Virus record (IMG/VR): IMGVR_UViG_3300028840_001389
Span: 1 to 37,801 of that record
DNA: 37,801 bases
DNA from: a virus
Direction: 5' to 3' (one strand)
Shown here: positions 1 through 37,801 of the stretch, piece after piece
Position numbering within the stretch: the first letter of the stretch is position 1
Layout: every line of letters begins with the position of its first letter
Program-made: the position numbers and the translations under genes
Notes under the pieces: model-generated
What the model saw: the letters and a program-made list of their open reading frames with translations, nothing else
Told to the model about the DNA's origin: nothing
The model's database searches: none

Positions 1-317
1 TGGATGCGTGTTCAGACCAGGTTCGCATCTTCGAGACAGAGTGGCCGCACGGGTGCGGCGTGACCGAAAAGAACGCGGCGCGCGCCGTGGAACTGAAACT
101 GAACATTCATTGGCTCGCGGAGCGGGTGCTGAAAGGTGCCGCGTGGAAAGCCTACGAGACGGCGGAGGCCACCGCGTTGGAAGCCTACCTGAAGGCGAAG
201 GCCACCGCGTGGAAAGCCTACGAGAAGGCGAGGGCCACCGCGCGGAAAGCCTACGAGAAGGCGAAGGCCACCGCGTTTGTGCGCGCGTGGCGGATGCGGG
301 AGGCGGGAAAGAAATGA
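1..317 (+). CDS. Partial phage protein with 11-residue Ala/Lys-rich repeats (5' end outside window)
   Basis: The frame is open from the left edge of the window, so this is the C-terminal part of a longer protein. A GTG at 60 could be read as a start, but the upstream in-frame residues (DQVRIFETEWPHGC) look like coding sequence and continue smoothly. After a short segment ending in LAERVLKGA come about four 11-residue repeats of the form A-[WLR]-[KE]-A-Y-x-K-A-x-A-T, encoded by a 33-bp DNA repeat. This hendecad spacing suggests a long charged helix or coiled coil. I recall the combination of such a domain with Ala-Tyr-Glu-Ala repeats from unannotated phage proteins, but no function is known to me. 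The stop overlaps the next start as ATGA. Coding is fairly certain; function is unknown. Confidence 0.7.
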   Translation, partial: DACSDQVRIFETEWPHGCGVTEKNAARAVELKLNIHWLAERVLKGAAWKAYETAEATALEAYLKAKATAWKAYEKARATARKAYEKAKATAFVRAWRMREAGKK

Positions 318-727
318 CGCCCGATACCGAACTCGCGCTACGCGACGCTGCGGCTGACGCGGCGTTCTGCGAAGCGCAGATCGAACTCGACTACCGCGAG
401 CGCGTGTCCCGAAGCAGGGGCCGCACGCCGATTCCGCCGCGACGCTGGCAACAGCTAGACGAAATCTTCGGCGGCGATTTACAAACCATTGCGGACACCT
501 GCCGGGCGAACCCGGACGAGTGGTATCAATTCGTGTTCGAGCGCGGGCAAATCGCGCGCCGCGTCCGCGAGGCGCGTTTGGCGCGTGCGCAACACGAGGC
601 TTGGCTTGCCGAACGCGAGAACACGACGCTCGACGAACGGCTTGCCATGGGCCAATACAGACGGCGGGCGGCGTGGAGCGAGAGAACGGGAATCCCGCTC
701 GGCCCCGGCGCGCATAACATGCCATAG
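314..727 (+). CDS. Hypothetical phage protein, highly charged
   Basis: A 137-residue protein starting at the ATG that overlaps the previous stop (ATGA), the coupling used throughout this genome. The frame is open further upstream to position 8, but that part is the shadow of the hendecad repeats in another frame, so the short start is preferred. The protein is rich in Arg and Glu and helical in character, with a DEWYQFVFERGQ segment near the middle and no transmembrane or Cys motif. It stops just before the GGAGG-type ribosome site of the Rad52-like gene, so it is probably part of the same early operon. I do not recognise a family. Confidence 0.6.
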   Translation: MTPDTELALRDAAADAAFCEAQIELDYRERVSRSRGRTPIPPRRWQQLDEIFGGDLQTIADTCRANPDEWYQFVFERGQIARRVREARLARAQHEAWLAERENTTLDERLAMGQYRRRAAWSERTGIPLGPGAHNMP

Positions 728-738
728 GAGGAAGCACG

Positions 739-1686
739 ATGGACACAGCCGAAATGCGGGATGCGTTGTTGCGCCCGTTTCCCGCGAAGGACGTGCAGTG
801 GCGCATCGGCAGCACCAGTGAGGCGAAGCAACGCGGCCTCGTGTTGGCGTACCTCGATGCACGCGCCGTGCAACGCCGCCTCGACGAGGTGTTCGGCTGG
901 GACGGCTGGACGGCGGAGTATCGCACGATGAACGGAAAGGGCGTGCTCTGCCGCCTCAGTGTGCGTGTGGACGGCGGCTGGGTGCATAAAGAGGACGGGG
1001 CAGACACCACGGACATCGAGGCGACGAAGGGCGGGATTAGCGACGCCTTCAAGCGTGTGGCCGCATCGGGCTTCGGCATTGGGCGGTATCTCTACGACCT
1101 GCCGAGCCAGTGGGTCGAGATTGAGAAACGCGGGCGGTCGTGGGTGATCGCCCGGAACGCGATACCGGCCCTGCCCGCATGGGCCTTGCCGCCCGATGAC
1201 ACGGGCAAAGAACCGCGCAGGGCAACACCCGCACCGCGCACCCGCACGCCAGACGAGGCAACCGAGGAAATGCGCGAGTTCTTTGATGAGTCGGTCGGCG
1301 AACTCTCGCCAAAGGATATGAAAACCCGCCTTGAAGACCCGGCTTGGTTGAATGACGCGCAATTCAACCTTGCCTGTGAACGCAGCGGCACGCCGGAGAC
1401 CAGCACGGATAAGCTGAACGACACCGAGATCGCGGCGCTATACAAGGCCGCGCTGGAAGTCAAGAACGAGGCGGTCGGCAAGCCGCCGCAAACCCCACAG
1501 CCGCCGAAGTGTCCCGAATGCGGCGCAGACATGAACGATAAGCGCAAGTGGGGCGGCAAGGTCGCCTTCAAGTGCGTCAAGAGCGACTGGGACAAGGAAG
1601 CGAAAGTCGAGCGCGGTTGCTCTGGCGTCATCTGGCAGACGGAAGTGGACAAGCACCCCGACAGGTATCCGCCGGTACAGGAATAG
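739..1686 (+). CDS. Rad52/Rad22-like single-strand annealing protein with C-terminal zinc ribbon
   Basis: A 315-residue protein with an AGGAGG ribosome site at 727-732. Residues about 5-150 resemble the Rad52/Rad22 annealing fold: a YLDARAVQRRLDEVFGWDGW segment, then RLSVRVDGGWVHKEDGA, and KGGISDAFKRVAASGFGIGRYLY. These match the order seen in phage Rad52-type recombinases, which coat single-stranded DNA and anneal complementary strands during replication and recombination. A flexible middle region follows. The C-terminus holds a probable zinc ribbon, CPECG near residue 254 plus two later Cys (CVK and GCSG), perhaps for DNA or partner binding. It sits upstream of the replication loader and the nuclease-like gene, fitting an early DNA-metabolism module. 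Family assignment is by motif recognition only. Confidence 0.85.
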   Translation: MDTAEMRDALLRPFPAKDVQWRIGSTSEAKQRGLVLAYLDARAVQRRLDEVFGWDGWTAEYRTMNGKGVLCRLSVRVDGGWVHKEDGADTTDIEATKGGISDAFKRVAASGFGIGRYLYDLPSQWVEIEKRGRSWVIARNAIPALPAWALPPDDTGKEPRRATPAPRTRTPDEATEEMREFFDESVGELSPKDMKTRLEDPAWLNDAQFNLACERSGTPETSTDKLNDTEIAALYKAALEVKNEAVGKPPQTPQPPKCPECGADMNDKRKWGGKVAFKCVKSDWDKEAKVERGCSGVIWQTEVDKHPDRYPPVQE

Positions 1687-1696
1687 GAGGCGTGTT

Positions 1697-1759
1697 ATGC
1701 GCACGGAACACTGTTGGATATTGACGATTGCCGTGGTTGCACTTGGAGATAAGCCATGA
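1697..1759 (+). CDS. Putative 20-residue leader-like peptide
   Basis: A short frame (MRTEHCWILTIAVVALGDKP) with its own strong ribosome site, AGGAGG at 1685-1690, six bases upstream of the ATG. Its stop overlaps the next start as ATGA at 1756-1759. The placement suggests translation that couples to the following gene. The middle is hydrophobic (ILTIAVVAL), too short to be a confident membrane segment. It may be a true small peptide or only a translational relay. Confidence 0.4.
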   Translation: MRTEHCWILTIAVVALGDKP

Positions 1760-2088
1760 CACCGCCACTAGACCTTGAGCGAATCAAGATACTACATGCG
1801 GCGACGACGCCCAACTGGCACGCTGGCAGGGCCGACGCACGCGATCTATACGAGGGTGACGCCACAATTCTATGCCTATATGAACTCGGTAAAGACCGGG
1901 TGCTGTTCAGCGCCAACGCGCACTTCCCATATGAGGCCGATGTAAAATTTGCGGTCGCCGCCCACGAGTTCACCCCCGCGCTTATCGAGGCAGTCGAGCG
2001 GCTGGAGGCCGAGAACAGGCGGCTGCGGATGGACTCTCGTATGTACCGCACCGGGTTCTTGCACGACGCAAGACAGGAGAAGCCATGA
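1756..2088 (+). CDS. Ead/Ea22-like phage early protein
   Basis: A 110-residue protein whose C-terminal half has the pattern found in Ead/Ea22-like phage proteins: a D-V-K-F-A-V-A-A-H-E-F segment followed by a short coiled coil (LIEAVERLEAENRRLR). The N-terminal half contains a GDATILCLYEL/RVLFSANA pair of strands. In other phages such proteins lie in early or accessory regions and have no settled function. It starts at an ATG overlapping the stop of a 20-residue frame and ends in ATGA with the next gene. The coiled coil suggests oligomerisation. The family call is moderate; function is unknown. Confidence 0.6.
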   Translation: MTPPLDLERIKILHAATTPNWHAGRADARDLYEGDATILCLYELGKDRVLFSANAHFPYEADVKFAVAAHEFTPALIEAVERLEAENRRLRMDSRMYRTGFLHDARQEKP

Positions 2089-2849
2089 AATCGCGACCGA
2101 TTCTATTTTCCGCGCCGATGGTCCGCGCGATCCTGACCTGCGCGCAGTGCGGGAAGATCAGCGTACCGTTCCCCTGCGAGCATTGCGGGTCGCGCGAGTT
2201 CAGGAAGGGTCAGACCCGGCGGATATTCGCACCCGAGCGCATAAAAATCGGAACATACCCGGACGGCACTCTTCGATATGACACTTACGCCAAACGCAAC
2301 CGCGAGATTGTTCATACGGGCTGTGGTCCCTTCATCCCGAACGACTGGCTACATTACTGCCCGTACGGCGTGCCCGGCGACGGACTCTGGTTGCAGGAAG
2401 CGTTCCGGGTTGTCTATATTACGTCCGACCCCGCCGGACCCCTTGGTTATTCTGTTCTTGCCGAATATGCCGCCGACGGGTATCGCTCCTGTAAATGGGT
2501 GCCAAAAACACACGCTGGAATGCCGTCCGCCAAACCGCGCCCGGCGTTCCTCTCTGGCCGGTTCATGCCGAAGTGGGCGTCGCGGGTTCTGCTTGTCAAC
2601 AATGGCGTGCGGGTTGAGCAGGTGCAGGAGATTACGCCCGAAGACGTGTTGGCGGAAGGCGTCAGAAAATATGAACAGGGGCCGATAATGAACCGCTTTG
2701 GCCTTGAGGACTGGCCGCCCGGCGAACGCCAAGCAACGGCGCGCGGTGCCTTCGTGTTGCTCTGGAATCAGATAAACGCCAAGCGCGGCTACGGCTGGGC
2801 CGCGAACCCATACGTCTGGGCGCTCACTTTTGAGAGGGCGGAGATATGA
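2085..2849 (+). CDS. ASCH-like phage protein with inserted zinc ribbon
   Basis: A 254-residue protein matching a common phage family related to the ASCH fold (a PUA-like RNA-binding fold). Recognisable parts are RPILFSAPMVRAIL at the N-terminus, QTRR, YGVPGDGLWLQEAFR, FMPKWASRVLL, QEITPEDVLAEGV and the ending NAKRGYGWAANPYVWALTF. In the usual family the segment after MVRAIL goes directly to a G-R-K-T-Q-T-R-R motif. Here about 20 extra residues holding CAQC and CEHC lie in between, a four-Cys zinc-ribbon insertion. The biochemical role is unsettled; RNA or nucleotide binding is possible. It is coupled at both ends by ATGA overlaps. Confidence 0.7.
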   Translation: MKSRPILFSAPMVRAILTCAQCGKISVPFPCEHCGSREFRKGQTRRIFAPERIKIGTYPDGTLRYDTYAKRNREIVHTGCGPFIPNDWLHYCPYGVPGDGLWLQEAFRVVYITSDPAGPLGYSVLAEYAADGYRSCKWVPKTHAGMPSAKPRPAFLSGRFMPKWASRVLLVNNGVRVEQVQEITPEDVLAEGVRKYEQGPIMNRFGLEDWPPGERQATARGAFVLLWNQINAKRGYGWAANPYVWALTFERAEI

Positions 2850-2926
2850 GTACCGAGATTCTGTGTGACGATGGAACCGGGTTATGCGGAGGAAGAGATG
2901 ATGACAAAGAAGGCCATGTGCTGTAA
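2846..2926 (+). CDS. Putative 26-residue coupled peptide
   Basis: The ASCH-like gene ends in ATGA at 2846-2849, and the ATG opens a 26-residue frame (MSTEILCDDG... ending GHVL). It overlaps the start of the next zinc-ribbon gene in another frame. No family is recognisable. It could be a genuine tiny gene or a relay that carries ribosomes to the start near 2898. Evidence is only the overlap. Confidence 0.25.
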   Translation: MSTEILCDDGTGLCGGRDDDKEGHVL

Positions 2927-3080
2927 ATGCGGCGCGCGGTGGGCCTATTCCGATATGCCGGAAAGTGAGGCTAGGCGCATTGACGACATCTGGTGGAAAG
3001 TCCATAGCGGGCCGGGACACGCGCCATGTGACGCCAGGACGGCAGCCCAAGCGCGGCGGGCGAATAAGGCCACGCCATGA
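2898..3080 (+). CDS. Small Cys-containing phage protein
   Basis: A 60-residue protein with CCKCG near the N-terminus and HAPC later (four to five Cys/His in all), suggesting one small zinc-binding knuckle. The frame is open to a GTG at 2865, but GGAGGA at 2888-2893 sits correctly for the ATG at 2898 or the adjacent one at 2901, so the shorter form is chosen. The stop overlaps the next start as ATGA. Tiny zinc proteins of this kind recur across this early region (at 6885, 7117, 7431 and 11633). Function unknown. Confidence 0.55.
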   Translation: MMTKKAMCCKCGARWAYSDMPESEARRIDDIWWKVHSGPGHAPCDARTAAQARRANKATP

Positions 3081-3409
3081 CCCAGGCAACGCTATTCCCG
3101 AAGCGCGTAGGCTCTGCCATGTCGCACCGCTCGGACCCGATGGCGAGCCACCTGAACGCCGACGCGCTGAACCGGAGCGGGGCGATCAGTCGGCAGGCCA
3201 AGCTGGTTCTGTGGGCCATCGCGCATTGTGCCGAGCGGGGTCGGCTGCCCGCCACGGCGGCGCAAATCGCGGAATGGACGGGGCTGGACTACTACATGGT
3301 ACAGCGCCGACTATGCGACCTGGAGCGCGCGGGGAAAATCAAGCGCGAGAAGGAAACCGTGACGTGCCCGGTGACAGGTCGGCCCGCGCACAGGATTGAT
3401 CTGGCATGA
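3077..3409 (+). CDS. Winged-helix DNA-binding protein
   Basis: A 110-residue protein. Residues about 35-95 form a compact winged-helix domain: SRQAKLVLWAIAHCAERGRL, then a turn-recognition helix TAAQIAEWTGLDYYMVQRRL, then a wing LERAGKIKREKETV. This is typical of small phage regulators or of the N-terminal domain of phage replication proteins. A second in-frame ATG at 3119 (MSHRSD) could be the true start, but ATGA coupling with the previous stop favours 3077. It lies a few genes upstream of the replication pair at 3891 and 4597, so a role in early transcription or replication control is a reasonable inference. Confidence 0.7.
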   Translation: MTQATLFPKRVGSAMSHRSDPMASHLNADALNRSGAISRQAKLVLWAIAHCAERGRLPATAAQIAEWTGLDYYMVQRRLCDLERAGKIKREKETVTCPVTGRPAHRIDLA

Positions 3410-3861
3410 CGAAATGGGCGAAGCGAATAGTGGAATGGATTGACGGCGATACACTCTATCTATCCGTTCCATTCACATGGCTACTGCCAGACGCGGAACA
3501 CCGCGCCATGCACCATCGTGGGCGGGTCGTTGCGGGCGGCCCGGCGGTAGACTTGGCGCAATGCGACGCCCCCGGCACGCCGGAGCATATTACATGGGCC
3601 GAAACACCCGGCGAATGCCCTATCCACGCGCTGCCAATCCATAACGACGATGCTACGTTCACAACGCGGGGCTGCCCGAATCGCTGCGAATTTTGCGCCG
3701 TGCCGAAGATTGAGGGCGCATTCCGAGAACTACCGTGCTGGGAGCAGCGGCCCATTATCTGCGACAACAACATTCTGGCCGCGAGCCGGACACATTTCGG
3801 GAATGTGATTGATTCAGTCAAACACCTTCCCCGCGTGGACTTCAACCAAGGGTTAGAATAG
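3406..3861 (+). CDS. Truncated radical SAM protein (N-terminal half)
   Basis: A 151-residue protein carrying RGCPNRCEFC near residues 88-97, a C-x3-C-x2-C motif that binds the [4Fe-4S] cluster of radical SAM enzymes. Before it are GRVVAGGPAVDL and DATFTTRG, and after it AVPKIEG and CDNNILAASRTHF. I recall this order from a phage/environmental radical SAM family in which a VDFNQGL-D segment leads into the second half of the barrel. Here the protein stops one residue after that point (VDFNQGLE then TAG), and the missing half is not found in any frame before the next gene at 3891. The product is either inactive, a minimal cluster-binding protein, or a remnant. It is ATGA-coupled to the gene upstream. 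Confidence 0.75.
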   Translation: MTKWAKRIVEWIDGDTLYLSVPFTWLLPDAEHRAMHHRGRVVAGGPAVDLAQCDAPGTPEHITWAETPGECPIHALPIHNDDATFTTRGCPNRCEFCAVPKIEGAFRELPCWEQRPIICDNNILAASRTHFGNVIDSVKHLPRVDFNQGLE

Positions 3862-3890
3862 TGAGCGGTGACAACGATTGAGAGGGGAGC

Positions 3891-4664
3891 ATGGCAACGC
3901 TGTATAGAATCGCGAACTGGAATGAGACCTACGAGAATAACCGCACGCGCGACCGCAAAGACCTCGCATGGGTGCCGATGCCGAACACGCAGGACGGCGA
4001 CGGCTATACTGAACTGGTAGACCATCCTGACGGCGCGGCACACTACGGCGTAGGCTGTGCCCTCATCCTTCTGGCATCCAAGTGCCGACCACGCGGCACC
4101 CTCATGCGGGCGAACGGCACCCCCCATGATCCCCGCTCAATGGCCCGGATTACCCGACTCCCGGAAAAAACGATTGCCGCCGCGCTCCCAAGACTTGTAA
4201 GTATCCGCTGGCTGGATAGTTCCGACATCCGGCAAGAGGGTGCCGGGAAACGGCACGACGATGCCGCTCTACGCGCGCGCGCGCGGGAAGGAAAGAAAGA
4301 AGGAAAGAAAGAAGGAAAGAAAGAACAAGGGCGCGTCGCGCCGGTTTCAGACTCCGATTCATTCGGTCGGGAAAAGAGGGGTTCATCTGCCGCGAATCAG
4401 GACGCCGGATTCCTGATAGGCGAGTTGAACCGGAAGTTGAAATGCCCGCAGTCGCTCAAGGCGATCCACAAGCACGTCGTCGCCGCTCTTGAGCAGGGCG
4501 TAACGACTGAGCAAATCGCCGGGGCTATTCAGGACGAAGCGAATATCGGCAAGGACGTGTGGGACGTGTTGAAGCCGCTTATCAAGGAGGCGAAGAATGT
4601 CCATCGCAGGGTTAGGTCAGACCCCGGCAAGTTTGACGGCATCGGAGAGACGGTCGAGGTATGA
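3891..4664 (+). CDS. Putative phage replication initiation protein
   Basis: A 257-residue protein immediately upstream of, and overlapping by 68 bp, a DnaC-like loader; this gene pair is typical of phage replication modules. The N-terminal half contains a domain like those in primosomal initiators (GVGCALILLASKC, then RSMARITRLPEKTIAAALPRL and RWL). Next is a basic low-complexity linker with three exact GKKE-containing repeats near residues 133-145. The C-terminal part (ALEQGVTTEQIAGAI and VWDVLKPLIKEAK) is helical, where DnaD/O-type initiators bind partners. A purine-rich ribosome site (GAGGGGAG) precedes the ATG. The role, binding the origin and recruiting the loader, is inferred from position and architecture. 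Confidence 0.6.
   Translation: MATLYRIANWNETYENNRTRDRKDLAWVPMPNTQDGDGYTELVDHPDGAAHYGVGCALILLASKCRPRGTLMRANGTPHDPRSMARITRLPEKTIAAALPRLVSIRWLDSSDIRQEGAGKRHDDAALRARAREGKKEGKKEGKKEQGRVAPVSDSDSFGREKRGSSAANQDAGFLIGELNRKLKCPQSLKAIHKHVVAALEQGVTTEQIAGAIQDEANIGKDVWDVLKPLIKEAKNVHRRVRSDPGKFDGIGETVEV
4290..4325 (+). repeat. Three exact 12-bp purine-only repeats inside the replication gene
   Basis: GGAAAGAAAGAA occurs three times in tandem, giving 36 bases with no pyrimidine on this strand. It encodes the G-K-K-E linker repeats. An alternating CG run lies just upstream at about 4272-4285. In many phages the origin lies inside the initiator gene in a similar unusual-composition tract, so this is a weak origin candidate; it could equally be only a flexible linker. 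Confidence 0.7.
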
Positions 4665-5286
4665 GGCGTCTCTTCGGCGGGCCGGGATACCGAAGCTGTA
4701 TTGGGATGCCGGGCTTGAACTGCGGCGCGACGGGCATTACGAGGATCGCGGCGGGGTGTTCATCACCGGCCCGGTTGGCGTTGGAAAGACGCACCTTGCC
4801 GTAGCGATTCTGAAGGATTGGATGAAGCGAAATGTCGCCGCGAGAATCACGGGCGGGCGGTGGGATGCCGCCAAGGGCAAGAGCGTGCCGAACTATTGGA
4901 CAGACGCGCTTTTCGTGAGCGTGCCGGACTTGTTTCGGGAACTGCAAGAGTCATTCGGGCGGCGGGACGGCCCGCGCGTGCTTCCAAAATACATCAGCGT
5001 CATCGGCCTTGTGTTGGATGATATCGGGTCGGAGGCCGAGACGGACTGGCGGCGCGAGACACTTTACAACATCATCTCGCGGCGAATCAACGACTGCAAG
5101 CCGACGATTGTAACGAGCAATCTATCCTTGGCGCAGATAGACCGATGGGAACCACGAATCGCCTCGCGGCTGGCGGGGCTGAACGTGTTGGAACTGACTG
5201 GCAAGGACAGGCGGCTAATGCGGAACGCGCGGCGTGCGGCGTTGCAGAAGCAGAGGAACGAAATGCAGAAAGGAGCGGTGCGATGA
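4597..5286 (+). CDS. DnaC/IstB-like AAA+ helicase loader
   Basis: A 229-residue ATPase. Walker A is GPVGVGKT at residues 58-65, Walker B is LVLDDIG at 138-144, the sensor I-like TSN is at about 173-175, and an arginine-finger-type RIASRL follows near 187-192. This is the DnaC/IstB architecture of about the usual length. Such proteins load the replicative helicase at the origin, using single-stranded DNA as guide. There is no linked transposase, so the replication role is preferred over an IstB transposition helper. It overlaps the putative initiator upstream by 68 bp and is ATGA-coupled to the DUF5131 gene. No replicative helicase or polymerase is seen in the window, so the host's may be used. 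Confidence 0.85.
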   Translation: MSIAGLGQTPASLTASERRSRYEASLRRAGIPKLYWDAGLELRRDGHYEDRGGVFITGPVGVGKTHLAVAILKDWMKRNVAARITGGRWDAAKGKSVPNYWTDALFVSVPDLFRELQESFGRRDGPRVLPKYISVIGLVLDDIGSEAETDWRRETLYNIISRRINDCKPTIVTSNLSLAQIDRWEPRIASRLAGLNVLELTGKDRRLMRNARRAALQKQRNEMQKGAVR

Positions 5287-6203
5287 GCGCGGGATTTGAC
5301 TACGGCGACGAGAACTGGACGGTCATAACCGGGTGTACGCACTCCGGGAGTCCCGGTTGCGACAACTGCTACGCGAAGGCGGAACACGACCGGCGGCACA
5401 AGGCGTATCTCGCGGGCAAGAAGATGCCGCGTCAGTACGCGCACCCGTTCAGCAAGATTCAGTTCCACGAGGACCGGCTTGATTGGCCGCTGCACTGGCT
5501 GAAGCCGCGCCGTGTTCTGGTCTGCTTTACGGGCGACTGGATGCACCCGGACGTAAGTACTGGCCGCGCACGGGAAATCCTACACGCGATGGGGAAGGCA
5601 AGTAGGCACACCTTTTTCACGCTGACGAAGCGTCCGCAACGCCTAGCTGAAAAGTTCGGAAGGGGGTCGGGCTGCGGCATCTTGGAAACGGATTATCCGA
5701 ACGTCATCAACGGCGTGACGGTCTGCAATCAAGCCGAGGCCGACGCGAAGATACCCGAACTGCTCAAGGTTCCGGGACGGCGTTGGATAAGCCTTGAGCC
5801 GATGCTTGGGCCGGTGGATTTGTGTAACGCGGATGGCAACGACAGCTTGTCCGCACGAACGGACGAGTTCTGGAATGGCGTGGATGCGTTGCGTCCACAA
5901 ACACTTGATTGGGTCGCCATCGGCTGTGAGTCAGGCCCGAAGCGCCGCCCGTGCCGGTTGGAATGGATTCTCGATGTGGTGCAGCAATGCAAGGCTGCGC
6001 GGCTGCCGTGCTACGTCAAGCAGGTGCCGGTGCCGAAAACAAAACTGTTTTTCGCCAGAGACGACACTTACTTTGAAGAAGATAAGCCTTGGCCAATTTC
6101 TCCCGCCGTATGGGATTATCTGTGCCAACAAGACGGCTGGCGCGTGTCGCATGATGTATCCGAGTGGCCTGAACCGCTGCGAGTGAGGGAGATGCCCGAG
6201 TGA
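5283..6203 (+). CDS. DUF5131 / phage Gp37-Gp68 family protein
   Basis: A 306-residue protein starting at the ATG that overlaps the loader stop (ATGA); the frame is open upstream but inside the loader gene. The N-terminus reads NWTVITGCTHSGSPGCDNCYA, split here as a W-x-V-I-T-G-C segment and PGCDNCYA, the hallmark of the Gp37/Gp68 family. Its Cys cluster is related to, but not identical with, radical SAM enzymes. Other family landmarks are CFTGDWMHPDV, HTFFTLTKRPQRL, ISLEPMLGPVDL and VAIGCESGP. These genes are common in phages and mobile elements; the biochemical function is unsettled. It is GTGA-coupled to the DUF1064 gene downstream. Confidence 0.85.
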   Translation: MSAGFDYGDENWTVITGCTHSGSPGCDNCYAKAEHDRRHKAYLAGKKMPRQYAHPFSKIQFHEDRLDWPLHWLKPRRVLVCFTGDWMHPDVSTGRAREILHAMGKASRHTFFTLTKRPQRLAEKFGRGSGCGILETDYPNVINGVTVCNQAEADAKIPELLKVPGRRWISLEPMLGPVDLCNADGNDSLSARTDEFWNGVDALRPQTLDWVAIGCESGPKRRPCRLEWILDVVQQCKAARLPCYVKQVPVPKTKLFFARDDTYFEEDKPWPISPAVWDYLCQQDGWRVSHDVSEWPEPLRVREMPE

Positions 6204-6574
6204 ACAAGTACCGAGCCGTAAGGGTGCGCAACTGCCCGCATTGCGGGCGCACGCACGATTCCAAGATGGAGGCCCGCGAATGCGCGTACCTGCACATGCT
6301 CAAGATGGAGCAGGACGGCGACGTGCTGCACATTGACGTGCATCCTACGGTGACGCTGCCGGGGCACATCCGGTGGACGCTGGACTTCTGCGTGTGGCAT
6401 AACGAGGTCGAAGAAGAACTGGGGTCGAGCCTGTGGCCCGAATACATTGACGTAAAGGGCATGTTGACGCGGGACTTCAAGCTGAAGCGGCAGTTGTTCA
6501 ATACACACCATCCCGCCGCGCCGCTTGTGTGTGTCAAGTGGGCACGCGGGAAGCGCGAACTTTTGGAGGGATAG
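6200..6574 (+). CDS. DUF1064 family, PD-(D/E)XK nuclease-like protein
   Basis: A 124-residue protein with a GTG start overlapping the previous stop (GTGA) and a GAGGGA ribosome site. The opening NKYRAVRV, the SKMEAREC helix, the strand ending WTLDFCVW and the YIDVKGMLTRDFKLKRQLF segment match DUF1064 phage proteins. The E (in KMEARE), D (in LDF) and D-x-K (in DVKG) give the catalytic spacing of the PD-(D/E)XK nuclease fold, and related proteins are sometimes annotated as phage Holliday-junction resolvases. An extra CPHCG pair near the N-terminus suggests a metal site. It sits in the replication/recombination module with the Rad52-like and DnaC-like genes, consistent with processing recombination intermediates. 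Confidence 0.75.
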   Translation: MNKYRAVRVRNCPHCGRTHDSKMEARECAYLHMLKMEQDGDVLHIDVHPTVTLPGHIRWTLDFCVWHNEVEEELGSSLWPEYIDVKGMLTRDFKLKRQLFNTHHPAAPLVCVKWARGKRELLEG

Positions 6575-6576
6575 CC

Positions 6577-6873
6577 ATGCTGAGGGTGAAGCGCGACGGG
6601 ACGGCAGTTGTCATTGAGGTGGACACGGACCTGCCCCATGACGATACGGCAGACACGGAGAGCGTGTGGCGGTTTGGGGCGAGCGAAGAACACTGTGCCG
6701 CCGCCGAGTTGGTCACGCGGTACATGCACCGCCGCATACACGACGCGATACGCGCCGTGCGCCAAGACGCCTACGAACAGGGCTGGCGCGATGCGAAGTC
6801 CAAGAGGCGGCGCAAGGCGACGGTGTTTGCGAACACGCTGAATACGGAACTCCCATGCGCCGGGTGTTTCTAA
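6577..6873 (+). CDS. Small phage protein of unknown function
   Basis: A 98-residue protein. The frame is open upstream into the DUF1064 gene, but GGAGGG at 6566-6571 is placed for the ATG at 6577. The N-terminus is a small beta segment (LRVKRDGTAVVIEVDTD), the middle is helical and ends in YEQGWRDAKSKRRRKATVFAN, and two Cys lie at the end (PCAGCF). The GW-x-D-x-K-S-K-R-R-R pattern resembles short unannotated phage proteins. Only three bases separate it from the DUF1064 stop, so it is probably in the same operon. Function unknown. Confidence 0.6.
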   Translation: MLRVKRDGTAVVIEVDTDLPHDDTADTESVWRFGASEEHCAAAELVTRYMHRRIHDAIRAVRQDAYEQGWRDAKSKRRRKATVFANTLNTELPCAGCF

Positions 6874-6884
6874 GGAGAGAAGCC

Positions 6885-7103
6885 ATGAGCAAGACTAGCG
6901 GATGGTGTCAGCATTGTGGCGAACATGCCGCACGGTTGCAACCCGAACATCCTATCGGCGTTGCCTACGAAACGGAAACGCATATCGTCGTGTGTGGCAT
7001 TCCGCCAGACCTACCCGAAACACACCCCCAATATCACAACTGCGATGCGATGGGGTGTGGTCAGGAACACGTTTTGTACCGATTCCCGAAGCGCTGCTTA
7101 TAG
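6885..7103 (+). CDS. Small Cys/His-rich protein
   Basis: A 72-residue protein preceded by AAGGAGAG. It begins with WCQHCGEH and ends with NCDAMGCGQEHVLYRF, giving several Cys and His residues that could hold one or two zinc ions. The ending is typical of very small phage proteins found between early genes. No function is recognisable. Confidence 0.6.
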   Translation: MSKTSGWCQHCGEHAARLQPEHPIGVAYETETHIVVCGIPPDLPETHPQYHNCDAMGCGQEHVLYRFPKRCL

Positions 7104-7116
7104 GAGGGGAGCGAAT

Positions 7117-7434
7117 ATGAACGCGAAGCCTGAGCGGGCGGTGATTTGGGTTGCTGAACTGTTACGCCGAGACGGGCAACCATATCGGCGGAGGAGGTTT
7201 GCGCACGGGGTTCGGCGGAGCGAGGCGAAGGTGGCGGTGATCCCCGACTCTATCCGCGCCGTCCGCTTCGTCGAGGACGACGGGCCGTGCGTGTGGGTGG
7301 CACGAACACCCGACCGATTCATGTGGCAGGGTGGATGTGACGGGCAAGTGCTACCTACGCCAGACGGGCCAATCGAAAAAAATGGACCTTACTGCCCGAA
7401 GTGCGGGCGGCGGATTGAGGAGGCCACGGAATGA
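7117..7434 (+). CDS. Small protein with C-terminal zinc ribbon
   Basis: A 105-residue protein with a GGAGGGG ribosome site at 7102-7109. The C-terminus has CPKCGRRIEE, half a zinc ribbon; the partner Cys may be in GGCDG. The first half is basic (ELLRRDGQPYRRRRF), and a middle segment (DDGPCVWVARTPDRFMW) is predicted beta. ATGA overlap with the next gene supports the frame. No family recognised. Confidence 0.55.
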   Translation: MNAKPERAVIWVAELLRRDGQPYRRRRFAHGVRRSEAKVAVIPDSIRAVRFVEDDGPCVWVARTPDRFMWQGGCDGQVLPTPDGPIEKNGPYCPKCGRRIEEATE

Positions 7435-7859
7435 GCGATGGCGTTTACCCCGTCCCATCTACGCGCATTGTCGGGACGGTGTGTTCCGGCTGCGGGCGCG
7501 AGTGGTGCGTTTCGGAGGACGGGGGCGGATACTATTGTTCCCACTGCCAGCGGTCTGTTGTGGAGAAACCCATGAGCAAGTCCATGACGCAGGCGGAACT
7601 GGACGCGATTCGGAAGCGGTTACAGTCGCGGTTCATTTACAACGTAGACCACGCGCAAGTAATCCTCGACACTGCGCGCCAACTATTCTCCGAGATCGAG
7701 CGGCTGCGGGGGGAGAATGCCGCATTGAGTGGGCGGCTTGACGCGGGGCTGCTTTGCGCCGAGGTCACGCTTTCCCACACGCACAACGACGATGCCAGGC
7801 GTATTGAACTTATGGGGATTATCTCACGGCTTCAGGAGGCCCGCGATGGACAAGACTGA
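7431..7859 (+). CDS. Zinc-ribbon plus coiled-coil phage protein (Ead/Ea22-like tail)
   Basis: A 142-residue protein. Residues about 18-40 contain CSGCGREWC and YYCSHCQ, a likely four-Cys zinc ribbon. The rest resembles Ead/Ea22-type phage proteins: QAELDAIRKRL followed by LDTARQLFSEIERLRGENAAL, a short coiled coil. An in-frame ATG at 7573 (MSKSMTQAEL) could be an internal start giving only the coiled-coil part. The assigned ATG overlaps the previous stop (ATGA) with GGAGG just upstream. This would be the second Ead-like gene after 1756. Confidence 0.6.
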   Translation: MSDGVYPVPSTRIVGTVCSGCGREWCVSEDGGGYYCSHCQRSVVEKPMSKSMTQAELDAIRKRLQSRFIYNVDHAQVILDTARQLFSEIERLRGENAALSGRLDAGLLCAEVTLSHTHNDDARRIELMGIISRLQEARDGQD

Positions 7860-8280
7860 GATTCAAGAGGCGCTTGGCGAAGCTGTAGAGCGGAGGGGTG
7901 GGGAGGGACATCAAAACGAGCAAATCTTCGAGTGCGAAGATTGCCACGTTCAGGCACCGTATTCCAGCGTCGAAGAATCCGAGGGCGACTGCGTAAAGGA
8001 CTGCGGCGGGCTAATGCTCGAAACGCCCGAGTGGGGACATTCGGATACGCCCAAGCCCATCCCCGAACTGCTCGCGTGGCTTGAGGGGTGGCTGTTGGCG
8101 GCCCCGCATAGGACATCGAGATTGGTGACTGCTATAGAAAACACGCTGCCCAACGCAGATGGCGTGTGGGGCAGGAGACCCGTAATTGAATTCACGCTCC
8201 GCTTGCGCCGCGACGAAATGAAGTATGCCGAGGCGATGCTTGAGGCGGAAAGGAAGATTGCACGGCCCAATGGTGAATAG
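7846..8280 (+). CDS. Hypothetical phage protein with CxxC pairs
   Basis: A 144-residue protein with AGGAGG at 7834-7839 and a start that overlaps the end of the previous gene by 14 bp. Near the N-terminus are CEDC and, about 20 residues on, C-x3-C (DCVKDCGG), a plausible zinc ribbon. A later helical part ends in EAMLEAERKIA. The frame is open further upstream, but that part shadows the previous gene. No family recognised. Confidence 0.55.
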   Translation: MDKTEIQEALGEAVERRGGEGHQNEQIFECEDCHVQAPYSSVEESEGDCVKDCGGLMLETPEWGHSDTPKPIPELLAWLEGWLLAAPHRTSRLVTAIENTLPNADGVWGRRPVIEFTLRLRRDEMKYAEAMLEAERKIARPNGE

Positions 8281-8301
8281 TGAATAGGGAGTGGTGAACC
8301 G

Positions 8302-8556
8302 ATGATAGTTGCCGCCGCAATCAAGACGCCGGACAAGGTATGGACACTGCCCCGCCCGAAGCGCCATGATGACATTATACGAGCTATGGTACAGGCCGGG
8401 GCCTCGGCTCGGCGGACTGGTGCGTGTCAGGGCTTTGTCAACAGCGAGGGCGAGTTTCTGACACGCGGGCTTGCGGCACAGGAGGCGTTTATCTGCGGCC
8501 AACTGCCGGGCAAGGCAAAAGCGCCGCCAATTCTAATGACGGAGGACTTGTGGTGA
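8302..8556 (+). CDS. Conserved small phage protein ending in an EDLW motif
   Basis: An 84-residue protein. The segment DKVWTLPRPKRHDDIIRAM, the central QGFVNSEGEFLTRGLAAQEAF and the final EDLW match a small protein I recall as widespread in phages, whose role is not established. The ribosome site is poor; upstream is a short repetitive stretch (TGGTGAATAGTGAATAGG at about 8270-8288). It is GTGA-coupled to the next gene. Confidence 0.65.
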   Translation: MIVAAAIKTPDKVWTLPRPKRHDDIIRAMVQAGASARRTGACQGFVNSEGEFLTRGLAAQEAFICGQLPGKAKAPPILMTEDLW

Positions 8557-8918
8557 GTAACGAAATGAACGCATGGGACACGCCGGAAGGCCGCGAGGCC
8601 GTGAAGGTGCTGGCGGGGTTGCTGGAATGGGAGGGCGACGCGATTGAGGGGCCGGAATCTAAAGAGCGCGCCCGGCTTGATGGAGAACACCTGTACCACG
8701 AGTGGCGGTCGAAAAGGTCGCCAGAGTGGACTAGCGTTGATGGTGAATACAAGTGTTCGTTCTCTCCTGGCCTCGCCTACTGCATCCTGCGCGACGCGGC
8801 GCGGCGGTTTCTGCCGGAAGACGCATATATCGAAGCCGTTCCACACGATCCAGACGAGCCGGACTTTGACACGCGGCTTATCGCCGCCGTTCTGAAAATC
8901 GGAAAGGAGAAGCCATGA
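8553..8918 (+). CDS. Hypothetical phage protein
   Basis: A 121-residue acidic protein with a GTG start overlapping the previous stop (GTGA) and GGAGGA at 8541-8546. The middle section LAYCILRDAARRFLPEDAYIEAV and the end DFDTRLIAAVLKIGKEKP are helical. There are no metal or membrane motifs. It is ATGA-coupled to the following gene. Function unknown. Confidence 0.55.
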   Translation: MSNEMNAWDTPEGREAVKVLAGLLEWEGDAIEGPESKERARLDGEHLYHEWRSKRSPEWTSVDGEYKCSFSPGLAYCILRDAARRFLPEDAYIEAVPHDPDEPDFDTRLIAAVLKIGKEKP

Positions 8919-9190
8919 GTAGCAAGGAAGCCGTGGAGCGGGCCAGTCGGACTTTGGATTGCAACCAGCTTGACCATTACGTAACCACAGAGCAAATGCG
9001 GAACATCCTCGACGCCCTTGTCGAGCCGGAAAAGCCCAAAAGGATGAAGGGAAATCCATACGCGCCGGGTGCGCATTACGACGAACACGATCAACACGCT
9101 AGTTGCCGCATGTTCGGCTGCGAACCCGTGGACGCGCCGCGCCCCACATGGACGGAAGCCGAGGGACGAAATTCCAGAGTGCGGGGATGA
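8915..9190 (+). CDS. Hypothetical protein, possibly the first part of a frameshifted gene
   Basis: A 91-residue protein starting in an ATGA overlap. It has a helical first half (KEAVERASRTLDCNQLDHYV and MRNILDALV) and a loop-rich second half. It ends in a stretch (WTEAEGRNSRVRG) that looks like out-of-frame sequence. The downstream coding signal continues in the +1 frame from about 9160 with no credible start codon of its own. Either the two frames form one gene joined by a frameshift, or the second starts at a weak GTG at 9069. Confidence 0.5.
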   Translation: MSSKEAVERASRTLDCNQLDHYVTTEQMRNILDALVEPEKPKRMKGNPYAPGAHYDEHDQHASCRMFGCEPVDAPRPTWTEAEGRNSRVRG

Positions 9191-9518
9191 GGTTGAAGTT
9201 CTATCTGGCGACCCATGCGGCCCGTGCGTTGTGCTGGCGCGGCGCGAAAATCATCTGTGGCTTGAAAGCACAGACCCGTTCAGGCGATTCTCCGTTCGCG
9301 CCAGCAAGGTTCGCGTGACCCGCAAGGCGGAACTGCGCGAGGGGGATTTTGTGGAGGACCGCAAAACGGCTTGGACTGGTATTGCAAGAGAAGATAGGTC
9401 CAGCAACAAACTAACCGATGCTTGGAGTGTGCATGTCAAGCCCTTTGGAACAAATCAATGGTTGCGCCGCTCTCGCAAAGACCTCATCCTGCTGCACCGG
9501 GCGCATTCCGCCGAATAG
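9069..9518 (+). CDS. Hypothetical beta-rich protein, start uncertain
   Basis: The convincing coding part begins near 9165 with a repeated strand pattern (DEVEVLSGD, CVVLARRENHLWLES, FSVRASKVRVTRKAELREGDFVEDR) like a pair of small SH3/KOW-like barrels. The only in-frame start before it is GTG at 9069, which has no ribosome site and overlaps the previous gene by 122 bp with poor-looking sequence. The protein may be the C-terminal half of the gene beginning at 8915. Function unknown. Confidence 0.45.
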   Translation: MRITTNTINTLVAACSAANPWTRRAPHGRKPRDEIPECGDEVEVLSGDPCGPCVVLARRENHLWLESTDPFRRFSVRASKVRVTRKAELREGDFVEDRKTAWTGIAREDRSSNKLTDAWSVHVKPFGTNQWLRRSRKDLILLHRAHSAE

Positions 9519-9546
9519 TGGAGGGGGGGTTGGCGGAGGATGGAAC

Positions 9547-9933
9547 ATGGCCCAAGGGTGGCTGTTGACCGAGCGCGAGTTGTGGGACTTGGAGATTGAC
9601 GACGGGCCGGGGCACGTGGACAAGCGGGTTGCGGAATGCCGAAAGACGCCACGACGGCTGGGGTACGGGGCGCATAACCACGCGGCGCGGCGGAAGCGCG
9701 GCCCCATGCGTGATCGCACCGCATCGTTTGTGCTTCCGTGCGCGTCATGTGACGACCCCGGCCCGGAACGATGCAGAAAGGAAACATGCGAGCGGCTGGA
9801 GGCATGGTTTATAGACGAGTTGGGCCGAGACGAGCATGATGGCGGGCTGAACGCGGAGAACTATGGAGACCCTCGAGACCTTGAGCGGGCGGCATATAAC
9901 AACGGTGGAAGCGGCATTGTCAGGACCTTCTAG
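9547..9933 (+). CDS. Hypothetical protein with Cys cluster
   Basis: A 128-residue protein with a GGAGG-type ribosome site at about 9534-9538. An N-terminal helix (LLTERELWDLEIDD) is followed by a very basic segment (RRLGYGAHNHAARRKRGPMR), then LPCASCDDPG and RCRKETCERLE, which could bind a metal. The end is acidic. The arrangement looks like a small nucleic-acid-binding protein, but I do not recognise it. Confidence 0.5.
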   Translation: MAQGWLLTERELWDLEIDDGPGHVDKRVAECRKTPRRLGYGAHNHAARRKRGPMRDRTASFVLPCASCDDPGPERCRKETCERLEAWFIDELGRDEHDGGLNAENYGDPRDLERAAYNNGGSGIVRTF

Positions 9934-9944
9934 GCGGACACATC

Positions 9945-10319
9945 ATGGTAACGTGCAACGAGTGCCCCAAGCGGGCGGGCTGTAAGACGTTATGCAAGGA
10001 CATGAAGGCGGAGTTGGGGCGGGTCGGGCCGGAGGAATTGCCCCCAACGGGCGGCGGACATAAGGAACTTGCCGACACGGAGGCGGGCGCGGTACGCAAC
10101 AGGGCCGATGCGGCGGCGGCACGGCTCCAAGCCGTCGAGGAATGCAAGGGGCTGTTGACGAAACGGCAGTATCGCGTGTGGCGCGAACGCATGTGGGCGG
10201 GCTACACGTTCCGCGAGATTGCCGCAGGGCTTGGCGTAGATGTTGCGGCAGTGTACCGCACATGGCGCAGGGCACAAGCGAAAATCAAGACGTATGCGGC
10301 GCGGATGCGGGCTGAATAG
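9945..10319 (+). CDS. Sigma-70 region-4-like HTH protein (putative late regulator)
   Basis: A 124-residue protein. The N-terminus carries Cys in a C-x2-C-x4-C-x4-C pattern (TCNECPKRAGCKTLC), a likely metal site. Residues about 68-115 look like sigma factor region 4: GLLTKRQYRVWRERMWAGYT, then FREIAAGLGVDVAAVYRTW and a basic helix RRAQAKIKTYAARM. Such proteins often act as phage late-gene activators (ArpU/Q-like position), binding near the -35 element or RNA polymerase. It is the last gene of the early rightward block, just before the control region and the late genes, which supports that role. The assignment to late control is inference. Confidence 0.6.
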   Translation: MVTCNECPKRAGCKTLCKDMKAELGRVGPEELPPTGGGHKELADTEAGAVRNRADAAAARLQAVEECKGLLTKRQYRVWRERMWAGYTFREIAAGLGVDVAAVYRTWRRAQAKIKTYAARMRAE

Positions 10320-10449
10320 GCCCGCTACGCGGCCTGTCCCACCACGCGGACTTACACTTGGGACACACGCGGGGCTTGTTCGGCTTGCGGGGAATCCAGA
10401 CGTGTCCGCAGCGGAAGCAGTTGAATTTCGGGAGTTCAATCTGTGGCAT
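10285..10449 (-). CDS. Small rubredoxin/zinc-ribbon-like protein
   Basis: A 54-residue protein. It reads CFRCGHVWIPR, then KPRVCPKCKSAWWDRPR, two CxxC pairs 17 residues apart. This compact zinc ribbon is common in phages and bacteria, where it is usually annotated only as a DNA-binding or hypothetical protein. Its ATG lies inside the end of the upstream minus-strand gene (14-bp overlap), so both are one operon. The C-terminal 12 residues overlap the convergent sigma-like gene. Confidence 0.7.
   Translation of the reverse strand: MPQIELPKFNCFRCGHVWIPRKPNKPRVCPKCKSAWWDRPRSGPIQPASAPHTS
10307..10335. terminator. Possible hairpin terminator between convergent genes
   Basis: GCGGGC (10307-10312) pairs with GCCCGC (10320-10325) around a 7-base loop that contains the stop codon of the sigma-like gene. 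An overlapping alternative stem AGGCC/GGCCT spans 10318-10335. The site lies where rightward and leftward genes converge. There is no T-tract on either strand, so it may only slow transcription. Confidence 0.3.
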
Positions 10450-10888
10450 GGGCTTTCCCCTTGGGTTTCGCCTTGGCGATTGCGGCGTATGCCCTGTCTC
10501 GCGCAGCAATGCCGTCGTCGTCGGTGAACCCGTCGAGGATGTCCACGGCGGACTCCAGCGCCGCCAGCAGTTCCTTGACGACGCCAGCTTCAAGGGCTTC
10601 GGTCGGGATGCCCTCGCAAGCGTCGCGGCAGGCCCGCAGCCGCCTAGCCAGGCGATATGCTCGCCGCGCCTGTTCCAATGTGCCGCCCGTGCGGCCACGG
10701 TAATCGCGCATCCACCTGATCTTGTCATCCGCCGTCGGCCCGGATGCCATGATGTAATTGTCATCGCTCTCGGCGCGCGGGAACGCGACGCGATATGCTC
10801 GCCGCGCCTGTTCCAATGTGCCGCCCGTGCGGCCACGGTAATCGCGCATCCACCTGATCTTGTCATCCGCCGTGTGCTTCGCGTCCAT
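10436..10888 (-). CDS. Minus-strand phage protein with duplicated 28-residue domain
   Basis: A 150-residue protein. The start is the ATG at 10888 because GGAGGA (complement of 10897-10902) lies eight bases upstream. An identical 28-residue unit beginning TADDKIRWMRDYRGRTGGTL and ending EQARRAYR appears twice, separated by 18 residues (VAFPRAESDDNYIMASGP). The two copies are identical in DNA too. After the second copy come helical segments (LRACRDACEGI, VVKELLAALESAVDIL, IAARDRAYAAIAKAK). The unit looks like a small helix-loop-helix, possibly DNA-binding. It is the first gene behind the strong leftward promoter. Its position suggests an early or regulatory gene, but the sequence gives no function. 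Confidence 0.7.
   Translation of the reverse strand: MDAKHTADDKIRWMRDYRGRTGGTLEQARRAYRVAFPRAESDDNYIMASGPTADDKIRWMRDYRGRTGGTLEQARRAYRLARRLRACRDACEGIPTEALEAGVVKELLAALESAVDILDGFTDDDGIAARDRAYAAIAKAKPKGKAHATD
10652..10873 (-). repeat. Perfect 84-bp direct repeat (two copies, 138-bp period)
   Basis: Positions 10652-10735 and 10790-10873 are identical, 28 codons long and in frame with the minus-strand gene. The 54 bp between them are unrelated. Complete identity, including silent positions, points to a recent duplication or gene conversion. Confidence 0.95.
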
Positions 10889-10911
10889 CGTTCCGTCCTC
10901 CATCTAAACCC

Positions 10912-10929
10912 GCCAGGCTCCGGCCTGGC
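10912..10929. promoter_or_regulatory. Inverted repeat at leftward transcription start (operator candidate)
   Basis: GCCAGGC (10912-10918) and GCCTGGC (10923-10929) form a perfect 7-bp inverted repeat with a 4-base centre. It begins about 11 bases downstream of the leftward -10 box, so it covers the likely start of the transcript. It could be a repressor operator or a 5' hairpin in the mRNA leader that protects it or controls translation. Confidence 0.5.
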
Positions 10930-10939
10930 CTTTACCTAT

Positions 10940-10967
10940 ATTATACCGCCATAATAGCCCATGTCAA
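10940..10967 (-). promoter_or_regulatory. Consensus sigma70-type promoter for the leftward operon
   Basis: On the minus strand TTGACA (10967-10962) and TATAAT (10945-10940) are both perfect consensus and are separated by 16 bp. An A/T-rich stretch lies upstream of the -35 box (10968-10980). It points at the gene starting at 10888. This is the clearest promoter in the window. Confidence 0.85.
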
Positions 10968-11019
10968 GAAAAATTATTTCCCGCTATCACTACATTATAT
11001 GAACTCGCCACGCCCTAAT

Positions 11020-11037
11020 GGTCAACAAGAGGTCAAC
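11020..11037. promoter_or_regulatory. Direct repeats GGTCAAC spaced one helical turn
   Basis: GGTCAAC occurs at 11020-11026 and 11031-11037, an 11-bp period that puts both copies on one face of DNA. They lie in the AT-rich part of the control region about 55-75 bp upstream of the leftward -35 box. On the minus strand the copies read as TTGACC, with a TATAAT at 11000-10995, but the 20-bp spacing is poor for a promoter. They may be sites for an activator or repressor. Confidence 0.4.
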
Positions 11038-11129
11038 ATCTGCCCATTATATTAATGAATAGACGTGTTAATAGCGAGTGTCCAGCGAGTGCAGCAAGCA
11101 ACGGCCCAAAGACTGCGGTGGCGTTCGCC

Positions 11130-11370
11130 GAGCTGGACACGAGCAACACCACACAGCAGCACCAACGCACCGAGATCGGGAGAATACATCACGCAGCGTA
11201 ACACAACACGCCGTATCCGCTCGTATCACACCGCACCCCTCGCTGCATCTCCCCACACCGCAACACAGCACACACAGCTACACGCAGCGCAACGCAGCAC
11301 ACACAGCGCGGCGTAACACATACACGCAGCAACACGCAGCAAGCGCAGTACACTACACTATATGGCAGCA
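11130..11370 (+). repeat. C/A-rich low-complexity tract with ACACGCAGC-type words
   Basis: Words such as ACACGCAGC (11280-11288, 11322-11330, 11332-11340) and CAGCACACACAGC (11266-11278, 11295-11307) recur irregularly. G and T are scarce on this strand. Frames crossing it on both strands give only compositionally biased translations (Thr/His/Ala or Cys/Val), so it is read as non-coding. An origin, a structured leader or a binding array are possible. Confidence 0.6.
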
Positions 11371-11619
11371 GCAAGCACATACACGAGCCGGGGTGGTCCC
11401 CCCGAAGGGGGCGCAGATGTATATATATCACCCCGCCAGAATAGCGCGAGCATTTCAGGGGTGTCCCGTAATGCAACACACGTTGTATATGGCGTTCTGG
11501 CGCGTTCTGGCGAGATTGGGGTGTTGGGGGTGACTGGACAGGGGGGTGCGCGAAAAAATCGCTCTACGGGGCTGGTAGCGGCTTTTAGGGGCATGTTAGG
11601 CGGTTGTTTGTCGTATTGA
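11362..11619 (+). CDS. Doubtful 85-residue frame upstream of late genes
   Basis: Starts at ATG 11362 within the structured part of the control region and has no clear ribosome site. The translation (for example VSRNATHVVYGVLARSGEIG) is glycine/serine-rich with no known domain. It overlaps the inverted repeats and tandem CGTTCTGGCG copies. It is listed because it ends just before the ribosome site of the next gene, but the DNA may serve as RNA or control sequence instead. Confidence 0.25.
   Translation: MAAASTYTSRGGPPEGGADVYISPRQNSASISGVSRNATHVVYGVLARSGEIGVLGVTGQGGARKNRSTGLVAAFRGMLGGCLSY
11389..11435 (+). other. Nested inverted repeats, possible structured RNA element
   Basis: CGGGGTG (11389-11395) pairs with CACCCCG (11429-11435). 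Inside, CCCCC (11399-11403) pairs with GGGGG (11407-11411) around GAA, and an ATATATAT run follows. Downstream, CGCCAGAA (11434-11441) can pair with TTCTGGCG in either copy of the tandem CGTTCTGGCG repeat (11493-11512). Together this suggests a folded 5' leader for the late transcript, but a fold was not computed. Confidence 0.35.
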
Positions 11620-11632
11620 GGAGGAGGGAGTC

Positions 11633-11884
11633 ATGGTGACGTGCGGCGGGTGTGGGGAGCGTGGGTACATGGCGGTGACGGTGAAGGTGGAGTTTCCGGT
11701 GTTCACACGGGAGAACGGGACAATGCCGAGTGAGCTTGTTGCGTATTGGTGTAGGGATTGCGGGCAGGCGGTAATGGACAAGGACTTTTACGTGTATGCT
11801 GGTCAGGAGCTTCCGGTTATCATCGGGAAGCGGATAGACGCTGCCGGGTGTCTCAAAGTGGAGCAGGGAGCGAAGGATGCGTGA
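11633..11884 (+). CDS. Small zinc-ribbon protein
   Basis: An 83-residue protein with a strong GAGGAGGGAG ribosome site. CGGCG near the N-terminus and CRDCG about 35 residues later form a four-Cys zinc ribbon around a beta segment (MAVTVKVEFPVFTREN). It is the first gene of the late block. It overlaps the next start by 8 bp. Function unknown. Confidence 0.65.
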   Translation: MVTCGGCGERGYMAVTVKVEFPVFTRENGTMPSELVAYWCRDCGQAVMDKDFYVYAGQELPVIIGKRIDAAGCLKVEQGAKDA

Positions 11885-12215
11885 CAGCGAGAAGGCGGCG
11901 TTATGCTACGAGTTCTTGCCGCACATGACGCGCGCTGTGGTGGCGCGTGGTCAGCGTGTTGGCGAGAAGTGGACGGAGCCAAAGTCGGTATGGCCGACGT
12001 ATGACGATGACGGGAAGCGAATTACGGATTGGGGCGTAGCCGCATATTGTATTCCGACCGCCCCCGACTTCAAGGCGCAGTCCTGTGCATTCGTGGGGTG
12101 GTATGATATACGGGCGAATCCTGACGGCGCTTGTCGGGATAAGGTCGCGGACGTGACGTGTGACATGGCTGCGCGGGCGTTGCGTGAGTTTGCGGTTGAA
12201 GCTGCCGGGGGATAG
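11877..12215 (+). CDS. Hypothetical protein before the terminase
   Basis: A 112-residue protein. A helical start (SEKAALCYEFLPHMTRAV), a beta section (VAAYCIPTAPDFKAQSCAFVGWYDI) and a helical end (CDMAARALREFAVEA). The start overlaps the previous gene. No family is recognised; its place suggests a packaging-linked or late accessory role, which is only a guess. Confidence 0.5.
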   Translation: MRDSEKAALCYEFLPHMTRAVVARGQRVGEKWTEPKSVWPTYDDDGKRITDWGVAAYCIPTAPDFKAQSCAFVGWYDIRANPDGACRDKVADVTCDMAARALREFAVEAAGG

Positions 12216-12221
12216 GGGATA

Positions 12222-12761
12222 GTGCGTTCAGCGGGCGTCATACCGAGCGTATGGAAATCGAGTTGTGGTCGGCTACGGAACTTGCACGCGAAGGCGGCGA
12301 AGGCTGCGCGTTTGCATGTAGACGGGATGAACAGCGCCGAGATTGCCGAGGCGTTGGGTGTACCGACTGACCGGGCGAGCATTTGGCTCCATTCGCCGGT
12401 GGTCATTGAGGAGATCAAGCGGTTACTGGCGTTAGCGGAGCAGGCGGTGGCGCGTCCGAGGGAGTATGGGCGCGGGCCGGAGGCGGTGAAGCGGCTGTTG
12501 GGCGACCGTGCTGAGGAGATCGCGGGTCGGCACGCGGCGCTGTTTGACGATGACCGCTGGGCGCGGCTGAGTGACGCGAACAAGTTGAGCGCCATCGAGA
12601 AGGCGTACAAGGCGATGGGCGTGGGTGCTGGGGACAATGCGGGCGTGGTCATCAACATCACGACCGAGCAGATAAAGCGTGCCGAGAGCGTGTTCAAGGA
12701 CGCGATAGAGGCTGAATTTACCGTGGAGGACGGAGATGGCGTGGAATCTGGCGGTAGCTGA
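12222..12761 (+). CDS. Putative terminase small subunit
   Basis: A 179-residue protein starting at GTG. The segment LHVDGMNSAEIAEALGV followed by RASIWLHSPVVIEEI is a helix-turn-helix like that of many small terminase subunits, which bind the packaging site on phage DNA and recruit the large subunit. The rest is helical, with a conserved-looking DANKLSAIEKAYKAMGV segment and an acidic C-terminus, suitable for ring assembly. It lies two genes upstream of the large subunit with one small gene between. The call rests on the HTH and position. Confidence 0.65.
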   Translation: MRSAGVIPSVWKSSCGRLRNLHAKAAKAARLHVDGMNSAEIAEALGVPTDRASIWLHSPVVIEEIKRLLALAEQAVARPREYGRGPEAVKRLLGDRAEEIAGRHAALFDDDRWARLSDANKLSAIEKAYKAMGVGAGDNAGVVINITTEQIKRAESVFKDAIEAEFTVEDGDGVESGGS

Positions 12762-13041
12762 ATCGAGCGGGGAGTTGGCGGCTGACACGGCGGTACGGGC
12801 CGAGCCTGCCATTTTGTTCGGGGCGACGTTGGTTGGCGGGTCGGGCGCGGCTACGCTCAAGATTTACGACGACGTGGATAGCGCGGACGGCACCATGTTG
12901 TTGACTGCCACGGCTGCTGCGGGGGCGACCGCGAACATACGCATCACCCCGGTTGCGGCGCGTTACGGACTATACGCTGACGTGAATGGCGCGGGCGCAA
13001 AGTTCATCGTGTATTCGGCGAAATCCTCGACACAGGGGTAA
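12736..13041 (+). CDS. Small virion-type protein
   Basis: A 101-residue protein that overlaps the small terminase gene by 26 bp. It is almost entirely beta-strand-like: AILFGATLVGGSGAATLKIYDD, then LLTATAAAGATANIRITPVA, then LYADVNGAGAKFIVYSA. Small all-beta proteins of this sort are usually head-surface or fibre-associated proteins of phages. It lies unusually between the two terminase genes. Exact role unknown. Confidence 0.5.
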   Translation: MAWNLAVAESSGELAADTAVRAEPAILFGATLVGGSGAATLKIYDDVDSADGTMLLTATAAAGATANIRITPVAARYGLYADVNGAGAKFIVYSAKSSTQG

Positions 13042-13042
13042 C

Positions 13043-14638
13043 ATGGGCAAGGCGGCGACCCCGGAGCTACAGCGGCTCCGGGACATGGGGCTGCGCGACC
13101 TGTTCGGCTTCGCGGCGGGCATCCTGGGCTATGACAAGCTCGAACGCGACGTACACGGCCCGCTCTGCGAGGCGTTGCAGAATCCGGCGCGCACGCGCAT
13201 CAATGCGACCATGCCGCGCAAGTTCTACAAGTCCACGCTCTGCACTATCGCGTACCCGCTCTGGCGGGGCGTGCGGCATCCCGATGTGACGTTCCTGTTG
13301 ACGATGAACACGGTGGACAACGCGAAGATCAAACTCAAGGAATTACAAGGCCACGTTGAGCGGAACCCGTTATTTCGGGGGTGTTACCCGGAAGTAATCC
13401 CGGACTTCAACAAGGGCTGGAGCGCAGAATCCTGCTCCCTCCGGCGTTCCAGCCTCAAGGGTACACCGACGTTCAGCGTGGCCGGAGCGACAACGCGGGT
13501 CATCTCGCGGGCCGTGGACGAGATTGTCATGGACGACCTTCTCACCGCGAAGCCCGACGACTCGACCGGCGACGAGATATTGCCGACGAACGACGACATT
13601 CAGCAGGCGATTGGCTGGTACAAGCAGTCGTTGTCCCTGCTGAACGACCCGGAACACGGGCGGTTGCTGAACGTCGGCACGCGCTGGGCGCAGAAGGACC
13701 TTGTGGAGTACGTTCTGCGCACCAACGAGCGGTTCAGGGCGAACAATTTTGAGTTCCGCGCAGTCAAGGGCGAATGGGGCAGTCCCGACTGCGTGGCGAC
13801 TATGCCGCGCTCCTACCCGATGTCGGCATTGCAGGAGATCGCGGAGACGGCGGGCAGCACGATATTCCGGCTGTGGTACTTGAATGAGCCGATTGACCCG
13901 TCCGAACTCGTGTTCGACCTGACGGGCGAGAACTTCTATGACCCGACCGAGGCGGAAAAGGGCTGGGCGGAGTCCCTGCGCTGCTACACCGCCGTTGATC
14001 TCGCCTATTCGGACAGCGAGAAGGCGGACAACACCGCCGTTGTGACCATTGGCGTGGATTCCAACGGCATCCGCTACGTGCTCGACGTGCGTTACGGCAA
14101 GTACAACCCGATGACGATCATTGAAATCCTGTTCGGCGTGAATGAACGCTGGAATCCGCGCATTATCGGCATTGAATCCGTTGCGGCGCAGGCCATGTTG
14201 CCGCGTATCCTGCCGCATTTTGAGGCCGAACGCGGCGAACGCCTGCCGGTCAAGGAAATCAAGCGCGGGGGCAAGGCGTCGAAGGAATACCGCATCGTGT
14301 CGGGCCTGCAACCGTTCGTGGAACGCGGGACATTGAAGCTGCCGCGTGGCCGAGCGAAGCCGCTTGAGGCCGAAATGCGCGACTTCCGCATGGACGCCAA
14401 GCGGCGCGGGCATGACGACGCGCTCGACGCGCTGTCCGACGCGGTGAACCTGTCGAAGACCGCGATATTGCCGAAGCCGCCGCGTGAGCGGCGTCACATC
14501 ACGACCGAAGCGGAATGGGCCGACTTCTACAAGAAGTTCTACAGCGTGGACGAGGCCGTGGACGCCCTGTTGCGCGACGAGAAGCGCGGGGAATGGTACG
14601 CCGCACCGAACGAATTTTCATACTTGAGGCGCAACTGA
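13043..14638 (+). CDS. terL: Terminase large subunit
   Basis: A 531-residue packaging motor. The ATPase part has a degenerate Walker A (MPRKFYKST, residues 57-65), Walker B EIVMDD at 160-165 and the coupling motif VGTRW at 211-215. The nuclease part has the expected acidic residues: D319 in AVDLAYSD, E378 in IGIES, and HDDALDALSD near 457-466. The enzyme pumps DNA into the prohead through the portal and cuts concatemers. ATG at 13043 is taken rather than upstream codons lying inside the previous gene. It is TGATG-coupled to the portal. Confidence 0.93.
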   Translation: MGKAATPELQRLRDMGLRDLFGFAAGILGYDKLERDVHGPLCEALQNPARTRINATMPRKFYKSTLCTIAYPLWRGVRHPDVTFLLTMNTVDNAKIKLKELQGHVERNPLFRGCYPEVIPDFNKGWSAESCSLRRSSLKGTPTFSVAGATTRVISRAVDEIVMDDLLTAKPDDSTGDEILPTNDDIQQAIGWYKQSLSLLNDPEHGRLLNVGTRWAQKDLVEYVLRTNERFRANNFEFRAVKGEWGSPDCVATMPRSYPMSALQEIAETAGSTIFRLWYLNEPIDPSELVFDLTGENFYDPTEAEKGWAESLRCYTAVDLAYSDSEKADNTAVVTIGVDSNGIRYVLDVRYGKYNPMTIIEILFGVNERWNPRIIGIESVAAQAMLPRILPHFEAERGERLPVKEIKRGGKASKEYRIVSGLQPFVERGTLKLPRGRAKPLEAEMRDFRMDAKRRGHDDALDALSDAVNLSKTAILPKPPRERRHITTEAEWADFYKKFYSVDEAVDALLRDEKRGEWYAAPNEFSYLRRN

Positions 14639-16464
14639 TGGCCCAGCAGCAGACGGCGGACATCCGGTACTGGAAAGACCAGATACATCGCGGCATCGAG
14701 TACCAGCGCAAGTACGGGCACTCCGACGACTGGCAGAAATGGGAGCAGTTCTATGTCGGCGACTGGACGACGCTCGGCCAGAAGCTCCCGATCAACTACA
14801 TGTTCAGTCAGTTCAAGAGTCTGATACCGCAGATCTATTTCCGCAACCCGCGTGTGACGGTGACGGGCAGGCGATACGGCATGGACGCCGGGGCGCGTGT
14901 GCTGGAAGTCCTGCTGAACTGGCTGGTGCAGGAAATGGCGCTCAAACGCAACATGAAACGCGCCGCGCTCGACGCGCTGGTATGCGGCACGGGCATTGTC
15001 AAGCTCGGCTACGACAGCGAGCACGGATTCGACCCGAAACGGTTGCTCGGCCCGATGATGACGCCGATGGGCGTGGCCGATGCGAGCGGCGAGACGGACG
15101 CACAGTTCGACGAGGAGTTCAAGAAACTCGAATACAGCCTCGACGTGCAGCCGGGGATGCCGTGGGCCTTGCGCGTGCACCCGAAAGACTTCCTGATTGA
15201 CCCGTCGGCGACGTGTATTGAGGACGCGCGCTGGTGCGCGCATCGCACGCTCCGCACGATAGACGACGTGATGAAAAGCCCGCTGTACGAGAAGGGCGAC
15301 AAGCGCGGGCTGGAGCCGACGCGCAGCGAGGAGTACAACGACCACGACGAGCCGCGCATGATTACGCCGGAATCGTGGCAGTCGAAGGCCGAAGACCCGG
15401 AGAATACGCGGCCCAAGTCCATTACCGACGAGTGGGTGGAACTGTGGGAAATCCACGAGGCGAAGGCGCGGCGCGTGATTACGCTGAACCTGACGCACAA
15501 GAAGATGCTGCGCGACGACTTCGATGAGTTGCAGTTCGATGGGCTGCCGTTCAGGGCGCTGATATTCAACCAGCATCCCAAGACGTTTTGGGGCATCTCC
15601 GACGCGCAAGTGCTTCACCCGCAGCAGGAGGAACTGAACACGACGCGGCGGTTACAGCAGCAGTACCGCAAGATGGCGTTGCGGCGGCTGCTTGTCAAGA
15701 AGGGGCTGATACCCGACGGCGAAAAGCACAAGTTTACGAGCGACAAACCGTTCGAGTTCATCGAGACGGACGGTGAGGTCGGCAAGCTGGCCGACGACAT
15801 CAAGGAACTTGACGGGTTTATGCCGAACGATCTGGCGAGTTGGAGCGAGTTGATCGAGGCGGACATGCGCGACCTGTTGGGTCAGGGCCGCAACCAGATG
15901 GGCGAGTTCAACCGTGGCGCGGAGGGCGGGCAGAGCCGCGCCAGCGCGACGGAGGCGAACATTGTCCAGCAGAACAGTCAGATTCGCGTGGACGAACGGC
16001 GCGACGTGATGGCCGATATGTTCGCCAGCATCATGCGTGCGTGTGCGCAGATGGTGTTCAAGTGGTGGGACAAGCCGCGTGTGGCGCGTGTGGCTGGGCC
16101 GGAAGGGATGCAGTACTGGGTGAACTATTCCGGGCCTGAACTCGAAGGCGAATACGATTACCTCGTACAGCCCGACGACGCGCTGCCGATGACGAAGGAA
16201 CAGCGCAAGCAGGACGCGATTGCGTTGTTTCAGGTCATGGCGCAATTCCTGCTGCCGCAGCAGATGCAGGAGTTGCAGCGGCACGTCATGCGCCAGTTCG
16301 AGGGGGTGGATGCCGACGCCGTGCTGAACCCGCCGCAGATGCCGGGTGTCATGGGCCTGGGTGCATTCGGCGACGTGTTGCAGGGCGCGGGCCAGCAGCA
16401 GATGATGGGGGGCGGAAGTGCCAACGTACCAGTTCCGATGCCCGACATGCAAGGGGCGATGTGA
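14638..16464 (+). CDS. Portal protein (podovirus, P22-type)
   Basis: A 608-residue protein directly after the large terminase, joined by TGATG. Features of podovirus-type portals: N-terminal KWEQFYVGDW, the SQFKSLIPQIYFRNPRV segment, FLIDPSA, a WVELWEIHEAKARR strand region, QVLHPQQEELNTTRRLQQQYRK and a Gln-rich C-terminus with MAQFLLPQQMQELQRHVMRQ. The dodecameric portal sits at one capsid vertex, is the channel for packaging and ejection, and is the platform for the adaptor protein (probably the gene at 25408). Length is typical. The end overlaps a zinc-ribbon gene by 47 bp. Confidence 0.88.
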   Translation: MAQQQTADIRYWKDQIHRGIEYQRKYGHSDDWQKWEQFYVGDWTTLGQKLPINYMFSQFKSLIPQIYFRNPRVTVTGRRYGMDAGARVLEVLLNWLVQEMALKRNMKRAALDALVCGTGIVKLGYDSEHGFDPKRLLGPMMTPMGVADASGETDAQFDEEFKKLEYSLDVQPGMPWALRVHPKDFLIDPSATCIEDARWCAHRTLRTIDDVMKSPLYEKGDKRGLEPTRSEEYNDHDEPRMITPESWQSKAEDPENTRPKSITDEWVELWEIHEAKARRVITLNLTHKKMLRDDFDELQFDGLPFRALIFNQHPKTFWGISDAQVLHPQQEELNTTRRLQQQYRKMALRRLLVKKGLIPDGEKHKFTSDKPFEFIETDGEVGKLADDIKELDGFMPNDLASWSELIEADMRDLLGQGRNQMGEFNRGAEGGQSRASATEANIVQQNSQIRVDERRDVMADMFASIMRACAQMVFKWWDKPRVARVAGPEGMQYWVNYSGPELEGEYDYLVQPDDALPMTKEQRKQDAIALFQVMAQFLLPQQMQELQRHVMRQFEGVDADAVLNPPQMPGVMGLGAFGDVLQGAGQQQMMGGGSANVPVPMPDMQGAM

Positions 16465-16714
16465 GCGGACGTGCGCGATAGCTGAACGCAATCGGCAGAA
16501 GTGTCAGGCGTGCGGCACGTTTCTAACGCAGGACTGGGAGCATCGGACAAAGCCGGAAGTGGGCGGGTTCAAGGCGCGCTGGCTTGAATTGGAAGGGCCG
16601 GGCAATCCGAAGGGGCGGGTGTTCGTGTCCAGCACACGCGAGTTGGAGAACGAATGCCGGAGGCGTGGGAAGATACACAGAGGATACCAGTATCACGACA
16701 GGATGGATGATTAG
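16418..16714 (+). CDS. FmdB-like zinc-ribbon protein overlapping the portal gene
   Basis: A 98-residue protein starting at a GTG inside the portal gene. MPTYQFRCPTCKG, followed by KCQACGTF, is the signature of the FmdB-type zinc ribbon (two CxxC knuckles), a family of putative regulatory proteins common in bacteria and occasional in phages. A longer helical and charged C-terminus (STRELENECRRRGKIHRGYQYHDR) follows. The long overlap with portal suggests coupled expression with head genes. Role unknown. Confidence 0.7.
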   Translation: MPTYQFRCPTCKGRCERTCAIAERNRQKCQACGTFLTQDWEHRTKPEVGGFKARWLELEGPGNPKGRVFVSSTRELENECRRRGKIHRGYQYHDRMDD

Positions 16715-16725
16715 GAGGGAAAGAA

Positions 16726-17049
16726 GTGGTTGGGTATTGGGAGACGTTGGATGACCTTGACGTGGACGATTTGCTGGAACTGCTCGCCAAGAAGCGCGAG
16801 GAAGAACTGGAGCGCCGGGAACAATCGCGCGGTCGCTTGCAAGAAAGCCTGAATCTTCTTGGCGATTTGGTGTGGATATTCCTTCGCATGGAACGTCCAC
16901 GATTAGCCAATCCTGAAGCGGCGGCGAACGGCGAAGAACCACGGTACGTTGTGGAACTGACCAAAGAGGTCGCGGAGCGGCTGTGCGTTGCCAAGTCGCA
17001 TGTTGCGCAGCAGCACGGCAACCCGCCAGTGGAGTTGACGACGGCATGA
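16726..17049 (+). CDS. Hypothetical coiled-coil protein
   Basis: A 107-residue protein with a GTG start and TTAGGAGGGA just before it. The first 60 residues are charged and helical (DDLLELLAKKREEELERREQ), the rest amphipathic. It may be a small scaffold-associated or head-maturation protein, as it sits between portal and scaffold. It is ATGA-coupled downstream. Confidence 0.5.
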   Translation: MVGYWETLDDLDVDDLLELLAKKREEELERREQSRGRLQESLNLLGDLVWIFLRMERPRLANPEAAANGEEPRYVVELTKEVAERLCVAKSHVAQQHGNPPVELTTA

Positions 17050-17429
17050 GGAAGATACCGGAAGGGACGGAAGCGCATGTGACGTTCGACGAGAAGGGCG
17101 CGGTGGTGGCGTTGGACGGCGAGTGGGCGCAGTACATGGCTGACATCGTGTTCATCGAGTTGCAGCGTGCCATTCATGTGAAGGCGCTCGACGAGAAGCG
17201 GTTGCGCAACATGGCGGAGAAGGCAACAAGGGCCTTGAACAAGGGGCAAGATAATGCCGGAACAGGAAGCGACGGAGACGACGGAGCAGACGCAGACGAC
17301 GGAAGCGACGCAGGAGACGCAGACGACGGAGACACAGGAGCCGACAGCGGCGGAACAGTTGAAGGCCCTGCAAGCGAAGGTGGAGGCGTTGGAGACGGAG
17401 AAGGCGAACTCGTCGGAGTCGGCGGATAG
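17046..17429 (+). CDS. Hypothetical protein with acidic tail overlapping the scaffold gene
   Basis: A 127-residue protein. Residues 1-70 look genuine (GTEAHVTFDEKGAVVALDG, then a helical stretch IELQRAIHVKALDEKRLRNM). From residue 70 on the sequence is only Gly, Asp, Ser and Ala, produced by the same GACGGA-rich repeats that code for the Thr/Glu-rich start of the scaffold gene in another frame. The overlap is 176 bp. The tail is possibly a by-product of that shared DNA. Function unknown. Confidence 0.5.
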   Translation: MRKIPEGTEAHVTFDEKGAVVALDGEWAQYMADIVFIELQRAIHVKALDEKRLRNMAEKATRALNKGQDNAGTGSDGDDGADADDGSDAGDADDGDTGADSGGTVEGPASEGGGVGDGEGELVGVGG

Positions 17430-17922
17430 CGAAGAACTCGACACGCTGTACAAACAGTGGTTTGGGGGTGACGAAACACAAGAACAGCAAGCGGGCGAGG
17501 AAGCTGACCCGCGTGATGCGCAAATCAAGGCTCTGCAAGCGGAACTGAAGAAGGTCACTTCGATGGTGCAGTACCAGATCAAGCAGAGCGCGCAGCAGAA
17601 ATTGTGCGACAAGTATGCAAAGGAAGTGCCGGACTGGAAGGAGATCGAATCGGACGTGTTGAAGCTCGCAAAGAAGTATCCGACGTTAGCGGACGAAGAT
17701 TTGATGGCGCTGGCGCGTGCGAAGCGGCCCAAGGCCGCGACACCGCCGACGCCTGAGAAGAAGCCCGATCCCGCGAAGGCAGAGAGTGCCAAGCGCGCGG
17801 CCTCTGAGAAACCGAACTCGGCTGGGGCAAATGCCGACAAGGAGTACACGAGTCTCGGTGATGCCGCGCTGGATACTTTCAGGGAACTACAGGCGCAGGG
17901 GGGATACCCCGGCGCGACATAG
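17254..17922 (+). CDS. Scaffold-like capsid assembly protein
   Basis: A 222-residue protein between portal and capsid, the normal place for a scaffold. The N-terminal 45 residues are low-complexity Glu/Thr/Gln. A coiled coil (AAEQLKALQAKVEALETEK) follows, then an acidic linker, a second helix (AQIKALQAELKKVTSMVQYQ) and a compact helical C-terminus (LKLAKKYPTLADEDLMALAR) before a Pro/Lys-rich stretch. Scaffold proteins guide capsid shell assembly and leave or are lost before packaging. There is no protease gene in the neighbourhood. The call rests on place and helical, low-complexity composition. Confidence 0.65.
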   Translation: MPEQEATETTEQTQTTEATQETQTTETQEPTAAEQLKALQAKVEALETEKANSSESADSEELDTLYKQWFGGDETQEQQAGEEADPRDAQIKALQAELKKVTSMVQYQIKQSAQQKLCDKYAKEVPDWKEIESDVLKLAKKYPTLADEDLMALARAKRPKAATPPTPEKKPDPAKAESAKRAASEKPNSAGANADKEYTSLGDAALDTFRELQAQGGYPGAT

Positions 17923-17960
17923 CCTCGTGACCTTGGCGGCGCAACGAGAAAGAGACAACT

Positions 17961-18911
17961 TTGGCTTTTGCGAGCGTAACCGAGTACTACAACTCAATGT
18001 ACTCTTCGACCCTTCGCAAGATGGGCCGAACGGTCATTGACCCAACGTTCCAAAAGCGCCCCCTGTTCTTCTGGCTGAAACGGAAGAACCGGGTGTCCGA
18101 AGTTGGCGGGCGGTCCATCAACAGGCCGGTTCAGTTGGTTGAACCGGACACCGCCAAGAGCTTCGGACGCGGCGCGACGTTCGACGAGGTTGACCCGGAC
18201 TACATCTCTCAGGCCGTCTACTACATGAAGAACGTCGGGGACTCCCTGACGCGATTCTGGACGGACGAGCAGGAGAACACCGGGCAGTCGGCGATTATCA
18301 ACCTTGTCAAAAAGAACATCCAGATCACCGTGAAAGGTCTGGAGAAGAAAGTACAGGCGATGCTGTGGGCGACCACGCCCGTCGGCCTCGACCTGTCGGG
18401 CCTGCCGTACTACATCGCAAGCTCTCCGTCCACGGGGACTATCGCGGGCATCAACCGCGCAAACTACCCCCTGTGGCGGAACCAGCAAAAGACGAGTACG
18501 GGCAGCTACTACACCTACCTGCTTGACGACATGCTCGATCTCAAGCTGGACTGCGAAAAGTACGGCAGCGTGGATTACGTCATTACGGACAAGGGTTCGT
18601 ATGAGGCGTACAACGCTGTGGCGCGCGAGCAGAAGTGGATTACGGACAAGAAGATGGGTGACGCCGAATTCGCCAACGTCGGTTGGAGCGGCACGCCCAT
18701 CACCTTGGATCACGACTGCACGAGTGGCGCGATGTACATGCTCGACTCCAGCGCGGTCGAGTGGGCGGTGTCACCGTCCGCCGATTTCAAGTGGACGAAG
18801 TGGAAAGAGAAGCCGAACGGCCTTGACCGAACGGCGCAGTTGGTGTTGCGCGCGCAGTTGATTGTGGACAATCCCGGCACCTGCGGGGTGTTGACGACCA
18901 TTGCGGCGTAG
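17961..18911 (+). CDS. Major capsid protein (TTG start)
   Basis: A 316-residue protein after the scaffold. The N-terminal arm MAFASVTEYYNSMYSSTLRK leads into FFWLKRKNRVSEVGGRSI and VYYMKNVGDSLTRFW, then a spine-like GLEKKVQAMLW helix and a P-domain-like YVITDKGSYEAYNA; the last strand is TAQLVLRAQLIVDNPG. This is the HK97-type fold arrangement of podovirus-like capsid proteins that lack a protease. The start appears to be TTG with only a weak purine-rich site (GAGAAAGAGA), odd for the most abundant virion protein; the next ATG (17997) would cut the conserved arm. Two strong hairpins follow the stop. Confidence 0.85.
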   Translation: MAFASVTEYYNSMYSSTLRKMGRTVIDPTFQKRPLFFWLKRKNRVSEVGGRSINRPVQLVEPDTAKSFGRGATFDEVDPDYISQAVYYMKNVGDSLTRFWTDEQENTGQSAIINLVKKNIQITVKGLEKKVQAMLWATTPVGLDLSGLPYYIASSPSTGTIAGINRANYPLWRNQQKTSTGSYYTYLLDDMLDLKLDCEKYGSVDYVITDKGSYEAYNAVAREQKWITDKKMGDAEFANVGWSGTPITLDHDCTSGAMYMLDSSAVEWAVSPSADFKWTKWKEKPNGLDRTAQLVLRAQLIVDNPGTCGVLTTIAA

Positions 18912-18920
18912 TAGGGGCAG

Positions 18921-18966
18921 GCCCCGGCACGTGGCCGGGGCACCCTCCCCGCAAGACAATGCGGGG
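18921..18966 (+). terminator. Two consecutive GC hairpins after the capsid gene
   Basis: Hairpin 1 pairs GCCCCGG (18921-18927) with CCGGGGC (18935-18941). Hairpin 2 pairs CCCCGCA (18947-18953) with TGCGGGG (18960-18966). Both have 7-bp perfect stems. No T-run follows, so they may stabilise capsid mRNA or reduce read-through rather than stop transcription. Confidence 0.5.
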
Positions 18967-19006
18967 TGGAGCCTAGACACAGGCGAAATGTAAGGGGCAA
19001 CTTTTC

Positions 19007-19771
19007 ATGTCACAACCTCCTTGGGACACCCGAAGGGGCGGGCAGTTTGTTTCGGGCAAGCATTTTGTAACAAGTCCGGCCCACTGGATTACAGAGGAGT
19101 CGGCAACGAAGCAGCACCCGCTCGGCGCGAAACTTTGCGTTGGCGATTCGGTCTTTCGCTACTGCAAGGCGAACGAGGCGTTGAGCGCGGGCAAGCTGGC
19201 GACGGCGGTGGCCGACTCGGACGCCGAGGACACCGTGACGGTGGCGCACGCCATCGGCACAGCCGACCTCACCATCACGGCGGCGAGCGCGATCACAGCC
19301 AACCAGTACGAGGACGGCGTGTTGATTGTGGACGAGGGCACGGGCGCGGGCAATACCTACGACATTGCCGAGAACGCGGCCATTGATTCATCGTCTACAG
19401 GCACCGTTACCATCTACGGCGGGCTGAAAGTCGCGTGGAGCACGTCGGACACCGATGTCGTGCTGGTGCAATCGCCGTATGTCGTACAGGAAGCGAACAA
19501 AGACCAGAAGGAAACGCCGATTTGTGTGCCGCGTATCGCGGTCACGGAGGCGTATTACTTTTGGGGCCAGACACGCGGCCTGTGCGGCGTGTTGCAGGAC
19601 GAGGCCGAGGGCAACAATGCGGGCCAGCGGCTTCTGACCATCGGGTCAAGCGTGGACGGAACGGTCGAGTCTCAGGACGCGGCGGGCGAGGCGATTGTCG
19701 GTATGCGGCTGTTCGACGCCGCGAACGACGAGGATGCCAAGTACCAGCCGGTCATGCTGATGCTCGACTAG
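19007..19771 (+). CDS. Head decoration-type virion protein
   Basis: A 254-residue protein after the capsid. HPLGAKLCVGDSVFRYCKANEALSAGKL is shortened here to its key parts HPLGAKL and VFRYCKA-x5-SAGKL, which recur in phage virion proteins near the capsid gene. The rest is beta-rich (VTVAHAIGTADLTITAASAI and GTVTIYGGLKVAWS) with a YYFWGQTRGLCGVL segment. Such proteins usually cement or decorate the head surface. The start has AAGGGG upstream. Nothing suggests an enzyme. Confidence 0.65.
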   Translation: MSQPPWDTRRGGQFVSGKHFVTSPAHWITEESATKQHPLGAKLCVGDSVFRYCKANEALSAGKLATAVADSDAEDTVTVAHAIGTADLTITAASAITANQYEDGVLIVDEGTGAGNTYDIAENAAIDSSSTGTVTIYGGLKVAWSTSDTDVVLVQSPYVVQEANKDQKETPICVPRIAVTEAYYFWGQTRGLCGVLQDEAEGNNAGQRLLTIGSSVDGTVESQDAAGEAIVGMRLFDAANDEDAKYQPVMLMLD

Positions 19772-19789
19772 GCGGAGAAGAGGCAAAGG

Positions 19790-19860
19790 GGGCGCGGGCA
19801 TCGTTAGTGAGGCCCGCCCCCGATGCTTCAAGGTAAACGGTACAACGGGGCTTAGGCCCC
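19790..19860 (+). terminator. Paired hairpins between two virion genes
   Basis: A GGGGGCGCGGGC/GCCCGCCCCC inverted repeat (about 19790-19821, one bulge) is followed by GGGGC (19847-19851) pairing with GCCCC (19856-19860) around TTAG. A five-T run lies at 19877-19881, 16 bases farther on. As after the capsid gene, this looks like an RNA-structure spacer or weak terminator between separately controlled head genes. Confidence 0.4.
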
Positions 19861-19882
19861 CACGACACTTGGAGCGTTTTTC

Positions 19883-20224
19883 ATGGCGTATACAGCAACG
19901 GTTACTCTGGACACCCCGAAGCCGGAACGAGGCACGCGCAACTATGGCCTCATCACCGGCACCGTGGACATTACAGAGTACAACTCGACGCTGGTTGAGA
20001 TCACGGGCATCACGAAGTTCTTTCACGATGACACGATTTCAGTCACCGTCGCGCCTGCCGGGGCGACCGACGAGGGGTATGTCCTCTCGTGGAGCGCGAC
20101 CGACAAGGCATTCAAGGCGTACCAGGGCGATTATTCTTCATCTACCGACGGCCCGCTGACCGAGGTATCGGACGGCACGGACGTGGGCGCGGTGAAGTTT
20201 ATCGCCACCGGCATCTACCATTGA
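19883..20224 (+). CDS. Small beta-rich virion protein
   Basis: A 113-residue protein. The sequence is a series of strands with Thr and Gly (TATVTLDTPKPERGTRNYGL, STLVEITGITKFF, TISVTVAPAG, VLSWSATDKAF, AVKFIATGIYH). This is typical of a small phage head or tail accessory protein. It is the last clear head-type gene before the modification cassette. Exact role unknown. Confidence 0.55.
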   Translation: MAYTATVTLDTPKPERGTRNYGLITGTVDITEYNSTLVEITGITKFFHDDTISVTVAPAGATDEGYVLSWSATDKAFKAYQGDYSSSTDGPLTEVSDGTDVGAVKFIATGIYH

Positions 20225-20281
20225 TGCAATCTACCGTATAGTGGAGAGCTAATTGACCCTGACAGGAAGGAAAGGGGAGCC

Positions 20282-21547
20282 ATGAAGGGCGTGTTGGTAG
20301 TGCCGAACGTAACGATGCACGGTTGGAACTGCTACGCGCGGGAGGGAAGAAGGCACAACTCCCTCCCGCACGGGCTTCTATCCGTGGCGACCGAAGCGAA
20401 CCGCAACGGGCACCACGTTACCATCGTGGACTTGCGGCGGCATAAGTGTATTGAAGACGCGGTGAACGACACGCTGTTGCGCGACCCGGAATTCGTCGGC
20501 GTCGGCGCGATGACCGTGGACTTCCCCGTCGCGTGCGACTATCTGAAGCGGCTGAAAGAGAAGGCGCGGCATGTGACGACCGTGATGGGCGGCGTGCATG
20601 TCAGCATCAAGCCGGAAGACGCGGAGAAGAAGGCGCAGATTGACTACATCCTGACAGGCGAAGGGGAGTGGACGCTGTGCGACATGCTCAGGGACTATTT
20701 TGTCGGGTACGAGCGCGTGGTGGCCGGGGAACCGCCCGACCTCGACGCGCTTCTTCCCATAGACCGGGAACTCATAGACTATCGCGGCGGGGAACTCTAC
20801 CACGGCGGGCAATGGCACAGCGCCTATCCGTTCGTGACCGTCATGGTCGGGCGCGGGTGCCCGCACAAATGCGCGTTCTGCTATCCCGTGAGCGACACGG
20901 TGTTCGGGCCGAAAGTGCGGATACGCAGCGTCGCGCATGTGATGATGGAACTCAAGCACCTGACGCGACAGTACCACCCCGCCTACATCGAGTTCATAGA
21001 CGACCTGTTCACGCTCAGGCGGAAATGGGTCGAGGAATTCATACGCGAGTATCCGAAGGTGTGCGGCGGTATCCCGTTCAACGTCGCGTGTCGCGCCGAC
21101 ATCATCGTGAAGCGGCCCGCCATGTTCGAGGCATTGCGCGGTATCGGCCTCGACACGGTGAACGTCGGGCTGGAAAGCGGGTGCCAGCGGCACTTGGACT
21201 ACTTGGAGAAGGGCACGACCGTCGAGCAGAACTACGAGGCGTGCCGGACGCTCAAGCGGCTGGGCTGCCGGATAGTCGGAAACATCATACACGGCATCCC
21301 CGGCGAGACGCCGAGCGAGACGATGCAGACCGTGCGGCTCGTCAAGGACTGCGACGTGGACTACTACAGCCCCGCGTTCCTGACGCCGTATCCGGGGTGC
21401 AAGCTGCATGAGACGCTGGGGAAAGACCTGGTGCCGAGCGACTACGCGCAGATGAACCGGCACGCGAAGGACGCGAAGATCGAGGGCGTGGAGTATGACG
21501 CCATTATGACCATTTTGAAGGCGGAGTTCCCGAAGGCATTCAAATGA
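20282..21547 (+). CDS. B12-binding-domain radical SAM enzyme
   Basis: A 421-residue protein with AAGGGGAG before the ATG. Residues 1-150 look like a cobalamin-binding Rossmann domain (VVPNVTMHGWNCYAREG, LLSVATEANRNGHHVTIVDL, VMGGVHVSIKPEDA, YILTGEGEW) without a clear DxHxxG histidine. Residues about 180-390 form the radical SAM barrel: RGCPHKCAFCYP (C-x3-C-x2-C), FIDDLFTLRRKWVEEF, LDTVNVGLESG and GNIIHGIPGET. Class-B type enzymes of this plan methylate or rearrange carbon centres, often in sugars or natural products. It heads a cassette with glycosyl- and methyltransferases, so glycan modification is the likely use; the real substrate is unknown. Confidence 0.88.
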   Translation: MKGVLVVPNVTMHGWNCYAREGRRHNSLPHGLLSVATEANRNGHHVTIVDLRRHKCIEDAVNDTLLRDPEFVGVGAMTVDFPVACDYLKRLKEKARHVTTVMGGVHVSIKPEDAEKKAQIDYILTGEGEWTLCDMLRDYFVGYERVVAGEPPDLDALLPIDRELIDYRGGELYHGGQWHSAYPFVTVMVGRGCPHKCAFCYPVSDTVFGPKVRIRSVAHVMMELKHLTRQYHPAYIEFIDDLFTLRRKWVEEFIREYPKVCGGIPFNVACRADIIVKRPAMFEALRGIGLDTVNVGLESGCQRHLDYLEKGTTVEQNYEACRTLKRLGCRIVGNIIHGIPGETPSETMQTVRLVKDCDVDYYSPAFLTPYPGCKLHETLGKDLVPSDYAQMNRHAKDAKIEGVEYDAIMTILKAEFPKAFK

Positions 21548-22989
21548 CCCTGGACATCATCAAGCGATTCCGCGAGTTTATGATACCGGACTTGGCGCAG
21601 AGCAAGGAGCGGCTGCCCGTTGCGGTCATCATATCGGGCCGGAACTACGGGCAATACCTGAAAGACGCCATAGAGAGCGTGCAGCGGCAGACCCCCGGCG
21701 CACGCGAGATTGTCTACATGGACAATGCCAGCGAGGACGACAGCGTGGCGGTGGCGCGTGCGTCGGGGGTGAAGGTGGCCGTGGTCGGGCCTGTGGAACG
21801 GAACATTTGCGCCCTGCGCCAGCGCGGCCTGTGCATGACGAAATCCAAGTTCATTGTGTTCATGGACGCCGACGACGTGCTGCCGAAAGGCTATCTCAAG
21901 GCGTTGCATGACCGATTCACCGAACGGCGCATCGGCCTTGTCTATCCCATGCACACGAGTTTCGGCCTGTACGAGAGTCAGGGCTGCGGCAAGAACAGGC
22001 CGAGCGTGTACCGCGAGAACTACATCGCGGGCCAGAGCATGGTGCGGCGGCGCGCGATTGAGAGTGTCGGCGGCTGGGGCAATCTGCCCGTGTTTCAGGA
22101 CTGGGAGTTGTGGCTGCGGATATTGGAACACGGGTGGTGGGCGGCGTATGCCAATATCAACTACGAGCATCGGACGCACGCGGGGAGCCTGACGGCGAGT
22201 TTCCAGAACCGGATGCCGTGGTATCAGGAAGTGCTGCGGCGTAGACCGATCACCGTGTTCACCCCGTTCGGGCCGGGCAGGCCGATTACCGGGCGGCGGT
22301 TCTTCGACATGCTGGAGAACCTTGGACTGGACTGGGACAGGACGACCCTGTTCTTCTACGACAACACGAACGACGCTGAACGCGGAAAGATGCTGCGGGA
22401 GTATCTTGCGAACTGCAAGGCGCGGAACACGATTTACCAGAAAGACGACACGCGGGTCTCGTACACGAACCTGCACAACAGGTGCATGGTCATGCCGGAG
22501 CGCATGGCCGAGATGTGGTCGCGAGCGACGCCGCATTTTTCGACGCCGTTCATCCTGAGCATCGAGGACGACAACGAGCCGTATGAGCCGAACGCGGCGC
22601 GGCGGCTGTTCGAGGGCATGGCTCCGAACGTGGACGCCGTGACGGGCGTGTACTACTCGCGGCCTATCGTGGACAACAATCGGCTTCTGGCGATGGAATG
22701 GCAGCATCGGAAAGACGGGTCGGTCGGATTGAAGCCGATAGAGCGATTCCCCGGCGACCTGCCGCGCCCGCCGAGCGACGGATGCACCCCGATAGGCGCG
22801 TCAGGCGTCGGGTTTGTGCTGATACGCAAGGAAGTGTTGCAGAACTTCAAGTACCCCGTTGGCGAGATCGGGAACTGGCTTGGACAGGACTTCGGGCTGT
22901 GGCGACACGTTCGGGACAGAGGCAACCGCCTCATGGCACACTGGGGCGTCAGAACGAAGCATTACTACAACGCAGAGGGATATGTGTGA
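21544..22989 (+). CDS. Two-domain GT2-type glycosyltransferase
   Basis: A 481-residue protein, ATGA-coupled to the gene upstream. Domain 1 (about 25-230) is a GT-A glycosyltransferase: VAVIISGRNYGQYLKDAIES, EIVYMDNASEDDS, metal site FMDADDVLP and a FQDWELWLRIL acceptor-side motif. Domain 2 (about 235-480) is a second GT-A-like fold: ILSIEDDNEPYEP as its metal site, VTGVYYSRP, GVGFVLIRKEVLQNF and GQDFGLWRHVRDRG. Each domain could add one sugar in sequence. No membrane segment is seen, so soluble acceptors such as virion proteins are plausible. Confidence 0.85.
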   Translation: MTLDIIKRFREFMIPDLAQSKERLPVAVIISGRNYGQYLKDAIESVQRQTPGAREIVYMDNASEDDSVAVARASGVKVAVVGPVERNICALRQRGLCMTKSKFIVFMDADDVLPKGYLKALHDRFTERRIGLVYPMHTSFGLYESQGCGKNRPSVYRENYIAGQSMVRRRAIESVGGWGNLPVFQDWELWLRILEHGWWAAYANINYEHRTHAGSLTASFQNRMPWYQEVLRRRPITVFTPFGPGRPITGRRFFDMLENLGLDWDRTTLFFYDNTNDAERGKMLREYLANCKARNTIYQKDDTRVSYTNLHNRCMVMPERMAEMWSRATPHFSTPFILSIEDDNEPYEPNAARRLFEGMAPNVDAVTGVYYSRPIVDNNRLLAMEWQHRKDGSVGLKPIERFPGDLPRPPSDGCTPIGASGVGFVLIRKEVLQNFKYPVGEIGNWLGQDFGLWRHVRDRGNRLMAHWGVRTKHYYNAEGYV

Positions 22990-23561
22990 TGCACTGGTAC
23001 GAGCGATTCAAGCGCACTGAGGGGTTGATGACGCCCGCCGACGGCGCGCTGCTTTACGCGCTGGCGACGAGCGCGGTGCTTGACACGGGCTGCAAGCATG
23101 TCGTGGAACTCGGCGTCTATCGCGGGCGCAGCGCGTGCGCGTTGGGCGCGGCGTGCCGGGACACGGGCGCGACGCTCTTTGGCTATGACATCTGGGGCAC
23201 AGTGCCGAGTACACAAAAGAGCGGCAGCGAGGAGATGGCGACGAAGGCATTGGCTCTGGCTGACCTGACCGACTGTGTGCGAATCCTGACGGGCGACAGC
23301 GCGGACGCGGGCAGGTCATGGGCTTACGGGCGCGTGGCGATGGTGTTCATAGACGCCTCACATACTTACGAAGCGGCGTCGGCTGACATTGTGGCGTGGT
23401 CGAAGCATATCCCACCGGGCGGGATACTCGCGCTCCATGACGTGAACTGCCCGGCGGTACAGAAGGCCATTGACGACAACGTGCCGAAGTCGGAGTTCCG
23501 GCACATTGGGTCAATCGGCGTCGTCGGCGCGTATCGAAGACCGATGGAGGGGGAAAAATGA
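22989..23561 (+). CDS. SAM-dependent methyltransferase (Methyltransf_24-like)
   Basis: A 190-residue class I methyltransferase joined to the glycosyltransferase by TGATG. Motif I is VVELGVYRGRSACALG (residues about 38-53), then GYDIWG, an acidic VFIDASHTYEAASADI and GGILALHDV. This matches the Methyltransf_24 group often found beside sugar-modifying enzymes, where it O-methylates sugars. In this cassette it probably methylates the added glycan; this is inference from neighbours. It is ATGA-coupled to the next methyltransferase. Confidence 0.85.
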   Translation: MHWYERFKRTEGLMTPADGALLYALATSAVLDTGCKHVVELGVYRGRSACALGAACRDTGATLFGYDIWGTVPSTQKSGSEEMATKALALADLTDCVRILTGDSADAGRSWAYGRVAMVFIDASHTYEAASADIVAWSKHIPPGGILALHDVNCPAVQKAIDDNVPKSEFRHIGSIGVVGAYRRPMEGEK

Positions 23562-24265
23562 CCGTCGGCACGAAGACCTATCCATTCCCTGACGACTTCG
23601 CGGCTGCGATGGCATTGCCCGCATATGAGTTCAAGAGCCTGTTCGGGCGGCAGGTGGTGAAGGGCTGGGACGACTTGCGGCAGATCGAGGCGTTTCTGCG
23701 CACAGTCAGGCCGACGTACATTCTGGAACTCGGCTGCGGGGACGGCGTGCAGGCGGTGTACTTGGCAATGTATGCGCAACTCAATCGCGTGCCCGTGAAG
23801 CGGGCGCGTTACTGTTCGCCGCCGAGTTGCCAGCCGGTCGTGTTCGCCTGCGACGCGGGCAATGTTGGTCATGACATTCGGAAAGCCTTGCCATTGTGGG
23901 GCGATGCGTATGGCGGGATAGACGTTTACGACGGCGACCGGCGGCGGTGGGTAGTCAGTCAGATACCGCGTGCCGCCGACCCGGACGGATGCGGGGAGCG
24001 CGTCATGTTGTACCTTGACATCGGCCCGCCGGACTTGGAGACGTTTGCGCCCGACGTGCCGGTGGGCGGCTACGTCATCGTACATGACTGGAAGCACAAG
24101 GGCTATCAGGAGTCGGCGGACAGGTTGGTGAACAGCGGGGTATTGGCATACTTCGAGCGGGATGTTTGGGAGAGAACGGGGGCGCATATGGGGTTCATCA
24201 GGACAGATGGCGCGCAAGGTGCTGACGGGGCTGACGGTCGTAGCGACGATAGTTGCGAGTCATAA
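23558..24265 (+). CDS. CmcI-like methyltransferase / cephalosporin hydroxylase family
   Basis: A 235-residue protein. It shows ILELGCGDGVQAVYLAMYAQ (motif I), VVFACDAGNVGHDIR, VMLYLDIGPPDLETFAPDV and GGYVIVHDWKHKGYQESADR, the order seen in CmcI/rhamnosyl O-methyltransferase enzymes, which methylate sugars or small molecules using SAM. It lies second of two adjacent methyltransferases, so two different positions may be methylated. The last 20 residues (GADGADGRSDDSC) are shared with the start of a membrane-protein frame. Confidence 0.78.
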   Translation: MTVGTKTYPFPDDFAAAMALPAYEFKSLFGRQVVKGWDDLRQIEAFLRTVRPTYILELGCGDGVQAVYLAMYAQLNRVPVKRARYCSPPSCQPVVFACDAGNVGHDIRKALPLWGDAYGGIDVYDGDRRRWVVSQIPRAADPDGCGERVMLYLDIGPPDLETFAPDVPVGGYVIVHDWKHKGYQESADRLVNSGVLAYFERDVWERTGAHMGFIRTDGAQGADGADGRSDDSCES

Positions 24266-24416
24266 CTACACCGCGTTTCGGTTGACGGGCAATCTGGCTT
24301 TGGGGCTTTTCGCGGGCATTGCCACGGCGGCAGCGATTCTTTGCGCGGTTACCGTGGTACACGACATGGGGAGAAATGAATCCAATCAGCGGAAGCAAGC
24401 TGCACTTCCATCCTGA
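24207..24416 (+). CDS. Small membrane protein
   Basis: A 69-residue frame overlapping the CmcI-like gene by 59 bp and the next gene by 41 bp. Residues 5-15 (VLTGLTVVATI) and 29-50 (NLALGLFAGIATAAAILCAV) are hydrophobic and could give one or two membrane helices; the tail is charged. It has no good ribosome site. It may anchor the modification enzymes at the membrane, act as a holin-like protein, or be a chance frame. Confidence 0.4.
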   Translation: MARKVLTGLTVVATIVASHNYTAFRLTGNLALGLFAGIATAAAILCAVTVVHDMGRNESNQRKQAALPS

Positions 24417-25398
24417 CAGGGTGGCGGAATGGAAGCGGGCGGGCGACGGTACGCCGATCACGATGGAACTGGACATGACGAACCGCTGCACGGACAACTG
24501 CCCGTGTTGCGCGGGCGGGCGGTACAAGTCCACCGCGTCGCTCGAAACGGACGCGGCGCGGCGCGTGATAGACGAGGCAGTGGAACTGGGGGTGAGGGGG
24601 TTGATATTCACGGGCGGCGGGGAGCCGCTATGCCACACGTCCGCGCCCGCGACGATGCGGTACGCCGTGGACGCGGGGTTGGGTGTCGGCCTGATTACGA
24701 ACGGGGTGCTGCTGAACCCGGAACTATACGGCGACCTGTTCCGGGCGACGTGGATACGGGTATCGCTCGACGCCGCGACGGCGGGGTTGTATGCCAAGAC
24801 ACACGGGACGAAGAACTTTGAGCGGGTGATAACGAACATCCGGGTCTTGGCCGAGGCGAAGCGCGAGCGCGGCGCGGAAACGACTATCGGCGTCGGCTTC
24901 CTTGTCGGCGCGCACACGATAAACGAGATGGAGAAATGCGCGTCGCTCTGCGCCATGCTCGGCGTGGACTATCTGCAATTCAGGCCGTTCCACGAGACGC
25001 TCGACAAGCCAAAGCTGCTGCCCGCGATTGAGTCGGCGTATTGCCGGTCGTTGGGGTACACGCGCAAGGACTACGCCGTGGTGTGGAGCGAGAACAAGTT
25101 CCGCAACATGGGGAACACGGGTCGGCCCTACGGCAAGTGCTACGGGCAGGCGTTCGCCACGGTCGTCGGCGCGGACGGTACGGTATGGCTCTGCTGCCAC
25201 ATGCGGGGCAAGGAGAAGTACGCGCTCGGCAACATCCACGAGAACTCGCTTGAGAACATCTGGTACGGCGACCGTCGGCGGGACGTGATTGACAGCATAG
25301 ACTTCCGCGATTGTGTGCCGCTGTGCCGGTGCGACCCGTTCAACCGTATCCTGTGGAACATGAAGCACAACCCGCCGCCGCATGTCGAATTTCTCTAG
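24376..25398 (+). CDS. Radical SAM/SPASM-type enzyme
   Basis: A 340-residue protein. The radical SAM cluster motif is RCTDNCPCC (C-x3-C-x2-C, residues about 37-44), followed by IFTGGGEPLCH (GGE motif), LITNGVLL and WIRVSLDAATAGLYAKTHG. The C-terminal part has Cys in CYGQAF, WLCCHMRG, and DCVPLCRCDPFN with LGNIHENSLENIWYG, as in SPASM domains that bind an extra Fe-S cluster. SPASM enzymes usually modify peptides or sugars. ATG at 24376 follows GGGGAGAA. Substrate unknown; a virion peptide or glycan is possible given its neighbours. Confidence 0.88.
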   Translation: MNPISGSKLHFHPDRVAEWKRAGDGTPITMELDMTNRCTDNCPCCAGGRYKSTASLETDAARRVIDEAVELGVRGLIFTGGGEPLCHTSAPATMRYAVDAGLGVGLITNGVLLNPELYGDLFRATWIRVSLDAATAGLYAKTHGTKNFERVITNIRVLAEAKRERGAETTIGVGFLVGAHTINEMEKCASLCAMLGVDYLQFRPFHETLDKPKLLPAIESAYCRSLGYTRKDYAVVWSENKFRNMGNTGRPYGKCYGQAFATVVGADGTVWLCCHMRGKEKYALGNIHENSLENIWYGDRRRDVIDSIDFRDCVPLCRCDPFNRILWNMKHNPPPHVEFL

Positions 25399-25407
25399 GG
25401 GCACAAC

Positions 25408-26064
25408 ATGGCTCTGACGAAAGCTGAACTCGTTGACCGCGTGACCGACAACACGGGGCGCAACGACAAGGACACCCTGATTCTCTCGCTGCTGAACGAC
25501 GCGCTGCGCATTGTCGCCACGCGCCACGACTGGCTCGATCTCTACCGGGAATTCGAGTCCACGCTGGACGAGGATGATTTTCGCTATTCGTTCCCGTCCG
25601 ACATGAAAACGCTCATCGGCATCCGGCTGATAAGCGGGACGGAGAGCGAGTGGCTTGAGGAGCGCGACAAACGCTGGCTGATGGAGCGCGAGCCGAACCC
25701 GGACGACGCGGACACGGAGAAGCCGTGGTGCTTCGCACGCGACGGGAATTACTGGGAACTGCCCGCGAAGCCGGACGATGATTACACCGTGTATATCAAC
25801 TATGTCAAGTGGCCGGACGACTTGTCGAACGACGACGACACGCCGGACATTGACCAGATAGATCATGTGCTGATTGAGCACGCGACGGCGCGGCTGTACG
25901 CGAGTCTTGGCGAATTCGACCGGGCGGCGTGGTGGACGAGCGAGTGGCGACGCGACTTGAAGGAGGCGATTGTTCAGGACAGGTCGCGGCCCGGCTGGCG
26001 ACCGCAGTTCGGGGAGAGCACCCGGCATCCGGGTAGTTACTGGCTGAAACCGGAGTACGGTTGA
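25408..26064 (+). CDS. Head-to-tail adaptor protein (P22 gp4-like)
   Basis: A 218-residue protein. The helical N-terminus (LTKAELVDRVTDNTGRNDKD and LNDALRIVATRHDWLDLYRE), the middle beta section and a helical LIEHATARLYASLGEFDRAAWW resemble podovirus adaptor proteins that dock under the portal. In P22-like phages this gene follows the capsid; here it is separated from the head genes by the 5-kb modification cassette. TGATG-coupled to the next gene. Confidence 0.7.
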   Translation: MALTKAELVDRVTDNTGRNDKDTLILSLLNDALRIVATRHDWLDLYREFESTLDEDDFRYSFPSDMKTLIGIRLISGTESEWLEERDKRWLMEREPNPDDADTEKPWCFARDGNYWELPAKPDDDYTVYINYVKWPDDLSNDDDTPDIDQIDHVLIEHATARLYASLGEFDRAAWWTSEWRRDLKEAIVQDRSRPGWRPQFGESTRHPGSYWLKPEYG

Positions 26065-26258
26065 TGACAACTGATTTGACCTATACGGCGCGCGCCGGGA
26101 CGGAGTTGGACTTCGAGATCGTGGACGATGACGCCGCGACGGTATCCGGCGTGACCGACTATGACGACGCGACCATGACGAAGCGGAAATACGACGAGCC
26201 GGGCACGACGTGGACGGCGCGAAGCGACCCCGACACGACATGGACGGAGACGGGATAG
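26064..26258 (+). CDS. Small virion-associated protein
   Basis: A 64-residue, Thr/Asp-rich protein. It starts at the ATG overlapping the adaptor stop (TGATG). LTYTARAGTELDFEIVDDDA is strand-like and the rest (GTTWTARSDPDTTWTETG) is polar. Small proteins like this accompany phage fibre genes. The stop overlaps the next GTG start by one base. Confidence 0.45.
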   Translation: MTTDLTYTARAGTELDFEIVDDDAATVSGVTDYDDATMTKRKYDEPGTTWTARSDPDTTWTETG

Positions 26259-26821
26259 TGGCGAACTATTACGACACGCTGTACGCGCTTGCCGCCGCCG
26301 CACGCCTGACGACGAGCAGCCTGAACACGACGCACGAGCACATAGACACGCGGCTTGACGCGCTGGAACAGCACGTCGAGGACACCGACAACCCGCACGA
26401 CGTAGACAATGACGACGTGGGGAGTTCCGCGTCAACCCACACCCATACCGTTTACGAAAGCGCGGCATGGACGCTCGGCACCGTTACGGCCCGCACCCTG
26501 CAATACTGGCCGCTGGTGTACCCGGCGGCAACGATTGACCGGATACATGCGACCGTGGCGACGGCCTCGACCAGCGGCGCGATCACCATAGACGTGCAGA
26601 AATCGGGCGATAACGGGACGACGTGGGCGACCGTGTTCAGCACGAAGTTGACCATAGACGCGACCGAGCGCAGCAGCGTGAGTGCGGCGACACCGGCAGT
26701 GCTGGGCACCACCGCGTTGAGCGCGAACGACCTCTTGAAGTGCGTGGTAGATGACGCGGGCACCGGGGCGGAAGAGTTGACCGTAGTGGCAGTCCTCAAG
26801 CGAACGGTGAGCCAAGACTAA
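26258..26821 (+). CDS. Fibre- or spike-type virion protein
   Basis: A 187-residue protein. The GTG at 26258 is preferred over upstream in-frame ATGs (26210, 26240), as it overlaps the previous stop and lies after GGAGACGGG. An N-terminal helix (ALAAAARLTTSSLNTTHEHI) leads to HVEDTDNPHDVDNDDVGSS, a motif common in tail fibre collars. The rest is beta-rich (AITIDVQKSGDNGTTWATVF and ELTVVAVLKRTV). It likely forms a short fibre or its base. TAATG-coupled to the poly-Thr gene. Confidence 0.6.
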   Translation: MANYYDTLYALAAAARLTTSSLNTTHEHIDTRLDALEQHVEDTDNPHDVDNDDVGSSASTHTHTVYESAAWTLGTVTARTLQYWPLVYPAATIDRIHATVATASTSGAITIDVQKSGDNGTTWATVFSTKLTIDATERSSVSAATPAVLGTTALSANDLLKCVVDDAGTGAEELTVVAVLKRTVSQD

Positions 26822-27504
26822 TGTTCCCCTGCCTCAAGACGGCAACGACCACAACCACGACCACTACCACGACGACTACAACCACCACGACGACGACGAC
26901 TACAACCACCACGACAACCACTACCACAACGACGACTACCACCACGACCACTACGACAACGACAACGACTACCACGACCACGACAACCACAACGACTACG
27001 ACGACCACAACAACTACGACGACCACTACGACGACAACGACCACAACTACGACTACTACCACAACGACGACAACGACCACGCCAGCGCCGGGCACATGCC
27101 CGACCGACAATTGCACCGGATGCGAATCCACCTACTACTTAGACGTGAGCGATCAGGGCGCGTGTGGCGTCGGGCCGTTCGGTGCCGGGTCCATTATGAC
27201 GCTGACGCAGTACACGGGCGGTTTCCCGCCGGGGCCGAAGTGCGAGTGGACGGGGTCAACCGTGGCAAGCGGCGACTATCGCGCGGGACTGACGGACCGC
27301 CTGAAATGCGCGGACGGCTATTGGGTGATTCCGCTCTACTTCTACACGAACGGCGGGCCGGACCCGCACGGTCAGGCCGACTACAAACGCACGCCTACGG
27401 GCGACGGCGATTGTCCGGACGGCCTCTACACGAAATTCGACAGCGCGTGTCTGGGCGGCGGCGGTAGTGAAACGTTTCCCGCAACACAGACGGTTTATTC
27501 ATAA
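26821..27504 (+). CDS. Virion-type protein with 79 consecutive threonines and Cys-rich C-domain
   Basis: A 227-residue protein: MFPCLKTA, then exactly 79 Thr (codons at 26845-27081), then PAPG and a 135-residue domain. All four Thr codons are used in irregular order (ACG 30, ACC 21, ACA 15, ACT 13), so the run is kept at protein level and is not a simple DNA repeat. The C-domain has about eight Cys (CPTDNCTGC, ACGVG, PKCEW, LKCADG, DCPDG, SACLGG) with aromatic strands, likely disulfide-bonded or metal-stabilised. It looks like a mucin-like stalk with a head. TAATG coupling to the fibre gene upstream makes it a probable virion fibre. Dense O-glycosylation by nearby glycosyltransferases is the leading hypothesis. 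Confidence 0.85.
   Translation: MFPCLKTATTTTTTTTTTTTTTTTTTTTTTTTTTTTTTTTTTTTTTTTTTTTTTTTTTTTTTTTTTTTTTTTTTTTTTTTTTTTTTTPAPGTCPTDNCTGCESTYYLDVSDQGACGVGPFGAGSIMTLTQYTGGFPPGPKCEWTGSTVASGDYRAGLTDRLKCADGYWVIPLYFYTNGGPDPHGQADYKRTPTGDGDCPDGLYTKFDSACLGGGGSETFPATQTVYS
26845..27081 (+). repeat. Poly-threonine codon tract (79 ACN codons)
   Basis: Every codon in this 237-base tract is ACN. The four codons are mixed with no fixed repeat unit. The opposite strand therefore reads as poly-Val, which is a shadow. Mixed codons would reduce slippage while keeping the protein sequence. Confidence 0.98.
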
Positions 27505-27514
27505 AGGGTGAGAC

Positions 27515-27928
27515 ATGGGACTGACACCGTTGGGCTGGGGACGACACCGGCGTTGTGAAGCGTGCTTCGAGTGCGTAGCTAGGCCGGGATACAAAGACAA
27601 GTGGCCACACTGCGAGGCGAACGGAAAAGCGTTTCGCGTGGCTATCGAGTACGAATTCCTGAATGGGCCAGAATCGAATTGTCCGCTTGGGAAATGGAAA
27701 GGAGTTGTCCCCGTAGACGTTCCGGCCAGTGCGGAGGAACAACGCCAAGCGGCCATTGAACGGGCGGCGTCGGCGTCTGTTGAACTGCTGAAGGCGTTCA
27801 ACGGGACAATTCCCGACACACAGGACGGCATCCGCGACGAGTTGACGCGATTGGTTGGTGACGGGCACCTTACCGCCGACGTGGCGGCGAAGTGCGAGGA
27901 AATCTTCTTTGCGGGATTGGAGAAATAG
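27515..27928 (+). CDS. Cys-rich small protein
   Basis: A 137-residue protein with GGTGAG before the ATG. Its N-terminal half has five Cys (CEACFECVARPGY, PHCEANG, NCPLGKW), probably metal- or disulfide-bound; the C-terminal half is helical (AAIERAASASVELLKAF and ADVAAKCEEIFFAGL). I recall the GYKDKWPHCEANGKAF pattern from unannotated phage tail-region proteins, not a known function. It lies directly after the poly-Thr gene. Confidence 0.6.
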   Translation: MGLTPLGWGRHRRCEACFECVARPGYKDKWPHCEANGKAFRVAIEYEFLNGPESNCPLGKWKGVVPVDVPASAEEQRQAAIERAASASVELLKAFNGTIPDTQDGIRDELTRLVGDGHLTADVAAKCEEIFFAGLEK

Positions 27929-27930
27929 TC

Positions 27931-28110
27931 ATGGCCGGGGAAGGGTTGGAGCATTACCGGCGGGCGGCGGCGAAGAACAAAGCGAACAAGGGCGACTGCG
28001 CGCCCTGTCAGGAGCATCGGGAACGAATGCTCAAAGACATGGAGACGGATATTGCGCGGCGCGCTGCCGAGAAGGTGAACAGGCCCGACGTGGAGGTGTC
28101 GAGGTTGTGA
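27931..28110 (+). CDS. Small charged protein
   Basis: A 59-residue helical protein (GLEHYRRAAAKNKANKGD, then CAPCQEHRERMLKDM) with one CxxC. GGAG lies in the end of the previous gene. It starts two bases after the previous stop and its own stop overlaps a GTG (GTGA). Function unknown. Confidence 0.5.
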   Translation: MAGEGLEHYRRAAAKNKANKGDCAPCQEHRERMLKDMETDIARRAAEKVNRPDVEVSRL

Positions 28111-28309
28111 TTACCAAGAGGGTACGAGGCATCTTCGCGTAAACGGAACGTGGTGCCAGGTGGCGTGGTTTCAACTGACGAAGGCAGAACTGCTGGCGTT
28201 TGCGGAGAAGGCGAAAGAACTGCGCGATAATCAGTCCAAGACCTTCACGATCTCATGGCCATCCAAGGCGTGTCATCAGTGCGGAACGTTTGGGCGTGGC
28301 CGAAGTTGA
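28107..28309 (+). pseudogene. Frameshifted small protein related to the C-terminus of the gene at 30729
   Basis: GTG at 28107 overlaps the previous stop (GTGA) but its frame stops after 11 codons (MITKRVRGIFA). From about 28130 another frame reads HLRVNGTWCQVAWFQL, then SWPSKACHQCG, and ends at 28309. The gene at 30729 ends with YVRINGDWYQVVFLE and SWQAKACHRCG, so both share an [R-x-N-G-x-W-x-Q-V]...[S-W-x2-K-A-C-H-x-C-G] module. A one-base frameshift in about 28120-28135 would join the two parts into one protein of about 66 residues. It may be a pseudogene, a sequencing error, or a programmed shift. Confidence 0.5.
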
Positions 28310-28332
28310 CATGGGCCGAATTGTGAGATAGA

Positions 28333-28346
28333 CTCCCATTCGGGAG
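28333..28346 (+). promoter_or_regulatory. Hairpin covering the ribosome binding site of the phosphoesterase
   Basis: CTCCC (28333-28337) pairs with GGGAG (28342-28346) around ATTC. The GGGAG strand is the only good ribosome site for the ATG at 28353, six bases away. A stem here could lower or regulate translation of this gene. Confidence 0.4.
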
Positions 28347-28352
28347 ATTGAG

Positions 28353-29093
28353 ATGAAGCGACTGGCGTTAGCTATTATTTGCGCGGCTGTGCTGGCCGTC
28401 CCGATTCTATGGGCGGCGCACGGCACGACGCCATCATTCGCCGTCGTGGGCGATTTGCACTTGCCCGTGTCGGACTTCGACGAGTCGTGGGTGGACGCAA
28501 TCAACGCGACGGGCGCGGACAGGTTGTTCGTCGTGGGCGACGTGGTGCATGGGCCGCGTTGGCGTGAGGGCTGGGCGCGATTCGATACGCTTGTGTCCGG
28601 GCTGGACATGCCGGTTCATGTGGTATGCGGGAATCACGATGTTGACGAACCGGGCGCGTTGGAATTCTGGCGCGGGCGATACGGGCGCGACTACGACGTG
28701 CTGGCCGACGGTGGCACGCGATACGTTGTGCTGAATACAGAACTCGCGGGCGCGGAGCGGGCCGCGATGCTCGACTGGTTGCGGGCCGAACTAGCCGTGC
28801 CGTGCGACAGGCGATACCTGTTCACGCACAAGCCGTTGCCGGAGATTCCGGCGTCTGACCGAACGCTTCCGGGGCAACCGGACATCGAGGCGGTCGTTTC
28901 CGTAGGCGGCGTGGACATCGTATTCAGCGGGTATTGGCATTACTTCCTCACAATGGAAATGGGGCGGTATGCGCAAGCGATTACGGGTGGGGGCGGGAAT
29001 GGCCTGTTGCGCCATGACCGGCGCGAGGGCGAGAAGGTGAATCATTTTCTGGTCGTGCATCGTGGACGCATGGAGCGAGTGGCGGTCGAGTAG
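28353..29093 (+). CDS. Secreted metallophosphoesterase
   Basis: A 246-residue calcineurin-like phosphoesterase with an N-terminal signal-like segment (KRLALAIICAAVLAVPILWAA), so it may act outside the cytoplasm. Metal motifs are in order: VGDLHLP (D-x-H), VVGDVVHG (GD), CGNHDVD (GNHD), FTHKPL and FSGYWHYF. The last site is normally G-H-x-H; here the first His is Tyr, which could lower or change activity. Such enzymes cleave phosphate esters, including nucleotides or cell-wall/teichoic-type polymers. It is unusual in a phage tail region; a role in attack on surface phosphate or in processing donors is possible. Confidence 0.85.
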   Translation: MKRLALAIICAAVLAVPILWAAHGTTPSFAVVGDLHLPVSDFDESWVDAINATGADRLFVVGDVVHGPRWREGWARFDTLVSGLDMPVHVVCGNHDVDEPGALEFWRGRYGRDYDVLADGGTRYVVLNTELAGAERAAMLDWLRAELAVPCDRRYLFTHKPLPEIPASDRTLPGQPDIEAVVSVGGVDIVFSGYWHYFLTMEMGRYAQAITGGGGNGLLRHDRREGEKVNHFLVVHRGRMERVAVE

Positions 29094-29139
29094 AACGGGG
29101 CAGTTGTTGGGCACAACGCTTAGAGAACGCTTGCTGGCA

Positions 29140-30051
29140 ATGGAGCGCGTGGCTGAATCGAAGCGATGCGGCCAGTGTAAGTCCAAGATGCTCGCCAGCG
29201 ACATTTCCGTCATCATCGCGGCGTGTAACGAGCCGGACTTGCCGAATACCGTGGCGAACATCCGCGAGACGTGTCCCGGCGCGGAGATCATCGTCGTGGA
29301 CGACATGAGCGAACGGCGCGTGGACGGCGCGGCGGTCTACAACATTACACGTCAGGGCTGCGCGGGCAGCAGACACATCGGGGCATTGGCCGCACATGGA
29401 CGTGTGCTGTTTTTCACCGACGCACACATGCGGTTCAAGACGAACGACATCACGCGGATATGCGCCGTTGCCAAGCGGACACGGGGCTTCGCCTACGGCG
29501 GCTGCAATAACCATTTCGGTGCGCGGCTGGAAGTGAACGACAAGGGGCTGCTGCAAGTCTACTGGCGCGGCGCGGACAAGGGCGACGTGGCGCGAACGAC
29601 GGGCATGATGGGCGCGTGCTACGCGATACCAAAAGACGTGCTTGAACGCATGGGCGGCTGGCTGGCGCTGTCGGGCACGACGGGCCATTCCGAGTGCGCC
29701 ATGTCCATCCTCGCGGCGAAGTGCTGCGTGCCGATCACGCTGACCCGCACGGTGAACGTGACGCACGAGTTCCGCGACCCCGGCAACGCGCCGTACACGA
29801 ACACGCGAGGGCAGCAAGACCTGCAAATGGCGTCCATGTACCGGATACTCTTCGAGAATCCGGCGTATGAGATGTTCGCGGGCCACATGGCCGACGCGGG
29901 TGTGTCGCGTGCGGTACTTGACGCGGTGTCGCAATCTGCCGAACTACGGGAGTACGGCAGGCGGATACGGGAACGCTGCCTGCTGTCCGACGAAGCGTTT
30001 CTAAGATTGTGCGGGAACTGGCGGAGGGAGACAGGTGATGTTGACCGATGA
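29140..30051 (+). CDS. Glycosyltransferase with polypeptide GalNAc-transferase-like motifs
   Basis: About 303 residues; a GTG at 29062 (inside the phosphoesterase end) is an alternative start. The GT-A fold shows DISVIIAACNEPDLPNT and AEIIVVDDMSERR. The metal motif is D-A-H (FFTDAHMRF, nt 29419-29427), not the usual D-x-D, as in polypeptide GalNAc-transferases (GT27). Two further GT27-like stretches follow: GMMGACYAIPKDVLERMGGW and VTHEFRDPGNAPYT; in GT27 the His there completes the metal site. GT27 enzymes put the first sugar on Thr/Ser of proteins. The poly-Thr protein lies 1.6 kb upstream, an obvious candidate substrate. No lectin domain or membrane anchor is seen. Confidence 0.78.
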   Translation: MERVAESKRCGQCKSKMLASDISVIIAACNEPDLPNTVANIRETCPGAEIIVVDDMSERRVDGAAVYNITRQGCAGSRHIGALAAHGRVLFFTDAHMRFKTNDITRICAVAKRTRGFAYGGCNNHFGARLEVNDKGLLQVYWRGADKGDVARTTGMMGACYAIPKDVLERMGGWLALSGTTGHSECAMSILAAKCCVPITLTRTVNVTHEFRDPGNAPYTNTRGQQDLQMASMYRILFENPAYEMFAGHMADAGVSRAVLDAVSQSAELREYGRRIRERCLLSDEAFLRLCGNWRRETGDVDR

Positions 30052-30232
30052 CGAAAAGCAGTTTATGAGCGATGCGGCCATGAGGTATGTGCAGGGCCGG
30101 GCGTCCTCGTTCAACGGCCTACATTGGACGGATACCACTGCCGACTGGGCGTTTACGGTGGCGCGCCAAATGCTCCACGCGCGACGGAGAGCAATCACAA
30201 CCGAAACCAATAACAAAAAGGAGGGGAACTGA
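30038..30232 (+). CDS. Small hypothetical protein
   Basis: A 64-residue helical protein. GGAGGG at 30024-30029 fits ATG 30038 and not the GTG three bases earlier. It overlaps the glycosyltransferase end by 14 bp, and its stop region carries AAGGAGGG for the next gene. Charged, no Cys. Function unknown. Confidence 0.5.
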   Translation: MLTDDEKQFMSDAAMRYVQGRASSFNGLHWTDTTADWAFTVARQMLHARRRAITTETNNKKEGN

Positions 30233-30732
30233 TGCACAGGGAAAGCCACGACGGCATAGCGAAACTGATGGACAAGTACCTTACCGACTGGCGCGGCGAG
30301 AAGTACGCCGTTGTGGACGTGGGGTCACAGGACGTGAACGGGACGTACCGCGACCTGATGGACGACAAGTGGAGCTACATCGGCGTAGACGTGACGACTG
30401 GCAAGAACGTGGACGTGGTGATGAAGAATGACATGGAGATTCCCCTGCCCGACGTGAGCGCGGACTTGGTGCTGTGCGGACAGGTGTTGGAACACTCGCG
30501 GAATCCGTGGCGGATTGTCTGCGAGATTGGCCGGATACTGCGGTCTGGCGGGTATGCGTTTGTCGTAGCACCGAGGCGATTCCACACCCACCGCTACCCG
30601 CTGGACTGCTTTCGTATCTTGGAGGACGGGATGCGCGCCCTGCTGGAGCAGGGCGGCATGGAAGTGGTCGAGGCATACGAAGCCCCAATGCGCTGCGGCG
30701 TGGACTGCTGGGGCGTCGGGAGGAAGAAATGA
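30232..30732 (+). CDS. SAM-dependent methyltransferase (Methyltransf_11-like)
   Basis: A 166-residue class I methyltransferase. AVVDVGSQDVNGTYRDLM is motif I, IGVDVTTGKNVDVV the second strand, then LVLCGQVLEHSRNPWRIVCEI and LRSGGYAFVVAPRRFHTH. It is short and compact, like phage and cell-surface sugar methyltransferases. It sits between two glycosyltransferases, so glycan O-methylation is a reasonable inference. ATGA-coupled to the next gene. Confidence 0.82.
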   Translation: MHRESHDGIAKLMDKYLTDWRGEKYAVVDVGSQDVNGTYRDLMDDKWSYIGVDVTTGKNVDVVMKNDMEIPLPDVSADLVLCGQVLEHSRNPWRIVCEIGRILRSGGYAFVVAPRRFHTHRYPLDCFRILEDGMRALLEQGGMEVVEAYEAPMRCGVDCWGVGRKK

Positions 30733-31670
30733 GCACACCGAAATTCAGCGTCGTGTACTACTCTGACGAGCGTGCAAGCGGCGTGTTGCGGGAATACTGC
30801 CTGAGCGTGTTGTATTCAGCGGTGCGCGCCACGGGCGGCGAGGTTGTCGAGATGGTTGGCCCGCGCAAGTACAAGAAGGCGCACGAGGACATCTATCGGA
30901 AAATCATAGACGGGTTGCGCAAGGCGCAATCAGACGACATTTATCTGGCCGAGGATGACGTGCTGTACCCAGCCGAACATTTCCAAACGGACTGGGGTGC
31001 CAAGATTTATTACAACCTGAATGTCATGGTTCTAAACGCACACGGGTTTTTCCCGCGCCATACCGCGCTGTTGAGTGGCCTGTGCGGTGATAAGGGGTCG
31101 GTGTGGGCGGCGATTGAAAAGAAGTTGCAGGAGACGGAACAGAGTGCGGGCGGGCCAGCATGGGCCGAACCGGACTCAACGAACCAAGTCTTTTCTTCTG
31201 TGCCCATTGTAGACATTCGCCACGGCAGCAACCTGACGGGAATGCGCGAACCGAAAGACGGTCAATATCTCCAAGAGATTGAACACTGGGGCAAGGCGGC
31301 GGACTATGCCTTCCTGTTCAACGGGTGCGCCAAGGGCGACGCGCCCGTGCCCGCGCCGAAGCCCGTGAAAGTCAAGCGGCCCGACGTGGTGGCGTCGAAC
31401 TGCTGCGTCGGCACGGACAATTCGGGTTACGTTCGCATCAACGGGGACTGGTATCAGGTGGTGTTCTTGGAAGCGAAGCGGCACGACAACGGCACGTCGG
31501 ATTACCTTGTCGGCTCATGGCAGGCGAAGGCGTGTCATCGGTGCGGCGCACGGCTCGGCAAAGAGACCCAACCATACGCATGGGGGCGTATGGCGCAGAT
31601 AGACGACAACATCATGGCAGTATGGGGCGAGCAACATGACTCTAAGCAACTCGGACTCGGCAGCGACTAG
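30729..31670 (+). CDS. Glycosyltransferase-like protein with C-terminal CxxC module
   Basis: A 313-residue protein. The N-terminal domain has a short GT-A character: FSVVYYSDERA, DDIYLAEDDVLYP (metal site EDD at 75-77), YYNLNVMVLNAHGFF and VDIRHGSNLTG. Phage proteins with this order are usually annotated as glycosyltransferases. A Pro/Lys linker follows (about 206-218), then a 40-residue module GYVRINGDWYQVVF...SWQAKACHRCG, shared with the broken gene at 28107. The module may bind the target protein. Enzyme activity is inferred from the EDD motif and neighbours. Its end overlaps the fibre gene by 35 bp. Confidence 0.65.
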   Translation: MSTPKFSVVYYSDERASGVLREYCLSVLYSAVRATGGEVVEMVGPRKYKKAHEDIYRKIIDGLRKAQSDDIYLAEDDVLYPAEHFQTDWGAKIYYNLNVMVLNAHGFFPRHTALLSGLCGDKGSVWAAIEKKLQETEQSAGGPAWAEPDSTNQVFSSVPIVDIRHGSNLTGMREPKDGQYLQEIEHWGKAADYAFLFNGCAKGDAPVPAPKPVKVKRPDVVASNCCVGTDNSGYVRINGDWYQVVFLEAKRHDNGTSDYLVGSWQAKACHRCGARLGKETQPYAWGRMAQIDDNIMAVWGEQHDSKQLGLGSD

Positions 31671-32661
31671 TGCGGACAATGCGTGGGACGAATCGGATCA
31701 GGGCAGTCAGTATCAGGACGACATAGACGACCTGATTGAGAGCACCCGCAAGGGCGTGCGCGAGCGCGCGAACGTCGAGCACTACGCGCACGCGGACGAA
31801 ACGGGGAAAGAAAACCTCTGGCGGCACCGGAAGGAATCCGGTCGCAGCAACTACGGGCTGGCCGCGAACAAGCCGTCCACGGCGGCGGCGGGTATGCAGG
31901 ACGGCGCGTTGTACTACGAGACCGACACCGGCCTGCTCAAGAAATACAACTACACGGACGAGGCGTGGACGACCGTGGGCACGCCGAACCACTCCGCCGC
32001 CGTCACGACCTACACGACGGGCACAATAGACGTAACGAACGCCAGCGCGACGGTCGCAGGCAACAGCACGGCATGGAGCGGGAACATCGCGGCGAATGAC
32101 ATCCTGCTCGGCCCGGACAGCGAATACTACGTCATTTCCAGCGTGGACAGCAACACGCAGATCACGCTCGACCGCGTGTACGACGGCACGACGGCATCGG
32201 GCCAGAGCTACACGGTGTACCTTGACGGGCATCCGGCGTATCTGCCGAAGGGCGGCGGCACGGTGGACGGGACGCTGACGCTGGCCGGGAGCCTTGCGAT
32301 GGGCAGCAGCAAAATCACGGGGTTGGCTGCAGCGACCGAGAACGGCGACGCGGTGCGGTACGAGCAAGTCATTGGCGTATTCGCCAAGGTGGCGACGGGC
32401 ACCTACACGGGCGACGCCACGGCCTCGCACGCGATTACCGGCCTGAGTTGGCAGCCGAAGAAAGTCACCGTGTACGCCCAATATCAGGGACACCTGCCCG
32501 TAGTCAAGACTAACCAAGACGGCCTCTACGCGAAGGACGCGGCGGGCAACTGGCTGACGACGTTCATTATATCGCTCGACGCGGCGGGCTTTACCGTCGG
32601 CAATCACGCCTACGTCAACGGCAGCGGGGTTACTTACACCTACATAGCGGAAACGTGGTAA
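31636..32661 (+). CDS. Tail fibre / receptor-binding type protein
   Basis: A 341-residue protein. The N-terminus is charged and helical (DDIDDLIESTRKGVRERANV), then beta-rich repeats (VTTYTTGTIDVTNASATVAG and DSEYYVISSVDSNTQITLDR), then LAGSLAMGSSKITGLAAATE, a sequence typical of phage tail fibres just before the shaft. The C-terminus ends in strand-rich segments. It is rich in Thr, Ser and Asn, which makes it another possible glycosylation target. TAATG-coupled to the next gene. Confidence 0.7.
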   Translation: MTLSNSDSAATSADNAWDESDQGSQYQDDIDDLIESTRKGVRERANVEHYAHADETGKENLWRHRKESGRSNYGLAANKPSTAAAGMQDGALYYETDTGLLKKYNYTDEAWTTVGTPNHSAAVTTYTTGTIDVTNASATVAGNSTAWSGNIAANDILLGPDSEYYVISSVDSNTQITLDRVYDGTTASGQSYTVYLDGHPAYLPKGGGTVDGTLTLAGSLAMGSSKITGLAAATENGDAVRYEQVIGVFAKVATGTYTGDATASHAITGLSWQPKKVTVYAQYQGHLPVVKTNQDGLYAKDAAGNWLTTFIISLDAAGFTVGNHAYVNGSGVTYTYIAETW

Positions 32662-34196
32662 TGGCGAACGCACAGTTCTTCCAGATCGCCGCGCCTGCGG
32701 CGGGGCTGAATCAGGAAGACCCGCCGACGATGATTGGCGGGGACGAGACGCCCCGCGTGCAGAATGTGCGGTTCCGTGGCGGTGAGGTATTCAAGCGGCG
32801 CGGCTACACGACGCTGATGAGCGCGTCTATGGCCTCGACGCCCGTGCTGCTGAACGACTTCGACCGGCTCGCGGGTTCCACGACGGCGATGATGGCGACG
32901 CTCTCCAACCTCTACAAGTGGACAGGCGCGACATTCACGTCCGTCAAGTCGGGGTTGAGCGGCACGGTCGGCGGGCGGCACTCGGCTTGCACGATGAACG
33001 ATACATGGATTTACACGAACGGCGTTGACCACGTTCAGGTATGGACGGGCACGGGTAATGCCTCCGACCTCGCGGGCGGCGACGATTACCAGACGCCGAC
33101 GTACCATCTGTGCCGCGCCGTGGTGACGTTTGCCGACCGGCTGCTGCTGCTCGGCACGAACGAGGACGGGACAAGCTATCCGTACCGTATCCGTTGGAGC
33201 GAACTCGGCAAGACCGACGAGTACGACACGTCGGCGGGCGGCGGGTATTTCGACTTGGAGGGCGACCCGACGGGCGCGCAGTGCGGCGTGCCGATAGGCG
33301 CGTGGCTCGCCGTCTATTGCGGGAATCGCATTTACATCGGGCAGTACGTCGGCGGGCTGGCGGTGTTTCGGTTTGACGTGGCGGTGCCGAACAAGGGCAC
33401 GCTCGCGCCGCGCACGGTGATTGACCTCGGCTTCGACCACATCTTCATGGGGCAGGACGACGTGTACCTGTTCAACGGCACGGCGCTGACGGGCGTGGGC
33501 GGGCGCATCCGCGACGACCTGTTCAAGAACGTGTCGCGCACGAATTTCCCCAAGTGCTTCGCCATGCTGAACGAGGACGAACATTTGTACTATCTGTACG
33601 TTCCTTACGGGGAGTCGGGCGGGAAAATCAACCGGCAGTATGTCTACGACTACCAGCAGGACAGGTGGACGATTGACACGATAGAGAACCTGACGGCGGC
33701 GAGCGCGTTGGAACTCGGCTCACGCGGCACGATTGACGAACTGCCGTCGGACAAAACGATTGACGAGATGGACCACGAGCCGATAGACGCCTTGGGCGGG
33801 TTCGAGGGCCGCAACTTCCGCTGCTTCGCCAACAGCGGCGGGTACATTTTCAAGGATGACCTGGTGTCGCTCGACGACAACGGGACGGCGATAGACGCGC
33901 GCTGGGAGTCCAAGGACTTGGTGCTCGACGACCGTTATGTGAACCACTACAAGCGCATTATTGAGATCATGTTCGAGGCCAAGGGCGCGAGCGTGGACGT
34001 GGCGTACTCGACCGACTTGGGCGCGACGTGGACGGAGGCGGGCGACCAGACGCTTGTGAGCGACTACGCCCGGTACAGCTTCTATGTGGACACCGTGGGG
34101 CGGCAGTTGCGGCTCCGGTTCAAGAACGACAACAGCGGCGAGCGGTTCTGGCTGCGCTGGCTGGGCGTGCGCTATACGGTGGGTTCAGACCGATGA
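32661..34196 (+). CDS. Propeller-like tail protein (P22 gp10 position)
   Basis: A 511-residue protein; ATG 32661 overlaps the fibre stop (TAATG). It begins QIAAPAAGLNQEDPPTMIGG and has DETPRVQNVRFRGGEVFKRR, known from podovirus tail proteins, followed by many strand repeats with W and Y (LYKWTGATFTSVKSG, NDTWIYTNGVDHVQVW, WLAVYCGNRIYIGQYV, MGQDDVYLFNGTALTG). This indicates a beta-propeller in the tail channel or hub. In P22-like gene order this is the gp10-type stabilisation place. Assignment is by pattern and order. Confidence 0.7.
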   Translation: MANAQFFQIAAPAAGLNQEDPPTMIGGDETPRVQNVRFRGGEVFKRRGYTTLMSASMASTPVLLNDFDRLAGSTTAMMATLSNLYKWTGATFTSVKSGLSGTVGGRHSACTMNDTWIYTNGVDHVQVWTGTGNASDLAGGDDYQTPTYHLCRAVVTFADRLLLLGTNEDGTSYPYRIRWSELGKTDEYDTSAGGGYFDLEGDPTGAQCGVPIGAWLAVYCGNRIYIGQYVGGLAVFRFDVAVPNKGTLAPRTVIDLGFDHIFMGQDDVYLFNGTALTGVGGRIRDDLFKNVSRTNFPKCFAMLNEDEHLYYLYVPYGESGGKINRQYVYDYQQDRWTIDTIENLTAASALELGSRGTIDELPSDKTIDEMDHEPIDALGGFEGRNFRCFANSGGYIFKDDLVSLDDNGTAIDARWESKDLVLDDRYVNHYKRIIEIMFEAKGASVDVAYSTDLGATWTEAGDQTLVSDYARYSFYVDTVGRQLRLRFKNDNSGERFWLRWLGVRYTVGSDR

Positions 34197-34468
34197 GGAC
34201 GACGAGTTTCCCGAACTTCCCGCCCGTGCCGAAGCTCGACGACGCGAAGGCGCAGCGGTATCTGGCGGAGTTGCACCGTGCGCTGATTGTATGGGCGCAG
34301 GGCGTGTACGAGGACTTGGCGCAGGGCAAGGCGACACTGACGGCGTTTTCCACACTGCCGACGACGGCGGGCGTGGACGAGAATCAGGTGGTGGTACGCA
34401 CGGACGGCGGGAACGAGGCGTTGTACGTCAACGTGGACGGCACCATGAAATCGGCATCTTTGAGTTAG
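34193..34468 (+). CDS. Small tail/virion protein
   Basis: A 91-residue protein with an ATGA overlap. A helix (DDAKAQRYLAELHRALIVWA) leads to a small beta unit that ends NEALYVNVDGTMKSAS. Short proteins with this plan lie beside podovirus tail-hub genes. No precise role. Confidence 0.5.
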   Translation: MRTTSFPNFPPVPKLDDAKAQRYLAELHRALIVWAQGVYEDLAQGKATLTAFSTLPTTAGVDENQVVVRTDGGNEALYVNVDGTMKSASLS

Positions 34469-34478
34469 GGGCGCGACA

Positions 34479-35456
34479 ATGGGATTCAGTTTTAGCAACG
34501 CGCTGGGCAAACTGACGGGCGGGCTGTTCGATTCGCCCGACAAGTTGAAAGTGGGGTCAACACTTTCGGGCAATCAGCGGGGCGTATCCAATCTGTTGAG
34601 CACATACTTACAGGAGCGGATTAGGAAGGGGCTGCCCGCTTATGGGGGCCAGCGTGTCGCGCCGTTGTCCGGCATGGAGCAGTCCGCGCAGGGGATGCTC
34701 GGTCGGTACATGGGCGGGCTGGGCGCGTACATGCCGCAGCGACAGGCGGCATATGCGTCTACGCTGGCGGGCAACGCCGTCGGCGGCGTGAACCCGCAGG
34801 AGCGCATCGGACAGTACCACCAGAACGTCGGGAAATACTGGCAGAACCAGTTCAAGGACTTGAGCACGCAGGCCAAGGAGGACGCTTACGCGACCAGCGG
34901 CGGGCGGAGCGGCAGCGCAATGAATCGGGCCTTGGCAAGTTCGGCGGAGAATGTCGCGGGCCAGATCGGGCTGGGCGCACAGAGCGTGTACGAGCAGGCG
35001 TTGGCCGACCAGCAGGCGCGGGATCTGTTCAACGCACAGGCGCGAATCGCCGCCGCGCAATCCGACGACCCGCAACGCTCGGCGATGTTACAAAACGTCA
35101 TGGCCGGGATGGAATACGGCGCGCTGCCGCGTGAATTGGCGCAGGCCGCGCTGGACACCGATTACCAGATGTGGATGCAGGAACAGCCGGAATACAGCCC
35201 CATCATTCAGCAGGCGTTGGCGTATCTCGGCACGCCGATGACGACTAGCTATCTTGAACCGCAGGTGGGGTTGTTGGGCCAGTTGCAACGCGGCACGGGG
35301 CAGTTTGCGGACACCTTGGCAAATCTCAACGCCATGTGGCGCGGCCAGCCCAGCGTACAGACGCAAGCACAGTCGAAATCGGGCGGGTCTAGTGGCGGGT
35401 TCGGGCTGAGTAGTCTGATGGGGGGTGCAGGCCCGTTTGGCGGTCTGTTGTTCTGA
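34479..35456 (+). CDS. Putative ejection/internal virion protein (P22 gp7-like position)
   Basis: A 325-residue protein. It starts GFSFSNALGKLTGGLF and is rich in Ala, Gly, Gln. Helical stretches carry Gln/Ala repeats (PQRQAAYASTLAGNAV, QNQFKDLSTQAKEDAY, RALASSAENVAGQI). The C-terminus is Gly/Ser-rich (SKSGGSSGGFGLSSLM). The pattern, the lack of Cys and the place after the tail-hub genes fit a DNA-ejection protein that leaves the virion with the DNA to build a channel across the cell envelope. Assignment is inference. Confidence 0.62.
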   Translation: MGFSFSNALGKLTGGLFDSPDKLKVGSTLSGNQRGVSNLLSTYLQERIRKGLPAYGGQRVAPLSGMEQSAQGMLGRYMGGLGAYMPQRQAAYASTLAGNAVGGVNPQERIGQYHQNVGKYWQNQFKDLSTQAKEDAYATSGGRSGSAMNRALASSAENVAGQIGLGAQSVYEQALADQQARDLFNAQARIAAAQSDDPQRSAMLQNVMAGMEYGALPRELAQAALDTDYQMWMQEQPEYSPIIQQALAYLGTPMTTSYLEPQVGLLGQLQRGTGQFADTLANLNAMWRGQPSVQTQAQSKSGGSSGGFGLSSLMGGAGPFGGLLF

Positions 35457-35485
35457 CCGTTTGTAAAAGAGAAAAGGAATAGACA

Positions 35486-36385
35486 ATGCCAGGACGAGCA
35501 GGTTTTGGAATTGAACCCTATGTGCCGCGTGCGGCGTTGGCATGGACGGCGGCAGGGCAAAACGCAGCCAGACTCGGCGGAGAACAGGCCGACCGCGAGC
35601 AGCGACACGCGCTCACGTCGCTGAAGCTCGTACAGACCGCGATACAGCAACTCGTGGCACGCGGCGACCAGCAGGCGGCGCAGCAACTCGCGGCATCCGC
35701 GCAACCGCTGATGCAGAAGCTCGGTGTGCCGAACGCGGGCGCGGTAGCGGGCGTTATGTCAACCGGCCAGAGCGAGGCGGAAAAATTCCAAACTTCGCTC
35801 GGACGGCTCGGACAGGAACTCGACGTGCGCGGAAAGGCCGACCTGAAAACCGCACGCGGCAAGGCCGACATTGCGGTAGGCAAGGCGGCGCGCGAGCGTG
35901 AGGCGGAAGAGGCGTGGCGGAACGAACCCGTTGCTGCCGGGCGCGGGATGCTCAGGGAAGGGTATGCCGAACCGCGCTGGAAGCGGGACGCCGGGCGAGC
36001 CGCCACGGCAAAAGGCATGGAGGAGCGAGCCACGGGCGAATACGACGTGCGGAAGACGACGGCGGAACTGAATCGTGCGCGCGCCAAGACCGAAGGCAAG
36101 GGCAAGGCCCCGTCCACGATGGATATTCAGCGGCGTGTCGAGTGGGAAGTGGACGATATAGACGAGGAAATCAAGGCGCTCCGAGACCTCTACGCGACCA
36201 CACTGGACAGAGCGGCGCAAGCCGACATCCTGGCACAAATCAAGGCGCTACTCAAGAAGCGGGCACAGGTGCGGCGTGCCGCGTTTGAGAAACAGAGCGT
36301 GCATCTTGGCGGCGTGAGCGCGGAGTTGAACGAACTCATGAACATCGGGTCGGGCGTACAGGGCGCACCCTTGGGGTTACAATGA
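35486..36385 (+). CDS. Putative internal virion protein, coiled coil
   Basis: A 299-residue protein. N-terminal AGFGIEPYVPRAALAWTAAG, then long helices (REQRHALTSLKLVQTAIQQL; RGDQQAAQQLAASAQPLMQK), a charged Ala/Lys/Arg/Glu middle part with GKADLKTARGKADIAVGKAA, and a C-terminal coiled coil (DDIDEEIKALRDLYATTLDR). It lies second of three genes in the ejection-protein place (P22 gp20-like). ATGA-coupled to the next gene. Confidence 0.58.
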   Translation: MPGRAGFGIEPYVPRAALAWTAAGQNAARLGGEQADREQRHALTSLKLVQTAIQQLVARGDQQAAQQLAASAQPLMQKLGVPNAGAVAGVMSTGQSEAEKFQTSLGRLGQELDVRGKADLKTARGKADIAVGKAAREREAEEAWRNEPVAAGRGMLREGYAEPRWKRDAGRAATAKGMEERATGEYDVRKTTAELNRARAKTEGKGKAPSTMDIQRRVEWEVDDIDEEIKALRDLYATTLDRAAQADILAQIKALLKKRAQVRRAAFEKQSVHLGGVSAELNELMNIGSGVQGAPLGLQ

Positions 36386-37801
36386 GCCGCTGGGCTGAAC
36401 TGGAAAACTCGCCGGAATACAAGGCGTTGTCGCCGGACAAGCAGGCTGCCGCCAAGCGCGGCTACTGGCTGCGTCTTGCCGAAAGCCCGGAATGCTCTGC
36501 CCTGCCCGACGAAAAAAAGGCAGCGGCCTATCGCGGCTTTTGGGGCAAGGACAGGCCGGATTCCCACCAGCGCGTGGAGCAGTCCGCTGGCAAGGCGGGC
36601 GCGCAAGTTGCGGTACTCGACAGCAAGTACTTCCCGCGCACGGAACGACGCACGCCGGAGAACGCGGGCATCAGCGCGGATATGAGCGTACCGGAGCAGC
36701 CGTCATTGGGCTGGGCGGCTGGCACCGACCCGATTGCTGGCTTAAGGATGCAGTCCCCGACATGGGAAGTGCGCCAGATGGCCGACCCGTCGGCGTTGCT
36801 GGCAGAACCGGAACGCCGGTCGCTTCTTGGAGAGGCCGGGTACGCTATCGGGCGCGGTATCATCAATGTGGGCGAGAATCTTGGGGCGGCGGGGCAACTG
36901 GTAGAGCAGCGACTTCCCGGTGCGCCTGAGCCAAGAATCCCGACAGCCGACGCTGCGATACCGGCCTTCGGGCCGTCGCGCGGCCCCGCACCGGGCGCCG
37001 GACTTGGACAGAAGATCACGTCGCCGGACTGGTGGGTGAACGTTTTTGGCGAACAGGCCCCGATTCTGGGAGGCGGCATTGCCAGTTACGGACTCGGCGG
37101 GCCGGTGGGCGGCTTCGCGTTCATGGCCGCGCAAGAGGGCGGGTCACAGTACCGACAGGCGTTACAGGAGGGCGCGCCCGAACCCGTGGCCGCACTGGAA
37201 GGCGTTGGCGTAGGCGCGGTCAACGGTATGCTCGAAATGATACCCGTTGCGCGGTTGTTCAACAAGAGCGGTGCAGGTCAGGCCGTGAAGCGGGGGGCAT
37301 TGCGCGCCGTGGCGCGGCTCGCCAGAGCAGCCGCTGAACAAGGTGCGGTTGAAGGCTTGACCGAAGGTATGCAGGAAATCGTGTCCGTGGCAGCCGAGAA
37401 ACTTGGACACAGCCCTGACAAAAGGCTGCTTGAAGAGTGGCGGCGCATAGCGGAGAGTGCCGTTGCGGGCGCGGGGCTGGGTGTCGTGTCGGGCGGCGCG
37501 GGTGCGGTAATACAACAGGCGGCACAGTCGGGTGGCCCCGCGCCGGATGCGACAGCCCCGACAACCAAACCCGTTGCGCCCGTGCAGCCCAAGCCCGTGG
37601 AATCGCCCGACGTGCTGGTCAAGGCGCTGGAGCGCGTGAAGGCGCAGCAGGGCGAGCGTGCCGTGGCGTCCAAGAAGGAACTGGCGCGATTCAACAAGGC
37701 CGCGCAGAAAGTCGCGGCGAAAATTAAGGCAAAGGAGGCACAACATGCCGAAGGGATACGAGAAGATGCGGGACAGCTTCAAGCGCAAGGGGATGTCCGA
37801 C
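36382..37801 (+). CDS. Putative large ejection protein (runs past the window)
   Basis: An open frame with no stop up to the right edge (at least 473 residues). The N-terminus holds two copies of a repeat like SPEYKALSPDKQAAAKRGYW / SPECSALPDEKKAAAYRGFW. Next is a Gly/Ala-rich part (GEAGYAIGRGIINVGENLG; ILGGGIASYGLGGPVGGFAF), then GAVEGLTEGMQEIVSVAAEK, a hydrophobic AGAGLGVVSGGAGAVIQQAA and a Pro linker. This plan (repeat head, Gly-rich amphipathic or membrane-inserting helices) is common in large phage ejection proteins of the gp16 type. A new start with AAAGGAGG at 37731-37738 lies near its end, so it may stop soon beyond the window. Confidence 0.6.
   Translation, partial: MSRWAELENSPEYKALSPDKQAAAKRGYWLRLAESPECSALPDEKKAAAYRGFWGKDRPDSHQRVEQSAGKAGAQVAVLDSKYFPRTERRTPENAGISADMSVPEQPSLGWAAGTDPIAGLRMQSPTWEVRQMADPSALLAEPERRSLLGEAGYAIGRGIINVGENLGAAGQLVEQRLPGAPEPRIPTADAAIPAFGPSRGPAPGAGLGQKITSPDWWVNVFGEQAPILGGGIASYGLGGPVGGFAFMAAQEGGSQYRQALQEGAPEPVAALEGVGVGAVNGMLEMIPVARLFNKSGAGQAVKRGALRAVARLARAAAEQGAVEGLTEGMQEIVSVAAEKLGHSPDKRLLEEWRRIAESAVAGAGLGVVSGGAGAVIQQAAQSGGPAPDATAPTTKPVAPVQPKPVESPDVLVKALERVKAQQGERAVASKKELARFNKAAQKVAAKIKAKEAQHAEGIREDAGQLQAQGDVR
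37745..37801 (+). CDS. Start of a further phage gene (3' end outside window)
   Basis: AAAGGAGG (37731-37738) is well placed for ATG 37745. The 19 visible residues read MPKGYEKMRDSFKRKGMSD, a start I recall from small phage proteins with a K-Y-E-x-M-x-D-S-F pattern. It overlaps the open frame of the preceding large protein in another frame. No function can be given from so little. Confidence 0.55.
   Translation, partial: MPKGYEKMRDSFKRKGMSD

Follow-up and report, generated by a model that had tools for sequence, protein, structure and literature searches.

Mucin-type O-glycosylation is regarded as a trait of eukaryotes. Among the closest described systems, the polypeptide GalNAc-transferases of family GT27 are defined by a D-x-H metal motif in place of D-x-D (PMC11074326), and two GT27 enzymes of Toxoplasma, GalNAc-T2 and GalNAc-T3, densely glycosylate CST1, a protein that combines a Thr-rich mucin domain with a Cys-rich domain (PMC11074326). 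For phages, virion glycosylation is described in the mycobacteriophages Che8, Corndog and Myrna (Freeman et al. 2023, in the passages of PMC12363180 and PMC11256854 that cite this work).

Here we analyze a DNA stretch of 37,801 nucleotides (IMG/VR record IMGVR_UViG_3300028840_001389, positions 1 to 37,801; hereafter, the window), a phage contig with identified terminase, portal and major head protein genes, in which a gene with a long poly-Thr tract and a gene for a GalNAc-transferase-like enzyme are about 1.6 kb apart. The occurrence of the same pairing in many unrelated phages suggests that mucin-like proteins with a sugar coat are a product of the phages themselves. The open literature that we searched yielded no paper on poly-Thr phage proteins paired with GT27-like enzymes.

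The poly-Thr gene and its neighborhood

The poly-Thr carrier protein (227 aa; 26821..27504, plus strand, as are all genes and features described here) consists of a short N-terminus of 8 aa, the T79 tract (26845..27081), which is the candidate acceptor and the proposed O-glycosylated stalk, and a C-terminal head of 140 aa with 8 Cys (27082..27501). The codon read-out at 26845-27081 bears out the 79 uninterrupted Thr codons claimed in a previous, sequence-only reading of this DNA, without any non-Thr codon. T79 is a long Thr/Ser-rich tract as in mucin domains, and two comparable carriers match the Pfam Mucin model weakly, under its cut-off. All four Thr codons are mixed in the tract (ACG 30, ACC 21, ACA 15, ACT 13); the third codon positions are nearly saturated, at 1.92 of 2 bits, and the first and second positions are AC at all 158, so that Thr itself is under selection and the tract is not a product of fresh slippage. 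This saturation rules out a meaningless tract that arose through chance slippage. We make no claim of a general 'codon scrambling' rule against slippage because, although the p value for T79 is 0.037, other tracts point both ways. A residual periodicity of 18-36 bp suggests that T79 grew by repeat expansion.

For the head of the poly-Thr protein, there were no homologues in IMG/VR outside the same virus, no match in the Pfam and PHROG searches, none in PDB below an E value of 0.15 and none among named phages. Single-sequence searches detected no relatives beyond the same virus and none among named phages; of this virus, a second contig (IMGVR_UViG_3300017971_000415) is identical to the window over 18,662 overlapping bases.

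The gene immediately upstream (26210..26821) overlaps the poly-Thr gene by one base, its stop codon and the poly-Thr ATG having base 26821 in common (...TAATG). The proposed coupling of the two genes therefore stands; the description of the upstream gene as fiber-type is less secure, the product being a probable tail or fiber protein by weak PHROG tail matches (E value of 0.0013 for a tail protein), next to a match at 2.5e-6 to a PHROG of unknown function. Between the tract gene and the enzyme gene are those for a small protein for which family searches gave nothing significant (27515..27928) and a calcineurin-like phosphoesterase with a hydrophobic N-terminus (28353..29093; PF00149, 2.8e-12). 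The enzyme gene is soon followed by one for a class I methyltransferase (30232..30732; PF08241, 1.6e-10) that might modify a sugar or glycan. In other phages, too, methyltransferases recur among the genes that follow a poly-Thr gene.

Co-occurrence of poly-Thr tracts and D-x-H glycosyltransferases

The survey set consisted of 50 viral contigs with Thr runs of at least 30, picked out of 81 matched stretches for having mixed codons and a usable ORF and for being non-redundant; a few further eligible records lie outside this set, and an enzyme-positive near-duplicate (L039) was excluded. This choice followed a first regional search whose outcome was already known, although it was not guided by that outcome. 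The D-x-H GalNAc-transferase-like enzyme was detected in 23 of these 50 contigs, compared to none of 45 random contigs (Fisher test, 2e-8) and about 3 of 50 poly-Gly contigs, counts that are inflated by the partial training of the profiles A4 and A5 on poly-Thr contigs. A Pfam scan for PF00535, which is free of this bias, gave 29 of the 50 poly-Thr, 2 of the 45 random and 6 of the 50 poly-Gly contigs. On average, a random contig is shorter than a poly-Thr contig (1.38 Mb vs 2.56 Mb in all); within the range of 20-110 kb, the enzyme is present in 19/33 poly-Thr and 0/23 random contigs.

In 17 of the 23 contigs, the enzyme is encoded within 5 kb of the tract; these 17 genes all share the strand of the tract gene, and 16 of them follow it. 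In L019 (5132-7702) and L069 (2396-5284), the most compact pairs, the poly-Thr gene and the enzyme gene are immediate neighbors. PF00535 domains are found in 21 of 96 genes downstream of tracts compared to 3 of 99 upstream genes, many of which are tail genes. Two tract operons also include a gene for a GT29 sialyltransferase-like protein (2e-18 and 5e-13), a family known for capping glycans. The carrier proteins are unrelated to each other outside the Thr tract, and the enzymes paired with tracts belong to several lineages, indicating that the pair recurs rather than being inherited as one block; in the enzyme tree, those with and without tracts are interleaved, such that the tract label has to change 5 times along it, with no fewer than 3 of these changes forced. 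Thus, the two genes co-occur at close range and in a fixed order in many otherwise unrelated phages, an outcome in favor of the sequence-only reading, which had named a lack of co-occurrence as a refutation. The pairing is more general than could be known from the window alone and no peculiarity of this phage, and this co-occurrence is the decisive new evidence for the link between the enzyme and the tract.

A tblastn search of 50,697 phage records detected, in isolated phages, no relative of the enzymes described here along their full length, and a first scan of genome contigs gave no relatives. On bacterial genomes, the profile A2 retrieved mostly ordinary DxD enzymes (82 DxD and 5 DxH among the GT2-like domains on bacterial chromosomes caught by this profile), and no Thr tract of at least 15 was found near its matches.

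For many D-x-H enzymes of phages, there is no Thr-rich neighbor, which implies that acceptors of other kinds are open to this family. Accordingly, the window enzyme might target a host cell-wall polymer, the O-antigen or phage DNA, its proximity to the tract reflecting a region behind the tail genes, for cargo or host range, to which both genes belong. Phage glycosyltransferases that change host surface polymers are well known. Furthermore, among PDB sequences, the group-B profile best matches a beta-1,3-GlcNAc-transferase (6h1j and related entries, 7e-8) with TarP in the entry titles, and TarP acts on wall teichoic acid. Nevertheless, the fold search favors GalNAc-transferases over TarP, and the fold of a second, divergent enzyme group adjoining tracts is also like that of GalNAc-T2. 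Given, in addition, that random and poly-Gly contigs contain far fewer glycosyltransferases, which ties these enzymes to Thr tracts rather than to phages at large or to low-complexity proteins as such, that the placement near the tract is tight and directional, that the nearest folds are polypeptide transferases and that the sequence of the window enzyme contains no apparent membrane segment, we consider action on such other targets unlikely.

Even less probable, in our assessment, is a tract free of modification, serving as a low-complexity linker or for binding to surfaces and produced by repeat expansion, with the enzyme nearby only incidentally. The residual periodicity would fit this reading, as would the poly-Thr tracts that lack a detectable enzyme: no D-x-H enzyme was detectable in about half of the poly-Thr contigs, and it was missing within 5 kb in 20 of the 35 that have at least 4 kb of downstream sequence. 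Such absences could be explained by fragments, other enzyme families or host enzymes, however, and both the near-saturation of synonymous codons with no amino-acid change, which requires Thr itself, and the co-occurrence statistics argue against an unmodified linker.

Affinity of the enzyme to GT27

The enzyme ORF (29062-30051) begins at GTG 29062, with ATG 29140 being the likelier start (29140..30051; 303 aa), that is, 1.56-1.64 kb past the poly-Thr gene. The product, a match to Pfam Glycos_transf_2 (5e-11), contains the motifs FFTDAHMRF, TTGMMGACYAIPKDVLERMGGW and THEFRDPGNAPY, so the claim of a D-A-H glycosyltransferase 1.6 kb downstream of the tract holds in both motif and position. In the D-x-H metal motif, D94-A-H96 (29419..29427), which takes the place of D-x-D, the D and H columns are nearly invariant in the A3 set of 24 phage enzymes. 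The segment H209-E-F-R-x5-P-Y (29764..29796) is the counterpart of the H-V-F-R...P-Y element of GalNAc-transferases; the previously reported THEFR motif is present, with a spacing to PY of five rather than six residues. H209, by alignment to GALNT the predicted third metal-ligand His, is invariant in A3, and the D-x-H motif and the distal His are both invariant across the 19 phage enzymes of A4.

Polypeptide GalNAc-transferases (GT27) are the only close solved relatives of the window enzyme. In a phmmer search of PDB, 11 of the 12 matches were GalNAc-transferase chains (best E value of 2.4e-4), the twelfth was an Irp2 protein at 2.2, and there was no GT2 among them. The best 50 PDB matches of the AlphaFold model (pLDDT 87.7) in Foldseek were all GalNAc-transferases (best E value of 5.5e-16, TM 0.58-0.70) at 16-21% sequence identity. 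The signal is stronger for the phage relatives: in PDB sequence searches, one of these (L019) matched GALNT10 at 3.3e-20 across the whole catalytic domain, with the best GT2 at 0.005, and another (L069) showed the same pattern (1.5e-15). With the A4 profile, the 16 GT27 sequences all came out on top with full-length matches (6.9e-39 to 2.7e-28), followed by chondroitin synthase, whereas plain GT2s were matched mainly over the N-terminal half. Thus, PDB sequence searches, the profile and the fold agree that the GT-A catalytic domain is nearest to GalNAc-transferases, with the metal His pattern kept, which favors GT27 over GT2, the alternative that the earlier reading had named as a refutation. 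That the enzyme is an ordinary GT2 in which D-x-D drifted to D-A-H, perhaps with loss of activity, as the Pfam name and the low identity to GalNAc-transferases could suggest, is highly improbable because D-x-H and the distal His are kept across widely diverged phage relatives and GalNAc-transferases outrank GT2 for the full domain.

Putative mucin-like pathway and its known counterparts

Taken together, the genomic coupling and the knowledge of the family, from which the enzyme-substrate relation and Thr as the acceptor are derived, indicate that the window enzyme probably modifies the T79 tract. Weighing against this are the tract contigs in which no D-x-H enzyme was detectable, the phage enzymes of this kind that lack a Thr-rich neighbor, the missing ricin-type lectin domain and the distance of about 1.6 kb between the two window genes. 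Under this scenario, a short, cytoplasmic polypeptide glycosyltransferase of the GT27 fold would move a sugar from a UDP-sugar, most likely UDP-HexNAc, onto the Thr side chains of T79. With dense O-glycosylation, the tract would become a stiffer, extended stalk bearing the Cys-containing head on the virion, and the glycan could be elaborated by the neighboring methyltransferases and by additional glycosyltransferases. GalNAc is a possible, although doubtful, identity of the transferred sugar. The phage mucin-type pairing proposed at the outset is supported as an interpretation by the GT27 affinity and the co-occurrence; the strict chemical meaning of 'GalNAc' and 'mucin' and the virion location of the carrier are what we infer, and the donor sugar, the stalk function and the presence of the poly-Thr protein in virions are our guesses.

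More broadly, and tentatively, with the chances slightly below even, tailed phages of uncultured bacteria might possess widespread, self-encoded mucin-type O-glycosylation in the bacterial cytoplasm, with pure Thr stalks on diverse virion proteins, a lectin-free initiator of the GT27 fold and, in some phages, extending enzymes and GT29 sialyltransferase-like capping enzymes; these phage enzymes and those that glycosylate mucins in eukaryotes may have a common origin. If so, this two-gene version, a minimal lectin-free GT27-like enzyme with a defined repeated substrate, would be a test case for the start and spread of dense O-glycosylation and hint at the way in which these phages assemble surfaces that are stiff, resist proteases or present receptors. 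It would also provide a tool, the synthesis of mucins in the cytoplasm of E. coli, and prompt us to ask whether GT27 and GT29 have relatives in viruses or bacteria at their root.

Compared to known systems, TarP has the GT-A fold in common with the phage enzymes. The mycobacteriophage system, in the accounts cited above, likewise involves phage-encoded glycosyltransferases, as the enzyme at 29140-30051 is on the window contig, that act on phage structural proteins; the acceptors reported there are capsid and tail tube proteins, unlike the poly-Thr tract. The layout of CST1, Thr-rich and Cys-bearing, resembles that of the phage carrier, but CST1 is modified in the eukaryotic secretory pathway and its repeats include other residues, whereas the phage tract is pure Thr and its modification is proposed to be cytoplasmic. 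The closest counterparts are the GT27 GalNAc-transferases (GALNT1, 2, 4, 10 and 12, Drosophila PGANT9 and Toxoplasma GalNAc-T3), with which the phage enzyme has in common the GT-A fold, D-x-H and the distal His in H-x-F-R-x(n)-P-Y, as well as a Thr-rich acceptor candidate nearby. The phage enzyme differs in its size of about 300 aa, phage origin, sequence divergence and lack of an apparent secretory or membrane anchor, and the ricin-type lectin domain of the eukaryotic enzymes is missing, its model ending in helices without a beta-trefoil.

The poly-Thr gene and its surroundings

The window is of phage origin, with genes for a terminase (PHROG 38, 5e-66), a portal protein and a major head protein (PHROG 9953, 4e-36); a second contig of the same virus is 100% identical to it across the common 18.7 kb. 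The poly-Thr carrier gene (26821-27504, + strand) encodes 8 residues followed by 79 Thr (T79, 26845-27081) and a 140-residue head containing 8 Cys. All four Thr codons are in use in the tract (30 ACG, 21 ACC, 15 ACA and 13 ACT), much more evenly than elsewhere: ACG accounts for 38% of the tract codons vs 59% in the remaining window, and ACT for 16% vs 5%. Because the third positions are nearly saturated while every codon still encodes Thr (0 changed), the Thr itself is maintained by selection. Identical neighbouring codons are fewer than expected (14 vs 21, p 0.037), which may limit slippage; other poly-Thr tracts vary in this respect.

A calcineurin-like phosphoesterase with a hydrophobic N-terminus (28353-29093) is encoded between the poly-Thr and enzyme genes. 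The structural module also contains a second cluster of unusual enzymes (20282-25398) that includes a B12-binding radical SAM protein (20282), a GT2 protein with an additional C-terminal region (21544), two methyltransferases (22698 and 23558) and a SPASM radical SAM protein (24319). A 33-bp tandem repeat (4.2 copies, 139-276) lies close to the left end.

Affinity of the D-x-H glycosyltransferase

The D-x-H glycosyltransferase gene (29140-30051, or from GTG 29062), located on the same (+) strand as the poly-Thr gene, belongs to Glycos_transf_2, a broad Pfam family that includes the polypeptide GalNAc-transferases (GT27). The sequence-only reading had proposed an affinity with GT27 rather than with the ordinary D-x-D enzymes of GT2, and several lines of evidence bear this out. 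In a PDB search with the single window sequence, GalNAc-transferases were the only plausible matches; phage relatives aligned with GALNT10 over the entire catalytic domain (3e-20 and 1.5e-15), whereas their matches to GT2 enzymes were weaker by many orders of magnitude. A profile of 19 phage enzymes (A4) ranked 16 of 16 GT27 sequences on top. The 50 best structural matches of the AlphaFold model (24 phage sequences as input; pLDDT 87.7, pTM 0.87) were GalNAc-T1, T2, T4, T7, T10, T12, PGANT9 and Toxoplasma GalNAc-T3 (E from 5.5e-16; TM 0.58-0.70, normalised by query length). The metal His pattern is retained: D94-A-H96 is the counterpart of the GT27 D-x-H and H209 that of its third His, and these residues are invariant or nearly so among the phage relatives. 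Because the enzyme lacks the lectin domain present in GT27 GalNAc-transferases, it is termed GT27-fold or GT27-like here, short of formal membership.

Co-occurrence of Thr tracts and enzymes

A search of IMG/VR for about 30 consecutive ACN codons yielded 81 stretches, approximately 50 of which are genuine mixed-codon Thr tracts inside ORFs, T79 being the longest. A4 matched 25 of the 50 poly-Thr records (with D-x-H in 23) and one of 45 random records, in which the motif was not seen. Since A4 was partly trained on the poly-Thr set, the test was repeated with an independent Pfam model, which matched 29 of 50 poly-Thr vs 2 of 45 random records. Among 50 environmental records with poly-Gly tracts, used as a second control, there were 6 Pfam and 3 A4 matches, with a D-x-H enzyme in about three records. 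Such enrichment is particular to records with Thr tracts (Fisher 2e-6 and 1e-6 for the excess), and the anticipated co-occurrence in other phages was found.

In 17 of the 23 records with a D-x-H enzyme, no more than 5 kb separates the enzyme gene from the tract; it is on the same strand in all 17 and downstream in 16, often as the directly adjacent gene (gaps of 34 and 10 bases in viral contigs L019 and L069). Of the 35 records that extend 4 kb or more downstream of the tract, 15 have the enzyme within 5 kb on that side. In an unbiased Pfam survey of neighbouring genes, Glycos_transf_2 was by a wide margin the most frequent downstream family (21 of 96 genes vs 3 of 99 upstream), followed by methyltransferases, and the upstream genes included tail genes, such as those for tape measure and baseplate hub proteins. 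Several tract operons contain a second GT2 gene, related from phage to phage, and two contain a GT29 sialyltransferase-like gene (L041, 147-710, - strand, 2e-18; L063, 7340-7897, + strand, 5e-13) with one weak tblastn match, in the 484-kb uncultured phage record LR756508.1. In L014, the gene following the D-x-H enzyme (5099-6019, +) weakly matches the alpha-2,8-polysialyltransferase family (8e-4). In the related contigs L011, L048 and L004, a conserved pair of small genes without assigned function follows the shared poly-Thr genes, with which no glycosyltransferase was detected.

Outside the tract, the enzyme-associated carriers have no detectable sequence in common, and Cys-rich C-terminal heads recur among them. 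The enzymes split into several tract-associated and tract-free lineages, with five changes of state required on the tree, three of them forced by well-supported branches. The nearest relative of the window enzyme (36% identity, branch support 96/93), from contig L079, is likewise encoded downstream of a Thr tract in an unrelated carrier. For a divergent second group found beside tracts (profile A5), the top structural match is GalNAc-T2; by sequence, the best PDB match is TarP, a wall teichoic acid GlcNAc-transferase. Recurrence of tract and enzyme while all else changes is the trace that an enzyme-substrate pair would be expected to leave. Tracts without a nearby enzyme and D-x-H enzymes without a tract also occur among the surveyed contigs, which are fragments. 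Other explanations, foremost that the enzyme targets a host polymer, are considered unlikely when taken together, if far from negligible. Few D-x-H relatives came from contigs of bacterial chromosomes or MAGs (two from L260, Clostridium sp. OS1-26; the others from L258, L259 and L261), and none of them has a Thr tract nearby.

Proposed modification and known parallels

Given the tract, the enzyme fold, the motif and the genomic coupling, the preferred reading is that the enzyme would transfer a sugar from a UDP-sugar onto the tract Thr in the infected cell's cytoplasm, ahead of assembly. The sugar might be GalNAc; the tract could then become an extended stalk and the virion could display the head (27082-27501), and other glycosyltransferases, together with the methyltransferase at 30232, might extend or cap the glycan.

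In mycobacteriophages, virions are glycosylated by phage-encoded enzymes, the acceptors being capsid and tail tube proteins (PMC12363180), in contrast to the poly-Thr tract proposed here. A studied parallel to the window carrier is Toxoplasma CST1, in which a Thr-rich mucin domain, filled in succession by GT27 enzymes, is combined with a Cys-rich domain (PMC11074326); both proteins join a Thr-rich part to a Cys-containing part.
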